DNA of 54,053 nucleotides, from the IMG/VR virus record IMGVR_UViG_3300037961_003327, positions 1 through 54,053 of that record, one strand, 5' to 3'. The stretch comes from a virus. The notes beneath the pieces are model-generated. The model saw only the letters and a program-made list of their open reading frames with translations. It was not told the origin of the DNA and searched no databases. A program made the position numbers and the translations under genes. The first letter of the stretch is position 1. Every line of letters begins with the position of its first letter. Positions 1 through 54,053 of the stretch are shown piece by piece.

Positions 1-967
1 CAGCATCGTAGTTAAAGGCTGTCGTGTCCATGCACCCCCAGGTGTGAAGCGTGATGCAGTCTCCTGGCTCCGTAGCGTTTGGGTTGTAGTCAACGTAATC
101 GTCATCCATGCAGCCAACTACTGGAGGATCGACAGGGCAAGGGTCTACGAAAACAGCCCCTGAGTAGGCCACCAGTCCGTCACCCTCTGCAAAGGCGATA
201 TCCTCAAGCTCCCACACAACAGAGTCGTTGCATGCCGTGATTACTACACCGCCATCGGCGATACCGCCAGTCGCGCTTCCGTTTAGTCCGTCTCCGTATG
301 TGTCTGTAAGGATGAGCTCAAAGCCCAGCGAAACACAGAAGTCATAGGTGTACGTAGCTAGTTGATCCCCGAAGTTAAACTGTCCTGGAAACACCTGCTC
401 GTAGAACTGACCTACAGCCAAGTCTACTAGTGTAAAACCAGTCTCGTTGGGCCAGTTATCTAGCGTCAGCTCCATAGATACGAACGCTTCACCCTCTGGG
501 CATTCGCTTACATTGCATGTGCCGTTATCCTCTGTAGCCCATGGGTTGTAGTTGTTGGATGATTCATCCATACACCCAGGAATTGGCAGCTCACAAGGCA
601 CAAGCGTAAACGGAACGTTGAGCTCAGACCCTCCGAAGTCGTACACAGCTGTATCGAGGCCGCAGTTGTTGGTTAGGCTAAACCAGCCCTCACCAAAACC
701 ACAACAGATTCCGTCTCCAAACGAATCGTAGATTACAAACTCGTAATCTCCAGGAGGTAGAATCACCATGCTGTTAAAGAGATTGTTGCCGAAGTATCCA
801 CCAGGCGATGCAGCTACTACGGCTGGACCTGCTGGCAGGTTGGGATTGTATATCTCCCAAGTAGTTTCATTACCATATTGGTCTGTAAAAACAGATACGT
901 TTACCCAACCAGGCTGAGCAAACGCATAAATCGGTAATAACAATAAAAACAGTGTAAGTCTTACCAT
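1..967 (-). CDS. Secreted Cys-rich 'GCMD' module protein (3' end cut by window edge)
   Basis: Open frame from ATG at 967 running off the left edge (322 codons visible). The product starts with a clear signal peptide (MVRLTLFLLLLPIYAFAQ, cleavage near residue 18). Two segments carry the pattern D-x-x/Y-GDG (DSFGDGICCGFGEG and DTYGDGLNG). Three modules begin GCMD and are followed by NYNP or similar, then A-T and a Cys (GCMDESSNNYNPWAT; GCMDDDYVDYNPNAT; GCMDTTAFNYDA). Such modules are common in secreted and surface proteins of marine Bacteroidota, so export across the host inner membrane is likely. The exact function is unknown; adhesion, envelope change or receptor masking are options. The ATG overlaps the stop of the upstream gene by 7 nt, so it is in the late operon. 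The C-terminus is not visible. Confidence 0.8.
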   Translation of the reverse strand, partial: MVRLTLFLLLLPIYAFAQPGWVNVSVFTDQYGNETTWEIYNPNLPAGPAVVAASPGGYFGNNLFNSMVILPPGDYEFVIYDSFGDGICCGFGEGWFSLTNNCGLDTAVYDFGGSELNVPFTLVPCELPIPGCMDESSNNYNPWATEDNGTCNVSECPEGEAFVSMELTLDNWPNETGFTLVDLAVGQFYEQVFPGQFNFGDQLATYTYDFCVSLGFELILTDTYGDGLNGSATGGIADGGVVITACNDSVVWELEDIAFAEGDGLVAYSGAVFVDPCPVDPPVVGCMDDDYVDYNPNATEPGDCITLHTWGCMDTTAFNYDA

Positions 968-1257
968 TTCACTTTGTTTGCCCAGTAAGCAGCACTGGAT
1001 GGTCCCTTGGCAATGTTCTTTCTGTGTCGAGCCTTGAATGACTTGCGCTTCGCTTTCATGCGAGCGCTTTCTCCTGGCTTGGGCTTACCAGCGGTTTTAG
1101 CCCCCCTTTGACCAAAGCGAATGATTTTAATTTTACCACCTACTCGAACGGCCACTATGTGTGACTTAGTGGGATGAGATGGGGTCCTTTTTGGCTTGTT
1201 TAAACCAGACAGCCCAAGTCGCTTCAGCTTTGCTTTTTCGCTTTTAGTCAGAGACAT
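961..1257 (-). CDS. Small very basic phage protein ending 'SSAAYWANKVKW'
   Basis: 98 residues, rich in Lys/Arg. The ending FKARHRKNIAKG...SAAYWANKVKW is a pattern I know from many marine phage proteins of unknown function; such proteins are usually found among virion genes. A nucleic-acid-binding or virion-internal role is an inference from charge only. The ATG at 1257 lies exactly 4 nt downstream of a TACTTTTG box, so this gene probably starts a leaderless transcript that continues into the secreted protein gene, whose start codon overlaps its stop. Confidence 0.75.
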   Translation of the reverse strand: MSLTKSEKAKLKRLGLSGLNKPKRTPSHPTKSHIVAVRVGGKIKIIRFGQRGAKTAGKPKPGESARMKAKRKSFKARHRKNIAKGPSSAAYWANKVKW

Positions 1258-1261
1258 TAAG

Positions 1262-1269
1262 CAAAAGTA
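1262..1269 (-). promoter_or_regulatory. Bacteroidota-type -7 box (TACTTTTG), 4 nt before ATG
   Basis: On the minus strand TACTTTTG matches TAnnTTTG, the -7 element of the Bacteroidota housekeeping sigma factor. It is separated from the ATG at 1257 by CTTA. No good -33 TTG is visible. The same 4-nt spacing occurs at five other late genes. Confidence 0.55.
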
Positions 1270-1281
1270 ATAAAAACAAAA

Positions 1282-1452
1282 TTATAGGGTGGCGATGACG
1301 TCTTTGTCAGATTGAGTCAACGATCCGTCACTATCCTTTGATAATTGTGCTGCAACCTTAACCTTGTCGCTATCCTTACCAAGCAAAAAATCTAACACTA
1401 GCTGCTCCCCAACCTCATCTATAACTGCTTGTAATTGTTCCGAATAGCCCAT
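1282..1452 (-). CDS. Small protein of 56 residues, unknown
   Basis: ATG at 1452, stop TAA at 1282. Product MGYSEQLQAVIDEVGEQL... is acidic and probably helical. It has no recognised domain. The start overlaps the stop of the upstream discoidin-like gene (TAATG), which supports a real translationally coupled gene. It sits between the fibre genes and the basic protein gene of the late operon. Confidence 0.55.
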   Translation of the reverse strand: MGYSEQLQAVIDEVGEQLVLDFLLGKDSDKVKVAAQLSKDSDGSLTQSDKDVIATL

Positions 1453-2315
1453 TATCCAAAGTTTAAAAAAGTGTCTTCAGCAGTTACTTGAAAGATTGCG
1501 AAGTCGGTTTCTTCACCTGAAAAACTACCTGTGTCGCTGCCTTGAAGTTGAAAATGTGTCGCATCGTTCTGACTATGAAAACGGATTTCCATGCTTTTGA
1601 TGATCGGAATCGTTGAATATGTTCCCGATTCAAATTTTAGTTGCCACCAATTGTTTGTCGCATTTGTAGCCAGAAGCCATGCAAGGTCAAAGTTACTGCC
1701 GTTTACTGCTTTCCAAGCGTCATAACTACTTGAAAACAGATGCCCCTGACTAACCTCGATGCCTGTTTCCGAAGTGTTGCTTGTAAGGTTTGTAGTTGGG
1801 TATTCAGTTCCACTTTGACTTGATCCTGTGAAAAAACTCAACTCGGATATTGCGAGACGTGAACTAGAATTAGCACCCGCTGATGTGACTCCGCGTAGGC
1901 GGATGTATCGCTTTTGTACGAAACTAACATCATAAGTTGCTGTGGCAGCTGCGCTCTGTATGTTGTCGCCAAATTCTTGCGCTCGAACCGTGACCGTTCT
2001 TGTGCCTGTTGCCGTATTAGTGTCGCTGAAGCTCATTGTATCACTAATACTGTCAGCCGCAGTTTCTAACGTATGGTCCACCTGAGTGTCGGTTACCGTA
2101 GTCGTTCCACCAACCGCCGCCGTACATTGATAGTTCGGGTTTGTAAAACTGCTGTGATTTGTTACCTGAACAGTTACTGCTCCAAATACTCCCCCACTGA
2201 CTGAGATTGTTGGTGTCGTTGAGGCCGTTCCTCCACCGCCAGATGGTACGTCCACTCCGTTAATGTCAGCTATGTCAGCCATGGCAATTCCATTTATATC
2301 TCCAGATGTTGGCAT
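1452..2315 (-). CDS. Tail-associated protein with discoidin-like carbohydrate-binding domain
   Basis: 287 residues. The N-terminus (MPTSGDINGIAMADIADING) is a short Asp/Gly repeat seen at the start of phage fibre proteins. Residues ~30-135 are a Thr/Ser-rich beta domain with an Ig-like look. From ~138 to the end the order RYIRLRG..., ...AISELSFF, ...WKAVNGS, ...WWQLKF, ...IKSMEIRF resembles F5/8 type C (discoidin) galactose-binding folds. It lies directly after the long fibre gene (2-nt gap), so a role in binding a host surface glycan as a receptor-binding tip is likely. The fold call is by eye. Confidence 0.7.
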   Translation of the reverse strand: MPTSGDINGIAMADIADINGVDVPSGGGGTASTTPTISVSGGVFGAVTVQVTNHSSFTNPNYQCTAAVGGTTTVTDTQVDHTLETAADSISDTMSFSDTNTATGTRTVTVRAQEFGDNIQSAAATATYDVSFVQKRYIRLRGVTSAGANSSSRLAISELSFFTGSSQSGTEYPTTNLTSNTSETGIEVSQGHLFSSSYDAWKAVNGSNFDLAWLLATNATNNWWQLKFESGTYSTIPIIKSMEIRFHSQNDATHFQLQGSDTGSFSGEETDFAIFQVTAEDTFLNFG

Positions 2316-2317
2316 TG

Positions 2318-4558
2318 TTATGCAAGGTCAATGTAATCTTGTGATGGTGAGAAAAAGACTTTGTTGTCGGCGAGGCAGTGTCCGACAACGCGAACAAAAT
2401 CAGCGCTATCGCTAGGCTGAGTACTAGAAATCTGACCCGTCGCAGAATGACTTATGTAAAGAATATCGCCAGCAGATCCAGGATCATGATTGAGATAGCC
2501 TACCCCGTGTACAAGCATGCCATTTGTAGTAGAGTTGCTACCTAAAGCCATAGCTAGTAACCCTTTTGTTTTTGCTTCGTCGTTAGCATCCACCTCAACC
2601 CATGTTCCACTACTAAATGTGTATACTTTTCCTGCGGTAGTGGAGTCGTTTCCAAACTTAACTATAGTCCCCTCAGCCTCTCCAGCAGCGTTAACCGCTG
2701 AAGTCTGTGTTACAAATTCGCTTTCAGTTCCGTCAACATTTCCAGACAGGTTTCCAGAAAATACGGTAGCTGAAACAGTGCCTGAAGAAGGGTTGTATGT
2801 TAAATCACCGTCTGCTTCTAACCCTACGTTACCGCTGCCTGCTGCCCCAGCAACAAAGGTTATTACGTTTTCTTCGTCAGTGCTTTCATTGTCCGTAACT
2901 GTAACGGTAGTAGCAATAGCAGCCGTGCCAGAGGTGTTCTGGTTCCCTGCGCTATTTACGCCTGGAAGATCTATGTTGCCTGAACCGTCAAAGCTAACAC
3001 CCCCAATGTTTACAGCGGAAGCTAAAGCCGATGCTGTATCAGCGTTGCCTTCAAGAGCTCCGTCAAACTTAGTCGCCTCTATTTCACCTGAGGCTTTCAT
3101 AGTGATTCCGTCTCCGCCGCTAACTCTGAAGATGATTTGGTTATCAGTACCAAACTTGATTCTGTTGTCGGCGTCTCTACCAATTTCTAAGCTAGAGTTT
3201 ACTACGGAGGTGATGCCTGTTTGTGCGGCCTCTACATTTAGAGTTACGCTACCCGAACTACCTCCACCAGAAAGACCAGTGCCTGCGGTAACACCTTCAA
3301 TATCTCCGCTACCACCGCCTCCACCACCTGCGGCAGCAATAGTAATTCCACCGTCGGAGTTTGTAATGGTGATGTTGCTACCAGCCGTAAGGGTACCAAC
3401 TGCTGGACCGCTACTACCGCCTATAAGTAACGATCCGTCTGTAGTCATAGCGGCAGCAGCTAGCGTATCCGTTCCGCTATCCTGAGTAATAATTACAGCC
3501 TTGTCTGTAAACGAAGTTGCGTTGGTTCCGCCCTTTGAAACTGGTACAGTATCAGTCAAGGTAGACCCAGCAGCGGGAACAGTAATTGCAGCGGTCCCGT
3601 CAAAATCCACGCCATTGATTGCTCTTGCTGTGGCAAGTGCTGTAGCTGTACCAGCGTTGCCAGAAGTATTCAAGTCAGAGGCAACCACAAAATCCATATT
3701 GCCATTAGCATCATCATAAGTAACGGCAATGCCTGTTTTTGTTCCGCCAGTAGCGACTAAGGGTCCAGCTATATCTTGGACTTGCTCAGTAGAGAGCTGA
3801 GTATTAGTGTCTGTAGACGCTATCGTAATATTGTCTGCATCTGTGTGAGTCAGGGTTATATTAGATCCAGCAACAAACTTGATATCGTCAGTCCCAGAAC
3901 CTGCACCACCCGTAGTGTTTCTAAGAATGATGTCATCGGAGCTATCTACAAAAGATAGAGTAGTTGTGTTTTGAGTGTTGGTGTCTGACGGCAAAGCAAC
4001 CCAGTCTAAGTTACCGCTAGCATCCGTTTGAAGCACTTTATTAGCATCACCAGAATCTACACCTGGCGGAAGTGTCAAGGTATATGTTGCTCCTGTAGAG
4101 TGAGCTGGGCTTTGGATTTTAACGCCGTGGGTGTTCTGTGAGCAATTTAACTGTATGGCCCCTGTGGTGCCGTCATCAGTCCCATCGCCCATAATCTCAA
4201 CGCACCCTGTTCCGTTGGGGTCAATCTTTACATTTCCGTTACTAGTAGATGTAGTAATCTTGCTAGACTGAACATCCAAGTCTCCACCTAGCTGAGGAGA
4301 GGTATCTAAAGAAATATCGCTTCCTCCATCAGCGCCTGCTGCTCCTGTAGCGCCTGTCGCGCCAGTTGCACCTGTAGCTCCTGTGTCGCCAGTGTCACCT
4401 TTGTCACCCTTGATTCCTTTTTCTGTTACTGTTATGGAGCTAGAAGCAGGAGGGGTAACTGTTACGGAGGTAGAAGATTCATTTACGGTAATCGTAGTGC
4501 CACCAGTTTCCGTAGTGGTGATAGAGTTTCCACCGCTAGAAGTAACTGTTATAGCCAT
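2318..4558 (-). CDS. Long tail fibre protein with collagen-like segment
   Basis: 746 residues. After a Thr/Ser-rich N-terminal region (1-45), residues 48-79 form a collagen-like Gly-x-y run (GDKGDTGDTGATGATG...), which should fold as a trimeric triple helix. The rest is a repetitive beta-rich shaft with the T4 gp37-like unit A-x-INGV-x-FDG-x-x-x-I (INGVDFDGTAAITV; IGGVSFDGSGNIDL). The C-terminus (GLLAMALGS..., GDILYISHSATGQIS) is typical of phage fibre ends. It starts 1 nt after the upstream Ig-like gene and is followed by the discoidin-like protein. Probably a trimeric fibre that positions the receptor-binding protein. Confidence 0.85.
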   Translation of the reverse strand: MAITVTSSGGNSITTTETGGTTITVNESSTSVTVTPPASSSITVTEKGIKGDKGDTGDTGATGATGATGATGAAGADGGSDISLDTSPQLGGDLDVQSSKITTSTSNGNVKIDPNGTGCVEIMGDGTDDGTTGAIQLNCSQNTHGVKIQSPAHSTGATYTLTLPPGVDSGDANKVLQTDASGNLDWVALPSDTNTQNTTTLSFVDSSDDIILRNTTGGAGSGTDDIKFVAGSNITLTHTDADNITIASTDTNTQLSTEQVQDIAGPLVATGGTKTGIAVTYDDANGNMDFVVASDLNTSGNAGTATALATARAINGVDFDGTAAITVPAAGSTLTDTVPVSKGGTNATSFTDKAVIITQDSGTDTLAAAAMTTDGSLLIGGSSGPAVGTLTAGSNITITNSDGGITIAAAGGGGGGSGDIEGVTAGTGLSGGGSSGSVTLNVEAAQTGITSVVNSSLEIGRDADNRIKFGTDNQIIFRVSGGDGITMKASGEIEATKFDGALEGNADTASALASAVNIGGVSFDGSGNIDLPGVNSAGNQNTSGTAAIATTVTVTDNESTDEENVITFVAGAAGSGNVGLEADGDLTYNPSSGTVSATVFSGNLSGNVDGTESEFVTQTSAVNAAGEAEGTIVKFGNDSTTAGKVYTFSSGTWVEVDANDEAKTKGLLAMALGSNSTTNGMLVHGVGYLNHDPGSAGDILYISHSATGQISSTQPSDSADFVRVVGHCLADNKVFFSPSQDYIDLA

Positions 4559-4559
4559 A

Positions 4560-5012
4560 TCACCTAGAAATATCTTCGTTTACAGTAAATGAACCTCTAA
4601 GAATAGTTGTGACGACATCACCTACTTTTTGCTGGATATCGTAACTAAATATACCGACAGGAAGATTTGCCATCGTATCAGCAGATGCGGTAACTTTTAC
4701 AGTCCCGCTATCAGTAATATCTGTAAACTCAAAGCCTGTGCTCAGCTTACCTTTTTGACTTTCGCTAAGTTGTTTTGCATTTGCTTGAGAAGACGACAAA
4801 GTGCTAGATGCAATAACTTCTCTTTCAGAGACTCCAGACCTAGTTCTTTGAGCAGACGTTTTTACATCCATCAAAAACTCATAGCCCAAAGTAGATAGCT
4901 GCAAAGCAGTGCCACTAGAGTCTTTTAAAGTCAAAGTAAGAGAAAACGTATCACCTCTTCTGCAAGTAATATCTAGTTGTTCTGCTACATCTAAGTTTAC
5001 GCTACTTCCCAT
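4560..5012 (-). CDS. Ig-like baseplate/fibre-attachment protein
   Basis: 150 residues. LDITCRRGDTFSLTLTLKDSSG at the N-terminus matches the 'RGDT-x-x-x-x-x-x-KD' start of Ig-like BppU-type domains found just before fibre genes in many phages. The C-terminal part (LPVGIFSYDIQQKVGD...LRGSFTVNEDIS) completes the pattern. It probably links the fibre to the tail or neck. It is flanked by 1-nt gaps on both sides (portal upstream, fibre downstream). Confidence 0.65.
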   Translation of the reverse strand: MGSSVNLDVAEQLDITCRRGDTFSLTLTLKDSSGTALQLSTLGYEFLMDVKTSAQRTRSGVSEREVIASSTLSSSQANAKQLSESQKGKLSTGFEFTDITDSGTVKVTASADTMANLPVGIFSYDIQQKVGDVVTTILRGSFTVNEDISR

Positions 5013-5013
5013 A

Positions 5014-7464
5014 TCAACCTAATAGTGTGTTTGTAATATTTACTGGTATATCCGAGCCCTCTGTGATTTCACCCCTTTTGCCCTGACGTTGAGATATAAG
5101 CTTGCTTTGCTTCTCCGCCTGCTTATCTATCCTTTCGTCCTTTCTATTCTCTTTGAGAACTTCGATTTTTTCTTTAAACTCTTGATCGTCAGTCTTAAAT
5201 CCAAGAGTAGCTTGAGCCTTAATTATCTCAATCTCTTTTCTAAACTGATGGCGCATCTGTTCAAGCTGCGACTCTAACTGAGTTTTAAGCTGCATCTTTT
5301 GAGCGTCTATCTGTGCTTCCATCTGCATTTCTTGCATCCTACCTTGAGAAGCCGCCTGAGCAGCAGCCTGAGCTTGCTGAGCTTGAAATTGAGAGTTTTG
5401 TGCAGCAATCTGTTGTTGAGAAGCAATCCTCTTTTTTCTTCGAATCACAAGCAAACGCTCAGCTTGATTCACATCCTTTATGTTGCGAATAGCTATAGCA
5501 TCCTCAATATCTATTTCTTTTTGCTGCAAAGAAATCTGTATGTTCTGCTCCAAGTATGCTTTGTCTTTGTCCTCCATTTCTTTGACTACCTGCACGCCGA
5601 AGTTGTACATCGGCAAGTTGCTAAACGAAGAAAGGACAGACATGTTTTCTTTTCCGATAGCGTTCTCATAAACCCTATACAAAACAGACTCAGAAGGAAG
5701 TATCTGTATGCACTTCACTATGTCTTCGCACACATACTTAAACAACACCATAGAAGCATTAGTGATGTCGTATATAGCATTGTTCCCAGCTGCTATAGCT
5801 TGCTGCTGAACACCCACGAGTGTATCGCCTTTCGGTGTAGAAGCATCCATCATCTCGTTGATTCCCGTAGTGTCACGAATCATTCTGAGATAGTGGTTGT
5901 ATAAACCAATCAATTCATTGATATTGCGGATGCTGTTACCTATCTCTCTGACTGGCGGATTTTGGAACCCACCCTCTGGGTTCTTACTTCTGTAATAAAA
6001 GACACCAGTCTGCTCGTAGATATCGTGAAGATCTAGCGGCTGCAACTCACCGCCCTTGCCAAGCTGTACGTTTTCTAAACCTTCAATATCAATAATCAGT
6101 CCGTCAGGCTTAGCTTTTGCGATAGCCTGCTGCAACTTCAGGTGAGTCAACTGCAACATGTCGGCAAAACCCGTGCAACTATCCACCAAAGACTTTGGCA
6201 TCATGTTGCGGATGTTTGTCGCAACTACAGAATAAGACAGTCTGCACTTAGATATATCATGAATATTCTTAGGGATATTCTTGCTCATCCCATAGTTGAA
6301 AATCATATCAGAACCACCTAGGATATAACTGCCACCGTAAACAGTAGCAATTTCCATTTTGTGCGGTTTTCTTTCAAATACACTTCCCTGTTTGGGCTCA
6401 TAGTTAAAACCCTTCATAAAGAAGTTTACGTTGCCAAACCTGTTTTCTTTTTCTTCGAAATAAATGCAATCAACAGAGATAAATTCAAAGTCTAATATGT
6501 TAACCATATACTCATCGTACCCATACTCTTGACGCATAAGCCGATTGTTGTAAGAGGTCTTGTTTAACGCACTAGAATCATTTCCATATTTGCCACTTAC
6601 AGTCTTAGCTATCTTTTCAAAGTCGTGCTCTTCTAGCTCATGACCAGCTAACCTTTTTAGCTCCTGTATGGATACCGTCTTAATGTGACCCGCATAAATT
6701 AAATCTTGGAAGGTGGGGTCCTCTGTGTAACTATGAATAAACTTAGTTGGGTCAACATAGTTAGTTTTAATTCCCTCATTGGGATCGTTGGTCCTATGTA
6801 CGACAGCCATACCCAAAGAAACCAAGTCATTCACACATCGTCTAAAGATGTTATCAGTGAAGCTGTTCCAAGAAAGAGTCATATTCGTTCCAATCTGAGC
6901 TGCCACTTCAGCATCGGTCTTGGTGTTTGTGCCTAAAAATATTTCCGACTCTTCTAAAGAATCTGGAAGTTCGTCAGGATTGATGTCAAGAACCAACCCG
7001 CCGCTTTTTTCTTTTAGAGCTTGAAGCTTTTGTTTTGCTTGAATCTGAATTTCTACTCTTCTTTTCTTTTTGTCTTTTTCAGAAGAAGAAAGCGGATCTA
7101 CAGCTTCAAGGTTAGGGTAGGGATTTCTAGAGAGAATTTTGTTTACAACAACACGAACAAACTTTGGGAGAATAGGAACTGGAGTATAGTCCAGGTTCAT
7201 CAAGCTGCCATCGCCATCGTTCGGATTTAAAGACCGAAGAAGCTTCTTGTATATATTGGTGTCTTGATTACCGTTAGCGTAATCTCTACTCCTTTCAAAA
7301 ATAACATTTCTCTTCCCATAAAGAGATGTGGAGCTAGTCATTTTTCCCCACTGAGACTCCATCGCTTTTGCGTATGCAATCCCGTAAGCCTTACTGTTTT
7401 TCGTTTCAGTGCTTGCTAACGGATCGGGAAACGAGCCTTTCTTGTTGTCGTTTTTATAATTCAT
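5014..7464 (-). CDS. Portal protein (crAss-like type)
   Basis: 816 residues. The dodecameric portal is the DNA gate at the capsid vertex. The segment MNLDYTPVPILPKFVRVVVN (about residues 90-110), the long helical middle and the Gln/Lys-rich coiled-coil C-terminus (~660-790) are as in portals of crAss-like phages. Position supports the call: it is immediately downstream of the large terminase. A TATATTTG box lies 28 nt before the ATG, in the 44-nt gap after the terminase stop. The C-terminal ~150 residues are unusually rich in Gln/Ala and charged residues and may form the internal barrel. Confidence 0.85.
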   Translation of the reverse strand: MNYKNDNKKGSFPDPLASTETKNSKAYGIAYAKAMESQWGKMTSSTSLYGKRNVIFERSRDYANGNQDTNIYKKLLRSLNPNDGDGSLMNLDYTPVPILPKFVRVVVNKILSRNPYPNLEAVDPLSSSEKDKKKRRVEIQIQAKQKLQALKEKSGGLVLDINPDELPDSLEESEIFLGTNTKTDAEVAAQIGTNMTLSWNSFTDNIFRRCVNDLVSLGMAVVHRTNDPNEGIKTNYVDPTKFIHSYTEDPTFQDLIYAGHIKTVSIQELKRLAGHELEEHDFEKIAKTVSGKYGNDSSALNKTSYNNRLMRQEYGYDEYMVNILDFEFISVDCIYFEEKENRFGNVNFFMKGFNYEPKQGSVFERKPHKMEIATVYGGSYILGGSDMIFNYGMSKNIPKNIHDISKCRLSYSVVATNIRNMMPKSLVDSCTGFADMLQLTHLKLQQAIAKAKPDGLIIDIEGLENVQLGKGGELQPLDLHDIYEQTGVFYYRSKNPEGGFQNPPVREIGNSIRNINELIGLYNHYLRMIRDTTGINEMMDASTPKGDTLVGVQQQAIAAGNNAIYDITNASMVLFKYVCEDIVKCIQILPSESVLYRVYENAIGKENMSVLSSFSNLPMYNFGVQVVKEMEDKDKAYLEQNIQISLQQKEIDIEDAIAIRNIKDVNQAERLLVIRRKKRIASQQQIAAQNSQFQAQQAQAAAQAASQGRMQEMQMEAQIDAQKMQLKTQLESQLEQMRHQFRKEIEIIKAQATLGFKTDDQEFKEKIEVLKENRKDERIDKQAEKQSKLISQRQGKRGEITEGSDIPVNITNTLLG

Positions 7465-7492
7465 ATTTTTTAAAGCACAGTACGCTTGTTTG

Positions 7493-7500
7493 CAAATATA
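7493..7500 (-). promoter_or_regulatory. Bacteroidota-type -7 box (TATATTTG) before portal gene
   Basis: Perfect TAnnTTTG on the minus strand in the terminase-portal gap, 28 nt before the portal ATG. No clear -33 TTG at 17-21 nt. It could let portal and fibre genes be transcribed separately from terminase. Confidence 0.5.
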
Positions 7501-7508
7501 GCAAATCG

Positions 7509-9626
7509 TTAATTGACCTTATACTTTCTAAAAAATACGCGATCATTGAAATTAGATTGTTTCTTTTGTTTTTGTTTTTGACACCCTAACAATGCAAGAC
7601 CAGAACTAATAGTCAAGTCATATTTAGTTCTCTTGTCTATTTTAAATCCTATCCAATCCTCTAGCGTTCTGTTAAAATACATATTACCTACTTCGCCAGT
7701 TTCATAGCTAACACCTACATGTTCATGAATATATTTTTCTATAGATTGAGCATGAGCCTGTATGACATCTTGAGAGTTAGATGGGATACCTTTTGTTTTC
7801 ACATTTGTGTGTGAAGAAGCACTAAGAAGGTGTTTCGGTCTGTCCATTAAGTAACCATCATAACCTCTTGACTCAAAGTATCTTACAATACCATACTTGT
7901 TGTTCTCTACGAGCAAAGGGTATCCGTAATAAAAAGCACACATCAACACATCTTCATAAAAGATGCTAGCCAAGTCTGGACGTGAAGCATATTCTACAAC
8001 AAACATGTTTGATGGTCGATTCATGTTAAACTTATTGTACATGTGTAGGGCACCTTTAGAGCCTCTATTATCTACCGTAGCATCTAAATCATAAGAGTCA
8101 ACACCACCACATCCATATTCAGGGAAAGGAGCAACTCTCTTCCCTCTCTCTAGCTTACATATATTCCTTTCGTTGGATTCAGGCATCCAGCATACCTTGA
8201 ATCTGCCGTTTGGAGTTGGAGAAAAAACAACTTCTTTGTCTTTTTCTTTCCAAGTAAAGTTTCCTGTAACTACGGGGTTGGGATATAGCTCATCGTTGTG
8301 CTCTATCTGCTGATAAATTTTGCCTATGTTGAAAAGGCTGCTTTCAATACTGTCTCTAAATGCTTCGTCCTCGGTAAACGGAAACTGCCTGGTTATCTCA
8401 TTAAGCTCAGAAGGGTTATCTTTAAAAGATTTTCTTTCGTTCTTCAAGTAAGACTTACTCCCGCTTTCTATGACTTCTCCGTCTATGCCTTGTATTTTGT
8501 CATTTTGATCGGGGTCTTCTATTACTGCGTTTCCGTATTCGTCAAAGAAACCCTCTAGGGCTTCGTATGCAGGAATGAATATTCTGTAAAGACCCGACCT
8601 AGTTCTTCCGTTGGCATTTCTTTCGTTGGGATTTGAGTCATTCCACAAACCCCTGTACTCTTTCCCTCCTTTATTCATAGGGTTGACAGTAGATCCAACA
8701 ATTGCTTTTCCGACAATCCTCTTACCTACAATCAAGCAAGTTCTTTCTATCCTCCAAGCCTCACGGATGTCTGTAGGCTTCTCCCACTTGCCCGCCTCAT
8801 CGAGGTACAGCATGTGTAGCTTCTCACCATCGTATGCGTTGTTCGTGGTGTTCTTCCAGTTAATTACGGTGTTAAGTGCATCACCACGGTAAGACGTCTT
8901 GTTGTTTTTCGTGATACGTTTCGATGGCTCACGAAACGCTAACTCCATACGAGGGTTAGTCGTACCGTCTTGGATAGGCTTGAAAAAGAAAGGGTAGCCT
9001 CTAAAAATAGAGACTACTTTTTTCATAAAAATATTTTCTTGAGCGTCTTTACCAGTCTTTGACTGAATCCCCAAAAGCTTCTCTTTAACTTGACTAGCTT
9101 CGTCAACAAGTACAGCAGAGCATATATTAGTGTAGCCAGAACGACGACACTTAGTATATAGCTGACCGAAACAACGGGGATCAGCTTCGCAAGCAGCCAT
9201 GTGAAGAAAGATTTCTCTTTGGAAAGCAAGGTATGATGGGTATCCGATATCGATTTTAGACCATTGTAGAAACATATAGTGTCTCCCTGTAATATACGTA
9301 GGGACCCCATTGTTGTAAAACCAAACGCCGTTCCTCCTGCGTTGAAACTCTTTTTCGATGTATACACGAAACTTTGACCGAAACTCGGCAGGTTTTTCGA
9401 ACCACTCATCCATACTTCGAATCCTTTGCAGTTCTTCGGGCATAGGCAAGCGCCTCCACAACTGCAACTCCTTTGGCTCTTCATGGAAGAGTATCTCAGA
9501 TCGCTTCGGTTTTTTTGGTAGCACAATAAGTAGCCCACTCGATTCGAAGTGATTTCCCTCTGTGCCGTTAGGGTCGATTTTAATCCCTTTAGTTTCATAG
9601 CCATCTATATCTACAAGTACAGACAT
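7509..9626 (-). CDS. terL: Terminase large subunit
   Basis: 705 residues from ATG 9626. ATPase-nuclease motor that packages DNA into the prohead through the portal. A Walker-A-like KCRRSGYTN lies near residue 158, and a Walker B HMLYLDEAG near 270. The nuclease-domain start GVDSYDLDAT lies near 506, followed by further acidic motifs. Size and motif order fit crAss-like TerL. An in-frame GTG at 9644 would extend the frame by 6 codons, but it lies inside the tRNA gene, so ATG 9626 (MSVLVDIDGYE) is chosen. No small terminase subunit is recognised; the 95-residue coiled-coil protein at 10162-10449 is a candidate by position only. Confidence 0.9.
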   Translation of the reverse strand: MSVLVDIDGYETKGIKIDPNGTEGNHFESSGLLIVLPKKPKRSEILFHEEPKELQLWRRLPMPEELQRIRSMDEWFEKPAEFRSKFRVYIEKEFQRRRNGVWFYNNGVPTYITGRHYMFLQWSKIDIGYPSYLAFQREIFLHMAACEADPRCFGQLYTKCRRSGYTNICSAVLVDEASQVKEKLLGIQSKTGKDAQENIFMKKVVSIFRGYPFFFKPIQDGTTNPRMELAFREPSKRITKNNKTSYRGDALNTVINWKNTTNNAYDGEKLHMLYLDEAGKWEKPTDIREAWRIERTCLIVGKRIVGKAIVGSTVNPMNKGGKEYRGLWNDSNPNERNANGRTRSGLYRIFIPAYEALEGFFDEYGNAVIEDPDQNDKIQGIDGEVIESGSKSYLKNERKSFKDNPSELNEITRQFPFTEDEAFRDSIESSLFNIGKIYQQIEHNDELYPNPVVTGNFTWKEKDKEVVFSPTPNGRFKVCWMPESNERNICKLERGKRVAPFPEYGCGGVDSYDLDATVDNRGSKGALHMYNKFNMNRPSNMFVVEYASRPDLASIFYEDVLMCAFYYGYPLLVENNKYGIVRYFESRGYDGYLMDRPKHLLSASSHTNVKTKGIPSNSQDVIQAHAQSIEKYIHEHVGVSYETGEVGNMYFNRTLEDWIGFKIDKRTKYDLTISSGLALLGCQKQKQKKQSNFNDRVFFRKYKVN

Positions 9627-9639
9627 TGAATTTAATTTG

Positions 9640-9713
9640 TACACCCGACAGGATTCGAACCTGTGACCGTCTGCTTAGAAGGCAGATGCTCTATCCAACT
9701 GAGCTACGAGTGC
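9640..9713 (-). tRNA. tRNA-Arg (anticodon UCU)
   Basis: 74-nt cloverleaf on the minus strand. The acceptor stem is GCACTCG/CGGGTGT (7 bp with two G-U pairs). The D arm is GCTC-AGTTGGATA-GAGC, the anticodon stem TCTGC/GCAGA with loop CTTCTAA (anticodon TCT), and the T arm ACAGG-TTCGAAT-CCTGT. The discriminator is A and CCA is not encoded. It would read AGA codons. The stop codon of the HNH gene lies inside its 5' arm and the terminase start is 13 nt downstream, so it is embedded in the late transcript and needs processing. Confidence 0.95.
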
Positions 9714-10048
9714 ATTCGCTCATGTGTTTTTTTACGATGGCAATTTGCACACCTTATCTCACACTTTCTAATTTCTTCTTTTATAGTTTCTATACTGTAG
9801 GAGTGGGACACCATATCAGCTATAGCTTTTTTCTTTTTGCCTCTTACGTGATCAAACTCAAGGACTATTGGCTCTGACTCTCCACAGTCCACGCAGTTAA
9901 ACATTCTTTTTAATCTGTCTACAAATGCTTTATTTTTTGCTATTTGTTTTTTGTTTCTAGCAGTACTTCTGCAAACTATTTTCTTTTTGTTTTTGCGATA
10001 GTGTCTTGCCGCTGCCTTAGCTTGATCTTCTTTATTTTTGTAAGGCAT
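9704..10048 (-). CDS. HNH endonuclease
   Basis: 114 residues, strongly basic N-terminal half. Zinc/HNH core: CVDC (52-55), FDHVRG with D66-H67, and the C-terminal C-x3-C-x2-CH set (C96, C100, C103, H104). HNH proteins beside terminase can help cut packaged DNA (as in HK97-type phages) or be free-standing homing enzymes. Its neighbours here (tRNA, then terminase) fit the packaging role. The last 10 nt of the gene overlap the tRNA 5' end. Confidence 0.85.
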   Translation of the reverse strand: MPYKNKEDQAKAAARHYRKNKKKIVCRSTARNKKQIAKNKAFVDRLKRMFNCVDCGESEPIVLEFDHVRGKKKKAIADMVSHSYSIETIKEEIRKCEIRCANCHRKKTHERMHS

Positions 10049-10058
10049 GCGGCGACGA

Positions 10059-10223
10059 TTACGACTTTAAGTATCTAACCTTAAAGTTTTTGTTTAAGTA
10101 ACCAGCCGTATCTGACTGATTATCAAAGTCATAGTCGTCCCAGTATATCAAACCGCTAGGCTTATTTTGAGAATTTTTCTGCGAATCCCCCCGAGTAGTC
10201 TTTGTCTTGTTCGATTTCTCCAT
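10059..10223 (-). CDS. Small protein of 54 residues, unknown
   Basis: ATG 10223 to TAA 10059 (MEKSNKTKTTRGDSQ... then a Tyr/Asp-rich GLIYWDDYDF segment). It overlaps the 3' end of the upstream coiled-coil gene by 62 nt in another frame and fills the otherwise empty space before the HNH gene, which is the main argument that it is real. No domain recognised. Confidence 0.45.
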   Translation of the reverse strand: MEKSNKTKTTRGDSQKNSQNKPSGLIYWDDYDFDNQSDTAGYLNKNFKVRYLKS

Positions 10224-10449
10224 TTGCTTGTAGCTCTTTAACCATTTGTTCTAAACGCTGACGCTCTATCAGCAACTCCTTACAATCCACAGCGGTCTGT
10301 TTAATAGACTGTAACTCTGCTTTTCTGGCAGAACCCCCAGCCTCAGGATCAACAGGCTTTTTGATTTCTTCAATCATATTGTTGATGGCTACTTCCATGC
10401 TAGACATCAATCTTTTAGATGCGCTAACTGTAGTAAACTTACTCGCCAT
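10162..10449 (-). CDS. Small helical protein, possible small terminase or accessory
   Basis: 95 residues from ATG 10449 (a GTG lies one codon upstream). Residues 40-80 (KAELQSIKQTAVDCKELL...) are heptad-like and probably a coiled coil. It lies two genes upstream of the terminase, which is where a small terminase subunit could be, but no helix-turn-helix is visible. I do not assign a function. The start overlaps the end of the GroES-like gene by 11 nt. Confidence 0.65.
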   Translation of the reverse strand: MASKFTTVSASKRLMSSMEVAINNMIEEIKKPVDPEAGGSARKAELQSIKQTAVDCKELLIERQRLEQMVKELQANGEIEQDKDYSGGFAEKFSK

Positions 10450-11038
10450 CACTATCTAATTCCTTGTACATTAAATCTTCAGTACGAGTTCTGTAATACT
10501 CCTTACCGTCTATTTTAATGCGATAGTCTCGGTTTTCTTTAAAGCCAACTACGTCGCCAACCTCTAACCCTAGCGCTTCAATCCCAGAAGACGTAAATGC
10601 GACTCTACCTCTTGTTGTTGGTTTCTCTGTAAGTTTAACAACTTCGATAATCTCCGATTCTTGAACTTCCTCTTCTTCGACGGGTTCAAGAAGGCTCCAA
10701 CCCGCAAGAGGTTGGATAGCACCAGTACTGCCACTTTTAAAGCCAATAGCTTGATTATTGATAGCGTGGTCTTGATCGTACCTGACAAGGTAGTGATTAT
10801 CATTGCCAGTAAGTGGTTGACCTTCGTTGATAACCACGAGATGATGGAAGTACAGCGTGTCGCCAGGCTCGACACCAGTTTCGTACTTGAACGGGACAGC
10901 CACAACAGGGCCTTCTGTAACTCTGTTTTCAAACTCATTAAATCTATTGTCTATGTACAACTCTAAACCACCAGACGTAGTGATGGTGTCGTTTATCGTC
11001 CTGTCTAATTCGACGACAAACAAATTGAATGTTTTCAT
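10439..11038 (-). CDS. Tandem GroES-like co-chaperonin (two Cpn10-like halves)
   Basis: 199 residues. The C-terminal half (about 113-193) reads like GroES: GWSLLEPVEEEE, then RGRVAF (143-148), LEVGDVVGFKE (158-168) and a terminal KIDGKEYYRTRTEDLM (175-190), matching the VGD-x-V and IDG-x-E-Y-x-x-x-R-x-x-D strands of Cpn10. The N-terminal half (5-88) shows the same order more weakly: LFVVELDR, TTSGGLELYID (mobile-loop-like GG), GPVVAVPF, VEPGDTLYF, HYLVRYD. So it looks like two fused GroES folds, as in chloroplast Cpn20. Phage co-chaperonins (T4 gp31) adapt host GroEL for capsid folding, and the late-operon location fits. The C-terminal half is the firmer call. Confidence 0.75.
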   Translation of the reverse strand: MKTFNLFVVELDRTINDTITTSGGLELYIDNRFNEFENRVTEGPVVAVPFKYETGVEPGDTLYFHHLVVINEGQPLTGNDNHYLVRYDQDHAINNQAIGFKSGSTGAIQPLAGWSLLEPVEEEEVQESEIIEVVKLTEKPTTRGRVAFTSSGIEALGLEVGDVVGFKENRDYRIKIDGKEYYRTRTEDLMYKELDSDGE

Positions 11039-11048
11039 TAATTAAAAT

Positions 11049-11390
11049 TTAGTAACCCCCACCGCCACTTCCTCCGCTAGGAGTAGATGTAGTTGTAGGA
11101 GTAGTTTGCATTGGAATACTCTGTGTTCTTACTGGAGGCGTGTACCTTACAGGCGGGATTACGATTGGTAATCTCCTTTCAATGACTGGCGTTGGAATCT
11201 CTGCCTGTCTAATTGCTACGGTTTGTCTAGACTTTGAACTTACAGGTTCAAGAATAGCATGAAACCTATCTACGTGAACAGCGCCCACCATAGCACCTTT
11301 CTTAGGGTGGATATGGTAGTAACCTCTGTATCTTCTTCCGTTAGGCAGTTTGAACTCCGATCCGTCTGTATAAAGGTTTTCTGTTGCCAT
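11049..11390 (-). CDS. Small structural-type protein with 'YYHIH' domain and Pro/Gly-rich tail
   Basis: 113 residues from ATG 11390. N-terminal ~50 residues (LYTDGSEFKLPNGRRYRGYY, then HIHPKKGAMVGAVH) follow a pattern common in marine phage structural proteins ('G.Y.G.YHIH....MVG..H'). The rest is Pro/Thr-rich and ends in a Gly run (GGSGGGGY). Probably a small virion or tail protein; the function is unknown. The start forms a TGATG junction with the upstream gene. Confidence 0.65.
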   Translation of the reverse strand: MATENLYTDGSEFKLPNGRRYRGYYHIHPKKGAMVGAVHVDRFHAILEPVSSKSRQTVAIRQAEIPTPVIERRLPIVIPPVRYTPPVRTQSIPMQTTPTTTSTPSGGSGGGGY

Positions 11391-11626
11391 CAAAAATTAA
11401 GATCAAATTCTAAAACACATGACATCTCATCTATGCTCTTCCATAGCATGGTGCCTTCATCGTTTTCAATGTATATCAAATACCGTTGCTTACCAAACTT
11501 GTGAAGATGTCTGTCGTCTTCTACTATAGCAGATACTTCTCCACTTCCCGCTCGCATACCTACATAGTAAGCCATTCCGTTCTTGGGGTCTTTTCCAACC
11601 ACAATCTTTCTAATAAGTCCTTCCAT
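11390..11626 (-). CDS. Small protein of 78 residues, unknown
   Basis: MEGLIRKIVVGKDPKNGMAY... predicted beta-rich, no motif recognised. Stop and start codons overlap those of its neighbours (TAATG upstream, TGATG downstream), so it is translationally coupled within the 11925-to-10059 gene string. Confidence 0.7.
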   Translation of the reverse strand: MEGLIRKIVVGKDPKNGMAYYVGMRAGSGEVSAIVEDDRHLHKFGKQRYLIYIENDEGTMLWKSIDEMSCVLEFDLNF

Positions 11627-11925
11627 TAGTTTAATGATATTCCTAAGTCACCCAACAAGTTATCTAAAGGATCGTCTTCGTCCTTGTAGGCGTTATCCAT
11701 TATGGTCTTCACAGTTTCTAGCTCTTGCCTGTCTTGGATATTGAAGCTGTACATAGTCTTCATCTCAGCTTCCGTATCTCCGAATTCTACGGCATCGTAA
11801 TCTATTACTCCGATTACAATAGAAGCAACGGTCCTGTCCTTCATGTCAAACTCATCGATAGTCTCTTCCATCTTTTTTACAAGGCTGTACAATTCAGCAA
11901 AGAAGAGAGTATCGTTGGGGCTCAT
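11626..11925 (-). CDS. Acidic protein of 99 residues, unknown
   Basis: MSPNDTLFFAELYSLVKKM... Acidic, with a helical N-terminus and the C-terminus DPLDNLLGDLGISLN. First gene of the minus-strand string that runs to the terminase region. A TATATTTG box is centred ~23 nt upstream of the ATG at 11925. No function can be named. Confidence 0.75.
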   Translation of the reverse strand: MSPNDTLFFAELYSLVKKMEETIDEFDMKDRTVASIVIGVIDYDAVEFGDTEAEMKTMYSFNIQDRQELETVKTIMDNAYKDEDDPLDNLLGDLGISLN

Positions 11926-11944
11926 GTTGTAAATTCGTTTGACT

Positions 11945-11974
11945 CAAATATACGACAGAATAGAGATGCCAAAA
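11945..11974 (-). promoter_or_regulatory. Bacteroidota-type promoter for the 11925 gene string
   Basis: On the minus strand a TTTTG (11974-11970) lies 17 nt before TATATTTG (11952-11945). The ATG is 19 nt further on. It overlaps the leader of the divergent winged-helix gene, so that protein could repress this promoter by binding nearby. Confidence 0.6.
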
Positions 11975-12385
11975 TCGACAGTTAAGAAGAAGCGGATGTT
12001 TAGAGATATGTCTAGACTATCTAATAAATATGTAAAGCAAAACCATCTTAAAAATCTAAGAACGGCTATGAACGAGTTCTTAGAAGACAACCCTAGCCTG
12101 ACTAGAGGATATATTTATTTTATGCTATACGCTTACGACTTAGAGTTCTTCACTATTTCTTGGGCGGCAGAAAACTATCAGATGAGCAAAGGCAATCTAG
12201 CTGACAGAATCATATACCCGCTGATGAGTCTTGGGTATATTTATAAAGTATTTGATAAACTTAGCCCTTCTCAGACTTTAGAGGATCACTTGTTCCGTGA
12301 TGAAACAAAGTATAACTACAGAGTTCGTTATGGTCTGTCGCAGAAAGGTAGACTAGCGGTACAGCGTTTCTACAATTCTCTTTAG
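11966..12385 (+). CDS. Winged-helix transcription regulator (only plus-strand gene in the late region)
   Basis: 139 residues from ATG 11966 (an upstream in-frame TTG at 11939 is less likely). The basic N-terminus is followed by a helical domain and then a wing-like segment: EFFTISWAAENYQMSKGNLADRI (about 60-82) looks like helices 2-3 of a MarR/PadR-type fold, and YNYRVRYGLSQKGRLAVQRF (117-136) like the wing and last helix ('Y.LT.KG...'). It stands alone on the plus strand between two late minus-strand blocks and is divergent from a promoter with which its leader overlaps. Likely controls the early/late switch or its own promoter; that role is inference. Confidence 0.7.
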   Translation: MPKSTVKKKRMFRDMSRLSNKYVKQNHLKNLRTAMNEFLEDNPSLTRGYIYFMLYAYDLEFFTISWAAENYQMSKGNLADRIIYPLMSLGYIYKVFDKLSPSQTLEDHLFRDETKYNYRVRYGLSQKGRLAVQRFYNSL

Positions 12386-12516
12386 CGGCCCTGACCACGA
12401 TAAGCTTTCTTGTAGCTTTTGCTTTGCTTGTTGCTAGACGTCTTCGTCTTAGCGTGTACCCCTGGCCGCTTTTTTTTGCTGTCGCCAGGAGCGTAGTTAA
12501 ATACTTGCTTAGGCAT
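12382..12516 (-). CDS. Very small Lys-rich phage protein (44 residues)
   Basis: ATG 12516 to TAA 12382: MPKQVFNYAPGDSKKKRPGV, then a Lys/Ser/Asn-rich tail ending YKKAYRGQGR. The pattern 'KKRPGVH.K.K.S..K.SK.YKK.YRGQG' is familiar from many phage genomes, function unknown. The start overlaps the end of the endolysin gene by 8 nt. The stop overlaps that of the convergent regulator gene by 4 nt. Confidence 0.75.
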   Translation of the reverse strand: MPKQVFNYAPGDSKKKRPGVHAKTKTSSNKQSKSYKKAYRGQGR

Positions 12517-12979
12517 TTTCTACTGTGTAGTAAACCTTATTCTTTTTGTCTCTGCGGGCTCGCTTAATCTGTTTGCGATTCTGTCCCACAGACTTATATG
12601 AGATATGTACCCAGTTGGGTTCTTCGTCATCCCCAAACTCCCAGATCATTTGGTCCCACACTAGGTTGTCTTTCACGAAGTTGAAGATATCTGCGTTTGT
12701 GATGCGTCCGAATACATCTGCATCTAAGTCGAGAGCTTCCCCCACCATGTGCTGAGAGTACTTGCTCCCTCCGATAGCTTTGTTTAGCTCCTTCCCTCTG
12801 TATCCAGAGCTCACGGCAATAGGTACACCGAAGTGATCGCGGATAGGTTGGAATACTTTTTCTGCTATGGCCGTGAGATTTTTAATCTCCCAGTCTTCTG
12901 GGGTGTTGTCAATACCGAGGCGGCTGGCCGTGTTTGACTTTACGACCTCCTTCAGTGATAGATTTTTGCTTAACTGCAT
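12509..12979 (-). CDS. Endolysin, peptidase M15 family
   Basis: 156 residues. Zinc-dependent D,D/L,D-carboxypeptidase-type fold of the M15A (VanY/PSA_CBD-like) group. The ligands are visible as SQHMVGEALDLD with H77 and D84, and WVHIS with H125. SSGYRGKELN (57-66) is the usual preceding motif. Cleaves peptide cross-links in host peptidoglycan at lysis. The C-terminus is very basic (KQIKRARRDKKNK). No signal peptide, so it needs a holin; the 29498-29935 product is a candidate. Confidence 0.9.
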   Translation of the reverse strand: MQLSKNLSLKEVVKSNTASRLGIDNTPEDWEIKNLTAIAEKVFQPIRDHFGVPIAVSSGYRGKELNKAIGGSKYSQHMVGEALDLDADVFGRITNADIFNFVKDNLVWDQMIWEFGDDEEPNWVHISYKSVGQNRKQIKRARRDKKNKVYYTVENA

Positions 12980-13056
12980 TTTTTTTTGCTACCCAGCTAG
13001 GGTTGATTCGTTTTAATTTAGGATTGAAGTAGTTTTTATTTGACAACTAATCAGAA

Positions 13057-13470
13057 TTATTGTCGAGGTCTGACATCTTTTCTCATCATCATTGTATTTT
13101 CTTCATCAGAAAACAAATCAACCAAAAATTTTAGTATTTCCTGTCGTTTTTTTTCTATAGTGTCAGGATTCATTTTCGACATTAAAGCATCCAGCGGGTT
13201 TCTAGAAAGACCCGCCGCTTCTCTAGCGTCTAACACAGCCTCGATTCCAAAAAGATCTAAGTCCGCACCCCCTTCAGGGATTCCAAACGACTTTCTCAAC
13301 TTATCGATTTCAGATAAACCCTCCATCTCAGCGTCCCGTTTTCTTTTTGCTTCTAACACAGCCTCCATTCCAAAAAGATCAATTCCTTCGCCCTCGCTAG
13401 TGCTATCCCTTTTTACTGGGCCGCCATTTTGATATCTGATAGATCCGCCGTTTTTTTTCTTTATGTACAT
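13057..13470 (-). CDS. Protein with duplicated 'DLFGxEAVLxA' motif and N-terminal NGG tags
   Basis: 137 residues. The N-terminus MYIKKKNGGSIRYQNGGPVK has two NGG motifs of the kind found in several other proteins here. Two copies of a short repeat follow: DLFGMEAVLEAKR (~31-43) and DLFGIEAVLDARE (~72-84). The C-terminus is helical and basic. No known domain. Virion association is inferred from the late location and the shared tag. Confidence 0.65.
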   Translation of the reverse strand: MYIKKKNGGSIRYQNGGPVKRDSTSEGEGIDLFGMEAVLEAKRKRDAEMEGLSEIDKLRKSFGIPEGGADLDLFGIEAVLDAREAAGLSRNPLDALMSKMNPDTIEKKRQEILKFLVDLFSDEENTMMMRKDVRPRQ

Positions 13471-13501
13471 AACTATAATATGTTTATTGTTATTTTTAGG
13501 A

Positions 13502-13990
13502 CTAGCTAGCTATAAATACTTCTAGTTGCGCTGTGGCGTTTTCATCATTAATAGCGATGATGCTCTCAAGATCTACTAAGCTACCTATCGCAGTAGCAGT
13601 AGCAGCGTCATCATCTACTGCTGCGACCCCTACAGCCTTACCCAACATAAAGCTTTTACCAGCTTCTAACAATATAGTTGCCTGAGTGCTAGCGGCAGCA
13701 CCGCCGTTTGCTGCAAGCTGTAGAGAAAGAGTCACAGAGTTCGTACTCTCTAAGTTCGTTACTCTTACATACTTGACATCGTCGTCATCTAAAGCACTAT
13801 CCGCTGTAGTAACGTCAGTTCTAAAGTTGGCTATCGTAGTTTGAGTGGCAGATCCTCCCCCGTCAGCAGGTAAAGTGACAAGTCTCTTGAAAGACTGTGT
13901 AACACTAGCAATATTTAGCGTGTTTGTTGCACCCTGCTGAGTGCCATTGAGCGAAAGCTCTTCTCTAATTGTTACAGTGAGTACTCCCAT
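13502..13990 (-). CDS. Surface/decoration-type beta protein (paralogue of the 51.5-52.3 kb pair)
   Basis: 162 residues, Thr/Ala/Ser-rich, Cys-free, beta-strand pattern. KYVRVTNLESTNSVTLSLQL and ILLEAGKSFML parallel segments of the 51475-51882 and 51882-52301 products (AYLFIRNLE..., KLYIKNTST...), suggesting a common fold used for capsid or fibre decoration. The ATG lies 4 nt after TATATTTG, so it probably has its own leaderless transcript. Confidence 0.65.
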   Translation of the reverse strand: MGVLTVTIREELSLNGTQQGATNTLNIASVTQSFKRLVTLPADGGGSATQTTIANFRTDVTTADSALDDDDVKYVRVTNLESTNSVTLSLQLAANGGAAASTQATILLEAGKSFMLGKAVGVAAVDDDAATATAIGSLVDLESIIAINDENATAQLEVFIAS

Positions 13991-13994
13991 GAAG

Positions 13995-14002
13995 CAAATA
14001 TA
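13995..14002 (-). promoter_or_regulatory. TATATTTG box 4 nt before ATG 13990
   Basis: Perfect TAnnTTTG on the minus strand; spacer CTTC; then ATG. If transcription starts a few nt past the box, as usual for this promoter class, the mRNA begins at or near the AUG. It lies in the 14-nt gap after the 14005-15909 gene. Confidence 0.6.
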
Positions 14003-14004
14003 CT

Positions 14005-15909
14005 TTATTTCTTTTTTAGGATATTGAACTTACCCCCATCTCTAAAAGCAGTTATGTTATAACCGTGTTTATAGTTTCTAGAGATATCGTTAGCGATGTA
14101 CTTTTTGTATCCAGTAGAGTCTATAGTCCCCTCTCCTTTAGTATCAAAATAATACTGATATCTACCATTATCAATTACAATAGGTATTGCAGACATCTGG
14201 TTATCTGCTAAAAATTTATTTGTAAAATTTACAGACTCTTCGGGTGAGTTTGAATAAAAGAATGCTGATTTTTTAGTTTCAGGAGAATACAATATTATTT
14301 TTCCCTCGCTTCTTATGTTTTGATATATTGGGTTTCCGTTATCATCAACTATCCTAAAAGATCCATCAGCCACTACGGCCTCTTTAATATTACGAGGATT
14401 GTATCGAAGAGGAACTATTTTGGTGTCATCTTGAAATAATTCTGCTTTTCCAGCTAATAACTTACCATCTTCAACTCCGTAGTACAATCCCTCCTTTGTA
14501 TTAAACTGTACCTCTCCTTGAATAGACGGTAGTTTAATTACTTGAGGTGCGTCTTTATATGTAGAGGCATTTCTTACTGTAACTGCTGCGTCACTATCTT
14601 CAACAAACTCTCCACCTAAAATTAAATTTGCATTGACTTCAGGTTCTTCATTAGGATCGTTTTCAACATAGTCTAACCGTCTATTGGATAAGTCGATATA
14701 TTGTGATTTCTTACTAGCCAAATCTGGTAAGTCTTGAGGCAGTCCTAGTTTTCTCCTTGCTGCATTTCTATAAGATTGAGGAGCTGCTGTTGCCGTTGCC
14801 AAAGCTGCGGTTGCCAAAGCTCCCGTTGCAGCTAATGAGGCTGTTTTTTTATTGACAGACTCTGTGCTTGCATGCGCCTCTCTATGAAAATTACTGTAAT
14901 TTAAATTATATCGTCTAGCGGATTGGCGGCCTACTAAATCACGATTATTTTGAACTAATTCATCTAGATTAGGGGTAGAGTTCTTGATATTAGTATCACC
15001 AAAATAAGAGCTAAGAACAGGGTCTAAGTACCACTCATCACTTGTGCCTACTGCTTTTACTCTGTCTTTTAAAAGTTGAGGAGGTATTCTTTCTCCTTGA
15101 AGGGTTGAAAGTGTATTAGTGAGGTTAGGATTGTTTATTGCTAAATCTGCATCTGCTATAACCGCAGCTATTTCTTCTTTAGTCAAAGGTTGTGTCGCTA
15201 AGTTTAAATCATTTAATTCTTCTGATGCATCAACATAAAAAGAGTTTTTTGCTCTTCCTCCTTCTGATGCTCTTTTTTCTATTTCAGATTTTTTGGTATT
15301 GAAAATTTTTCTAGATTCTTCTGTATAATTACGTAGAGACTCATCGTCAAAAACTGAATAGCTATTTTCGGCACTAAGCAGCGCAGAATTTCGTTGATTA
15401 GCTAAGTCTTGAAGTATTCCTCGCCTTTTTAGTAAATTTTTAGCTTCTTTTTTAATTGGTTTTATTAAAGCCTTAATTGGTTTTTCAATTAAGTTAGGAA
15501 CAAGGTATCCTGCTGTAGTTAAACCTAAAAGTAAGTTTGGGTCTACTTCATCTCCTGAAAAGTCACTACCTGTTTCATACGCATTTACTACCTCCGCCGC
15601 ATCTAAAGTTTCACCTAGTATTGGTATATATCTAGCAGCATCCATAAGTGGCCTAACAAATTCACCTCTATCCTCCCGAACTGCACCTTTTACTTCTCTA
15701 AGCTTTTGAACACCAGAAAAACCAAGATTTTTATAAATGCTAGCTTCATCTTCGTCTCTAGGTTCAAAATCACCAACTACTTCTGCGCCTTTTAAAGGTA
15801 CGATTACTGGCCTACCAAAAGGATCTGTCAAAAAATCTTCAGGTTTCCCTTGATTTTCAAAAGGACCGCCGTTCTGAAATTTCTTGTATTTCCGTTTTTT
15901 AAGCTGCAC
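14005..15909 (-). CDS. Large unknown virion-type protein with NGG/DGG tags at both ends
   Basis: 634 residues from a GTG start at 15909. The GTG is chosen because it lies exactly 4 nt after TATATTTG, as at other late genes. N-terminus KKRKYKKFQNGGPFENQG; C-terminus FRDGGKFNILKKK. Residues ~95-150 contain short hydrophobic stretches (RYIPILGETLDAAEVV; NLLLGLTTAGYLVPNLI), and ~360-380 an Ala/Thr-rich stretch (LAATGALATAALATATAA) that could insert in membrane. The middle is charged and helical, the C-terminal third beta-rich. Possibly an internal or ejected virion protein; no family recognised. It lies in the block with the transglycosylase. Confidence 0.65.
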   Translation of the reverse strand: MQLKKRKYKKFQNGGPFENQGKPEDFLTDPFGRPVIVPLKGAEVVGDFEPRDEDEASIYKNLGFSGVQKLREVKGAVREDRGEFVRPLMDAARYIPILGETLDAAEVVNAYETGSDFSGDEVDPNLLLGLTTAGYLVPNLIEKPIKALIKPIKKEAKNLLKRRGILQDLANQRNSALLSAENSYSVFDDESLRNYTEESRKIFNTKKSEIEKRASEGGRAKNSFYVDASEELNDLNLATQPLTKEEIAAVIADADLAINNPNLTNTLSTLQGERIPPQLLKDRVKAVGTSDEWYLDPVLSSYFGDTNIKNSTPNLDELVQNNRDLVGRQSARRYNLNYSNFHREAHASTESVNKKTASLAATGALATAALATATAAPQSYRNAARRKLGLPQDLPDLASKKSQYIDLSNRRLDYVENDPNEEPEVNANLILGGEFVEDSDAAVTVRNASTYKDAPQVIKLPSIQGEVQFNTKEGLYYGVEDGKLLAGKAELFQDDTKIVPLRYNPRNIKEAVVADGSFRIVDDNGNPIYQNIRSEGKIILYSPETKKSAFFYSNSPEESVNFTNKFLADNQMSAIPIVIDNGRYQYYFDTKGEGTIDSTGYKKYIANDISRNYKHGYNITAFRDGGKFNILKKK

Positions 15910-15913
15910 AACG

Positions 15914-15921
15914 CAAATATA
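15914..15921 (-). promoter_or_regulatory. TATATTTG box 4 nt before GTG 15909
   Basis: Perfect -7 element on the minus strand with spacer CGTT before the GTG. It directly follows the stop codon of the 15922-16050 gene. It decides the otherwise doubtful GTG start of the 634-residue protein. Confidence 0.6.
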
Positions 15922-16050
15922 CTATTTCTTGTTTTTGAAGAACTCAATCTGTCGCAAACGCTTCAGTGCAGCCTTCTTAGTCAAGAATTTACCTAGTAGC
16001 TTACCCGTTTTACTGCGGATTTCATAGGTATTCTTCTTTTTTACTATCAT
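15922..16050 (-). CDS. Very small basic protein (42 residues)
   Basis: ATG 16050 to TAG 15922: MIVKKKNTYEIRSKTGKLLG, then a Lys-rich helix (TKKAALKRLRQIEFFKNKK). The pattern 'K...Y.V.S..GK.LG.....K..A.KRL.Q+E.F' is common in phage proteins and in small lysine-rich ORFs at ends of virion operons. The start overlaps the stop of the transglycosylase gene (ATGA). Confidence 0.7.
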   Translation of the reverse strand: MIVKKKNTYEIRSKTGKLLGKFLTKKAALKRLRQIEFFKNKK

Positions 16051-16526
16051 TGATTGACCCCTGTGTTGTAATCCTTTAAATATTGCTCTGGGGTTTTGTT
16101 TATGCCTGGAACACTGAACTGCGTACCGTCTCTTAAAGACGCAAAATACTCTCTAGTTCCTTGCCTCCCCAAGAAGTGAGACAAAGCGGCTACCTCATCA
16201 GGACGAAAATCCCACTTATCTCCTAGCTGAGGCTTGTACTCTCTCTCTAAATCAACTGCATTCTTAGAAAGGCTAGGACCACCAATACCTTCGGTAATCC
16301 TTCTGTCCATAATTAACTCTTGCAAAGCAGGATTTCTACTTAAGCTGTCCCTGCTTACCCCTCTCATCTCTGGTTGATCCTTAATAAGGTTGTAAAGAAT
16401 TTGATATTTACCCGTAGCAGAACTCCTAGGGTTCATAGCAGCAGGGTTGTTCCTGCTTTCCACATAAGCCAACCCCTTCTTTAGCTTCTTGGGGTCAACA
16501 GGATCTCCGTTTTTTACAATTATCAT
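16047..16526 (-). CDS. Virion-associated lytic transglycosylase (lysozyme-like fold)
   Basis: 159 residues. YVESRNNPAAMNPRSSATGK followed by YQI (21-43) is the catalytic segment of SLT-type transglycosylases, with Glu23 as the probable general acid. RPDEVAALSHFLGRQGTREYF (108-128) resembles the later helix of the fold. No signal peptide. Such proteins open the cell wall locally during DNA entry, so it is probably packaged. First gene of the leftward late block; ATG exactly 4 nt after TATATTTG. Confidence 0.8.
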   Translation of the reverse strand: MIIVKNGDPVDPKKLKKGLAYVESRNNPAAMNPRSSATGKYQILYNLIKDQPEMRGVSRDSLSRNPALQELIMDRRITEGIGGPSLSKNAVDLEREYKPQLGDKWDFRPDEVAALSHFLGRQGTREYFASLRDGTQFSVPGINKTPEQYLKDYNTGVNQ

Positions 16527-16530
16527 AGCA

Positions 16531-16538
16531 CAAATATA
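16531..16538 (-). promoter_or_regulatory. TATATTTG box 4 nt before ATG 16526 (start of leftward block)
   Basis: Perfect TAnnTTTG on the minus strand, spacer TGCT, then ATG. Faces away from the divergent non-coding region. No -33 TTG at the expected distance. Confidence 0.6.
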
Positions 16539-16850
16539 CTGAATACAGTCTTTGTGCCTTCACAGCTCGTATGGTTTGATTGACGTGGTATTATTTTAAA
16601 GTGCATACGCACTCATAAATTTACCAATGTAGTGTTTAAAACAACTTATTGTGTCACTTCACTAACAATGTAGGCAAAGTTACAGCTTTTTTTTTAAAAA
16701 GTCAACCGCTAAAGTAGATTCTAAGCAAATGGCACTAACTTCTTGAATATCAAGCATATAAATACCACCACTTAAGCAAAATGTTTAATGTTTTTTGCAA
16801 AAGGTTAAACAAAATGTTTGTGTAATACAGATCCTGGGGATTATGTAGGT

Positions 16851-16876
16851 ATGCACACGCGCGCGCGCACACACAA
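16851..16876. repeat. Alternating CA/CG tract (possible Z-DNA)
   Basis: A run of alternating purines and pyrimidines (CACACGCGCGCGCGCACACA core) that can adopt left-handed DNA under negative supercoiling. A second tract lies 330 nt away at 17185-17212. Both are in the non-coding control region and strongly differ from the AT-rich surroundings. Confidence 0.6.
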
Positions 16877-17184
16877 AACACGCTTTGTAGATGGCCACCC
16901 CTGTATATTGCCTGCATTGCGCGTAGATATTTTAGCTTTTGTATGTGCCTGGCTATCAGCAAGTTAGGCAACCTTACCTAAAGGATCACATGAGGTGACA
17001 AAACCTAAACGACTGAGGCTCAACGAAGAAACAGCCATGACAATCCCCGTGATAAAATCCTTGGCAATGCTAATACCATCGGCAACGTATGCGCACAAAT
17101 GTTAAAAGGCTTGGATTTTTACGGCGGATTTCGTATGGCAAAAAATCACGGTGAAAAGTTGCTTTTGGTTTGCGAATCGATTAC

Positions 17185-17212
17185 TATACGCGCGCGATCG
17201 CGCACGCGCCCG
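17185..17212. repeat. GC-rich alternating tract with 12-bp palindrome
   Basis: TATACGCGCGCGATCGCGCA then CGCGCCCG. The core GCGCGATCGCGC is a perfect palindrome. Possible binding or unwinding element of the origin/early promoter, or a restriction-avoidance or methylation target. Function unknown. Confidence 0.55.
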
Positions 17213-17246
17213 TTCGTATTAGGGGCCAGATTTTCTCCTATCAACT

Positions 17247-17265
17247 ATTTAGAATCATTCTAAAT
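17247..17265. promoter_or_regulatory. 19-bp perfect interrupted palindrome, probable operator
   Basis: ATTTAGAAT-C-ATTCTAAAT: two 9-bp arms around one central base, about 135 nt upstream of the first early gene. The size and symmetry are those of an operator for a dimeric regulator; the winged-helix protein at 11966-12385 is the only recognised candidate. No perfect TAnnTTTG box follows, but TAACTTG lies ~10 nt downstream. Confidence 0.55.
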
Positions 17266-17401
17266 TAGGGGTCTAACTTGTTGGTTGTCAATCAGTTACA
17301 AATTAATTTCAAAAAAAGTCGTGAAAAAGTTTGGAGGTAAAGGATTCACCACCGTATGTTTGCCCTGTATCCAATCGGGGGTACATTCTAAAACTCAAAC
17401 A

Positions 17402-17590
17402 ATGATTACCAGGTACAAGGACACCATCCTGTATGATAAGCGATATCGCCGCGAATACTCCACAAAGAGTTGGACGGCGTCGAAAGGCCAAAAGGCCAAC
17501 CGAGCGCGAATCATTACGGAAGGACAAGTGGACGCGATTAGCGACCGTATCGAACGCAAAGAGCAGCGGCGGCGAATGCGCCGACACTAA
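17402..17590 (+). CDS. Small basic early protein (62 residues)
   Basis: ATG 17402 (leader CTCAAACA resembles those of two later early genes). The frame is open upstream to a TTG at 17285 (101 residues), but that part lacks a good start. Product MITRYKDTILYDKRYRREYS... is very rich in Arg/Lys, with a C-terminal Arg run. Probably nucleic-acid binding. First gene of the rightward early block. Confidence 0.55.
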   Translation: MITRYKDTILYDKRYRREYSTKSWTASKGQKANRARIITEGQVDAISDRIERKEQRRRMRRH

Positions 17591-17664
17591 GCCAACGCGA
17601 ACACATACGAACCGTGCTTAAATGCGCGCGGGTAGTGGGGATGCCAACCACGAAAAACACGGGC

Positions 17665-17687
17665 CACGGTTAAAGCCGTGCCCTAAA
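17665..17687 (+). terminator. Hairpin with T-rich tail between first two early genes
   Basis: CACGG-TTAAAG-CCGTG flanked by GGG/CCC and followed by TAAATTTTG. It could be a weak or regulated terminator, or a processing stem, between the 17402 and 17715 genes. The tail is not a pure T run, so confidence is limited. Confidence 0.35.
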
Positions 17688-17714
17688 TTTTGCAAACTCT
17701 AAAAATCAAATAAG

Positions 17715-17897
17715 ATGAAAAAATCAGTATGGGACCACGTGTATGAAAACCACGGCGACCAGTTAAACATGACACGTAAGCAGGTTTATGAAATGACGTT
17801 GGACGAATTGGCCGAAATCATATACGCCGACGAGGAATGGAGTGACGAGCATCAATGCTGGATTAACACCCGAACAGGAAAGAAAATAGAACAATAA
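17715..17897 (+). CDS. Small acidic early protein (60 residues)
   Basis: MKKSVWDHVYENHGDQLNMT... Contains DELAEIIYADEEWSDEHQCW. Acidic, helical, no family recognised. A-rich leader (CAAATAAG) as usual for Bacteroidota translation starts. Probably one of a series of small early host-takeover proteins; this role is inferred from position only. Confidence 0.6.
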   Translation: MKKSVWDHVYENHGDQLNMTRKQVYEMTLDELAEIIYADEEWSDEHQCWINTRTGKKIEQ

Positions 17898-17908
17898 AAC
17901 CATATGAT

Positions 17909-18064
17909 ATGAAACTGTCAAAAGAACAAATTGATCAACTGCGCGAACAATTAGAGGAGTTCCAACTATGGAATATGGATAACTCCGCGCCGTATTGGAA
18001 GCAAGACGATGAAGCGATACAGGGCGCAATCGATGTGTTGAATGAGCACTTAGAAGAAGAATAA
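17909..18064 (+). CDS. Small acidic helical protein (51 residues)
   Basis: ATG 17909 to TAA 18062-18064: MKLSKEQIDQLREQLEEFQL..., ending IDVLNEHLEEE. Strongly helical and acidic. Follows the previous gene by 11 nt and precedes the next by 16 nt, as expected for a compact early operon. Unknown function. Confidence 0.6.
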   Translation: MKLSKEQIDQLREQLEEFQLWNMDNSAPYWKQDDEAIQGAIDVLNEHLEEE

Positions 18065-18080
18065 ACCAAAACATAACGAT

Positions 18081-18155
18081 ATGGACGAATTGAATCAAGA
18101 ACTGTTTGAAGCATTCGGGGAATGCTTGGATTTTAACCAAAACTTTGAAGCATGA
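18081..18155 (+). CDS. Micro-protein (24 residues)
   Basis: MDELNQELFEAFGECLDFNQ plus NFEA. Its stop overlaps the next start (ATGA), a typical coupling signal, and the leader ACGAT-ATG fits. Acidic. It may be a real micro-protein or a translation-coupling leader for the 18152 gene. Confidence 0.4.
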   Translation: MDELNQELFEAFGECLDFNQNFEA

Positions 18156-18460
18156 GAAAAGTAACAAGCGACGCGGTATCCGCTTTTATGAGTGGCCGCT
18201 TTTTTAACCGAGGCAATACAACCGTTCTCGTAATCCCGCAGGACGGCGGCGGCTCTTTGGTATTGATGAACCTACACGGCAATACCATCGCACGACACGA
18301 AACGTGGAACGGGCGTACCTACATAAGTAACTGCGGATGGCCTACGGTTACGACTAAGGAACGGCTCAACGGACTCCCAAACGTAGACATACGGCAAAAG
18401 AATTTCCAATGGTACCTAAACGGGAAAGCATGGGATGGTGAACTAATCGAAGTGAAATAA
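18152..18460 (+). CDS. Conserved-type small phage protein with 'TTKERLN' motif
   Basis: 102 residues. The order NTTVLVIP..., L-x-LHGNTIARH, NCGWPTVTTKERLNGLPNV and WYLNGKAWDGELIEV is one I recognise from small phage proteins of unknown function across many hosts ('LHGN.IA...GW.T.TTKERLN'). Predicted compact beta-rich domain. Early location suggests host interaction, not virion. Confidence 0.7.
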   Translation: MRKVTSDAVSAFMSGRFFNRGNTTVLVIPQDGGGSLVLMNLHGNTIARHETWNGRTYISNCGWPTVTTKERLNGLPNVDIRQKNFQWYLNGKAWDGELIEVK

Positions 18461-18465
18461 GAAAC

Positions 18466-18747
18466 ATGAAAGGCAAATTGAAAGTAACGAAGGTTCGATA
18501 CTTTAAAACCCGTAACGGTTTAGGGTACGAATGCAAAACAAACATCCCCAACGTAGTAATATGGAATGATGGGCATGGTGGTCCCTGCTATATTGATCGG
18601 TGGGGACTCACCCGAGAACAAGCTCGAAAGTTTGACAAATTATCGGAGTCGGATTTGGTTGCTCTGATTGACGAATTTGAAGGAGTAAAGCGATGGGGCA
18701 AAGATGTGGTACAAGTTGGATTAAAGTTTGAAGGAGTAAAGCGATGA
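18466..18747 (+). CDS. Early protein with in-frame duplicated 3' end
   Basis: 93 residues. N-terminal half (LKVTKVRYFKTRNGLGYECK, NVVIWNDGHGGPCYIDRWG) looks like a small beta domain with a conserved NDGHGG-P-Y turn. The C-terminus repeats FEGVKR twice, 17 codons apart, because a 20-nt DNA stretch is duplicated. The last copy carries a Shine-Dalgarno-like GGAG and the ATG of the next gene. Unknown function. Confidence 0.65.
   Translation: MKGKLKVTKVRYFKTRNGLGYECKTNIPNVVIWNDGHGGPCYIDRWGLTREQARKFDKLSESDLVALIDEFEGVKRWGKDVVQVGLKFEGVKR
18676..18746 (+). repeat. Direct repeat of a 20-nt translation-initiation segment
   Basis: TTTGAAGGAGTAAAGCGATG occurs at 18676-18695 and 18727-18746, offset 51 nt and in frame. 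The second copy gives the GGAG and ATG of the 18744 gene. The first copy has the same ribosome-binding layout but leads only to a 12-codon frame. Confidence 0.8.
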
Positions 18748-18950
18748 TTCAAAAATTAATTAAAGACCTATACGAACACGGATTCTGTGAGTTCGATTCA
18801 CACGATAATCTGATGTACTTCCATCAAGATGAAGGCAAGCACATAACAGAAGATGATTTGAACCGAGCCACAGAAATAGCTGAAAAACTTGGGTTGTCGG
18901 TCAATGTTTACGGACATACCGACCTAACAATGACAATCGAAATAAACTAG
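18744..18950 (+). CDS. Small acidic early protein (68 residues)
   Basis: MIQKLIKDLYEHGFCEFDSH... then HITEDDLNRATEIAEKLGLSVNVYGHTDLTMTIEI. Alternating helix and strand as in a small alpha/beta fold. Start overlaps the previous stop (ATGA) and has a good GGAG 9 nt before it, one of few Shine-Dalgarno-like sites here. Unknown function. Confidence 0.65.
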   Translation: MIQKLIKDLYEHGFCEFDSHDNLMYFHQDEGKHITEDDLNRATEIAEKLGLSVNVYGHTDLTMTIEIN

Positions 18951-18955
18951 GAAAC

Positions 18956-19180
18956 ATGAAGAATTCAGTAGACATATTTATTGGCGTTCAATCGGCTGAC
19001 GAAGTATCGAAATCCATACGCGATTATTACGAGGAATTATCATGGGATTTAATAGAGGACGTACAGCCGTTTGACAATGGTGTAATTGTCACGACAAAAC
19101 CGTTAGACCGTTACGACCGTGACGATTTGTACGCTGTATTGGTAGAGGAATACGGCGTGAATGCAGTGAATGAATTGTAA
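18956..19180 (+). CDS. Small acidic early protein (74 residues)
   Basis: MKNSVDIFIGVQSADEVSKS... mixed alpha/beta pattern with a C-terminal RDDLYAVLVEEYGV. Leader GGAAACATG as for the 18466 gene. Sits 5 nt after the previous stop. Acidic (pI clearly low), which is common for phage inhibitors of host nucleic-acid-binding proteins, but that is only a suggestion. Confidence 0.6.
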   Translation: MKNSVDIFIGVQSADEVSKSIRDYYEELSWDLIEDVQPFDNGVIVTTKPLDRYDRDDLYAVLVEEYGVNAVNEL

Positions 19181-19200
19181 GCACATAAACCAGTAAAACG

Positions 19201-19449
19201 ATGAAGGAAAAAATAACCTATTTGGTCACACTAACTGATGCAATCCATGACGGACAAACTTGGTGCGCCAATGGCTGCTTAGTTACGAGGAAAAACATCG
19301 AATTGAACCAAGGACATACCGACAGGAAACTGTGGATAGAAGCCCGAAAATGTATGGGGTATTCAGGGATTAGAGGAAGGTATTTAGATGACGATACATG
19401 GATGCCTTACAATTCGGTAATGATGTTGCACGTAATGTCAAATGATTAA
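19201..19449 (+). CDS. Early protein, 82 residues, unknown
   Basis: MKEKITYLVTLTDAIHDGQT WCANG... contains two Cys in the first half and a RYLDDDTWMPY segment. No domain recognised. The next gene start lies just after its stop. Confidence 0.6.
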   Translation: MKEKITYLVTLTDAIHDGQTWCANGCLVTRKNIELNQGHTDRKLWIEARKCMGYSGIRGRYLDDDTWMPYNSVMMLHVMSND

Positions 19450-19468
19450 TAAACAAATAAGTAAACCA

Positions 19469-19678
19469 ATGGGAAACATGAGTTATTGCCGCTTCGAAAA
19501 CACGTCAATCGATTTGGACGACTGTATCGAAGCAATTGAGAACGGAAACATTAACGAACTCAGCGTATACGAAATACGCGGGATTCTCAACCTCAGAGAT
19601 CAGGCCAAGTACATAGTAGAGCTATGGTCGGACATTGAAGAAGGAGTAAAACAATCCAAGCGGTACAATTTAGAATGA
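19469..19678 (+). CDS. 'MSYCRFENT' family small phage protein
   Basis: 69 residues from ATG 19469 (an in-frame ATG at 19442 is possible, but the conserved start MGNMSYCRFENT begins at 19469). 'MGNMSYCRFENT..DL.DC...I' is the start of a widespread small phage protein family of unknown function. The leader AAATAAGTAAACCA is A-rich. The 3' end (AATGAGAAAAATTTGGAAGT) is a near copy of the 3' end of the 19759 gene. Confidence 0.75.
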   Translation: MGNMSYCRFENTSIDLDDCIEAIENGNINELSVYEIRGILNLRDQAKYIVELWSDIEEGVKQSKRYNLE

Positions 19679-19778
19679 GAAAAATTTGGAAGTAAACAAT
19701 TCGCGTTATTAAATTAGCAACGCATCCAATGACGGGTGCAATTCAAAAACTCAAACAAATGGACAATAAAACTTACAC
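19673..19778 (+). repeat. Cassette flanks, copy 1 (no ribozyme)
   Basis: The segment starts with AATGAGAAAAATTTGGAAGT and ends with ATTCAAA...ATGGACAATAAAACTTAC. Copy 2 with the same two flanks is at 20044-20192. Between the flanks copy 1 has ~60 nt of AT-rich sequence with no visible ribozyme core. Confidence 0.65.
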
Positions 19779-20076
19779 CAAGAGAAGCCCATCGGACCTT
19801 GGGTACACAATTGGGCTACAAGATGCAATCGACGCGCTGCGAGAGGCGTTCAAAGACGCTGACACGGAGAAGACCTTTCACTATAGAAAGATAACAGACG
19901 GCGTTACGATAGGCGAAGCCTACACGCACCATCGCAGCCGTTATGAGTTCTACGACGGCAAGTGCGATGCGTACGCAGAGGCTATCAAAGCACTTAAGGC
20001 TAACCTTGAGTCGATTAACAAAGAGTACGTAGTACAATTTGAAATGAGAAAAATTTGGGAGTCTGAGGCATACTGA
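19759..20076 (+). CDS. Early protein of 105 residues; stop codon inside hammerhead ribozyme
   Basis: ATG 19759 (MDNKTYTKRSPSDLGYTIGL...). The six first residues MDNKTY, and the DNA around them, are shared with the 20175 gene although the proteins differ afterwards. Helical, mildly basic, no recognised domain. The TGA stop (20074-20076) is part of the conserved CTGATGA core of the ribozyme. Ribosomes ending here would therefore cover the core and could control self-cleavage. Confidence 0.65.
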   Translation: MDNKTYTKRSPSDLGYTIGLQDAIDALREAFKDADTEKTFHYRKITDGVTIGEAYTHHRSRYEFYDGKCDAYAEAIKALKANLESINKEYVVQFEMRKIWESEAY

Positions 20077-20192
20077 TGAGCCCTGACAGGGCGAAACTGG
20101 GCAGGAGGTCAACCATAACTCCGAGCAGACTAACCAACTGCACCCAGTCTATGTCTAATCTAAATTCAAACACTATGGACAATAAAACTTAC
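20044..20192 (+). repeat. Cassette flanks, copy 2 (holds the hammerhead ribozyme)
   Basis: Left flank AATGAGAAAAATTTGGGAGT and right flank ATTCAAACACT-ATGGACAATAAAACTTAC repeat those of copy 1 at 19673-19778. The ribozyme occupies the space between the flanks, as though inserted in this copy or lost from the other. Confidence 0.65.
20067..20155 (+). ncRNA. Hammerhead ribozyme, type I topology
   Basis: All core elements are present. Stem I is GGCATA (20067-20072) with TATGTC (20150-20155). The core is CTGATGA (20073-20079). Stem II is GCCCT-GAC-AGGGC (20080-20092), followed by GAAA (20093-20096). Stem III is ACTGGG (20096-20101) with CCCAGT (20143-20148), including the A15.1-U16.1 pair. Cleavage would follow C20149 in GTC. 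The end of stem III branches: GGAG/CTCC (20104-20107/20119-20122) and CAG/CTG (20126-20128/20138-20140). Cleavage would separate the mRNA of the 19759 gene from that of the 20175 gene, leaving a 25-nt leader with 5'-OH on the latter. Confidence 0.9.
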
Positions 20193-20456
20193 AACGGTTG
20201 GTTCAACTACGCAACGTGGAGAATCAACTTAGAGATTTTCGACGGCTTCGATGCTGAAGATCACTACGGGATTGATTCGGATTGTGATGCTTACGATTTG
20301 GGTCAGCATCTAAAGGACTACGCGGAATCGATAATTGAAATTGACGTCCCTTCTAAATCGTTGGCGTTATCGTATGCTTACGCCTTTATGCAAGATGTGA
20401 ATTGGTCAGAGATTGCGCAACACATGATTGACGAAATAAAAGAAAACGAAGAATAA
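20175..20456 (+). CDS. Early acidic protein 'GWFNYATWRINLE' family
   Basis: 93 residues from ATG 20175. The frame is open back to 20076, but that part is ribozyme sequence. MDNKTYNGWFNYATWRINLE is a start seen in small phage/plasmid proteins ('NYETWNVALWI' type, often linked to antirestriction operons). Very acidic (GFDAEDHYGIDSDCDAYD). DNA mimicry or host-protein binding is possible but not shown. Its mRNA 5' end is probably made by the hammerhead cleavage. Confidence 0.65.
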   Translation: MDNKTYNGWFNYATWRINLEIFDGFDAEDHYGIDSDCDAYDLGQHLKDYAESIIEIDVPSKSLALSYAYAFMQDVNWSEIAQHMIDEIKENEE

Positions 20457-20478
20457 TACAAACTGAATACATCAAATC

Positions 20479-20685
20479 ATGAATGTAAACGACATCATCG
20501 ACTACGAACAGGGCAAACTCAACGATGCCCAAACCCTAAAGTTATTCTCCTCGCTCGTTCGATCAGGCGCAGTATGGTCCCTTCAAGGACATTACGGACG
20601 AACTGCATCCGCCCTGATTCAAGACGGGTGGATTGATAGTGACGGATGCATAACAGAAAAAGCAGAACTAAACGGATTAACATGA
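20479..20685 (+). CDS. 'SLQGHYGRTA' family small phage protein
   Basis: 68 residues. MNVNDIIDYEQGKLNDAQTL... SGAVWSLQGHYGRTASALIQDGWI. The combination 'D...YE.G.L......F..L..SG..WSLQG.YGRTA..LI..G' is a very common small phage family of unknown function. Early/middle expression inferred from position. Confidence 0.75.
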   Translation: MNVNDIIDYEQGKLNDAQTLKLFSSLVRSGAVWSLQGHYGRTASALIQDGWIDSDGCITEKAELNGLT

Positions 20686-20774
20686 CAATTGAGCAACTGC
20701 AAGACCTGTACGGTCTCGAATGGATTGACTACCTCGATACACAAGAAATCCAAGAGCTAATTGACGAACGATGA
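20682..20774 (+). CDS. Micro-protein (30 residues)
   Basis: MTIEQLQDLYGLEWIDYLDT plus QEIQELIDER. Both ends overlap neighbours by four bases (ATGA upstream and downstream), good evidence for translation. Acidic helix; unknown function. Confidence 0.55.
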   Translation: MTIEQLQDLYGLEWIDYLDTQEIQELIDER

Positions 20775-21034
20775 GCAGGCTAACACAACGTCAGGGCGTG
20801 TGCCCGAACTGCAAGGCTGACAGCCACATCAGCTACAGCAAGCTGAAAGACCAGTACGACCCCGATGTTGTGTACTTCGACGTCAAGTGCCACAACTGCG
20901 GTACTACGTGGGATGAGCATTACAGCCTCGTATTCTTCGAACAAGACAACATTCAAATACCTTCACAACATGAGCACAGCAATCATAGTAGCCTACGCAG
21001 TAGGAGCAGTAATAGTTACAATCCAATCCCTTAA
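20771..21034 (+). CDS. Zinc-ribbon protein
   Basis: 87 residues. CPNC (11-14) and CHNC (40-43) form a four-Cys zinc ribbon separated by a short beta hairpin. The C-terminal ~25 residues are Ser/Asn/His-rich low complexity. That region shares DNA with the nested 20970 peptide, so it may be shaped by the other frame. Zinc ribbons of this size bind nucleic acid or RNA polymerase; no target can be named. Confidence 0.7.
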   Translation: MSRLTQRQGVCPNCKADSHISYSKLKDQYDPDVVYFDVKCHNCGTTWDEHYSLVFFEQDNIQIPSQHEHSNHSSLRSRSSNSYNPIP

Positions 21035-21041
21035 AAAATGA
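20970..21041 (+). CDS. Nested single-pass membrane micro-protein (23 residues)
   Basis: ATG 20970, stop TGA 21039: MSTAIIVAYAVGAVIVTIQS plus LKK. One clean hydrophobic helix with a basic end. It is out of frame within the 3' end of the zinc-ribbon gene, and its stop overlaps the start of the next gene (ATGA). The hydrophobic composition and the coupling argue that it is real. Confidence 0.5.
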   Translation: MSTAIIVAYAVGAVIVTIQSLKK

Positions 21042-21235
21042 ATTCAGACAACATGATCAGAAGTTCTTTTGATAAATGGATTCGCAGAGGTGAGGCCATT
21101 CGCAGCCACCGCTGTGTAAACTACGCTAAGATGGGACTGGCGGCATGGGCGCAAGGCAGGGATCTTGATGCCTTCGCTTACTTAGCAAAAGCCAAACACG
21201 AATATTTTATTGATAACGAAGAACTACCATTCTAA
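21038..21235 (+). CDS. Small early protein (65 residues)
   Basis: MNSDNMIRSSFDKWIRRGEA... helical, TPR-like feel in YAKMGLAAWAQGRDLDAFAYLAKAKHEY. No family assigned. Coupled to both neighbours (ATGA and TAATG overlaps). Confidence 0.6.
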   Translation: MNSDNMIRSSFDKWIRRGEAIRSHRCVNYAKMGLAAWAQGRDLDAFAYLAKAKHEYFIDNEELPF

Positions 21236-21474
21236 TGAAAATGTACATAGCGATTATGCCTGAAGTGTGGGGTTATGGATACACCGCCATATCTGAAATC
21301 AGCGAAGAAGACGCAGTAAACAAAATACGCGAAGCCTACACGTTCGATATGGCCCGCATAGGACAGGATTTAGGCTGTTTGAAATCAACCAAATTCGAAG
21401 ATCGATACGACTACTATGGTGGGTATAGCCTACAAATAGACACCGACAAAATTTATACCGATGGGTTCAAATAA
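21235..21474 (+). CDS. Small acidic early protein (79 residues)
   Basis: MKMYIAIMPEVWGYGYTAIS..., then EEDAVNKIREAY. Beta-alpha pattern, acidic. Overlaps the start of the methyltransferase frame by 14 nt if the 21461 ATG were used. No family recognised. Confidence 0.6.
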   Translation: MKMYIAIMPEVWGYGYTAISEISEEDAVNKIREAYTFDMARIGQDLGCLKSTKFEDRYDYYGGYSLQIDTDKIYTDGFK

Positions 21475-21475
21475 G

Positions 21476-22171
21476 ATGAAAGTAATCGAACTATTTGCGG
21501 GATCGCGAAGCATTGGAAAGGCGGCAGAACAAATCGGATTGGAAGTATGGTCAACTGACATTTATGATTTTGGAGGTATCGACTGCGTAGCTGATATTTT
21601 AAAGCTGTCTGCTGACGATATACCGCACGAAGGGGAGAACACTATACTGTGGGCATCACCTCCGTGTACTTCATTCAGCGTAGCCTCGATAGGTCACCAC
21701 TGGAATCCTGACAGGACACCAAAAACAGAAGCGTGCAAATTAGGAGTCAAACTAGTTGAGCATACTTTGCAACTCATAAAGGAAATCAACCCAAGGTATT
21801 GGTACATAGAAAACCCTAGGGGTATGTTGAGAAAGCTAAACATGATGCAACCCCTCATGCGGAACACAGTAACTTATTGTCAGTACGGCGATGAGCGTAT
21901 GAAACCGACCGATATATGGACGAACAATAAGTATTGGCATCCTCGACCGATGTGCAAGAATGGTGATCCGTGCCACGTAGCTGCCCCTAGGGGTTCACGG
22001 ACGGGAACGCAAGGAAGAAAAAATAATCACGACCGTAGTAAAATACCGCACGATTTGTGCCTAGAGGTATTAAAAAGCTGTCTTGACAATGAAGAAACAA
22101 AAAGAGCAAAACCTTACCGAACACCAGGAGTGCAACAAAAACTTTGGTCGCATGGTGTGTGTGCAATCTAG
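21476..22171 (+). CDS. DNA (cytosine-5) methyltransferase
   Basis: 231 residues from ATG 21476 (an in-frame ATG at 21461 adds five). SAM-binding motif I ELFAGSRSIGKAA (5-17), catalytic motif IV SPPCTSF with Cys64, and motif VI ENPRG (112-116). Short for the family (usually 300+), as is common in phages. The C-terminus carries several Cys and a C-x-NGDPC segment. No restriction enzyme partner is nearby, so protection of phage DNA from host restriction, or gene control, is the likely role. Belongs to the early operon. Confidence 0.9.
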   Translation: MKVIELFAGSRSIGKAAEQIGLEVWSTDIYDFGGIDCVADILKLSADDIPHEGENTILWASPPCTSFSVASIGHHWNPDRTPKTEACKLGVKLVEHTLQLIKEINPRYWYIENPRGMLRKLNMMQPLMRNTVTYCQYGDERMKPTDIWTNNKYWHPRPMCKNGDPCHVAAPRGSRTGTQGRKNNHDRSKIPHDLCLEVLKSCLDNEETKRAKPYRTPGVQQKLWSHGVCAI

Positions 22172-22289
22172 CGCAAACGAAAATCCCGCAAAGGATTTCA
22201 ATGAGTGGATACAACACGTCTACTCACAAGTTAAAATTAATTACGAACGCAAACTAAAAAATGAAAAGCCTATGGAAAAACCTGAGTAA
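22089..22289 (+). CDS. Small charged protein overlapping the methyltransferase 3' end
   Basis: 66 residues from ATG 22089 (ATG 22152 is an alternative that shortens the 83-nt overlap to 20 nt). The C-terminal half KDFNEWIQHVYSQVKINYER is a plausible helix. The part overlapping the methyltransferase may be fortuitous. Unknown function. Confidence 0.45.
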   Translation: MKKQKEQNLTEHQECNKNFGRMVCVQSSANENPAKDFNEWIQHVYSQVKINYERKLKNEKPMEKPE

Positions 22290-22320
22290 AGTAAAATCAC
22301 AATTAACAAGCAAAAACAAA

Positions 22321-23124
22321 ATGAATTTTAATCGAATCTTTGAAACAACAGACTACAATCAATTTGACTGGACCGAAATAAACAGAGACATAGTAGAGTC
22401 CCAAGTCAAGAAACTAGAGGCCGATATCGACAGCGGTATGGGGATTATGACCCCCATACTAGTGAACCCAAAAAAGGTAAACGGTAAACTTCAAGTTCCT
22501 GACGGTCAACATAGATTGGTAGCACTAAAAAACAAAAATCGACCAATCCGTTACGTGTTCGCAACACGTCAGATGGATTTGAACGATATCACTAGGATCA
22601 ATACCCAACAGCGGCCCTGGTCTACCATGGACTATATCAAAGCCTTTGCGAAAGCAGGCAAACAAGATTACGTCCGATTGCTAAACTTCCATGAAGAGGT
22701 GCAAGAAAGGATAGATATGATACCCAACGTAAAAAGGATTTCTGTGAGAGCGGTTTCTTTTTTAGCCCAGGGGGACGCAACAAATCCTAATACGGCAGGT
22801 ATCTTTAAAATAAAAGACGGAACATGGAAGTTCAGGTCAACTGAGAAGCAAGCCCGCAAAAACCTGAATATGTTTATTCAGTTCGCTGAGATAACAGGGT
22901 CATGCTTAACAGAGTGCTTCATCCAAACCATCTTTTCTATGATTAAACATCAAGATGAGTTCAACGTAAACCGATTGCTACGACAGGCAAAGGCTTACCC
23001 TCACTTGTTTTATAGTTGCTCAAGGAATCAGGACTACATGCGTATGATTGAGGAGCTGTACAACCATCGCAAGAAGAGTAACAATCGGGTCTACTTCCGA
23101 TTCCGTAAAAAGTTAAACGCATGA
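22321..23124 (+). CDS. ParB-like N-terminal-domain protein
   Basis: 267 residues from ATG 22321 (an ATG at 22261 would add 20 residues and overlap the previous gene). ParB/sulfiredoxin-like core: DIVESQVKKLEADI, MTPILVN (43-49), then DGQHRLVAL (61-69), which is the family's G-x-x-R nucleotide-binding box. The C-terminal ~180 residues are helical with a basic end. Phage proteins of this type bind or cut DNA or act in DNA modification. The position just after a methyltransferase suggests work on DNA. Confidence 0.75.
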   Translation: MNFNRIFETTDYNQFDWTEINRDIVESQVKKLEADIDSGMGIMTPILVNPKKVNGKLQVPDGQHRLVALKNKNRPIRYVFATRQMDLNDITRINTQQRPWSTMDYIKAFAKAGKQDYVRLLNFHEEVQERIDMIPNVKRISVRAVSFLAQGDATNPNTAGIFKIKDGTWKFRSTEKQARKNLNMFIQFAEITGSCLTECFIQTIFSMIKHQDEFNVNRLLRQAKAYPHLFYSCSRNQDYMRMIEELYNHRKKSNNRVYFRFRKKLNA

Positions 23125-23288
23125 AAAAAGGATTCAGCATGCACAAATTAGCATACTATATGGTTCACGGCAAAGCAATCGAAGAAGAGGATGAGATGGA
23201 CGATCGCACGGAAGAGGAGAAGGAACTCGATGAAATATGGAACGCTTGGGAGGACAAGGCAGATGCAAAACGCAAATACAACGAATGA
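23121..23288 (+). CDS. Small acidic protein (55 residues)
   Basis: ATG 23121 to TGA 23288. Acidic central helix (EEEDEMDDRTEEEKELDEIW). Coupled to the ParB-like gene (ATGA) and to the next gene, whose ATG starts on the last base of its stop. Unknown function. Confidence 0.6.
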   Translation: MKKGFSMHKLAYYMVHGKAIEEEDEMDDRTEEEKELDEIWNAWEDKADAKRKYNE

Positions 23289-23416
23289 TGTTTAAACAGA
23301 AAGACGCAGCCAAGCTATTCAAGCGATTCATGGAAATCATGAGGAACCCCAAAGCCATAGACGCTTTACGCCAGCTTAAACAGTTAGAGCAGGACGGAAA
23401 GAAGTACGGATTCTAA
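23288..23416 (+). CDS. Small basic helical protein (42 residues)
   Basis: MFKQKDAAKLFKRFMEIMRN, then PKAIDALRQLKQLEQDGKKYGF. Amphipathic helix-rich, basic. Last gene before the structured leader region, with no clear terminator after it. Unknown function. Confidence 0.55.
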   Translation: MFKQKDAAKLFKRFMEIMRNPKAIDALRQLKQLEQDGKKYGF

Positions 23417-23563
23417 AAATCCTAGTCAGAACGCTGACAGGGGGAGGGGCGTATGGTGTGCGGGGAGAACCCGTAACGGGAAAAGAACACATGCATCATG
23501 TGCTAGTTTGAGACCCTGAGAAACAAAGTCCCTCTTTTCCTTGCATTATTAACATTATAACAG
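23417..23563 (+). ncRNA. Structured non-coding segment upstream of the replication genes
   Basis: No open frame. Hairpins: GTCAG-aacg-CTGAC (23425-23438) and CACAT-gcatc-ATGTG (23488-23502). Two competing hairpins share CCCG (23470-23473), pairing either with CGGG at 23461-23464 or with CGGG at 23477-23480. GAGGGG near 23445 could close the whole with TCCCTC at 23529-23534. It is G-rich compared with its surroundings. It could be a small RNA, a 3' processing or terminating structure for the early transcript, or an antisense target. I do not recognise a known family. Confidence 0.4.
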
Positions 23564-23571
23564 TACGTTTG
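23541..23571 (+). promoter_or_regulatory. Strong Bacteroidota-type promoter for the replication genes
   Basis: TTG (23541-23543), 20-nt spacer, TACGTTTG (23564-23571): both elements and the spacing fit the phylum's consensus. The predicted transcript would start around 23576, about 14 nt before the chosen ATG at 23590. Best promoter in the window. Confidence 0.75.
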
Positions 23572-23589
23572 GTGGATAAAGTCAATTTA

Positions 23590-23994
23590 ATGGAATCGAA
23601 AGTTCAACACATGTTGGATGAGTATTACAAAGAATTAAATGTTACTCCCAACTACAACAGCAGATTACAGCATCAAGTAAAACCCAGGGCTGCCATGATG
23701 GTAGCCATGACAAAAGAGATGAGCGTAACTGGCGTAGCAAAATCATTTAATATGAATCACGCTACGGTTCTTCATCACAGCAGAAAACATCTAGAAAACC
23801 TAAAGCATTGGGATGGCTACAAAGAAAACTACAAGTTAGCCGCCTCTTTGTGTGATGTTTGGCTGAAACGAGAACGGATAGAGACCGCTATCTCTAGGGT
23901 GAATAATAGAATTAAAAGGCTACAAAGTGTAGCAGAACAATTAAATCAAAGGTTAAAAAATGAGCAACTACAAGTTCAAAACAACGAAAATTAA
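23590..23994 (+). CDS. DnaA domain-IV-like DNA-binding protein
   Basis: 134 residues from ATG 23590 (TTG 23569 and GTG 23572 overlap the promoter). Residues 30-68 read like the DnaA C-terminal helix-turn-helix: RAAMMVAMTKEMSVTGVAKS, FNMNHATVLHHSRKH, with the signature 'HATVLH..RK'. No AAA+ domain precedes it. The rest is a long charged coiled coil. It could bind DnaA-box-like sites at the phage origin or compete with host DnaA. First gene of the replication module; next gene overlaps by 35 nt. Confidence 0.75.
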   Translation: MESKVQHMLDEYYKELNVTPNYNSRLQHQVKPRAAMMVAMTKEMSVTGVAKSFNMNHATVLHHSRKHLENLKHWDGYKENYKLAASLCDVWLKRERIETAISRVNNRIKRLQSVAEQLNQRLKNEQLQVQNNEN

Positions 23995-24475
23995 AGGCAA
24001 GGACTACGTAGAAGTCAACGAGCGAATCAAGTTCTTTCGACAAGAAGAGCAGTACAAAAACTGGAGCCTAATCACAGAGTTCCCTGTGCTAGATAGTGAA
24101 CACTGCGTTTGCAAAGCTTCCGTAGCCGATCCTGAGCACAGGATTATTGCTACAGGACACGCTCACGAAGTTCAAGGCAGTAGCATGATCAACAAAACTA
24201 GTTTCATAGAGAACTGTGAGACATCGGCAATCGGTCGTGCATTAGCTATGCTTGGCATAGGGATTGACACCTCTGTAGCTTCATTCAACGAAGTGTCAGA
24301 TGCTATAGCGCAGCAACAACAGACATCAGAGCCTGAAGAAAATATCATGGACAAAGCTGTCGCATACATCAAGTCCCAGGATGACAAGAAGAAAGCATTC
24401 GACCTCATCATCAAACAAAAGGGAAATCAACTAACAGAAAAGCAAATAGCGGGATTGAAGAAGTTTGTTCGATGA
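23960..24475 (+). CDS. Erf-like single-strand annealing/recombination protein
   Basis: 171 residues. INKTSFIENCETSAIGRALA MLGIG (78-101) and ATGHAHE (64-70) are as in phage proteins annotated near the ERF/Rad52-type annealing group, found beside exonucleases. The C-terminal 45 residues (from ~128) form a helical domain (DKAVAYIKSQ... QIAGLKKFV) typical of the family's tail. Followed two genes later by a PD-(D/E)XK exonuclease and SSB, the usual recombination set. The family call is moderate. Confidence 0.65.
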   Translation: MSNYKFKTTKIKGKDYVEVNERIKFFRQEEQYKNWSLITEFPVLDSEHCVCKASVADPEHRIIATGHAHEVQGSSMINKTSFIENCETSAIGRALAMLGIGIDTSVASFNEVSDAIAQQQQTSEPEENIMDKAVAYIKSQDDKKKAFDLIIKQKGNQLTEKQIAGLKKFVR

Positions 24476-24762
24476 GATTAGATACCACGCGCACAGACGA
24501 AAAGAGATACGCGCAGTTCAGAGCTTCAGCATTGAAGCTGAAGACCAAGAAGTTTTGGGTGTCTACCGAAGAAAGAAATCCTGAATTTGATGGGTTATTC
24601 TTTATCAAACACCCAGACTTCATGGGTGACATAGACATAGCTGAGTTCTACATCAACTCCAAGGGGAAAAGGTTTTGGCTTACGCCTAGCCCTCCTACGC
24701 ATTGGGCTGAGATAGAGACGTATGATTACAGAGACGAACACGGAGATTTAATTTATGACTGA
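24472..24762 (+). CDS. Small protein in recombination module, unknown
   Basis: 96 residues: MRLDTTRTDEKRYAQFRASA..., FWLTPSPPTHWAEIETYDY. Predicted small alpha/beta domain, acidic C-terminus. Coupled to both neighbours (ATGA; TGATG). Probably accessory to the annealing protein or exonuclease, by position only. Confidence 0.6.
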   Translation: MRLDTTRTDEKRYAQFRASALKLKTKKFWVSTEERNPEFDGLFFIKHPDFMGDIDIAEFYINSKGKRFWLTPSPPTHWAEIETYDYRDEHGDLIYD

Positions 24763-25544
24763 TGAACATACCTGAAAAACTACAAGAGAGATACAACAAG
24801 CCACATCTGTCGTATTCCTCCATCAAGCAAGCCCTAGGTGATATGGCTCAGTTCGATCGCTACATGCGAGGTGAAATGATTTACAAATCCGATGCTTTGG
24901 ATTTTGGTACACTGTATGATATGCTGCTTTTTGAGCGGGAGAAAGCCATGAGTCACTACGTAGTAATGTCGGACACGCACATCTTGGCACAACTATCGGA
25001 CAAAGCTAGAAACTCAAAGAAGCCTTCACTAACTTCAGAATACAAAGCTGCTGTACAACGTTTAAAAACCCAGGCGATAGAAGAAGACAAAAAGATTGTC
25101 TCGCATGACGATTGGCAAATGGCAAACGACATGATTGACAGACTTTATACTTGTGGACTTATGGATACTTACTTGGCTGGTGAATACCAAGTAGAATTCA
25201 ACGATCACATCAAAGGCGTACAAGTAAAAGGTTTTTTAGATTGTTTAGGCAATGGTTTTATTAGCGACAGCAAGTCATCGCGGAGTGTTTCTAAGTTTAG
25301 ATACGCCGTCAAAGACTTCTGCTACGACGTTCAAGCCTACATATACACTACGGTTTTTGGAATAAAAGATTTCTATTGGGTTGCCCAGGAGAAAACTTAT
25401 CCCTATCTTCCTGCTCTCATCAAGTGTAGCGATGAGACAATCTTTGTCGGAGAAATGAAATTCAATGATGCCGTAAACAGAATCCGAAAGTTCTTGGAAC
25501 AGGACTATAAGCCAACCAAAGATTATTTAGAGTATGAGGTTTAG
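24762..25544 (+). CDS. PD-(D/E)XK exonuclease (RecE/Cas4-like)
   Basis: 260 residues. N-terminal LSYSSIK and LDFGTLYDMLLFE (46-58) match the start of RecE/PDDEXK_1-type phage exonucleases. The active site is VKGFLDCLGNGFISDSKSS (around 155-173: Asp, then D-x-K). The Q-x-x-x-Y motif follows (DVQAYIYT, ~188-195). Makes 3' single strands for the Erf-like protein. Probably no Fe-S cluster, since the Cys ligands are not seen. Confidence 0.8.
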   Translation: MNIPEKLQERYNKPHLSYSSIKQALGDMAQFDRYMRGEMIYKSDALDFGTLYDMLLFEREKAMSHYVVMSDTHILAQLSDKARNSKKPSLTSEYKAAVQRLKTQAIEEDKKIVSHDDWQMANDMIDRLYTCGLMDTYLAGEYQVEFNDHIKGVQVKGFLDCLGNGFISDSKSSRSVSKFRYAVKDFCYDVQAYIYTTVFGIKDFYWVAQEKTYPYLPALIKCSDETIFVGEMKFNDAVNRIRKFLEQDYKPTKDYLEYEV

Positions 25545-25586
25545 ACAAGTTTTTAGGTACAATTTTTTACAACTAATTCATTTAAA

Positions 25587-25895
25587 ATGAGTGATCAAAA
25601 CAAGAAGTACGAGAGTGTTCTCGTAGGCTGGGCAGACGAGCCTAGTTATAATGACAACGGTGATTTGATGGGGTGGAGCTTCCGCCTCAAGGACAACGAG
25701 TTGAAAGATGCTATTGACCAGTATGCCACTAAGCGGGACGAGAACGGTCAAGGTGGTAACATTCGATTCCGACTATTCATGTCGAAGTCGGGCAAGCCAT
25801 GCCTTAGCGTATGGGATCCCAATAGCGAAGCGGCACAAGAACGCCGTAACAACCAGGCTAAAAACGGAAAGGGCTCAGACGACCTGCCGTTCTAG
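25587..25895 (+). CDS. Single-strand DNA-binding-like protein (DDLPF tail)
   Basis: 102 residues. The C-terminus ends in DDLPF after a low-complexity Gln/Asn/Lys stretch, the tip by which SSB proteins recruit partner enzymes (DDIPF in E. coli). The ~75-residue front part (KYESVLVGWADEP, RFRLFMSKSGKPCLSVWDP) is beta-rich and could be a short OB-like fold, but it does not clearly match SSB. Followed by a good terminator. Confidence 0.65.
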   Translation: MSDQNKKYESVLVGWADEPSYNDNGDLMGWSFRLKDNELKDAIDQYATKRDENGQGGNIRFRLFMSKSGKPCLSVWDPNSEAAQERRNNQAKNGKGSDDLPF

Positions 25896-25917
25896 TATAT
25901 CGTGTAAGGGTTTGTGG

Positions 25918-25950
25918 AAAGGGTCGAGATTGTTCTCGGCCTTTTCTTTC
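25918..25950 (+). terminator. Rho-independent terminator after the SSB-like gene
   Basis: 8-bp stem GGTCGAGA/TCTCGGCC (25922-25929/25934-25941, one G-U), loop TTGT, preceded by AAA and followed by TTTTCTTT. Ends the transcript from the 23564 promoter, so primase-helicase expression needs read-through or another promoter. Confidence 0.85.
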
Positions 25951-25966
25951 CCTTGTATATTACGTA

Positions 25967-26245
25967 ATGAGTAGACCAATATATTTTATCGAGGCAACGG
26001 CTACCGTAATTAAAAATAAGCGGCCTACGTCGAGAGAAGTATGGATAGTTAGTACATACGATAACCCCTCCGACATCATGAAAAACGACTCGAAAACAAT
26101 GAGTCGGTTACGCGAGGAGTTACTGAGCAAAAACGCGAAGAACAAAACAGTTCTTATTGAATCAATCAAATCAATCAAACGAGTCGGCACTACCTCTAAT
26201 GCAAGTAACTATCTACAAAAATCTGTACAAGAAAAGCGCAAGTGA
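25967..26245 (+). CDS. Small basic protein upstream of primase (92 residues)
   Basis: MSRPIYFIEATATVIKNKRP... beta strands then a Lys-rich helix (LREELLSKNAKNKT). Overlaps the primase-helicase start by 47 nt. No family recognised. Confidence 0.6.
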   Translation: MSRPIYFIEATATVIKNKRPTSREVWIVSTYDNPSDIMKNDSKTMSRLREELLSKNAKNKTVLIESIKSIKRVGTTSNASNYLQKSVQEKRK

Positions 26246-28013
26246 CGCGAATACAAGGCCGATAGCAGTTGCTCTTAAAAGAATCCAAGAGGGTGCTTCT
26301 AAAGATAAGATTGATAAAATACGATCAGGAGAGAAAGAGTTTAAGATGTCCTTGCCCGTAGTTCTTTTCAGCGGAGAGTTTCGAAACAGGCAAGACAGTG
26401 ACTTAGTTAGACACAGCGGTTTCATAGTTCTAGACTTTGATCACATAGATATTGAAAAGTCGAAGCCGCTGATTGGGACCGACCCATACATCTATGCTTG
26501 TTGGATATCTCCATCAGGAGATGGAATCAAAGCATTGTCCAGGATATCAAATCCTGAAAGACATAGGGATCACTTCAAAGCTTTGGTGGCTTATTTCAAA
26601 AAGCAGTACGACTTAGAAGTGGATGCATCGGGCATCAATGAAAGTCGGGCGTGCTATGAATCCTACGATCCTGACATCATCATAAACGAAGAGAGTAGTG
26701 TCTTCGGAGCATTTCAAGTAGATTCTAACCAAGAGCAGGTAGCTGTCTCACAATCAGACAGTTACACGGATTACTTCAAGTTAAATCTAGCTGCAAAAAT
26801 GATTCGTCAAGCTGCTGATGGAGAGAAGCATAACACGCTACTACGGGCAGGTCGATTGTGTGGAGGATATGTCGCAGCGGGACGCATGGAGGAGGATGAG
26901 GTCATTCGAGTTTTAACAAGAGAGATTCTTAAAAGAGATGTGGATGATGAGGAGCATACGGTGCGCACGCTTAGGGAGGCCGTAGACAAAGGCAAAGAGG
27001 ATCCGATAACCGTTACCATACAAGACGAGAAGAAAGCCAGGAGAGAGCTTCTAATCAACGACGGGGACATGTCGTTCATATCTTCCGACGATGAAGACTT
27101 TAGGTGGATTGATGACTTTGCAAACGGTAAGATACCCGTCGGTTTAGACACTGGTGATGCAGAACTGGATAAATTTTTTAGATACAAGAAAGAGTTTGTT
27201 ATTGTAAACGGGCACAGCAACGTAGGTAAGACCACGATGGTTCTGTATCTGATGATTAACTCTAGTCTTAGACATGGATGGAAATGGGTGGTTTACTCCT
27301 CAGAAAATCGAACAGCCTCTTTGAAAATGTCGCTGATACAGTTCGCTATGAACAAAGCGATATCGTCCTTAAACTATATGCAAAGAAAAAAAGCGTATGA
27401 GTGGGTGGGCAATCACTTCACTATCATTAGCAACAAACAGATATACAGCTACACGGATATCATTGTATTCTTAGAAAAGATATTGAAACAGCAAGCTGTT
27501 GATGCTGTATTTGTAGACCCGTACAACAGCCTCAAGCTGGATATGCGTAATAGTTCTATAGGTGTTCATGATTACCACTACGAAGCTGCTTCTGAGTTCT
27601 TAACCTTTAGTACTACGCACGACGTAGCGGTTTGGCTAAACATGCACGCTGTTACCGAAGCGCAACGACGCAAGGGCAACGACGGCCTACCTGTTGCACC
27701 ATACGCAGAGGACACAGAGGGGGGTGGCAAGTTTGTAAACCGCTCGGATTGCTTTGTTACAATACACCGTAAAGTGCAACATCCCGATCCTAATGAGCGC
27801 AAGGTGACAGAGTTTCACGTTCGCAAAGTAAGAGACGTAGAAACAGGTGGGGAACCAACGCCTTTAGAGCAGCCAGTACGCTTTGAAATGAACACATCTA
27901 GGACAGGATTTAGGCTGTACAAAAGTCAAAAAGATTTATTTGAAGTTCTTGATTTAGAGCCAAGTGAGCAATCTTACTTGGAGTGGGGCGCTAACACTTC
28001 ATTTTTAAAATAA
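26199..28013 (+). CDS. Primase-helicase (BT4734-like N-terminus plus RecA-like ATPase)
   Basis: 604 residues from ATG 26199 (the TTG at 26157 would overlap the previous gene further). N-terminal domain as in Bacteroidota BT4734/VirE-N proteins: LDFDHID near 77-83, CWISPSGDGIKAL near 106-118. A PriCT-like linker follows (LLRAGRLCGGYVAAG..., ~210-270). Then a RecA/DnaB-type ATPase: Walker A GHSNVGKTT (~338-346) and Walker B AVFVDPYNS (~437-445), followed by LNMHAVTEAQRR (~483-494) and a VRKVRD arginine-finger-like segment. Primes and unwinds phage DNA for a host polymerase, as no phage polymerase is present. Confidence 0.85.
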   Translation: MQVTIYKNLYKKSASDANTRPIAVALKRIQEGASKDKIDKIRSGEKEFKMSLPVVLFSGEFRNRQDSDLVRHSGFIVLDFDHIDIEKSKPLIGTDPYIYACWISPSGDGIKALSRISNPERHRDHFKALVAYFKKQYDLEVDASGINESRACYESYDPDIIINEESSVFGAFQVDSNQEQVAVSQSDSYTDYFKLNLAAKMIRQAADGEKHNTLLRAGRLCGGYVAAGRMEEDEVIRVLTREILKRDVDDEEHTVRTLREAVDKGKEDPITVTIQDEKKARRELLINDGDMSFISSDDEDFRWIDDFANGKIPVGLDTGDAELDKFFRYKKEFVIVNGHSNVGKTTMVLYLMINSSLRHGWKWVVYSSENRTASLKMSLIQFAMNKAISSLNYMQRKKAYEWVGNHFTIISNKQIYSYTDIIVFLEKILKQQAVDAVFVDPYNSLKLDMRNSSIGVHDYHYEAASEFLTFSTTHDVAVWLNMHAVTEAQRRKGNDGLPVAPYAEDTEGGGKFVNRSDCFVTIHRKVQHPDPNERKVTEFHVRKVRDVETGGEPTPLEQPVRFEMNTSRTGFRLYKSQKDLFEVLDLEPSEQSYLEWGANTSFLK

Positions 28014-28033
28014 TTAGCTGTACCTTCCACGAT

Positions 28034-28552
28034 GTGAAGCGAAAAGGGAAGGGTACTCCAAGACGTAAAACCGCCAAGAAAAAAAACTTAGGCAAGTATA
28101 AGAGCGGGTTAGAGAAAACATGCGCTGACCTTTTAGCTGAATCGGGGCTAAGTTTTGACTACGAGAAACACGAGTACATCCTGATGGACAAGTTTAGATA
28201 CCCAGGAACGTATCTGAAGATGACATCAAAACGTAAGGATCTATCGGACAGAACCAACAAGGTCGTCCTCCCAATAAAATACACTCCTGACTTTGTAGGA
28301 CCAAGCAAAGGATGGATAATTGAAACCAAAGGGTATACGCCGTCGCATCACGATTTCCCGATGCGCTGGAAGCTATTCCTACACCACTTGATAAACTCAG
28401 GAGAACCAGTCCCCGCACTGTTCATCTGCAAAAACAAACAGCAGATTGAAGAGGCGATAGAAAAGATTAAAGAAATGGGGTATGGTAAAAAAAGAGCTAA
28501 CAAAAGAACAACTAGCGGAAAGCTACAGAATAGCGACAGTCAGGCTGCATGA
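28034..28552 (+). CDS. T7 endonuclease I-like Holliday junction nuclease
   Basis: 172 residues from a GTG at 28034 (an ATG two bases earlier runs into a stop at once). SGLEKTCADLLAESGLSFDY gives the early Glu. KYTPDFV (Asp ~86) and WIIETKGY (E-x-K ~96-98) complete the PD-(D/E)XK centre seen in T7 gp3-type resolvases. Very basic N-terminal tail. Would resolve branched DNA before packaging. Confidence 0.8.
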   Translation: MKRKGKGTPRRKTAKKKNLGKYKSGLEKTCADLLAESGLSFDYEKHEYILMDKFRYPGTYLKMTSKRKDLSDRTNKVVLPIKYTPDFVGPSKGWIIETKGYTPSHHDFPMRWKLFLHHLINSGEPVPALFICKNKQQIEEAIEKIKEMGYGKKRANKRTTSGKLQNSDSQAA

Positions 28553-28766
28553 GCTAGCAACTAGGCTGTACGAAGACCTCTTCGACCAAGAGGGTAACCC
28601 GCGCTGCGATAGTGGGAACATAGCCAACATGATTGCTTCGCACAGGATATCAATCAATCAAGAGCTAGAGTTAATTAAAGACGCCTCATACGAACACCTC
28701 GAATCAAATACGAATGAACAATCAAAACAGGAGGGTATATTCTTCTACGACGGGCAGGGTAGCTGA
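28482..28766 (+). CDS. Helical small protein (94 residues), unknown
   Basis: MVKKELTKEQLAESYRIATV... contains DQEGNPRCDSGNIANMIASHR. Overlaps both neighbours (71 nt with the resolvase gene, 53 nt with the next). Three or four helices predicted; no family recognised. Confidence 0.6.
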   Translation: MVKKELTKEQLAESYRIATVRLHELATRLYEDLFDQEGNPRCDSGNIANMIASHRISINQELELIKDASYEHLESNTNEQSKQEGIFFYDGQGS

Positions 28767-29211
28767 AACGCGATTTCAAAGAGCAGCAGAGAAGCTAGGC
28801 TTGAAAGTGATGAAGAGCCAAAACGATCACGACATACATCTGCATGTGGATTACTGGTTGAGCTACGACGGCGGCAACAACCACGGCGTAGATGTCAAGG
28901 GAAACAACTTACCCGATGAGATATGGTGTGAGTTCAGAAATGTAAACGGAGAGCCTGGTTGGATGTACGGATATGCTAGTATCGTTGCCTTCGACATGCC
29001 TGAAGAAGGTGGATTCTGTGTGGTAGATACTAAAGACTTACGAAAGTATTGTGAGGATTATGTAGAGGATGTCCTGGTGTCTAACAAATCAGACGCCTAC
29101 AAAAAGAAGTATCAACGTAAAAACAGGAGAGACATTATCACGAGGATTTATCTATCCGACCTGAAGACAATTAGTTCTTACAGAGTGTGGGAGTACAACA
29201 AAGACTACTAA
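28714..29211 (+). CDS. Putative PD-(D/E)XK-type nuclease
   Basis: 165 residues. HLHVDYWLSYDGGNNHGVDV followed by KG (around 42-63) has the D-x(n)-D-x-K spacing of restriction-like nucleases. RFQRAAEKLGLKV near the N-terminus fits helix 1. Basic C-terminal part (KKKYQRKNRRDIITR). Last rightward gene; its stop overlaps the convergent minus-strand gene by 4 nt. Second candidate for branched-DNA or host-DNA cleavage. Confidence 0.6.
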   Translation: MNNQNRRVYSSTTGRVAETRFQRAAEKLGLKVMKSQNDHDIHLHVDYWLSYDGGNNHGVDVKGNNLPDEIWCEFRNVNGEPGWMYGYASIVAFDMPEEGGFCVVDTKDLRKYCEDYVEDVLVSNKSDAYKKKYQRKNRRDIITRIYLSDLKTISSYRVWEYNKDY

Positions 29212-29501
29212 GCCCTGTTGTGCATTCTACGTATAGCCTCTTTGCCTGCCCTAGCTATGCGGGCTTGCTCCGTCTTACCCGCTACTTTAGCCCGTTGCTC
29301 TAACACGGTGAGTATCTGAATCTTTCTAGCAAACGGCTTGTTAATCCTTTTGACCTTGGCTACAGTAGCTCTCGCGTCAGCGGGAGTAGCAAACTTGATT
29401 GATACGGTATCCTTTGGATTCTCGTCCGTATACAGTCTCCTGTCTGATCCTTTGGGCTTCTTGCCCGTACCTACCTTGGGGTCACGCTTTTTTGTCTTCA
29501 T
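29208..29501 (-). CDS. Basic phage protein with 'GTGKKPKGSDRRLYTDENP' motif
   Basis: 97 residues. The N-terminal motif KVGTGKKPKGSDRRLYTDEN then PKDTV is one I know from many large phages (DUF5872-like); function unknown. Strongly basic and helical. Last gene of the leftward virion block, coupled to the holin gene by overlap. No terminator seen between it and the convergent early block. Confidence 0.7.
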   Translation of the reverse strand: MKTKKRDPKVGTGKKPKGSDRRLYTDENPKDTVSIKFATPADARATVAKVKRINKPFARKIQILTVLEQRAKVAGKTEQARIARAGKEAIRRMHNRA

Positions 29502-29935
29502 CTCTTCGCCTTCTCGATGGTCCTACCCGCAAAGTATGCACCAAAGGCTGTTAACATGAGAACTTGCAGCAAGTCTATATAGCTGTCTTTGACATTGAAC
29601 GGCCAGTTGTCTAGGCTGTCAAGAATCATCGTAACCATAAACATACTCATCAAAGCAATCAAAGTGATGGGACGAATCAACTTCGCAAGCTTTACATCGC
29701 TGCTCATGTCAGCCTTCCATCGCTCAGTTACGTTTTTCTGGAACTCAATCTCTGCATCAACCATAGCAACACCTTCGTCGGTGTTTACATCAGGGTCTTT
29801 GTCAATCAAGTTCTTTACTATTCCAAGCGCCCCTTGATCGGGAAGTAAGTCTCCTACGGTGTCAAGCACGTTAGGAGCCTTGCTCTTCAGCCAAGCACCA
29901 AGCTTGGTATCTTTTATTTTCTTGTCTTTGCTCAT
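29498..29935 (-). CDS. Holin-like membrane protein
   Basis: 145 residues. Amphipathic N-terminal part, then RWKADMSSDVKLAKLIRP (72-89) directly before two membrane helices (~88-106 and ~119-137) and a basic tail (RTIEKAKR). This order matches 3TM-type phage/GTA holins ('W.AD..S...L.R..RP'). Would form the inner-membrane lesion that releases the M15 endolysin. Overlaps both neighbours by 4 nt. Confidence 0.75.
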   Translation of the reverse strand: MSKDKKIKDTKLGAWLKSKAPNVLDTVGDLLPDQGALGIVKNLIDKDPDVNTDEGVAMVDAEIEFQKNVTERWKADMSSDVKLAKLIRPITLIALMSMFMVTMILDSLDNWPFNVKDSYIDLLQVLMLTAFGAYFAGRTIEKAKR

Positions 29936-32900
29936 TGTCTTTCTCCTGTTATGGGGTTTCTAGCTCTTTTGCTTCGTTTTCCAAATATACCGACGCCTGG
30001 TCTCAGCTCTAGCACACCTTTAGGTTGTGATTTTTCTAGCTGCTTGTAATAATCATCAATCAGTTTGCTGTAGATATCAATATTTTTTTCCGCTACTTCT
30101 AAATCTATTTCGATTTCTTCTTCAGTTTTATCTCTTAGTTCACCATCGTCAATGGTTCTGTTAGCTTCTGATTGTATTTTCTGTCTTGTTATAGGCTTTG
30201 GCGGTATGGGTTTCAACTCAATAAAATCTTCCACATCAGCAGAAGCTACGTTATTAGGAAACACCGCTCTAATTTTTTCATCAGTCATTCCAAGACCTTT
30301 TGCAGTGCCCATGTAACGGATTACTTCATCACTGTAAAGAGCATTTTGTGCTAACACAGACTGAAATATTTCATTTACCTCATCCGTTGATAACTCTCTT
30401 TTTCCAAACAAAGGGTACTTTAATCTAGCAATTTTATATCTATGATCAGAACTTAAATCCGTTATTTTTCCCCTAAGAGATATCCCAAAATTCATGTGTG
30501 TTCTTCTGAATCCAAAAAAACCATACAGGGCATCTTCTACCGTGTAATCTCTATATCTAGTTGTTTTTTCTCCAAAGACAGAAGGCGCTAGCCCTACGGC
30601 CCTACCTAATTCTTGAACATTATTGTATATCCCAGGCCCCGCTTTTTTAGCATAGTAGTTTAATATTTGACCTGGACCTTTCTCACTATGGAAGAACCCG
30701 TTCATAAGCTTACTATCTGTAGGTCCTGCACCCTCGTCATATATCTTACGTCCATACTCATCTTGATTGTCCCTCAACTCCTTAAAAGCTTTTGTCGTAA
30801 GGTCTAAAGAAATATATGGTGTTGCTGTTTCATAAAGCATTTCCTCCACACGCTCAGCTAAATTATCCGCGTCAGGATTATCAAAAATCATTCTTAACGG
30901 TTTGATTATCACTTCTGAAGGGAAGATAGCAGTGCCATCTATAAAGTTGACACCCTCTTCTGTGATTCCCGTATAGATTAACTCAGAGTCAGCAGAGTAA
31001 GGAGGATTTAAACTCTTTATGTTTTCATCATCTTCATCTGACAAGCCCAATAAGTTTCTTGTTCCTAACGACAAAGCCGTTAAAGCTCCATTGGCAAGTA
31101 TCATCCCAGAAGCTCTTTGCATAGCCATCTTTTTTCTTCCCGCCCTTAGGTCCTCTGCTACATATAAAAGGTTATTCTTAGTTGTTCTTACAACCTCGTA
31201 AGGGAAAGAAACAAAAGATCCGATTAAAGGATTTCTTCTTAGTTTTTGAATGTTTCTAGGTACGTATGAATATGTCGGGTAACTGTTTCTAATTCTCTGC
31301 GCTGCTTTAGCCGTAGCCGCTTCTTCTGTCAATCCCGCCTCCATCAATCTTTTTCTCTCTGTGTAAAAGCCTGATACTTTGTAAAAATCGTCACCGAAAG
31401 CATACAGCCTTTTTGCAATATTGATGACCCCTTTGTCATTAGCTATTGACAAATCATTTAAGATAGCTACAAGTTCACCAGCCCTAGAGGCATCACCTAA
31501 AACGCCAAGCCTTATTAACTCTTCTCTTTCTAATTGAAGTTCTTTCTTACTTTTTTTCGATCCGAACGCTGTTATGACCGACCTCTGCAAATTAGTTCTG
31601 CCTTCTTTAGTGCCAACATTAAGCAAGGTGTAGTGACCTGAATTTAAAGCTAAAAACAAACCACTGTAAACATTTCTAAATGCTGTAGTAGGAGAAAGAA
31701 CAGTTTTACTAAGCTTTCCAGCTTGTGCTATTTTACCTAATACGCCAAAAAAATCATTCTTCATGGGGCCAAGTCCTGCCATATCTTCCATGGCTTGCTT
31801 TACCTCAAGGGGAACGTAAAGACCATTTAGGTATGACCATTCTTCAGAATCAGGAGACAGAGGAGTAAGCCCTGGGGCTTGCTCTGTCGAAGCAATTCCA
31901 CTCTCAACTAGCAGGTCATGAAGTGATTGTTGATATTGAATGGAGGCTAAGTAGTTTTCTAGCTTCGAGGTAGTATTCGCGTAATTTTTTAGCGGGTCTT
32001 TTATCTCTCCTAATAACTGTCTAAATTCAACAGGAATGTCTTCATTCTTTTTCCTTAAGAAAGGAGCCCTAGCAGATCCTTGTGGGCCTAATCCCAACTC
32101 GCTAGTGCTCTTAGTTGCTATGCTTTCGATATATTCAGAAACCTGACGTATGGCAGTCTGTTCATCTACTTTGTTTTCAGTCACTAGTAATTGAACAGCA
32201 GCATCAAACCTTTTCTTGGCGTTAGCAGACATCTTATCTAGCGGCACTCGATACTGATTTAAAAACTCAGCGTCTGAAAACGCTTGATAACTTCTCCTTA
32301 AATATTGTCCTTTGTTTTGCTTGATTGTTTCTATTACGTCTGCCGTAGCTTCTTGCTGCTTCTCCGTTAAAACAATTCTACCTTCACTTGCATCCTGTAA
32401 TCTTTGCTCTAAGACAGTAATAATTTGATCTGAAAGGTTGTCTATCTTTTCTCTGCTGTAATTTAAAGTAGCGATATCTTCCTCGTTTAAGAAATCTAGA
32501 TTCACTTCTTTTCCTTGTAGATATTCGTTGATAGCATTGAGCCTTAAATCTTCCTCATCTCTACCTACTTTTCTCCCTGCTTTTCTTCTTATTGCGTTTA
32601 AGGCATTTAACTCCCTATTAATTGCTTCCGTAAAGGCAGCTTTATCTCTAGCCAACTGACGTATTACCTCCGCAGTATTTGAATCTAAACCTGAGTTGCT
32701 TTTAAACGTGTTGTTCCACGCTCTTCTTAACTTTCTCTTCAGAGAATCAAAGTTTACTTTTTGGCCTGAGGCATCTCCTGAAAGCGTGACGTCTCTTCTT
32801 CCTCTTCTGTTTAAAAGCCTGCCAAGTAAGCTTCTTGGAGCTGAAGGCTGAGGCGCAGTGTCGTCTGGCTCAGGAGGAGGAATTGGAGATGGTTCAGGAG

Positions 32901-34542
32901 TCTTGGTGTCAATGGGCTCTGCTGGTTTAGGCTCTACGGGCTTTGCTTCTGCATCCTCCTTAGCCTTAGTCATTATAGCGTCTATCTCCGCATCTATTTC
33001 TTTTGCTCTTCTTTTAGACGACACCAAGTCTGATCCCGACAGCCTCCTTCTTTCTTGTTCTAAAGTAATCAGCTTTGCCCTGTCTTGCCCCACAACAATA
33101 GGAGGTATTTCAGCATCTATCGCTGATTGTTCTTTTATTGCACCTATGATGGCGGCCAATTGCGGGTCTCTAGTAACCTCTATTGCGTCAAGAACGCCGT
33201 CTTTAATTTGCTCTGGATTTTTAGCAGCGGTTTCTATGATTTCTAAAACCTGATTCTTGCTTGCTTTGGCTCCGTTTACCCTGTATCTAGGTCCTGTTAT
33301 TAGCGTAGACCCTACAGAAAGCGAAGCCTGTGGGATATTTCCCAAACCTTCAAATCCAATCTCAGCAACATCTAGCTCTTGACCGACAAGAATCCTAGCG
33401 AGCGTTTCACCTCCAGCGCCTGTTAATGATTCAGAGACTGCACCTACAGCACCGACCTTTACGGGATCAGGTATAAAGCCTGTCCTAGCCGTTCGGGTAA
33501 GCACTTGACCACCGAGAGCCCTAGTGAGTGATCCGCCTATAAAGTCTGTAGCTGAGATAGTTGCACCCCTAGCTAAGCTTCTATTCCTAATCCTAGAAAA
33601 TGCCTCAGGGTTTTGTAAGACTGCTAAAACATTTTCATCGTTAAACTCCTTGTCGCCTAGCTCCTCCATCAAGAACTCAGTAAAAGAAGCTGTAGTTTCT
33701 ATCGTGCCTCCCACTACCGACAAAGCGGTAGGCACAGCTCTAGCAGCTCCTGCCACAACGGTTGCAGGTCCGCCACCAATGCCTGTTACGGCGCCACCTC
33801 CTAATACCACTCCCGCCTCTGTTAAACTTGTTGGGTTGAGCATACCAGCAAAAGATTGGAGAGCTACTTGCGGTAAAACACTAGGGTTTTTAGCCAAACC
33901 TTTTACAAATCCCAATACACCTCTCCCCTCTCTTTCATAAATTTCGTTGAAATCTTGCATCTCTTGACTCTGCCCAGCAACTTGCTGAACACGTTGAGAT
34001 TCAGTGATGGCATCTATGTATTCACTCACGATTTCCCTATCAACATTTGAACCAGCGGTGATTAAGGCTAAAGTTTCATCAATAGTGCTACCCTGACCTT
34101 GACCGATGTAAAATGACCTAGCCATATCATCAGCAAAATCAATGACTTCAGCTAGGAAAGGATTATTGTTTGCTATTGCAAACGCACTGGCTCTGTTTAG
34201 AAAATCACCTACCTTCCCCCCAATAAAATTAGTTTCTGCATCAGGGTTTGGACTCGTCAGCGATGCTAAATCCAAGTCGATAGATTCTCCCTCTGCTCCG
34301 TATAATGAATCCAATAAATTCTGCTGTTGCACAGAATCTGAAACATTTTCTTTTTTTTTTAAGGGGCTGTACTTAACGTCAAACTCTTCACGAGAGTTAG
34401 TGTAGAGGCCATCCCTTGTTATCACTCCAAACACTTTGTCCCTGTATGCGGGGTCTTCGTACTGAGCCTGAAACTCTTCAAAGGATTTGGTGTAGTAGCC
34501 GTCTCGTGACAGAACGTCATATAACTTTTGAAGTTCGTCCAT
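29932..34542 (-). CDS. Giant internal/ejected virion protein with LPD38-like domain
   Basis: 1536 residues. Two N-terminal repeats: DGYYTKSFEEFQAQY (14-28) and DGLYTNSREEFDVKY (44-58). Residues ~230-300 are Gly/Ala-rich hydrophobic stretches that could cross membrane. A Pro/Glu linker (~540-570) and a long charged helical region follow. Around 1085-1185 the sequence PTYSYVPRNIQKLRR, FVSFPYEVVRTTKNNLLY fits the polyvalent-protein domain LPD38 found in huge phage virion proteins. Probably ejected with DNA (cargo), forming a channel or acting in the host. Confidence 0.75.
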   Translation of the reverse strand: MDELQKLYDVLSRDGYYTKSFEEFQAQYEDPAYRDKVFGVITRDGLYTNSREEFDVKYSPLKKKENVSDSVQQQNLLDSLYGAEGESIDLDLASLTSPNPDAETNFIGGKVGDFLNRASAFAIANNNPFLAEVIDFADDMARSFYIGQGQGSTIDETLALITAGSNVDREIVSEYIDAITESQRVQQVAGQSQEMQDFNEIYEREGRGVLGFVKGLAKNPSVLPQVALQSFAGMLNPTSLTEAGVVLGGGAVTGIGGGPATVVAGAARAVPTALSVVGGTIETTASFTEFLMEELGDKEFNDENVLAVLQNPEAFSRIRNRSLARGATISATDFIGGSLTRALGGQVLTRTARTGFIPDPVKVGAVGAVSESLTGAGGETLARILVGQELDVAEIGFEGLGNIPQASLSVGSTLITGPRYRVNGAKASKNQVLEIIETAAKNPEQIKDGVLDAIEVTRDPQLAAIIGAIKEQSAIDAEIPPIVVGQDRAKLITLEQERRRLSGSDLVSSKRRAKEIDAEIDAIMTKAKEDAEAKPVEPKPAEPIDTKTPEPSPIPPPEPDDTAPQPSAPRSLLGRLLNRRGRRDVTLSGDASGQKVNFDSLKRKLRRAWNNTFKSNSGLDSNTAEVIRQLARDKAAFTEAINRELNALNAIRRKAGRKVGRDEEDLRLNAINEYLQGKEVNLDFLNEEDIATLNYSREKIDNLSDQIITVLEQRLQDASEGRIVLTEKQQEATADVIETIKQNKGQYLRRSYQAFSDAEFLNQYRVPLDKMSANAKKRFDAAVQLLVTENKVDEQTAIRQVSEYIESIATKSTSELGLGPQGSARAPFLRKKNEDIPVEFRQLLGEIKDPLKNYANTTSKLENYLASIQYQQSLHDLLVESGIASTEQAPGLTPLSPDSEEWSYLNGLYVPLEVKQAMEDMAGLGPMKNDFFGVLGKIAQAGKLSKTVLSPTTAFRNVYSGLFLALNSGHYTLLNVGTKEGRTNLQRSVITAFGSKKSKKELQLEREELIRLGVLGDASRAGELVAILNDLSIANDKGVINIAKRLYAFGDDFYKVSGFYTERKRLMEAGLTEEAATAKAAQRIRNSYPTYSYVPRNIQKLRRNPLIGSFVSFPYEVVRTTKNNLLYVAEDLRAGRKKMAMQRASGMILANGALTALSLGTRNLLGLSDEDDENIKSLNPPYSADSELIYTGITEEGVNFIDGTAIFPSEVIIKPLRMIFDNPDADNLAERVEEMLYETATPYISLDLTTKAFKELRDNQDEYGRKIYDEGAGPTDSKLMNGFFHSEKGPGQILNYYAKKAGPGIYNNVQELGRAVGLAPSVFGEKTTRYRDYTVEDALYGFFGFRRTHMNFGISLRGKITDLSSDHRYKIARLKYPLFGKRELSTDEVNEIFQSVLAQNALYSDEVIRYMGTAKGLGMTDEKIRAVFPNNVASADVEDFIELKPIPPKPITRQKIQSEANRTIDDGELRDKTEEEIEIDLEVAEKNIDIYSKLIDDYYKQLEKSQPKGVLELRPGVGIFGKRSKRARNPITGERQ

Positions 34543-34543
34543 A

Positions 34544-36037
34544 TTAATTTAATTCTCCTGTTCTAGTTTCAGTACTACGTGGATTCAATTCACTATTATC
34601 AATGTTTGCCCCTCTGTAGTTAATCATCATTGGCACCGTTAAGGTCTCTGCCCCAGAAATAAAGTATTCTGATCTTACTAATTCAGCAATCCGTTGATAC
34701 ATCTTTTCTTCTTGCTCATTTCTTTCTGAGGCTTCCATTGGCAAACTAAAGTCGCCATTTTGTTCAGTTTCAAACCTAATTAAACCGTCGTTTGCTTCTT
34801 CCGTCGTGGGCGGATATACCTCTATGCTTAACACCTTGTCTGAAACAAACTCACTGCTGATTAATGCGAGTTCACTAGCTGTTCTCCGCGCTCGCTGAGA
34901 TCTAGTAATTTCTTTTTGATATTGAATGTTTGGAACTGCTATTTTCTTATTATTAATCAAAGTGGGCACAAAAGTTCTACCTGTCCTTTGCTGAACCACT
35001 TCAGTTTTCTCAAACCTAGCGCCCGTTAGAGCGTCGCCTCCCTCATCTACACCTACAGTAAAATCAAAGTTTACCGTGTTTAAAGCCTCGCCAACACTCA
35101 AGGTTGACTCAAAACTATTTTGCAAAACTTCCGTAGATAACTTAGCAGTTCTACTACCGCCCCTAGCGTCGGGTTTGTCCATCGGCAACAAATCTAAAGC
35201 GGCTTCAACATATCTCTCTTTAAAATCGTCGTCCTCTAGCTCTACAAGGTCACGATAAAGATTTTTTGCGCTAGCAGAATAAGCAAGCCTATTATCGTAT
35301 TCGCCAAGCATATCCGCCTTTATAAGCTCCCTAATTTTTTCAGGTGTCTTTTCGCCCTCGTTTACCAAAAACTTAGCCGTATCTTGGTAACGATCAGCAA
35401 ACTCTTCAGGCGTTATGTTATCCTGAGGGCCAAAGTCCCGCGTATAGTAGCCCTGCCTATTGATGCCTGGAGCGCCTAATATACTTCCAGACTCATTGAG
35501 GTCCTCTCCGCTAGCACCTACATACTGAACAGTAACGCTTCCATCAGGATTTACAGTGTGTGAACCAATACCGCCAGCGTCATATTCGTTATCGTGCTCT
35601 ATAAGCTGTAATGCGTCCCCTGTAAACTTTGAATCTTCCGTGTCTAGTGATCCTATCTGCAGTATTCCTTTAACGTATTCTTCTCTTTGTGGAGCAACCT
35701 CTGTAGCGTGGTTATTATAAAAATCATAATGAACCGACACATTATCTAGTATGGTATTTGCCATAGGGCTACCGTCTAAAATAGCATTGACCGCTAATAT
35801 TTTTTGCTCTTCAAAAATATCTCTATGTTTTTCAGACCAACCACCAGTATTGTAGCCTCGGATTTCTTTTAAATTATCATCTCGCTGCTTTCTTCTAGCG
35901 GTTTCTCTAGCTAAATTGTTTCTAGCAGCCGCAGCCATCAAGGGACCTAGGTTTTGTGTACCCTGAGTTATCGCCTCACTAAATGTTTTGCTAGGCTGTA
36001 AAGGGGCTACGTAAGCTGGAACTGGACCGTTTGCCAT
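34544..36037 (-). CDS. Internal virion (cargo-type) protein
   Basis: 497 residues. MANGPVPAYVAPLQPSKTFS then a helical RNNLARETARRKQRDDNLKE segment. The middle is acidic. No enzyme motif. In the ejection-protein string between a Gln/Ala-rich helical protein and the 1536-residue protein, so packaged cargo is the likely role. Starts on the last base of the upstream stop (TAATG). Confidence 0.65.
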   Translation of the reverse strand: MANGPVPAYVAPLQPSKTFSEAITQGTQNLGPLMAAAARNNLARETARRKQRDDNLKEIRGYNTGGWSEKHRDIFEEQKILAVNAILDGSPMANTILDNVSVHYDFYNNHATEVAPQREEYVKGILQIGSLDTEDSKFTGDALQLIEHDNEYDAGGIGSHTVNPDGSVTVQYVGASGEDLNESGSILGAPGINRQGYYTRDFGPQDNITPEEFADRYQDTAKFLVNEGEKTPEKIRELIKADMLGEYDNRLAYSASAKNLYRDLVELEDDDFKERYVEAALDLLPMDKPDARGGSRTAKLSTEVLQNSFESTLSVGEALNTVNFDFTVGVDEGGDALTGARFEKTEVVQQRTGRTFVPTLINNKKIAVPNIQYQKEITRSQRARRTASELALISSEFVSDKVLSIEVYPPTTEEANDGLIRFETEQNGDFSLPMEASERNEQEEKMYQRIAELVRSEYFISGAETLTVPMMINYRGANIDNSELNPRSTETRTGELN

Positions 36038-37005
36038 TACGCTTCATTAAATTGTGGTTCCTCTAAAAATTCAGCGGCTTTATACAGGGCAAGCAGCTGA
36101 TCGTAAGTGGGCTCTTCTTTATCTACCCTGGCATAAGCTTCTTGCATACCTGACGACTGCTCTGGGTTAATGATAAGCTCACCACCAGTAGCTTCCGCTT
36201 CTTTTTCGCCAGTCTCTTCGTCTATGATAGCCTTTTTGTTGGTGCTGTGATCAAACTCTCCTTTTAGCTTTTGCACTGGGGGCTGCTTTGAATCTTGCAA
36301 TATTGCAATCATCACATCTTCTTTCATCTCTCCTCCGTGACCGTACTTTACTTTACCGCCTTCTTCGAGAAAAGCCTGTGGGTTTCCAGCTAAAGCGGTA
36401 GCAGTTTGAGTAATGCCTTCAGCTGCGTTTGGTAATATGCTAGCTCTTTGAGCCTCTAGCATAGCCAAGTTTTGTGCAGCCGTAGCCTCTGACCCCATGG
36501 CTCTTTGCAGCCTGAGTTGTTCTAGGCTTCTATCTAAATCTATGTTGCTAGTCAAAACATCTTGCTCTAACCCAGCTAATCTACCCTCTGCTGCTAGCTC
36601 TCTAGACAAATCGGCTTGCTGTGCAGCTGTAGTTGCCTGTTGAGTAGCTTGCGCAAGTCCTGGTACAGCTCCCATCAAAGCTCTAGGATCAGTAGATAAA
36701 GCTTCCAACGCAGTAGCCTGCTGTGCAGCTATAGGCGACAAATCTGTAGGGCGCATACCCGTCTTAGCCAGTTGTTTTTCTGCCTCGGAAACGGTGTACT
36801 TTACGTCAGCCAACGAGCCAAAAGCAGACTGAACGTCTTGCCTGGCTTGGTCTAAAAGAGGCTGCTGAGCTTTTTGTTGCTTTTTTATCCTTCTATTATC
36901 CGCAGCGGCACCAACCCCCTGTACTGCTGTGGTTATAAGTAGTAATGTTAGTGGGTCTATTGCATAACTCAATCCTGGGAATTCGAACCAAAATAAATCC
37001 ATCAT
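36037..37005 (-). CDS. Helical internal virion protein with GGE motif
   Basis: 322 residues (ATG 37005 or 37002). A hydrophobic N-terminus (IDPLTLLLITTAVQGVGAAA, ~17-36) is followed by a long Gln/Ala-rich helical part (T7 gp14-like look). The C-terminal region KVKYGHGGEMKED and ATGGELIINPEQSSGM (~272-287) matches the 'GGE-x-x-NPEQ' motif widespread in phage internal proteins. A TAAATTTG box lies 6 nt before ATG 37005. Likely ejected membrane-spanning protein. Confidence 0.7.
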   Translation of the reverse strand: MMDLFWFEFPGLSYAIDPLTLLLITTAVQGVGAAADNRRIKKQQKAQQPLLDQARQDVQSAFGSLADVKYTVSEAEKQLAKTGMRPTDLSPIAAQQATALEALSTDPRALMGAVPGLAQATQQATTAAQQADLSRELAAEGRLAGLEQDVLTSNIDLDRSLEQLRLQRAMGSEATAAQNLAMLEAQRASILPNAAEGITQTATALAGNPQAFLEEGGKVKYGHGGEMKEDVMIAILQDSKQPPVQKLKGEFDHSTNKKAIIDEETGEKEAEATGGELIINPEQSSGMQEAYARVDKEEPTYDQLLALYKAAEFLEEPQFNEA

Positions 37006-37016
37006 AATCTACAAAT

Positions 37017-38018
37017 TTAAGCGTTTTGATTTAAACCCTTATCTAGCTTAGAAAAGGCGTATTCTGCGTTGATAGAGTGAAGCTCCAAGGGTTTCGAACT
37101 AGCAGATTCTAACCTAAGGTTTAGGTATGGACCCCTCATCTCATCACCGTTGATTTCAGCTGGAGAAACAGCAAAAAGGTTTGACGCTGTAGTAAGATAC
37201 TGCTCAAAAGCTTGGAGGTATAATGTAATAAAACTAGAATCACCTAAGAAATTTGACGGGATAGGCAAACTTAAAGTCATAACTCCATTACCAATAGAAA
37301 CAATGTTTATATCAAGCCCCAATAATGAATTCTCTAGCACTACAAAAGGAGGGGTAACAGCAGAAAAAGAAGAAAGTGTTTGCAACTGACCTGACAAATC
37401 GGGATCATCAAAAGAAGCCAAGAGAATTATTGAGTTGCCAAAAGGAGCCGAAGGAAAAGAGTTTACCTCTATGGCATTTAGATTTACATCGACTAACACG
37501 TTAGGACCAGCTTCTAAAAGTATTTCTTGCAAAACCTCTGAAAACAGTCCGTCTACAGAGGTAGCGCTAGGTACAGGAACTATGTTAGCACTAGAGTTCA
37601 GCCTAGATCTTGGGACCTCTAAATACTTAAACCCTTCTTTGTCCTCAAGGATTTTAGCGGTCAGCAAACTTTGCTGATTGTTTGAGTCGTCGTACTCTTC
37701 GTTAGTGCTAAATATGTATGACCAATTATTTCTGTTTGTCTCTAAGGAAACAGACTTGAATATTTTTACAGAAGACGGGTCATCATTAAAAGACAGCTCT
37801 ATACTAGACTTGTTTTTAACTCCATAGAAGTCATTTCTAGCTGAGTTCTTGTCATGCAGCCACGCTGTGCCTACGTTGTCTTTAAACGACAGCATTTCGT
37901 CACCAGAGGAAGCGTAACACGTCGGGACAAAGGAGTACCTAGTTGTCCAAGCGCTTTGTCTTTCTGAGTAAGCAAAAGTAGCTTCAAACCCGTTTGATGT
38001 TAAAGGTATATCTGCCAT
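37017..38018 (-). CDS. Structural protein downstream of neck protein, unknown
   Basis: 333 residues, beta-rich, with few charged clusters. SERQSAWTTRYSFVPTCYAS near the N-terminus resembles short segments in tail/neck proteins of crAss-like phages. No enzymatic motif. Position between the large neck protein and ejected proteins suggests a tail tip or hub part. Confidence 0.6.
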   Translation of the reverse strand: MADIPLTSNGFEATFAYSERQSAWTTRYSFVPTCYASSGDEMLSFKDNVGTAWLHDKNSARNDFYGVKNKSSIELSFNDDPSSVKIFKSVSLETNRNNWSYIFSTNEEYDDSNNQQSLLTAKILEDKEGFKYLEVPRSRLNSSANIVPVPSATSVDGLFSEVLQEILLEAGPNVLVDVNLNAIEVNSFPSAPFGNSIILLASFDDPDLSGQLQTLSSFSAVTPPFVVLENSLLGLDINIVSIGNGVMTLSLPIPSNFLGDSSFITLYLQAFEQYLTTASNLFAVSPAEINGDEMRGPYLNLRLESASSKPLELHSINAEYAFSKLDKGLNQNA

Positions 38019-38023
38019 GGATA

Positions 38024-41000
38024 TTACAGATTAAAAGCTGGGTCATTTAAACTGTACGAAGTGCCTTGCTCTTGCGTTCCAAATCCCCAAGTGCCTAACA
38101 TATTTAACAAATCTGCGGCGCTAACTTGATTGTCTTCGTTAGAATCAGCTTTTGCAGCTAACTTAACGTAGCTAGCAAGATAGAAATACTGCCCTACAGT
38201 CATAGTCCCATCGTCTATCAACCACAATATTGTTTCTAAAGAAGACGGTCCAGCAGGAATTCCTCCTTGGTCTGGAGTTGGCGTGCTAGCAAAGGCAGGT
38301 TCGTCAGGATCGGTTGTTACTCCGAATACTTGAAGCATTTGAATTAAATCAAAAGTATTTACTGGTCCCTGTTCGTTTAGGTTAAGACTAAAGTTGTCAT
38401 TGATTTGAGCTCTAAGCAGGTGGTACTCCCCTACTGTAAGTTCATTTTGAACAAACAAATAGTTTATGGCTCCATCAACACTTTTAAAGTAGTTTACCGT
38501 AGTTGGCTTTGGTTTACTTGGAGGTGGTGGGGTAGCTTTAGGTAGCGGAGGAGTGGATGTTGCTGGTATCAAACCAGAGAACATACCAGTGCCTTCAATG
38601 TACTCCTCTCCAAAATTTTCAGCGAACAGTAAAAAATCACCAACCGTATCAATCAGTTGGTTTCCATTTAAATCAAACCTAGCCATCTTTACGTTGGTTT
38701 GATTGTCCACTGCGCTCTCCATGAAGTTTCTTAAATCTAATAGCGTAGGCTCACCTGCGGTGCCTTGTAAGTCTTGTAGGTATTGGAATGCTAATTCTTT
38801 GCTCATGTCTTGGTCTGTTAAGTCAGTTCCATAAAAATCATTGTATGCTTGTGTAAACGGAGAAAGCGCTTCACCGTCAGAGTCATCTTCCGATCCGTCA
38901 TCACCATTACCTTCATCTTCTGATTCTTTAAACAAAACAGTTAGTGGTAAATCTACAATTGGTGTATCTGGGTCGTTGCTGTATATTTCTAAGAAGCTAT
39001 TTATTGGTCCATCTTCCTCTGGAATTACGATAGAAATCAATATTGTTTCTAATCCACTAGGCTGTATCACCATCGGATTGTCAGCGCTAACATTAGCGTT
39101 AGCAGAGACCAACTCAAAGTTTATGGCCTCACCATCGTTTATGTCAAAGTCGGTTATAATCAGATTGTCTGATCCAGTATTAGATACTATTACCTGTTTT
39201 GGAGTAACAGTGTCTGTAAGGGTTAGCACTCCGAAATCTAAAACATCCGAAGGGTTTATTACTATGTTTGGCTCAAGCTCTTCTACGGGAGTTACATCAT
39301 CTTCTTGCGTCTCTTGGACAACCTCTTGGACAAAGCTTGTGCTCCTTACGGGGATGTTTACAATGGACAACAAATACTCTTCTTTTAGAGTATCATAGCC
39401 TCCTACTACGCGGACATTATCACCTACTTCTATGGCTTTTTGTAAAGAAGCTCTAATCAAAGAAGACATACCCTTCTCAGATATTTCTTCAACACCAGAC
39501 TGCCTAGTAAATCTGTAAACTTTAGACAGAGACTTATTACAGAAGTAAACTTGCTGACCTGAATCATAAACAGAAGAAGGATCATCATCACATCCTGAAA
39601 CACCAGGGTATGCTATAACTTCTCCAAGCACATTTAGTGAAGCTATAATCTGTTGATTGCCTGAAGCATCCGACAGCACGTTTTTGTTTACAGGAACGAT
39701 ACTGACTTTTTCTTTCTGAATGACTACTATGTAATCGTTGTGGTTGGCTATGTACTCTATATCTCCGTAACGATCTGATAAGTCTTTGAAGTTTGCTAGA
39801 GAAGAGTTAAAAGAAGAATACCTGATTCTAAATGATTCAGGGTTACTAGGGTCTGAGTAAGTTATAGTAGCCTCCCTTTTAGTCTCTGCTGCATCTTCGA
39901 ATATGACATTTGGTCTACCTCTAGAAAAAGAATCTGATTTAAATAAATCTGTAGCGGACTGCGTTTCTAAGAATACATTCTTAAAGTTGGGCTGGGGTGC
40001 AGGATCTGCGCCGTCATCGTCGGGTATGATGTCTACATACTCTCCGTTTTCAAACTCTCTAATATTTGTAGCGACTGGTCTGAACCAGACATCGCCATTT
40101 TTTACTACAACAGGATTTACATCATGAACCAAATTGCCAAAGTTGTTTTTTACAACTTTATAGTGATCACTTATTTCATAGTAAATCTGATCTTCTACGT
40201 CTATAGACTTCTTTGGAGTGCGTATCTCTACAATACAGTTCTTTCCCCAGTTATGGAAGTCTGACAATACATCAGCATGGCTAAATCCAAAAGCTTCTGG
40301 ATTATCTTTTATCACTAGAAACTCTCCTTGTTGATTTTGCTCAGGGTTATTGGATAATGGATTTTCTGCATCACCCAAAATGACTAAATCAACCACATCA
40401 AACTCATAATCTTTATAGTTGATTCCCGTCCCATCAAAGTAAGATATCACCCTTAGTTTATCACCCTCCTCAAATTTGTAAAGATTCAAACCACCCTCTT
40501 GAGTTCTTGCTCCAAAAGCGTTGACATAAGAAACTGGGTGTCCTTGCAAATAATTTAACGAAACGTATATGTTTTTGTTAAAGTCAGAGGTTTCAAAATC
40601 ATCTGGGTCTCCACCAACAAAAGCGCCACCTGCACTGTACTGAACGAAGTCTTGAACTGTGCTGTTTTCTCCGTAAACTATTTTGTAGCTATGAGCCCAA
40701 TCAGGAGGCGTACCAGTAAGCTGTAAAGATACTTCTACTGCACCTTTACCATCATTGCCCAACCCTCTTTCTTCATTTGTATATCCCTCAACAAAGGCAG
40801 TAGTTAAGTAGTCCACAAATCCGTGCCTGCCTCTTTCGTCATAGTAAACAATACCGAAATCGTGGCTTGCCTCTGTTTTGAAAGACTCTACACCACCAAA
40901 ATCATAAGAAGAGCTGGCAAAATTTACAGTTTTCTTTAGCTCTACTACAGATTGTTGTTTTGAAAAATCTACGCTGTCAAATGTTAAAGATGTACCGTCT

Positions 41001-43990
41001 ACTTCGGCCTCTGGCAGCTGATGGATATAATCATTACTGTTATCGTCATCAAAGATTCTTTTCAAGAACGGGAGAGTTGTTCCATAAACAGGTGAACTCA
41101 AGAGGCTAGCCCCATCTAAATCTAATCCAGGAGGGCCAGTGGGAGGAGTAACAATTTGTATTTGACCAGTTGGTCTTAGTCTTCCACCATAAAAAACAGT
41201 GTTTTCGTATTTATACTCTTCAACGAATGGAAGTAAATAATTTGGATTATCAGGATCAGTAGCAGCAAGAGCTAATTTCTCATAAGGGTTCACAGTAACG
41301 GAACCCTGAGCATACATCTTTAAACGATCATAGTCATTTTCGCTATCAAAAGACCTAGCGGGGCCACCTCCTGGGCCTCCCTCTCCGTCCGCAATAATCC
41401 CTACAGAATTAACAATTAAATCAGCACCTAAATCAAGTCCCTGCGAAAGAACATTTGAAAAAGCAAAGTTCGAATCAACCGCATTAAAGCCGTTTGCAGG
41501 AGCGGCATAGCTGTGGAAAATGTATTGAGGCCCATCAATAGGAAACACAGTGCCTCCTGTATAGTCTGTTTGATTGCCACTACTTAAAAGATATCCAATT
41601 TGATGTCCATACCCGTTAGTGACTATAGATTGTGAGTTATCTCCATAAGGATTATTAGCAAACCCATGAATTTGATCAGAGCCTATTCCTACAGAATCTA
41701 ACCAAGAATCCATGTTGAGTCCAAATTCTATTACATCTTCCTCAGATATAACAATCCAACTTAAAGCAGCAGCAGTTTGAGTGTCAGGAGCCGTATCATG
41801 CAAACAAGTCAAAGGCTCTACATCACTAAAATCAACCAAATGCAACATAAAGTGCGATGAAGTTGATGAATTATAATTAAAGTAAGAGTCTCCAGAAAAA
41901 AACCCATCACCACTTCCAGAGTAAGCATCTGTGAGTGCCTGGGAGTTTTCTGAAAGCATCCACGTAGCCTTGCCTTTATTAAAAATAAAGTAACCAACAG
42001 GCACTCCGCTGTCTTGGCTTGTAGACGATCCTACATTATGTCCATAAACAGCGTTAATTAATTTATTTCTACTGTCAGGATTGTTTAAATCTTCTTTACC
42101 CACGTAGGGTTGTGATATTAAATCACCACTAGACAATCCCAAATCAAAAGAATAAGAAGGCGTGCAGTTATTTTCTAATATTGTTATGCCAAATTCTGGT
42201 ATTTCAAAAGGCTCAACAGTTGTGTTGAAAGTAGAAGAAGGTATGTTCTTGTTTATAAAGGCTTCTCTAACAGCTAAATTTAACGCTGATTGAGCATTAG
42301 ACAAATCCTGAGTTATTTCCAATCTAGTAGAAAAGGTAATTGATTTGCCTTTAATAATAATCGGATGAGCAGCAGAGGTACCAAGAATAGCTGTCTGTTG
42401 CTCTTCCAGCGCAACACCTTCAATGCTACTAGGACCTGTATACTTCCAATAATTAGCGAGGAGATAATTGTAGTTATTCGGCGTAGGGTTAGCACCAGGA
42501 GGGTCGCCAAATATCTCACCATCATTAAAAGCGCTCACTCCTGTTTCTGACGGATCAAGTGCATTTCCTTGGTTAGCATTAACACCGCTAAATAAACCTT
42601 GGTCGTTAGAGGATACTGGTTGCGGGCCTACCTGCCGAGTTTGACTAACCCCTCCTTCTTTGCTTTTAAAGAAGTGAAAGTTTGTGTCAGGAGTCAGAGT
42701 GACAGAAACATTTACGATTGTATCCGCTGGAAGAGAGTCAGGCATCTCTTGAAAATCCATAAAGAATGACACGCCCTGCCCAAACTTTGGGCTAAAAATA
42801 GAAGGCACAACATTTATTGTGTATGAAACAAAGTCCTCTGGTCTATTCTTATAGATAACAGTAGCTATAGCTGTAGTAGTAGACTTGTTAAAACCGTCTA
42901 CATAGTTTCCGTACATCAGCCTGTTTGAAGAAACTGTTTGAGCTACAGCGCTACGCGGAATAGAATCAAACTGCTTGTTTACTTCGTTTGTACTTACACC
43001 CTTAAGTATTCTGTCGTTAAAGAAATTGTACGATGTGACTCCTGCCTCTAGTTCGTCTATAATTAAAAAGCTACCGTCGTTTCCCTCTCTACAAAGCAAT
43101 CTTACCTTTTCTATCTCTGGACCTTGAGCAGGTATAGTAAGAACGCACTTGTTGAAATCTGAATGGTTTACGTATGTCTGCGACCCCTGATCTAAGATGC
43201 TAGGTGGGAAAGCCACGTTAGAATAAGATGAGATAGCGCTTTCTGCTCCGTCTTTATAAATAGTTTGGTATGCAAACTGAAACCCTCTAGTTCTCTCAAA
43301 GTTACTAGTAGAGCGGTCTGGTTCATTCTGAAAAACAAACTCGATAGGGACGAGCGGTGTTTTAGGACATGCTGTTATAAAGTCAGCCTCTGCATAAATA
43401 TCCGAACCGTTAATCTGTTGGCCTTCCGATTCTACAAAGGCTCTATATGCATTTATCTTTCTCGGTTCATTTACACCATCAGTGAAGTATAGGATTACAT
43501 CCTTGTCTAAATCTTCATCCTCAAAGCTTCTAGATGCATTGCTGTATACGATATCGCCCTTGACAAATCCATTTTGCGGGAAATTAAACTGAGCACTTCG
43601 GTAGATAAGTCTCAACACAGGGTTGCCTGTGCTTTCACCTCCAAACGCAGTTGATAGGATATCTTTTTTATCGTAAGCCCAAACACCATGTTTGTCGGCA
43701 TTTACGCTGTAGACAAAGAGATAAGTAATGTCAGTCCTTACATCCTCAACCGATCCTAAAACCCTAGCGTCTGACGGAAGACTTTCTTCAGGATATGCAT
43801 CTACAGCTACGTTGCCGCGTATGTTTTTTAAGACGTCTTTGCCTGCGTCTAGCTTCTTGCCAGTAGCGTCGAAACCTTCGTTGTCAGGACCTGAATAAAG
43901 ATTTAAGGCATCCGACATGGACACCTTATTTACGGTCTTATTGTCAGCATCTGAGTTTAAGACCCTAGGTATTCTTTTATCTATAGCCAT
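38024..43990 (-). CDS. Giant neck/tail stabilization-type protein with host-like C-terminal domains
   Basis: 1988 residues. The N-terminus (MAIDKRIPRVLNSDADN..., SMSDALNLY, IRGNVAVD) matches tail-stabilization ('muzzle'-like) proteins of crAss-like phages, after two ring proteins as in those genomes. The middle is beta-rich. From ~1575 to 1690 an Ig-like domain of the 'choice-of-anchor D' type follows (VLDFGVLTLTD, VIVSNTGSDNLIITDFDI, LEIYSNDPDTP). Next come an acidic linker and three EF-hand/dockerin-like repeats near 1771, 1867 and 1945 (DLNGNQLIDTVGDFLL; NLNEQGPVNTFDLIQML; DSNEDNQVSAADLLNML). A Pro-rich linker separates the first two. The C-terminal part is unusual and probably exposed and Ca-binding. 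Confidence 0.75.
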   Translation of the reverse strand: MAIDKRIPRVLNSDADNKTVNKVSMSDALNLYSGPDNEGFDATGKKLDAGKDVLKNIRGNVAVDAYPEESLPSDARVLGSVEDVRTDITYLFVYSVNADKHGVWAYDKKDILSTAFGGESTGNPVLRLIYRSAQFNFPQNGFVKGDIVYSNASRSFEDEDLDKDVILYFTDGVNEPRKINAYRAFVESEGQQINGSDIYAEADFITACPKTPLVPIEFVFQNEPDRSTSNFERTRGFQFAYQTIYKDGAESAISSYSNVAFPPSILDQGSQTYVNHSDFNKCVLTIPAQGPEIEKVRLLCREGNDGSFLIIDELEAGVTSYNFFNDRILKGVSTNEVNKQFDSIPRSAVAQTVSSNRLMYGNYVDGFNKSTTTAIATVIYKNRPEDFVSYTINVVPSIFSPKFGQGVSFFMDFQEMPDSLPADTIVNVSVTLTPDTNFHFFKSKEGGVSQTRQVGPQPVSSNDQGLFSGVNANQGNALDPSETGVSAFNDGEIFGDPPGANPTPNNYNYLLANYWKYTGPSSIEGVALEEQQTAILGTSAAHPIIIKGKSITFSTRLEITQDLSNAQSALNLAVREAFINKNIPSSTFNTTVEPFEIPEFGITILENNCTPSYSFDLGLSSGDLISQPYVGKEDLNNPDSRNKLINAVYGHNVGSSTSQDSGVPVGYFIFNKGKATWMLSENSQALTDAYSGSGDGFFSGDSYFNYNSSTSSHFMLHLVDFSDVEPLTCLHDTAPDTQTAAALSWIVISEEDVIEFGLNMDSWLDSVGIGSDQIHGFANNPYGDNSQSIVTNGYGHQIGYLLSSGNQTDYTGGTVFPIDGPQYIFHSYAAPANGFNAVDSNFAFSNVLSQGLDLGADLIVNSVGIIADGEGGPGGGPARSFDSENDYDRLKMYAQGSVTVNPYEKLALAATDPDNPNYLLPFVEEYKYENTVFYGGRLRPTGQIQIVTPPTGPPGLDLDGASLLSSPVYGTTLPFLKRIFDDDNSNDYIHQLPEAEVDGTSLTFDSVDFSKQQSVVELKKTVNFASSSYDFGGVESFKTEASHDFGIVYYDERGRHGFVDYLTTAFVEGYTNEERGLGNDGKGAVEVSLQLTGTPPDWAHSYKIVYGENSTVQDFVQYSAGGAFVGGDPDDFETSDFNKNIYVSLNYLQGHPVSYVNAFGARTQEGGLNLYKFEEGDKLRVISYFDGTGINYKDYEFDVVDLVILGDAENPLSNNPEQNQQGEFLVIKDNPEAFGFSHADVLSDFHNWGKNCIVEIRTPKKSIDVEDQIYYEISDHYKVVKNNFGNLVHDVNPVVVKNGDVWFRPVATNIREFENGEYVDIIPDDDGADPAPQPNFKNVFLETQSATDLFKSDSFSRGRPNVIFEDAAETKREATITYSDPSNPESFRIRYSSFNSSLANFKDLSDRYGDIEYIANHNDYIVVIQKEKVSIVPVNKNVLSDASGNQQIIASLNVLGEVIAYPGVSGCDDDPSSVYDSGQQVYFCNKSLSKVYRFTRQSGVEEISEKGMSSLIRASLQKAIEVGDNVRVVGGYDTLKEEYLLSIVNIPVRSTSFVQEVVQETQEDDVTPVEELEPNIVINPSDVLDFGVLTLTDTVTPKQVIVSNTGSDNLIITDFDINDGEAINFELVSANANVSADNPMVIQPSGLETILISIVIPEEDGPINSFLEIYSNDPDTPIVDLPLTVLFKESEDEGNGDDGSEDDSDGEALSPFTQAYNDFYGTDLTDQDMSKELAFQYLQDLQGTAGEPTLLDLRNFMESAVDNQTNVKMARFDLNGNQLIDTVGDFLLFAENFGEEYIEGTGMFSGLIPATSTPPLPKATPPPPSKPKPTTVNYFKSVDGAINYLFVQNELTVGEYHLLRAQINDNFSLNLNEQGPVNTFDLIQMLQVFGVTTDPDEPAFASTPTPDQGGIPAGPSSLETILWLIDDGTMTVGQYFYLASYVKLAAKADSNEDNQVSAADLLNMLGTWGFGTQEQGTSYSLNDPAFNL

Positions 43991-44817
43991 CAGTACTTAG
44001 GCGCTTGCATAAAGTTCTTTCGAATAGTCTTTAAGGCTTCATCTTTTGTGAAGTTGCTGAGTCGTGCGTTCGCCTTTCTTCTTTCGTTGTAAAACTCAGC
44101 TCTCGCTCTTTTCTTCTCTTTATCTGGCACAGACGATTTACGCTCAATAATTTTGTAGTACATATAGCAGCGTAACGCTTCTTCAGCATACACATGTACT
44201 TCAGGGTCAGTTGACCTAGCCTCATCTGCAATGTACTCAATCACTACATCGCCAAACCCATCGTTGGTTTCAATCTCTATCCTATTCTGGTCTAAGTTTA
44301 GTCTGTACTCTCCCGCTAAGTGCCCCCCTCCAGCACCGTACAGCCTACCTGCACCGCCTTGGTATATGTAGTTTTCAAAGACGTACTGACCAAAATCGTT
44401 ATCAGAACCAGAGCTATTATCTGTAGCGGTCTTATCGTCTTCTCTATTATCAATAAAGTTATCTTCAATGTTTAGTGGATCACTAGCACTATCCGTAGCA
44501 ACATTGGGACTGCTTATCTTTCTAGAGTAGTTTATGTTCTTGTTTTGCGCAAAAACTCTAACTATACCGTCAGAGTCGATGATGCCAATCTTAATCAAAT
44601 CAACAAAGTCCTGCGGAAGAATTATGGTATTGTTTGACTGTATAGTCCGCTTCAGTGATTTCACCTTTTGACCAAGATCAAATCCAATCTCACGTATACC
44701 TCTTAACGCAAAATTTCTTATAGCTGTGTCAGAAGCATTGCTAGCATAGTCGTCCCCGTCCAAAGTGATAATGAAATCCCTTATGATTTCACTGAGTTTT
44801 ACCTTATTAAATGCCAT
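43990..44817 (-). CDS. Ring/neck protein (tail tubular type, crAss-like)
   Basis: 275 residues. LSEIIRDFIITLDGDDYASN (8-27), RNFALRGIREIGFD (32-45) and ILPQDFVDLIKIGII (70-84) are hallmark segments of ring or tail-tubular proteins in short-tailed Bacteroidota phages. Joins portal to tail. Start and stop overlap both neighbours. Confidence 0.75.
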   Translation of the reverse strand: MAFNKVKLSEIIRDFIITLDGDDYASNASDTAIRNFALRGIREIGFDLGQKVKSLKRTIQSNNTIILPQDFVDLIKIGIIDSDGIVRVFAQNKNINYSRKISSPNVATDSASDPLNIEDNFIDNREDDKTATDNSSGSDNDFGQYVFENYIYQGGAGRLYGAGGGHLAGEYRLNLDQNRIEIETNDGFGDVVIEYIADEARSTDPEVHVYAEEALRCYMYYKIIERKSSVPDKEKKRARAEFYNERRKANARLSNFTKDEALKTIRKNFMQAPKY

Positions 44818-45587
44818 TATTCAGATGCTTCTTCTCGTGATGCAAACACAGATACCTGCGTTTCTCTTAACCTAATTCCAATCAACTTAGCCAGCTCCAT
44901 CACCACCTCTGTCAAATAGTGAGGAGGTAACATAAAGTTTCTAGAGCCTTGAGCATTAAATACTTCTAAAGATTCGCCGTTGTAACTTGCTGTCCTGAAG
45001 TCATAGTATGGTGCGTCAGGCAAGACGTTTCCTTCGCTATCAAACGAAGTGGGTTTAGCGTAGTAATTTAAGTAAACAACGGGTATTGTAGGCGGAAATA
45101 TTTCTATGTCTACAGCAGAAACTAACGCTACTGGAAAGCTCTCTGTGGGGTAAGAAAGATTACTACCTACTATTCTGTCAATCTTCTCAGGATCGTACAC
45201 TAGCTCACAGTTAACTAAATCTTGATTGGCGTTTGTAGCGCCTTGAGGGTCGAACAAAGAACCTGCGTATATGGATACTATCTTGGATAAATCAGACGGT
45301 TTTTCTAGCAGGCCGTTGTTGTATTCTAAATCCAACAAAGCAGCTTTTCTTCTCAAGTAAAAGGCTAAGTCCTCTTGCTTTTGCTTTCTTACAGACTTAT
45401 CTCTACCAGGCTCAAAATTCTGTCGGCTCAAGCGTTTAGCCGTCACAAGCTCAGCAAACATTTCATTGTAGATATTCATCTGAGCCAGTGCTGCAAATGA
45501 ATTGAATACTTGAGGCGTAATGAAACCTTTTTGCTCTTTATTAGCGAGGTCCCTTAGAGCTGTATATACTTGTAATACGCTTACCAT
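44817..45587 (-). CDS. Ring/neck adaptor protein (crAss-like)
   Basis: 256 residues. VYTALRDLANKEQKGFITPQ then FNSFAALAQMNIYNEMFAEL (7-46) and GRDKSVRKQKQEDLAF are typical of the first ring protein of crAss-like phages. Directly precedes the second ring protein. ATG exactly 4 nt after TATATTTG, so a leaderless transcript covering the neck and ejection genes probably starts here. Confidence 0.75.
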   Translation of the reverse strand: MVSVLQVYTALRDLANKEQKGFITPQVFNSFAALAQMNIYNEMFAELVTAKRLSRQNFEPGRDKSVRKQKQEDLAFYLRRKAALLDLEYNNGLLEKPSDLSKIVSIYAGSLFDPQGATNANQDLVNCELVYDPEKIDRIVGSNLSYPTESFPVALVSAVDIEIFPPTIPVVYLNYYAKPTSFDSEGNVLPDAPYYDFRTASYNGESLEVFNAQGSRNFMLPPHYLTEVVMELAKLIGIRLRETQVSVFASREEASE

Positions 45588-45591
45588 AATA

Positions 45592-45599
45592 CAAATATA
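45592..45599 (-). promoter_or_regulatory. TATATTTG box 4 nt before ATG 45587
   Basis: Perfect TAnnTTTG on the minus strand, spacer TATT, then ATG. It lies in the 33-nt gap after the LamG-like gene and is the only visible promoter for the neck-to-holin gene string (about 16 kb). Confidence 0.6.
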
Positions 45600-45620
45600 C
45601 TAAAAACAAATAGGGTGTAA

Positions 45621-47021
45621 TTAGTAGCTAATTCTTGCAGAGGTAGCTACCCTCGTGGTAGATTTAGTTGATGTACCTGTAAGCTTGCTTCTCTTTCCAC
45701 CATACAAAGAGTATAGCTGAGCGGCTAAGTTTGCAGCTTCACTAGCTCCGATGTCAGAATTTATAACTCCAAACCTGTAAAGCTGCACCCGCTGTGTGCT
45801 TTGAGCACCTCCAACCTCTCCTATAGAGCCCAAAACTAAATCACCATCTGTTCTAAAGTCAGAACTATTAGTAAGGTTAGGATCTAGCTCAAGGGTTTTT
45901 GCGGGCAGCTTACCAACGATGTCGCCGTTTCTATTGTGAAGAAACATATTACCAAGTATGTCTCTACGAATAATAAAGACATGATTTGCATCATACCCTT
46001 TAGCGTCTGGGTCGGGATCGGGGAATGCAAAAGACTTAGTTCCATCCTCAGTGGATGTGGTGTCTACAAAAGCTGGATAGCCAGTCAGAATAGTAGAGCT
46101 AGCAACAGCAGCAGAATCTGTTTTAGTGTGCCTTACAGCAAATATATTTTTGCTTTGACGCATAGTGTTGCTTCCATCAAACTTGCCGTTATCAGAAGGG
46201 ACGGCCCCAAAACCAAAGCCACCGCCACCAACATCACCATACAAAGCTCCAATGCCATACGTAGCGCTGCCAGCAAGACCGTTTAAATTTACAGCTACAT
46301 AGATGGTGTAATCCTGCTTTATCTCAAAAACATTGTCTAGATTAAAAGCATTAGTGCTTCCAATATTAACAGCTGGCTTAATTAATGTTTCGTCACCACC
46401 GCTTGCGAGTTGAGTCCTAGTGCTGCCCGACTGCTGAGAAAGATTGTGATCTACACCTGCTGTGCCTGAGTTCTTCCAAGAAGTATTAGCTGTGTTGTGA
46501 GTTTGAACCAAGTTTTCATGATTGTAATCAATCACGGGAAGCTCGTTAAAGAAAATCTCAGCTATTGTATTCTGAAACTCTCTTTCTTGCCTTCCAACAG
46601 AAGGCCGCTTGTTTATCGTCTTTACAGGGGCAGAAGAAATCGCAGGCAAGACATCATTAACGTCTTCAACAACGGCTTCTCTAAATGTAGATTCACTAGA
46701 CACTACATCAAACTTCATGATGTTTTTAGGAGTGTTCCTAGACATAAAGTTTATAATGCTTTCTATTAGGCTTGCTTCTTCACCCTGATTGCAAGAGACA
46801 GTTATAGTTGTTTTGAGCAATGACTCTCCCTCTTCTAAGGCAGCCTCATCAAAACCGTTGCAGTCCTTGAAGGTAAACCTCACCCTTCCGAGTTCCGAAG
46901 TAATGAACGTCAGATTTTCAGACGGTATTGCTATGGTGCTTATACCAACACCAGTATCTGAAAATGAAGCACTAGTTGGAGACTCTATCTCTCTACGGAA
47001 AAAGAAGAACTTTCTGTCCAT
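45621..47021 (-). CDS. Structural protein with LamG/concanavalin-like domain
   Basis: 466 residues. N-terminal ~140 residues are beta-rich virion-type sequence. From ~200 on: FEIKQDYTIYVAVNLNG, ...VFIIRRDILGNMFLHNRNGD, ...VQLYRFGVINSDIGASEAAN, with the final LAAQLYSLYG. This is the strand order and ending of LamG-like sugar-binding domains often found on phage tails. Likely exposed, carbohydrate-binding. Own promoter (TATATTTG, 4-nt spacer) behind a terminator. Confidence 0.7.
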   Translation of the reverse strand: MDRKFFFFRREIESPTSASFSDTGVGISTIAIPSENLTFITSELGRVRFTFKDCNGFDEAALEEGESLLKTTITVSCNQGEEASLIESIINFMSRNTPKNIMKFDVVSSESTFREAVVEDVNDVLPAISSAPVKTINKRPSVGRQEREFQNTIAEIFFNELPVIDYNHENLVQTHNTANTSWKNSGTAGVDHNLSQQSGSTRTQLASGGDETLIKPAVNIGSTNAFNLDNVFEIKQDYTIYVAVNLNGLAGSATYGIGALYGDVGGGGFGFGAVPSDNGKFDGSNTMRQSKNIFAVRHTKTDSAAVASSTILTGYPAFVDTTSTEDGTKSFAFPDPDPDAKGYDANHVFIIRRDILGNMFLHNRNGDIVGKLPAKTLELDPNLTNSSDFRTDGDLVLGSIGEVGGAQSTQRVQLYRFGVINSDIGASEAANLAAQLYSLYGGKRSKLTGTSTKSTTRVATSARISY

Positions 47022-47025
47022 GAAA

Positions 47026-47033
47026 CAAATATA
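47026..47033 (-). promoter_or_regulatory. TATATTTG box 4 nt before ATG 47021
   Basis: Perfect -7 element on the minus strand, spacer TTTC, then ATG. Only a few bases downstream of a UUCG-loop terminator, so the LamG-like gene is transcribed as a separate unit. Confidence 0.6.
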
Positions 47034-47039
47034 CGAAAC

Positions 47040-47063
47040 AAAAAAGCCACCCGAAGGTGGCCT
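47040..47063 (-). terminator. Rho-independent terminator with UUCG loop
   Basis: On the minus strand GCCACC-TTCG-GGTGGC (47061-47046) followed by TTTTTTGTTT. Lies directly after the stop of the 47068-47901 gene. Strong stem with the very stable C(UUCG)G loop. Confidence 0.9.
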
Positions 47064-47067
47064 TTCT

Positions 47068-47901
47068 TTATGCTAGCTTGTCTAGCCTTTCCTCTAGAGC
47101 AGAAAGCACCGAAGCTCCTTTCTCTGTTAGACAGAATCTAACCATCACGTCTACGGGGTCTTGACCCACAGGGACAGAGACAATTAGGCTGTTGGAATCA
47201 AACCAATATACCCCGTTAGATTTTACATTAATGATTTGATAATTCTTTGATTGAACTACCAAGGATCGTGCTTGCACGTGCGGAGAATCAAAGGCTTGAA
47301 TAAATTCTTGCGGTTTTGTTTTAGCAATACGCAACAGGTTGTATCTAATCTCTGATACAGGGGTATTGATGTTGATGTTAAAGTACATCGCTATTGGCAA
47401 GAGGTCGTTGATATCTTTATCTCTTACAAGCGCCACTGCATCTGTAGTTAAGAACTCTTTTTGCAGCTCCATTTCAGCGTCTTTCTTTTTGTTCACCTCT
47501 CTAAAAACTGTTCCTCCATTAGCTTTATTTTGTGGGTGAAGCTCTAAAAACTTACGAAGGTTAGGTTTTTCTTTAGGAACAAATATTCTCCCCTCTCTAA
47601 AGGCTACAGATTCGCGCTTAGCGTTTTCAGACTGTTGATCTCTAAATATAGATTGTTCGTTAGGACAGTATCTAATTTCCCTAACAGAGTCAGAATCACT
47701 ATCGTAGATAGTCACGCCTTTTTGTGGTAGCATGTAAACTATTCCTCCACCTTTGATAATCTCGTATTCTTTGTGCTGAAGCACTTGCTCTTTTCTCTTG
47801 ATAGAGCGCTTCTTTTTTGCAGGGGTAGCAGGTGCTACTGCCTGTGCGGGTGCCTGGGCTTTTTTAGGTCTCCCAGGAGACTTCTTAGTTTGTGTAGTCA
47901 T
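47068..47901 (-). CDS. Virion-type protein with AT-hook-like N-terminus
   Basis: 277 residues from ATG 47901. (The frame is open to 47967, but that part is terminator and promoter sequence.) N-terminus KKSPGRPKKAQ has an AT-hook-like GRP core, then Ala/Pro/Lys-rich linker. The body contains ITIY-like VTIYDSDSDSVREIRYCPNE and FVPKEKPNLRKFLELHPQNK, segments I know from proteins next to the capsid gene in Bacteroidota phages. May bind DNA inside the head; unproven. Confidence 0.65.
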   Translation of the reverse strand: MTTQTKKSPGRPKKAQAPAQAVAPATPAKKKRSIKRKEQVLQHKEYEIIKGGGIVYMLPQKGVTIYDSDSDSVREIRYCPNEQSIFRDQQSENAKRESVAFREGRIFVPKEKPNLRKFLELHPQNKANGGTVFREVNKKKDAEMELQKEFLTTDAVALVRDKDINDLLPIAMYFNININTPVSEIRYNLLRIAKTKPQEFIQAFDSPHVQARSLVVQSKNYQIINVKSNGVYWFDSNSLIVSVPVGQDPVDVMVRFCLTEKGASVLSALEERLDKLA

Positions 47902-47921
47902 ATTAAATTGAATTAGTAAGG

Positions 47922-47929
47922 CAAATATA
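47922..47929 (-). promoter_or_regulatory. TATATTTG box 20 nt before ATG 47901
   Basis: Perfect TAnnTTTG on the minus strand between a terminator (47941-47963) and the gene. The leader would be ~16 nt, without Shine-Dalgarno sequence. Same 20-nt spacing as at 52322. Confidence 0.6.
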
Positions 47930-47940
47930 ACTAAAATAAA

Positions 47941-47963
47941 AAAGGGGACCGAAGCCCCCTTTC
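47941..47963 (-). terminator. Rho-independent terminator with UUCG loop after the capsid genes
   Basis: Minus-strand AAAGGGGGC-TTCG-GTCCCCTTT (one G-U pair) followed by TTTATTTT. Located just after the stop of the 47983-48357 gene. It ends the capsid transcript. Confidence 0.9.
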
Positions 47964-47982
47964 TCATAGTAGTTTTTAATTA

Positions 47983-48357
47983 TTAAGCTTGGTCAGCCTG
48001 AACTGTAAAGTCAGAAACCGCACTAATATCCCCTACAAGGTAATCACCTGTAACATCATCAGCCACGACCAAAAATGTTTGCTTTGATAAAGCAAACGCC
48101 TCGGCTAAGCCCTGCATTACAGCTTTTTGATTGTTTGTGCCTACTGTCAACGTAACGCTATCATTCTTTCCAAAAGCAGCATCATCATGAGATGCAAAAC
48201 TATTGTGCTTTTGAGCAAAGAAAAGGGTCAAAGTAGTGTCACTTACAGACTCCATTCCTTTGAATGAAGAAAGCGGGTACACATTTGATCCGTCAGCAGC
48301 ATCATCGTCATTACCAAGGGTGGCATCGCCACGAAAGTATAGATATTTTTCAGCCAT
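47983..48357 (-). CDS. Small head protein next to the capsid gene
   Basis: 124 residues: MAEKYLYFRGDATLGNDDDA... beta-rich, acidic. Follows the major capsid gene by 28 nt and ends at a terminator. Its place suggests a head decoration or minor capsid protein made in amounts similar to the capsid protein. Fold not recognised. Confidence 0.65.
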   Translation of the reverse strand: MAEKYLYFRGDATLGNDDDAADGSNVYPLSSFKGMESVSDTTLTLFFAQKHNSFASHDDAAFGKNDSVTLTVGTNNQKAVMQGLAEAFALSKQTFLVVADDVTGDYLVGDISAVSDFTVQADQA

Positions 48358-48385
48358 ATTTTCTAAGTATTTATCAGTTTAACAA

Positions 48386-49801
48386 TTAGCCCTTAATGAT
48401 AACGTGCTGGTTAGCAGCGCGAGTAACCAAAGCAATTTCAGAGCGGTAGTGGAACGTAGCAACGTCTCTACCAGCATCTCCGTTGTTTGTGTGACCCAAG
48501 ACACCACCACCAGTTACCCAGTGCTCCATCTCACGAGAGTAGCCGTTTGCTTCTTTGTAGTACATAGCCAAAGCAGGAGCCTTGTATCCTGTACGTGGGT
48601 CAGTTACTTGGCTCATAGGAACCATGCAACCTTGCAAGAAGTTAGTGGCACCCAAAAGCGTAGGATCGTTCAACAGCTTGAAATCGTGCTTGTGGAAAGT
48701 ATATCCACCACGAGTAAAGCTCTTGAATCCAAGCTTAACAGCCAAATCAGCGTCGTTGTTAAACGCACCAAACTGACCAGCCAAACCAGCAGTAACGCCA
48801 GTAGAAACACCAGAAGCGAGCATGTCATCAATAGCAAGGTCTTGCTTTCTGTTCAAGTACATAGCGTACTCAGAAGTAGCTCCGTTCTTGTCAAGTTCCA
48901 AGATGATATCATCGAACTCAGCAAAGCTGTCCAAAGGATTTGCGTTCGCATTAGATACGACAATACCTCTAGATTCAACAGCAGAGATATAACCCTCTGA
49001 ACCGAGACCTGGAGATTGTGCATCGTTATATGCAGCAGAAGCAGCGTCACCGAAATCGTTGTCATTATTCTTCTCCGAGAACAACAACATCATTTCCCGA
49101 CGATCCTCAAAGCGTCTACGAGCTTCTTGCTCACCGTACATGAACCAACGGAAGTCACCTCCACCCACATCGATGTAGCCAATGTTAGTTGCTTGTGAGC
49201 CATTTACTTGGAAACGGTCCTTTACAATCATGTAAGGGTTCTTACGTCTTACAACGTCAGCGTCAGTAAAGTGAGCTGGTTGCTCAGTTCCTTGTCCATA
49301 AGTGTTTCCAAGAACAATGAATTCTCTGTCTGTAGAACGAGAACCAGTTGCGGCCTCGCCATCAAGAGTTGCAAGCATGTATTCAGCAGCGGTAGTAGGA
49401 GAGGTAGTGTCCGCATCAATAACGATGTAGCGTCTTCCATCGTCTGAATCCATCAAAACATCGTTTGGACCGATCGGCAAGCCGTTAGTGCTATCAGCAG
49501 AAGCATGAAGTTCTACTTGGTCACCTGAAGCAGCATCATCAAGAGATCCAGTAATTGTTCTGTGTCGTCTTCCGACTTCGAAGTATTCAATCTGGTCGGC
49601 AGTTCCTCCAGAGTTGATTGCGCCAGTGAGCTTCAAGAAACCAGTGATGCCTTGATCACCGTAAGTTTCTACGAGCTGTGGCATGACATCGGGCTTGTTA
49701 TGATCAAGCAGCGTGTCAATAGTTGTATATTTTTCGGGTGTCAGCCTAAGATTAGCGGGTGCGCCATCTACGCCTCCAGCCGCAGCAGCAGTAGTAGCCA
49801 T
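48386..49801 (-). CDS. Major capsid protein (HK97-type expected)
   Basis: 471 residues. The highly expressed-looking composition, the N-terminal arm MATTAAAAGGVDGAPANLRL, GDQGITGFLKLTGAI, and the scaffold gene just upstream point to the capsid protein, of a size like that in crAss-like phages. VETYGDQGITGFLKL and FGDAASAAYNDAQSPGLGSEG are the kind of segments seen in that group. No membrane or enzyme motif. The assignment rests on context and size as well as on the sequence. Confidence 0.8.
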   Translation of the reverse strand: MATTAAAAGGVDGAPANLRLTPEKYTTIDTLLDHNKPDVMPQLVETYGDQGITGFLKLTGAINSGGTADQIEYFEVGRRHRTITGSLDDAASGDQVELHASADSTNGLPIGPNDVLMDSDDGRRYIVIDADTTSPTTAAEYMLATLDGEAATGSRSTDREFIVLGNTYGQGTEQPAHFTDADVVRRKNPYMIVKDRFQVNGSQATNIGYIDVGGGDFRWFMYGEQEARRRFEDRREMMLLFSEKNNDNDFGDAASAAYNDAQSPGLGSEGYISAVESRGIVVSNANANPLDSFAEFDDIILELDKNGATSEYAMYLNRKQDLAIDDMLASGVSTGVTAGLAGQFGAFNNDADLAVKLGFKSFTRGGYTFHKHDFKLLNDPTLLGATNFLQGCMVPMSQVTDPRTGYKAPALAMYYKEANGYSREMEHWVTGGGVLGHTNNGDAGRDVATFHYRSEIALVTRAANQHVIIKG

Positions 49802-49806
49802 AATTT

Positions 49807-50943
49807 TTACACTTTAAAAGTTAGTTTGCTAGACTGACCATTAATAATATTTTTTAGTTGGTCAGCTAACGGATTAGTTTGTTGGTTTTGATTCCCTTGC
49901 TGCGGAGTTTCAGTAGAGACATTGGCCGCTGTGTCTACAAGTGTTTTTTGTCCGTCACCCAATCCTCTGGTGTAAGCAGACTTAACGATTCTGTCAATGT
50001 TGTCAATGACAGCCATGTGAGACGACAGCAAGTCGTAGTCCCAAGTACCGTCCTCACGAACGTAGGGATCAAAGAACTCGTCGAGACGAGCATTGCGATT
50101 CTTTAATTGACTTTTGTACTGATTATCAAGACCAAATTCAAACGTCTTATCGTCACCAAGGTCAAACTCTAGACCCGCTAACGAATCAACTTCTTTGGAC
50201 ATTTCATAGATCCAGTTATCGTCAATTATAGATTCTGGTTCGGATGCTGACTGTTCTTGTGGAGCAGGAGCAGAGTAGCTACCTCTGATATTCTCAATGC
50301 TCTTTCTAGCTTTGTCACCATCCATTTTCAACTGAAGCTTGCCAAGCGTAATCTCCTCTTCGGTATACGTGTCGGGGTCAAGCTTGTATTTGCTGTTGAC
50401 TAAAAGATTGAGTTCATCATACGAAAGGTTTGGATACTCATTCGCCATTTCAATGCGAATAGCTGTCATATCATCCATACCCTCTGGATTCAATGACTGA
50501 TATCTAAACCAATCTTCTGGTGCGCGGCCCGTTTCCTCTACGAACTTTGCGATGGCCTCGATTCTTTCGTCTAAAGCTTTTGCTTCAGTCTGTTGAGTAG
50601 CAGACAGGTCATCAAGAGAAGCTACGTTTCTTCCAAGCTTATCGCTCAAGAAAGAAAAGACAGCAGACTCGATATCCTCTTCTGAATACTCACGTTCTGT
50701 ATATTGTTCAGTCTCAACAGTTTCTGCTTGAGGCTGTACGGATTCTTCTACTACGGGAGCTGATTCCTGTACGGGTGGCTCCTCGGTAATTGGTTGTTCT
50801 ACGGGCTGTTCTACGACAGCTTCTTGTTGTTCTACGGGTGCTTCAGTTGTAGTTTCTGAAGCGGAGTTCATAGATGCAGCAAGGTCCTCAGGATTACTGA
50901 AGACCTTCATTCCTGCAATCTCTTCGATTGGAGTTTGTTCCAT
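49807..50943 (-). CDS. Scaffold-type capsid assembly protein
   Basis: 378 residues, very acidic. Residues ~25-90 are Glu/Pro/Val-rich disordered sequence (EQQEAVVEQPVEQPITEEPP), the middle is helical, and the C-terminus is helical with a basic end (LADQLKNIINGQSSKLTFKV). This is the classic layout of a phage scaffold, and the gene is directly upstream of the capsid gene (5-nt gap). Confidence 0.8.
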   Translation of the reverse strand: MEQTPIEEIAGMKVFSNPEDLAASMNSASETTTEAPVEQQEAVVEQPVEQPITEEPPVQESAPVVEESVQPQAETVETEQYTEREYSEEDIESAVFSFLSDKLGRNVASLDDLSATQQTEAKALDERIEAIAKFVEETGRAPEDWFRYQSLNPEGMDDMTAIRIEMANEYPNLSYDELNLLVNSKYKLDPDTYTEEEITLGKLQLKMDGDKARKSIENIRGSYSAPAPQEQSASEPESIIDDNWIYEMSKEVDSLAGLEFDLGDDKTFEFGLDNQYKSQLKNRNARLDEFFDPYVREDGTWDYDLLSSHMAVIDNIDRIVKSAYTRGLGDGQKTLVDTAANVSTETPQQGNQNQQTNPLADQLKNIINGQSSKLTFKV

Positions 50944-50963
50944 TTTATTTAATTAAGTGTGTA

Positions 50964-51464
50964 TTAGTATTCAAAGCCGAAGACAAAATCAACACTGTCT
51001 GCGGCGGTAAAATTTGGGGTTGTAGAAGCAACGGAAATTACAGCGCTAAAATAAATGGCATTTCCAGATTCAATACTGTTTAAAGGTAGCTCTAAACCTC
51101 CTGTTGGACTTGGATCATCTTCATCGTAGTACCTATCTGCAAATCTAACATTCAAGTTATCTAATTGATTTCCAGGAGATGAACCACTCATATTTACAAC
51201 CCCGATAAATTGATTCGCCCTAAAGTTAGCAATGCTTATGTCAGCTGTTGCATTTGCCGTACCTAAGTTGTTTGTATTTTTTTGAAAAAAATAAATAGAG
51301 AGCGTTTCGTTATTAAGCTGATTTTCAGTATCAACAACAAACAAAGATGTTAATTTAGCACCCCGATTAGGAAGTTTTAATTCAGTGGGATTAAAAAGAA
51401 CGTCCCCCTGTACAAATTGCTCTGCCGCAATACTTGGTGTTACAGTTACTGTCTTAAATGCCAT
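50964..51464 (-). CDS. Structural beta protein upstream of scaffold
   Basis: 166 residues, beta-rich, acidic (DRYYDEDDPSPTGGLELPL). MAFKTVTVTPSIAAEQFVQG then DVLFNPTELKLPNRG. The even strand spacing and C-terminal FVFGFEY suggest a jelly-roll or Ig-like virion protein. Probably decoration or fibre-base. Not matched to a family. Confidence 0.6.
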   Translation of the reverse strand: MAFKTVTVTPSIAAEQFVQGDVLFNPTELKLPNRGAKLTSLFVVDTENQLNNETLSIYFFQKNTNNLGTANATADISIANFRANQFIGVVNMSGSSPGNQLDNLNVRFADRYYDEDDPSPTGGLELPLNSIESGNAIYFSAVISVASTTPNFTAADSVDFVFGFEY

Positions 51465-51474
51465 ATCTTATCTA

Positions 51475-51882
51475 TTATCCGAGTTGAACTGCTGAGTTGT
51501 CGTTACCAAAGACGCCGTACTCAATGATTGAGTCAACCCTTGTGGCGATAGCTTCGTATGTTTTGTCTGGAGCAATAGGAATAAAAGCAAACTCTCCACC
51601 GCCGATTTTGGCTACAAGTGCGGTGTTAGATTCTGTTTCGTTTCTGACGTAGATGTAGTTCTCCAGCTCTGTTTCTAGATTTCTGATAAACAGATAGGCT
51701 CTGTCATTTTTCTGATTAGCCTTATACAATAGCTTATCATCAGTATCAGCAGTCGTGCCTTTTACTTTTGCCCTGATCAAACTGCCAGAGTCACAGCTAA
51801 TAACTGAGTTGACCGTCAAGGCTAGATTGCTTGTCAGGACATCAGCGCTGTTTATGCTAAGAGCTGCTGTTACTGTTGCCAT
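51475..51882 (-). CDS. Decoration-type protein, paralogue of its neighbour
   Basis: 135 residues. YLFIRNLETELENYIYVRN, GGEFAFIPIAP and IIEYGVFG align by eye with segments of the 51882-52301 product (KLYIKNTST..., GDWMFIPWS, FTIEYALIF). Both are Thr/Ala/Ser-rich beta proteins. Start overlaps the previous stop (TAATG). Confidence 0.65.
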   Translation of the reverse strand: MATVTAALSINSADVLTSNLALTVNSVISCDSGSLIRAKVKGTTADTDDKLLYKANQKNDRAYLFIRNLETELENYIYVRNETESNTALVAKIGGGEFAFIPIAPDKTYEAIATRVDSIIEYGVFGNDNSAVQLG

Positions 51883-52301
51883 TATGCTTCAAAAATCAGT
51901 GCGTACTCAATAGTAAACGCTGTGCTGACGCTGGGTGTGATGCAAATGTCATTCGCTGCATCGTGCGCAGACCAAGGAATAAACATCCAATCCCCTGCAT
52001 ACAATCTTCCGATTTCTTCTGGAGTACCACCAGAATCACCAATAGAAATTGTAGCGTACTCTGTAGCTACAGTGCTAGTGTTCTTGATGTAAAGCTTGTG
52101 AGCTTTTGCAGCAGTGTATGCGCTACCATCAAACAAGTTGTACAGTGAAGTAGAAGTAGTTGTTTTTCTACCTACACCTGTAGTCTGATCTAAACCAGTA
52201 AGCGTTCCCGCCTTAGTGAGTGTCGCTGTAGTTGACAGCGCAAGAGCGTCACCAGTGAGGTCAGCGCTCGAAAGTGTAATTGTTGCAGTAGTTGTAGCCA
52301 T
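51882..52301 (-). CDS. Decoration-type protein, paralogue pair member
   Basis: 139 residues: MATTTATITLSSADLTGDAL..., LYIKNTSTVATEYATISIG, IGRLYAGDWMFIPWSA, FTIEYALIFEA. Same pattern as the next gene and, less closely, as the 13502-13990 product. Transcription from TATATTTG at 52322-52329, 20 nt before the ATG. Presumed high-copy surface protein of head or tail. Confidence 0.65.
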   Translation of the reverse strand: MATTTATITLSSADLTGDALALSTTATLTKAGTLTGLDQTTGVGRKTTTSTSLYNLFDGSAYTAAKAHKLYIKNTSTVATEYATISIGDSGGTPEEIGRLYAGDWMFIPWSAHDAANDICITPSVSTAFTIEYALIFEA

Positions 52302-52321
52302 AATTATTAGTTATATGAATG

Positions 52322-52329
52322 CAAATATA
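52322..52329 (-). promoter_or_regulatory. TATATTTG box 20 nt before ATG 52301
   Basis: Perfect TAnnTTTG on the minus strand in the gap after the Lys-rich 52334 gene. It is placed to drive the decoration, scaffold and capsid genes as one unit down to the terminator at 47941-47963. Confidence 0.6.
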
Positions 52330-52333
52330 ACGA

Positions 52334-52573
52334 TTATTTTTTCTTCTTCTTTTTACCCTTTCCCGCTCTAATCTTAGCAGCCTCTCTTTTTCCAAAGGCA
52401 GACTTTACCCTAGCCATAGCCCAAGCGTGTTGAGATACTTTTGGTCTGTTACCAGAAGACATATAAGCAGCAAGACCTCGGCGATAGACTTGTTTTTCTG
52501 CGGCGTCTAAATCTTTAAAGGACCGACCTTTTTTCTTCTTCTTGGTCTTTCCTCCCTTTTTAAGAACTATCAT
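52334..52573 (-). CDS. Very basic protein with 'RGLAAYMSSGNRPKVSQHAWA' core
   Basis: 79 residues. MIVLKKGGKTKKKKKG at the start, KKKKKK at the end; centre RGLAAYMSSGNRP, QHAWAMARVKSAFGK follows a pattern ('RG.AA...S.SRP...Q..WA.AR..S') common in phages, function unknown. Probably a DNA-condensing or virion protein. Overlaps the upstream gene by one base. Confidence 0.7.
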   Translation of the reverse strand: MIVLKKGGKTKKKKKGRSFKDLDAAEKQVYRRGLAAYMSSGNRPKVSQHAWAMARVKSAFGKREAAKIRAGKGKKKKKK

Positions 52574-52776
52574 TACATTCCCATTTGTTTTCTGACGTTA
52601 GGGTTTTTCGCCGCAGCCTTAGCCTGTACAGGATCCTCTAGGATGCCCTCCAGCATAGTGCCTCCGTCTTTGAATACTTTGCCACCATACATGTACATAG
52701 GCATTTTCTTTTTCATCATGCCACCGCCTGGCATCTTCTTGACTTTCATCTTCCCGTTTCTGTTACCGTGATCCAT
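52573..52776 (-). CDS. Met/Lys/Gly-rich small protein with GG tags
   Basis: 67 residues: KMPGGGMMKKKMPMYMYGGK followed by VFKDGGTM. About one in six residues is Met. Low complexity, no fold recognised. Part of a run of four small basic genes with GG motifs. Virion location is an inference. Confidence 0.6.
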   Translation of the reverse strand: MDHGNRNGKMKVKKMPGGGMMKKKMPMYMYGGKVFKDGGTMLEGILEDPVQAKAAAKNPNVRKQMGM

Positions 52777-52795
52777 AGTTTTATTTTTTAAAGGT

Positions 52796-53065
52796 TTATA
52801 TCTTGTCTCTTTCTGCCATCAGCCTTTTTAGTCTTGCGGCTACAGCAGGGGGAAAGCCTTTCTTTTTTCTTTTAGCTTTTGTCCCTCTATATTTTTTATA
52901 TATGGCAGCAATCTGTGCCATGAGCTTTTTTCTTCTCTCTACATCCGAACTACCACGAGTATACTTCGGGTTGAACTTCATCCCCTTCTTCGCGGACTTA
53001 GGCTTTTTCCCTGCCTTCTTCATAGCGATAGCGATCGCTGCTTGCTGTGCTGGATTCTTTGCCAT
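52796..53065 (-). CDS. Small Lys/Ala-rich protein
   Basis: 89 residues from ATG 53065 (a GTG lies one codon upstream). AQQAAIAIAMKKAGKKPKSA, then a basic C-terminal helix pair. The motif 'QQAAIAIAMKK.GK' is common at the start of short phage ORFs of unknown function. TGATG junction with the upstream gene. Confidence 0.65.
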   Translation of the reverse strand: MAKNPAQQAAIAIAMKKAGKKPKSAKKGMKFNPKYTRGSSDVERRKKLMAQIAAIYKKYRGTKAKRKKKGFPPAVAARLKRLMAERDKI

Positions 53066-53259
53066 CACTTCTTCTTTGGGTGGTCAGCCATCTTGAACGT
53101 AGCTTTCTTTACAGCACCAGGGTGTGGCACGTAATCGCCTTTCATCAAATAATATCTTCCGCTTTCTTCCATCCAGTGAAAACCTTTGGGTGGGTCAATA
53201 GACATTTTTTTATTAGTGATGGTAAATTTACCACCTTTTTTATATCTCATAGTTTTCAT
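53065..53259 (-). CDS. Small basic protein with N-terminal KKGGK tag
   Basis: 64 residues: MKTMRYKKGGKFTITNKKMS then PPKGFHWMEESGRYYLMKGDYVPH. The centre looks like a tiny beta domain ('PKGFHWM..SGRY.LM.G.Y.PHPGA') that I also associate with small phage proteins of unknown function. Overlaps the next gene by the TGATG junction. Confidence 0.65.
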   Translation of the reverse strand: MKTMRYKKGGKFTITNKKMSIDPPKGFHWMEESGRYYLMKGDYVPHPGAVKKATFKMADHPKKK

Positions 53260-53624
53260 CAGAACGAGCTCATTATGATTTCATCTATAGCACCCTGAAC
53301 GTCTTTTTTAGTTGCATCTAAAGACATCATGATGTTGGCTTGAAATCTTTTTTCTTCTTTTCCTTCGTTAAATATAATAACAGTAGGAACAACAACTATG
53401 CTGTGCTCCTTCTGCATATCAGGTCTTTCTAAGATATCTACCCTAGCGACTTCACAATCAATAAGCTTGTCAATCCAATCTACACTGTTTTGGGAGTTAA
53501 ACTGAGCGTTAAACTCCACAACACAAATGCCCGACGGACAGACCTCTGATTCTTCAGCCGTTACAACAGCTACAAAAGCAGTTGCCGATAATAGCGCAAA
53601 TAATACAGTTGCAAGCGTTTTCAT
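53259..53624 (-). CDS. Exported thioredoxin-like protein without CxxC
   Basis: 121 residues. Signal peptide 1-23 (MKTLATVLFALLSATAFVAV...). VCPSGICVVEFNAQFNSQ (28-45) aligns with thioredoxin strand 1 and active-site region, but the C-x-x-C after it is absent. EVARVDILERPDMQKEHSIV (58-77) and VVPTVIIFNEGKE (78-90, cis-Pro80) match the following strands. Cys29, Cys34 and Cys57 remain. A periplasmic binding or folding factor for envelope proteins encoded next to it is possible. Confidence 0.65.
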   Translation of the reverse strand: MKTLATVLFALLSATAFVAVVTAEESEVCPSGICVVEFNAQFNSQNSVDWIDKLIDCEVARVDILERPDMQKEHSIVVVPTVIIFNEGKEEKRFQANIMMSLDATKKDVQGAIDEIIMSSF

Positions 53625-53627
53625 TTC

Positions 53628-53912
53628 TCATTTTAGTTTATCGATTTTTTCTTCGATTCTTTTCATGTCCTCTTTAATCTCGGTGACATCTTCCTGAGTA
53701 GACATAATAGTCTGTCGAATTAGTTGGTCCTTCATGTCAAATTCCATACGTGTAATCTCTGGATCTGGTGGCACAGGCAACTCCTTTGCCTCTGCTATAT
53801 CAGCTTGAAGCACAAACCACATGCTAATCACGGCTGCCATGCCAGCACCAATGCCTACTAGCGTTTTTACACTTACGTGAAATCCAGTATCCTCGTTCAG
53901 TTCTTTTGCCAT
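53628..53912 (-). CDS. Inner-membrane coiled-coil protein (spanin/lysis-like)
   Basis: 94 residues: one membrane helix (~16-36, VKTLVGIGAGMAAVISMWFV), then a Pro-rich joint (PVPPDPEI) and a coiled coil to the end (IKEDMKRIEEKIDKLK). This is the layout of Rz-type inner spanins and of other phage membrane proteins. The partner could be the exported protein downstream, but there is no lipobox. Function uncertain. Confidence 0.6.
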   Translation of the reverse strand: MAKELNEDTGFHVSVKTLVGIGAGMAAVISMWFVLQADIAEAKELPVPPDPEITRMEFDMKDQLIRQTIMSTQEDVTEIKEDMKRIEEKIDKLK

Positions 53913-53913
53913 A

Positions 53914-54053
53914 TCAAATAATTACGTAGTTCAAACCGACAGAAAAGTTGTGCCACTCTCTGTTCCAGTACTTATGGTATCTGCCCTCAAGAAACATCCC
54001 TAGGCTTTTGTTTAGTTTCCATCCGAGTATCAATCCGCCTGAGTAGTCAATCC
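53914..54053 (-). CDS. Outer-membrane beta-barrel-like protein (C-terminal 45 residues only)
   Basis: Frame open from the right edge to a TGA at 53916-53914. The sequence shows alternating strands GGLILGWKLNKSLGMFLEGR and NFSVGLNYVII. A final strand ending in hydrophobic/aromatic residues is typical of outer-membrane barrels (OmpA/OmpX-like). Phages use such proteins to change the host surface or block superinfection. The 5' part lies outside the window, so full identity is open. Confidence 0.5.
   Translation of the reverse strand, partial: IDYSGGLILGWKLNKSLGMFLEGRYHKYWNREWHNFSVGLNYVII

Follow-up and report, generated by a model that had tools for sequence, protein, structure and literature searches.

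The DNA analysed here, referred to in the following as the window, comprises all 54,053 nucleotides of the IMG/VR record IMGVR_UViG_3300037961_003327. The record represents a tailed phage; most of its terminase relatives infect Flavobacterium or Cellulophaga, and many bear podovirus-type names. It is an uncultured phage of the Bacteroidota type. Its late genes are located on the minus strand, and a tRNA-Arg (TCT) gene (9639–9713, minus strand) is found among them, beside the terminase ORF. The plus strand between 17.7 and 29 kb carries small ORFs and the genes for a C-5 DNA methylase, a ParB-like protein, an exonuclease VIII-like protein and a primase/helicase. Given this gene content, the early-gene setting that a preliminary description had assumed for the locus is a fair reading, and the locus adjoins recombination and replication genes. 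The block from 23.4 to 29 kb is conserved in the same order in related phages, whereas the block from 17 to 23 kb, which contains the element described below, mostly is not.

Within this variable block, two small ORFs follow each other on the plus strand, and the gap between them is filled by a sequence with all parts of a type I hammerhead ribozyme (Table 1). The preliminary description had placed the ribozyme between the two genes, which is not strictly correct: the upstream ORF extends across the 5' half of the stem I pairing (20067–20072) into the core, where the first UGA serves as its stop codon. On the other side, the start codon of the downstream ORF lies on the same strand, 25 nt after the predicted cut.

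Table 1. Positions of the ribozyme, its parts and the adjoining genes in the window
Feature	Position	Strand	Details
Upstream ORF, 105 aa	19759–20076	+	No Pfam match; ends inside the ribozyme core
31 nt block	20032–20062	+	Near-identical repeat, with few mismatches, ahead of the upstream gene at 19663–19693
Complete type I hammerhead ribozyme, stem I open	20066–20156	+	Sequence, MFE fold, descriptor, covariance-model core match
Stem I, 5' strand GGCAUA	20067–20072	+	Pairs with UAUGUC (20150–20155); 6 bp, one G-U
Catalytic core CUGAUGA	20073–20079	+	First UGA (20074–20076) is the upstream ORF stop
Stem II	20080–20092	+	GCCC/GGGC with loop UGACA, or 5 bp with loop GAC
Core G12 A13 A14 (GAA)	20093–20095	+	Sequence
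Stem III, 6 bp	20096–20148	+	ACUGGG (20096–20101) with CCCAGU (20143–20148), including A15.1-U16.1
C17, predicted cleavage 3' of this base (20149/20150)	20149	+	GUC triplet
Stem I, 3' strand UAUGUC(U)	20150–20156	+	First bases of the predicted 5'-OH product; sequence, fold
A/U-rich leader, 25 nt, left before the downstream start after cleavage	20150–20174	+	Sequence
Downstream ORF, 93 aa, DUF7249 (PF23907)	20175–20456	+	33.9 bits, cut-off 27

The two genes resemble each other at their 5' ends. Besides the repeated 31 nt block, they have the first 19 nt of their coding sequences in common (19759–19777 and 20175–20193, ATGGACAATAAAACTTACA). The interiors of the two leaders differ, the first featuring a 6 bp hairpin and the second the hammerhead, and this combination of common outer blocks with different insides suggests an exchange of sequence blocks. 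In the preceding leader (19694–19758), no second ribozyme was found, neither as an Rfam match at E-values up to 5 nor as a match to the hammerhead descriptor. A scan limited to promoters of the sigma-70 type, as distinct from the Bacteroidota type, found none between the genes and fewer in the region than in shuffles. No orthologues of the flanking genes were detected in viral contigs or phage records, nor was one of the downstream gene in 35 related records; consequently, no position-by-position orthologue of the element is available for alignment. We also considered a regulatory N-terminal extension of the downstream protein, as the AUG at 20076 within the core opens a frame that continues into this gene. 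This looks like chance: a comparable open frame occurs in 9 of 74 elements among the viral matches listed, and the frames are spread across all three.

Fold of the element and its standing against chance

Written out, the plus-strand RNA from 20066 to 20156 reads AGGCAUA CUGAUGA GCCCUGACAGGGC GAA ACUGGG...CCCAGU C/UAUGUCU, where the slash marks the predicted cut. The three signature motifs are all present, namely CUGAUGA, GAAA (if the first base of stem III is included) and the cleavage triplet GUC (G20147-U20148-C20149), and a seventh pair, A20066-U20156, may be added to stem I. Both RNA ends enter via stem I while stems II and III are closed, which is the type I topology. In unconstrained folding of 20060–20162, the MFE and centroid structures correspond exactly to the hammerhead, with all three stems and predicted pair probabilities of 0.76–0.99. 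The distal end of stem III is branched in this fold and forms two hairpins of 4 bp each (20104–20122 and 20125–20141).

Some predictions carry less information. The folding energy of 20060–20162 is not unusual (shuffle z = −0.93, not significant), and we leave it out of the evidence because folding energy is no test for a hammerhead. The predicted probability of stem I falls from about 0.7–0.9 to less than 0.1 once ~45 nt from the beginning of the downstream gene are added. This drop says little, since low values are common across the whole viral set described below, and the energy models used ignore tertiary contacts; a weakening of stem I by downstream gene sequence would favour co-transcriptional cutting. 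As regards a tertiary contact between loop II and the stem I region, Watson-Crick pairing of the loop with the flank, as in a pseudoknot, was not above permuted controls.

The element clearly stands out from chance. A strict descriptor with the exact core, at least 6 bp in stem I, 5 bp in stem II and 6 bp in stem III finds this one site in 54 kb and none in 400 dinucleotide shuffles, searched on both strands. A much looser descriptor still returns one site in the window, compared with two in the 400 shuffles.

The Rfam covariance search proposed in the preliminary description gave no match to the element at curated thresholds, a result that is uninformative as Rfam misses comparable phage elements: in 20 comparable viral loci, its thresholds report only one among dozens of descriptor-complete hammerheads. 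The miss thus reflects the sensitivity of Rfam. At low stringency, RF00008 (Hammerhead_3) matches the 5' half only, with 23.4 of the 48.5 bits required, and RF03152 (RAGATH-1 hammerhead) matches the full length (20047–20154) with 14.4 of 56.3 bits, while RF00163 (Hammerhead_1) was not listed at any threshold used. We therefore built a covariance model from 29 viral type I elements, leaving out the copy in the window. It matches the window from 20067 onwards (26.7 bits, E = 2.6e-7) and correctly aligns the 5' strand of stem I, the core, stem II and GAAAC, but it misplaces the 3' end because stem III has 53 nt here and 14 in the model. The assignment of the 3' end accordingly rests on pairing and on the free fold, not on the covariance model.

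Related elements in phages and other viral contigs

Pattern scans of viral contigs for the core and a generic stem II yielded at least 128 usable matches, which are a sample. These were picked without regard to stems I and III. Within stem II, the pattern leaves a single pair unspecified; this pair forms in all 128 of the matches listed, and 71 of the 128 complete a type I fold, compared with 0.3% when the flanks are shuffled. In an alignment of 29 elements of equal length, every pair is kept and 12 of the 15 pairs have changed on both sides; the 131 double-change cells lie far above shuffled and slid controls, although the rows were picked by a pairing descriptor and the alignment therefore leans towards structure. 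The compensatory stem changes for which the preliminary description had suggested looking are thus found in related viral elements.

The element in the window conforms to this set in its details. Its loop II, UGACA, matches the common pattern U-N-A-N-U/A, and it has the A directly 5' of stem I that is 85% conserved among the matches listed. It departs from the set in stem III, which is 53 nt long as opposed to a median of 16 nt among the viral matches listed. We found no relative with the same stem III, and the other members with a long one are unrelated to it in sequence and mostly form plain hairpins. As stem length varies freely in the group, the branched end is probably a tolerated extension. 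With its fold, the shuffles, the relatives and the covariation in agreement, the complete type I hammerhead claimed at the outset is borne out: 20066–20156 is a genuine-looking and ordinary member of this type.

Closer to the phage itself, a terminase search returned 80 close relatives, 35 of which were searched whole for hammerheads. Five of these (G014, G016, G020, G027 and G028), all with a terminase identity of 79% or more, contain one or two type I elements each. These are located 20–30 nt before ATGs on one strand and, where paired, 235–373 nt apart. One related element (L223) has a stem I identical to that in the window (GGCATA/TATGTC). No hammerhead was found in G001, the record with the most similar terminase (91%), which implies that the element is optional or dispensable in this group.

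The placement of such elements relative to genes was examined in a sample of at least 121 distinct viral type I elements, with kin counted separately. Among the matches listed, an ORF begins with an ATG 10–49 nt past the cut in 76% of the 121, compared with 20% at random positions and 7% on the opposite strand, and in about half of the type I elements the start lies 20–29 nt after the cut. The element in the window, with its ATG at 20175, shows the same arrangement. Upstream genes tend to end close by as well: in 54 of the 86 start-proximal elements listed (63%), a stop codon lies no more than 20 nt from stem I or inside stem I or the core. It precedes stem I by 0–20 nt in 23 and falls inside stem I in 18; in the remaining 13 it is the core's first UGA, an arrangement that the window shares. 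Where a locus has several hammerheads, up to six in number, all are on one strand (32 of 32 such loci among the matches listed). L031, L053 and L076, for instance, are phage contigs that each carry five or six hammerheads, all on the same strand and within a stretch of about 2–5 kb.

A probable role in the processing of early messages

Intercistronic mRNA processing, with the cut setting the 5' end of the second mRNA as the preliminary description proposed, is the most likely role of the element and fits the placement seen here and in about 120 related elements. Judging from the sequence, we are fairly confident that it acts in cis as a type I hammerhead in an early polycistronic message and that the predicted cut yields separate mRNAs. 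The ribozyme would fold as the RNA polymerase passes and cut the nascent message after C20149. The upstream message would then carry the stem II/III structure and a 2',3'-cyclic phosphate at its 3' end and would keep its stop codon, because the core of a type I element lies 5' of the cut. The downstream message would begin with a 5'-OH and a leader of 25 nt, followed by the AUG at 20175. 5'-OH ends generally shield RNA from 5'-monophosphate-dependent decay, and the likely benefit of the cut would be that stability and translation of the two messages become separate.

It is also conceivable, though rather improbable in our view, that the element cleaves only incidentally and is a passenger without regulatory benefit, moving along with small accessory genes or shared recombination blocks. 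The variability of the early region, the lack of the element in G001 and the consecutive leaders that are alike outside and unlike inside, with a hammerhead in only one, would all agree with this, as would two contigs, L005 and L006, in which a nearly identical hammerhead stands ahead of different genes. Against it stand the strong preference in strand and position and the compensatory changes in the stems, which point to selection on a cut before start codons. The long stem III with its two hairpins further brings to mind a regulated switch, in which the branched end would bind a protein or a small molecule and control cleavage on behalf of the DUF7249 gene; regulation has been suggested as one possible role of hammerheads (PMC3088659). 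With no counterpart of this stem III among the relatives, mostly plain hairpins in the other long ones, and a stem III length that is generally free in hammerheads, we judge such a switch to be very unlikely. Equally little, or even less, speaks for an inactive relic or a chance look-alike without cleavage. The failure to reach the Rfam thresholds and the possible competing fold with downstream sequence might be read in this way, but neither the core nor any stem has a defective base, the shuffles produced no such site, and similar elements are intact in relatives.

Processing of the early message, as favoured here, could be part of something broader. Type I hammerheads, for the most part missed by Rfam, might widely punctuate early phage operons, each sitting immediately between one stop codon and the next start, keeping or supplying the upstream stop codon and giving every gene its own message with a short 5'-OH leader, with the branched stem III tuning the cut in the present case. 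We put this forward as a speculative extension that is rather unlikely.

The underlying idea has precedents. Perreault et al. (2011) reported prophage hammerheads that cluster around single genes, demonstrated cleavage in vitro for three tandem sets and in E. coli for one, and already proposed the processing of long phage RNAs into single-gene mRNAs (PMC3088659); a 2017 review still counts the function of hammerheads in prokaryotes among the open questions and points to their link with phages (PMC6155905). Like these prophage sets, the elements considered here adjoin single phage genes, and some phages have several of them in one region. The tested elements, however, came from Clostridium, Azorhizobium and Agrobacterium and included other types, whereas the window has just one element, of type I, whose stem III is branched and whose core includes the upstream stop. 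HHphage of the haloviruses HF1 and HF2, which are lytic, similarly lies 13 nt before the start of an early gene, but it is a variant hammerhead, found in an archaeal virus and followed by a helicase gene (PMC3088659); the element in the window has a standard core and is followed by a DUF7249 gene. Among the Rfam families, it shares the open stem I, the closed stems II and III and the core with RF00163 (Hammerhead_1), differing in its long, branched stem III. Its alignment to RF03152 (RAGATH-1) extends over stem I, core, stem III and the GUC triplet, but the element does not form the additional 5' hairpin of that consensus. As far as the open-access literature goes, what is new here is the quantified placement, the strand bias, the frequent overlap with upstream stop codons and the extent of the Rfam misses. 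Since Rfam thresholds miss nearly all such elements, phage genomes are under-annotated for hammerheads, and the sharp, strand-specific placement makes the idea of mRNA processing directly testable by mapping of 5'-OH ends.

The scans also brought up elements of other kinds. The core pattern occurs in at least 118 stretches of bacterial and archaeal genomes. In several viral loci (L023, L032, L045, L059, L084, L108, L113 and others), core matches without a type I fold are soon followed by an ATG after the GAAAC strand; these may represent hammerheads of type II or III that precede start codons. A separate type I group (L015, L017, L055, L061, L075 and L099) is marked by an invariant stem I (CTGTCT/AGACAG), and its cut sites are not directly followed by any obvious start codon. 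In L087, two hammerheads stand back to back at 4219 and 4272 (plus strand), the second with a stem III of 112 nt, and a third follows about 540 nt further on. Finally, a pistol ribozyme (RF02679, 71.7 bits; 532–596, minus strand) and a type I hammerhead lie about 900 nt apart on the viral contig L005.
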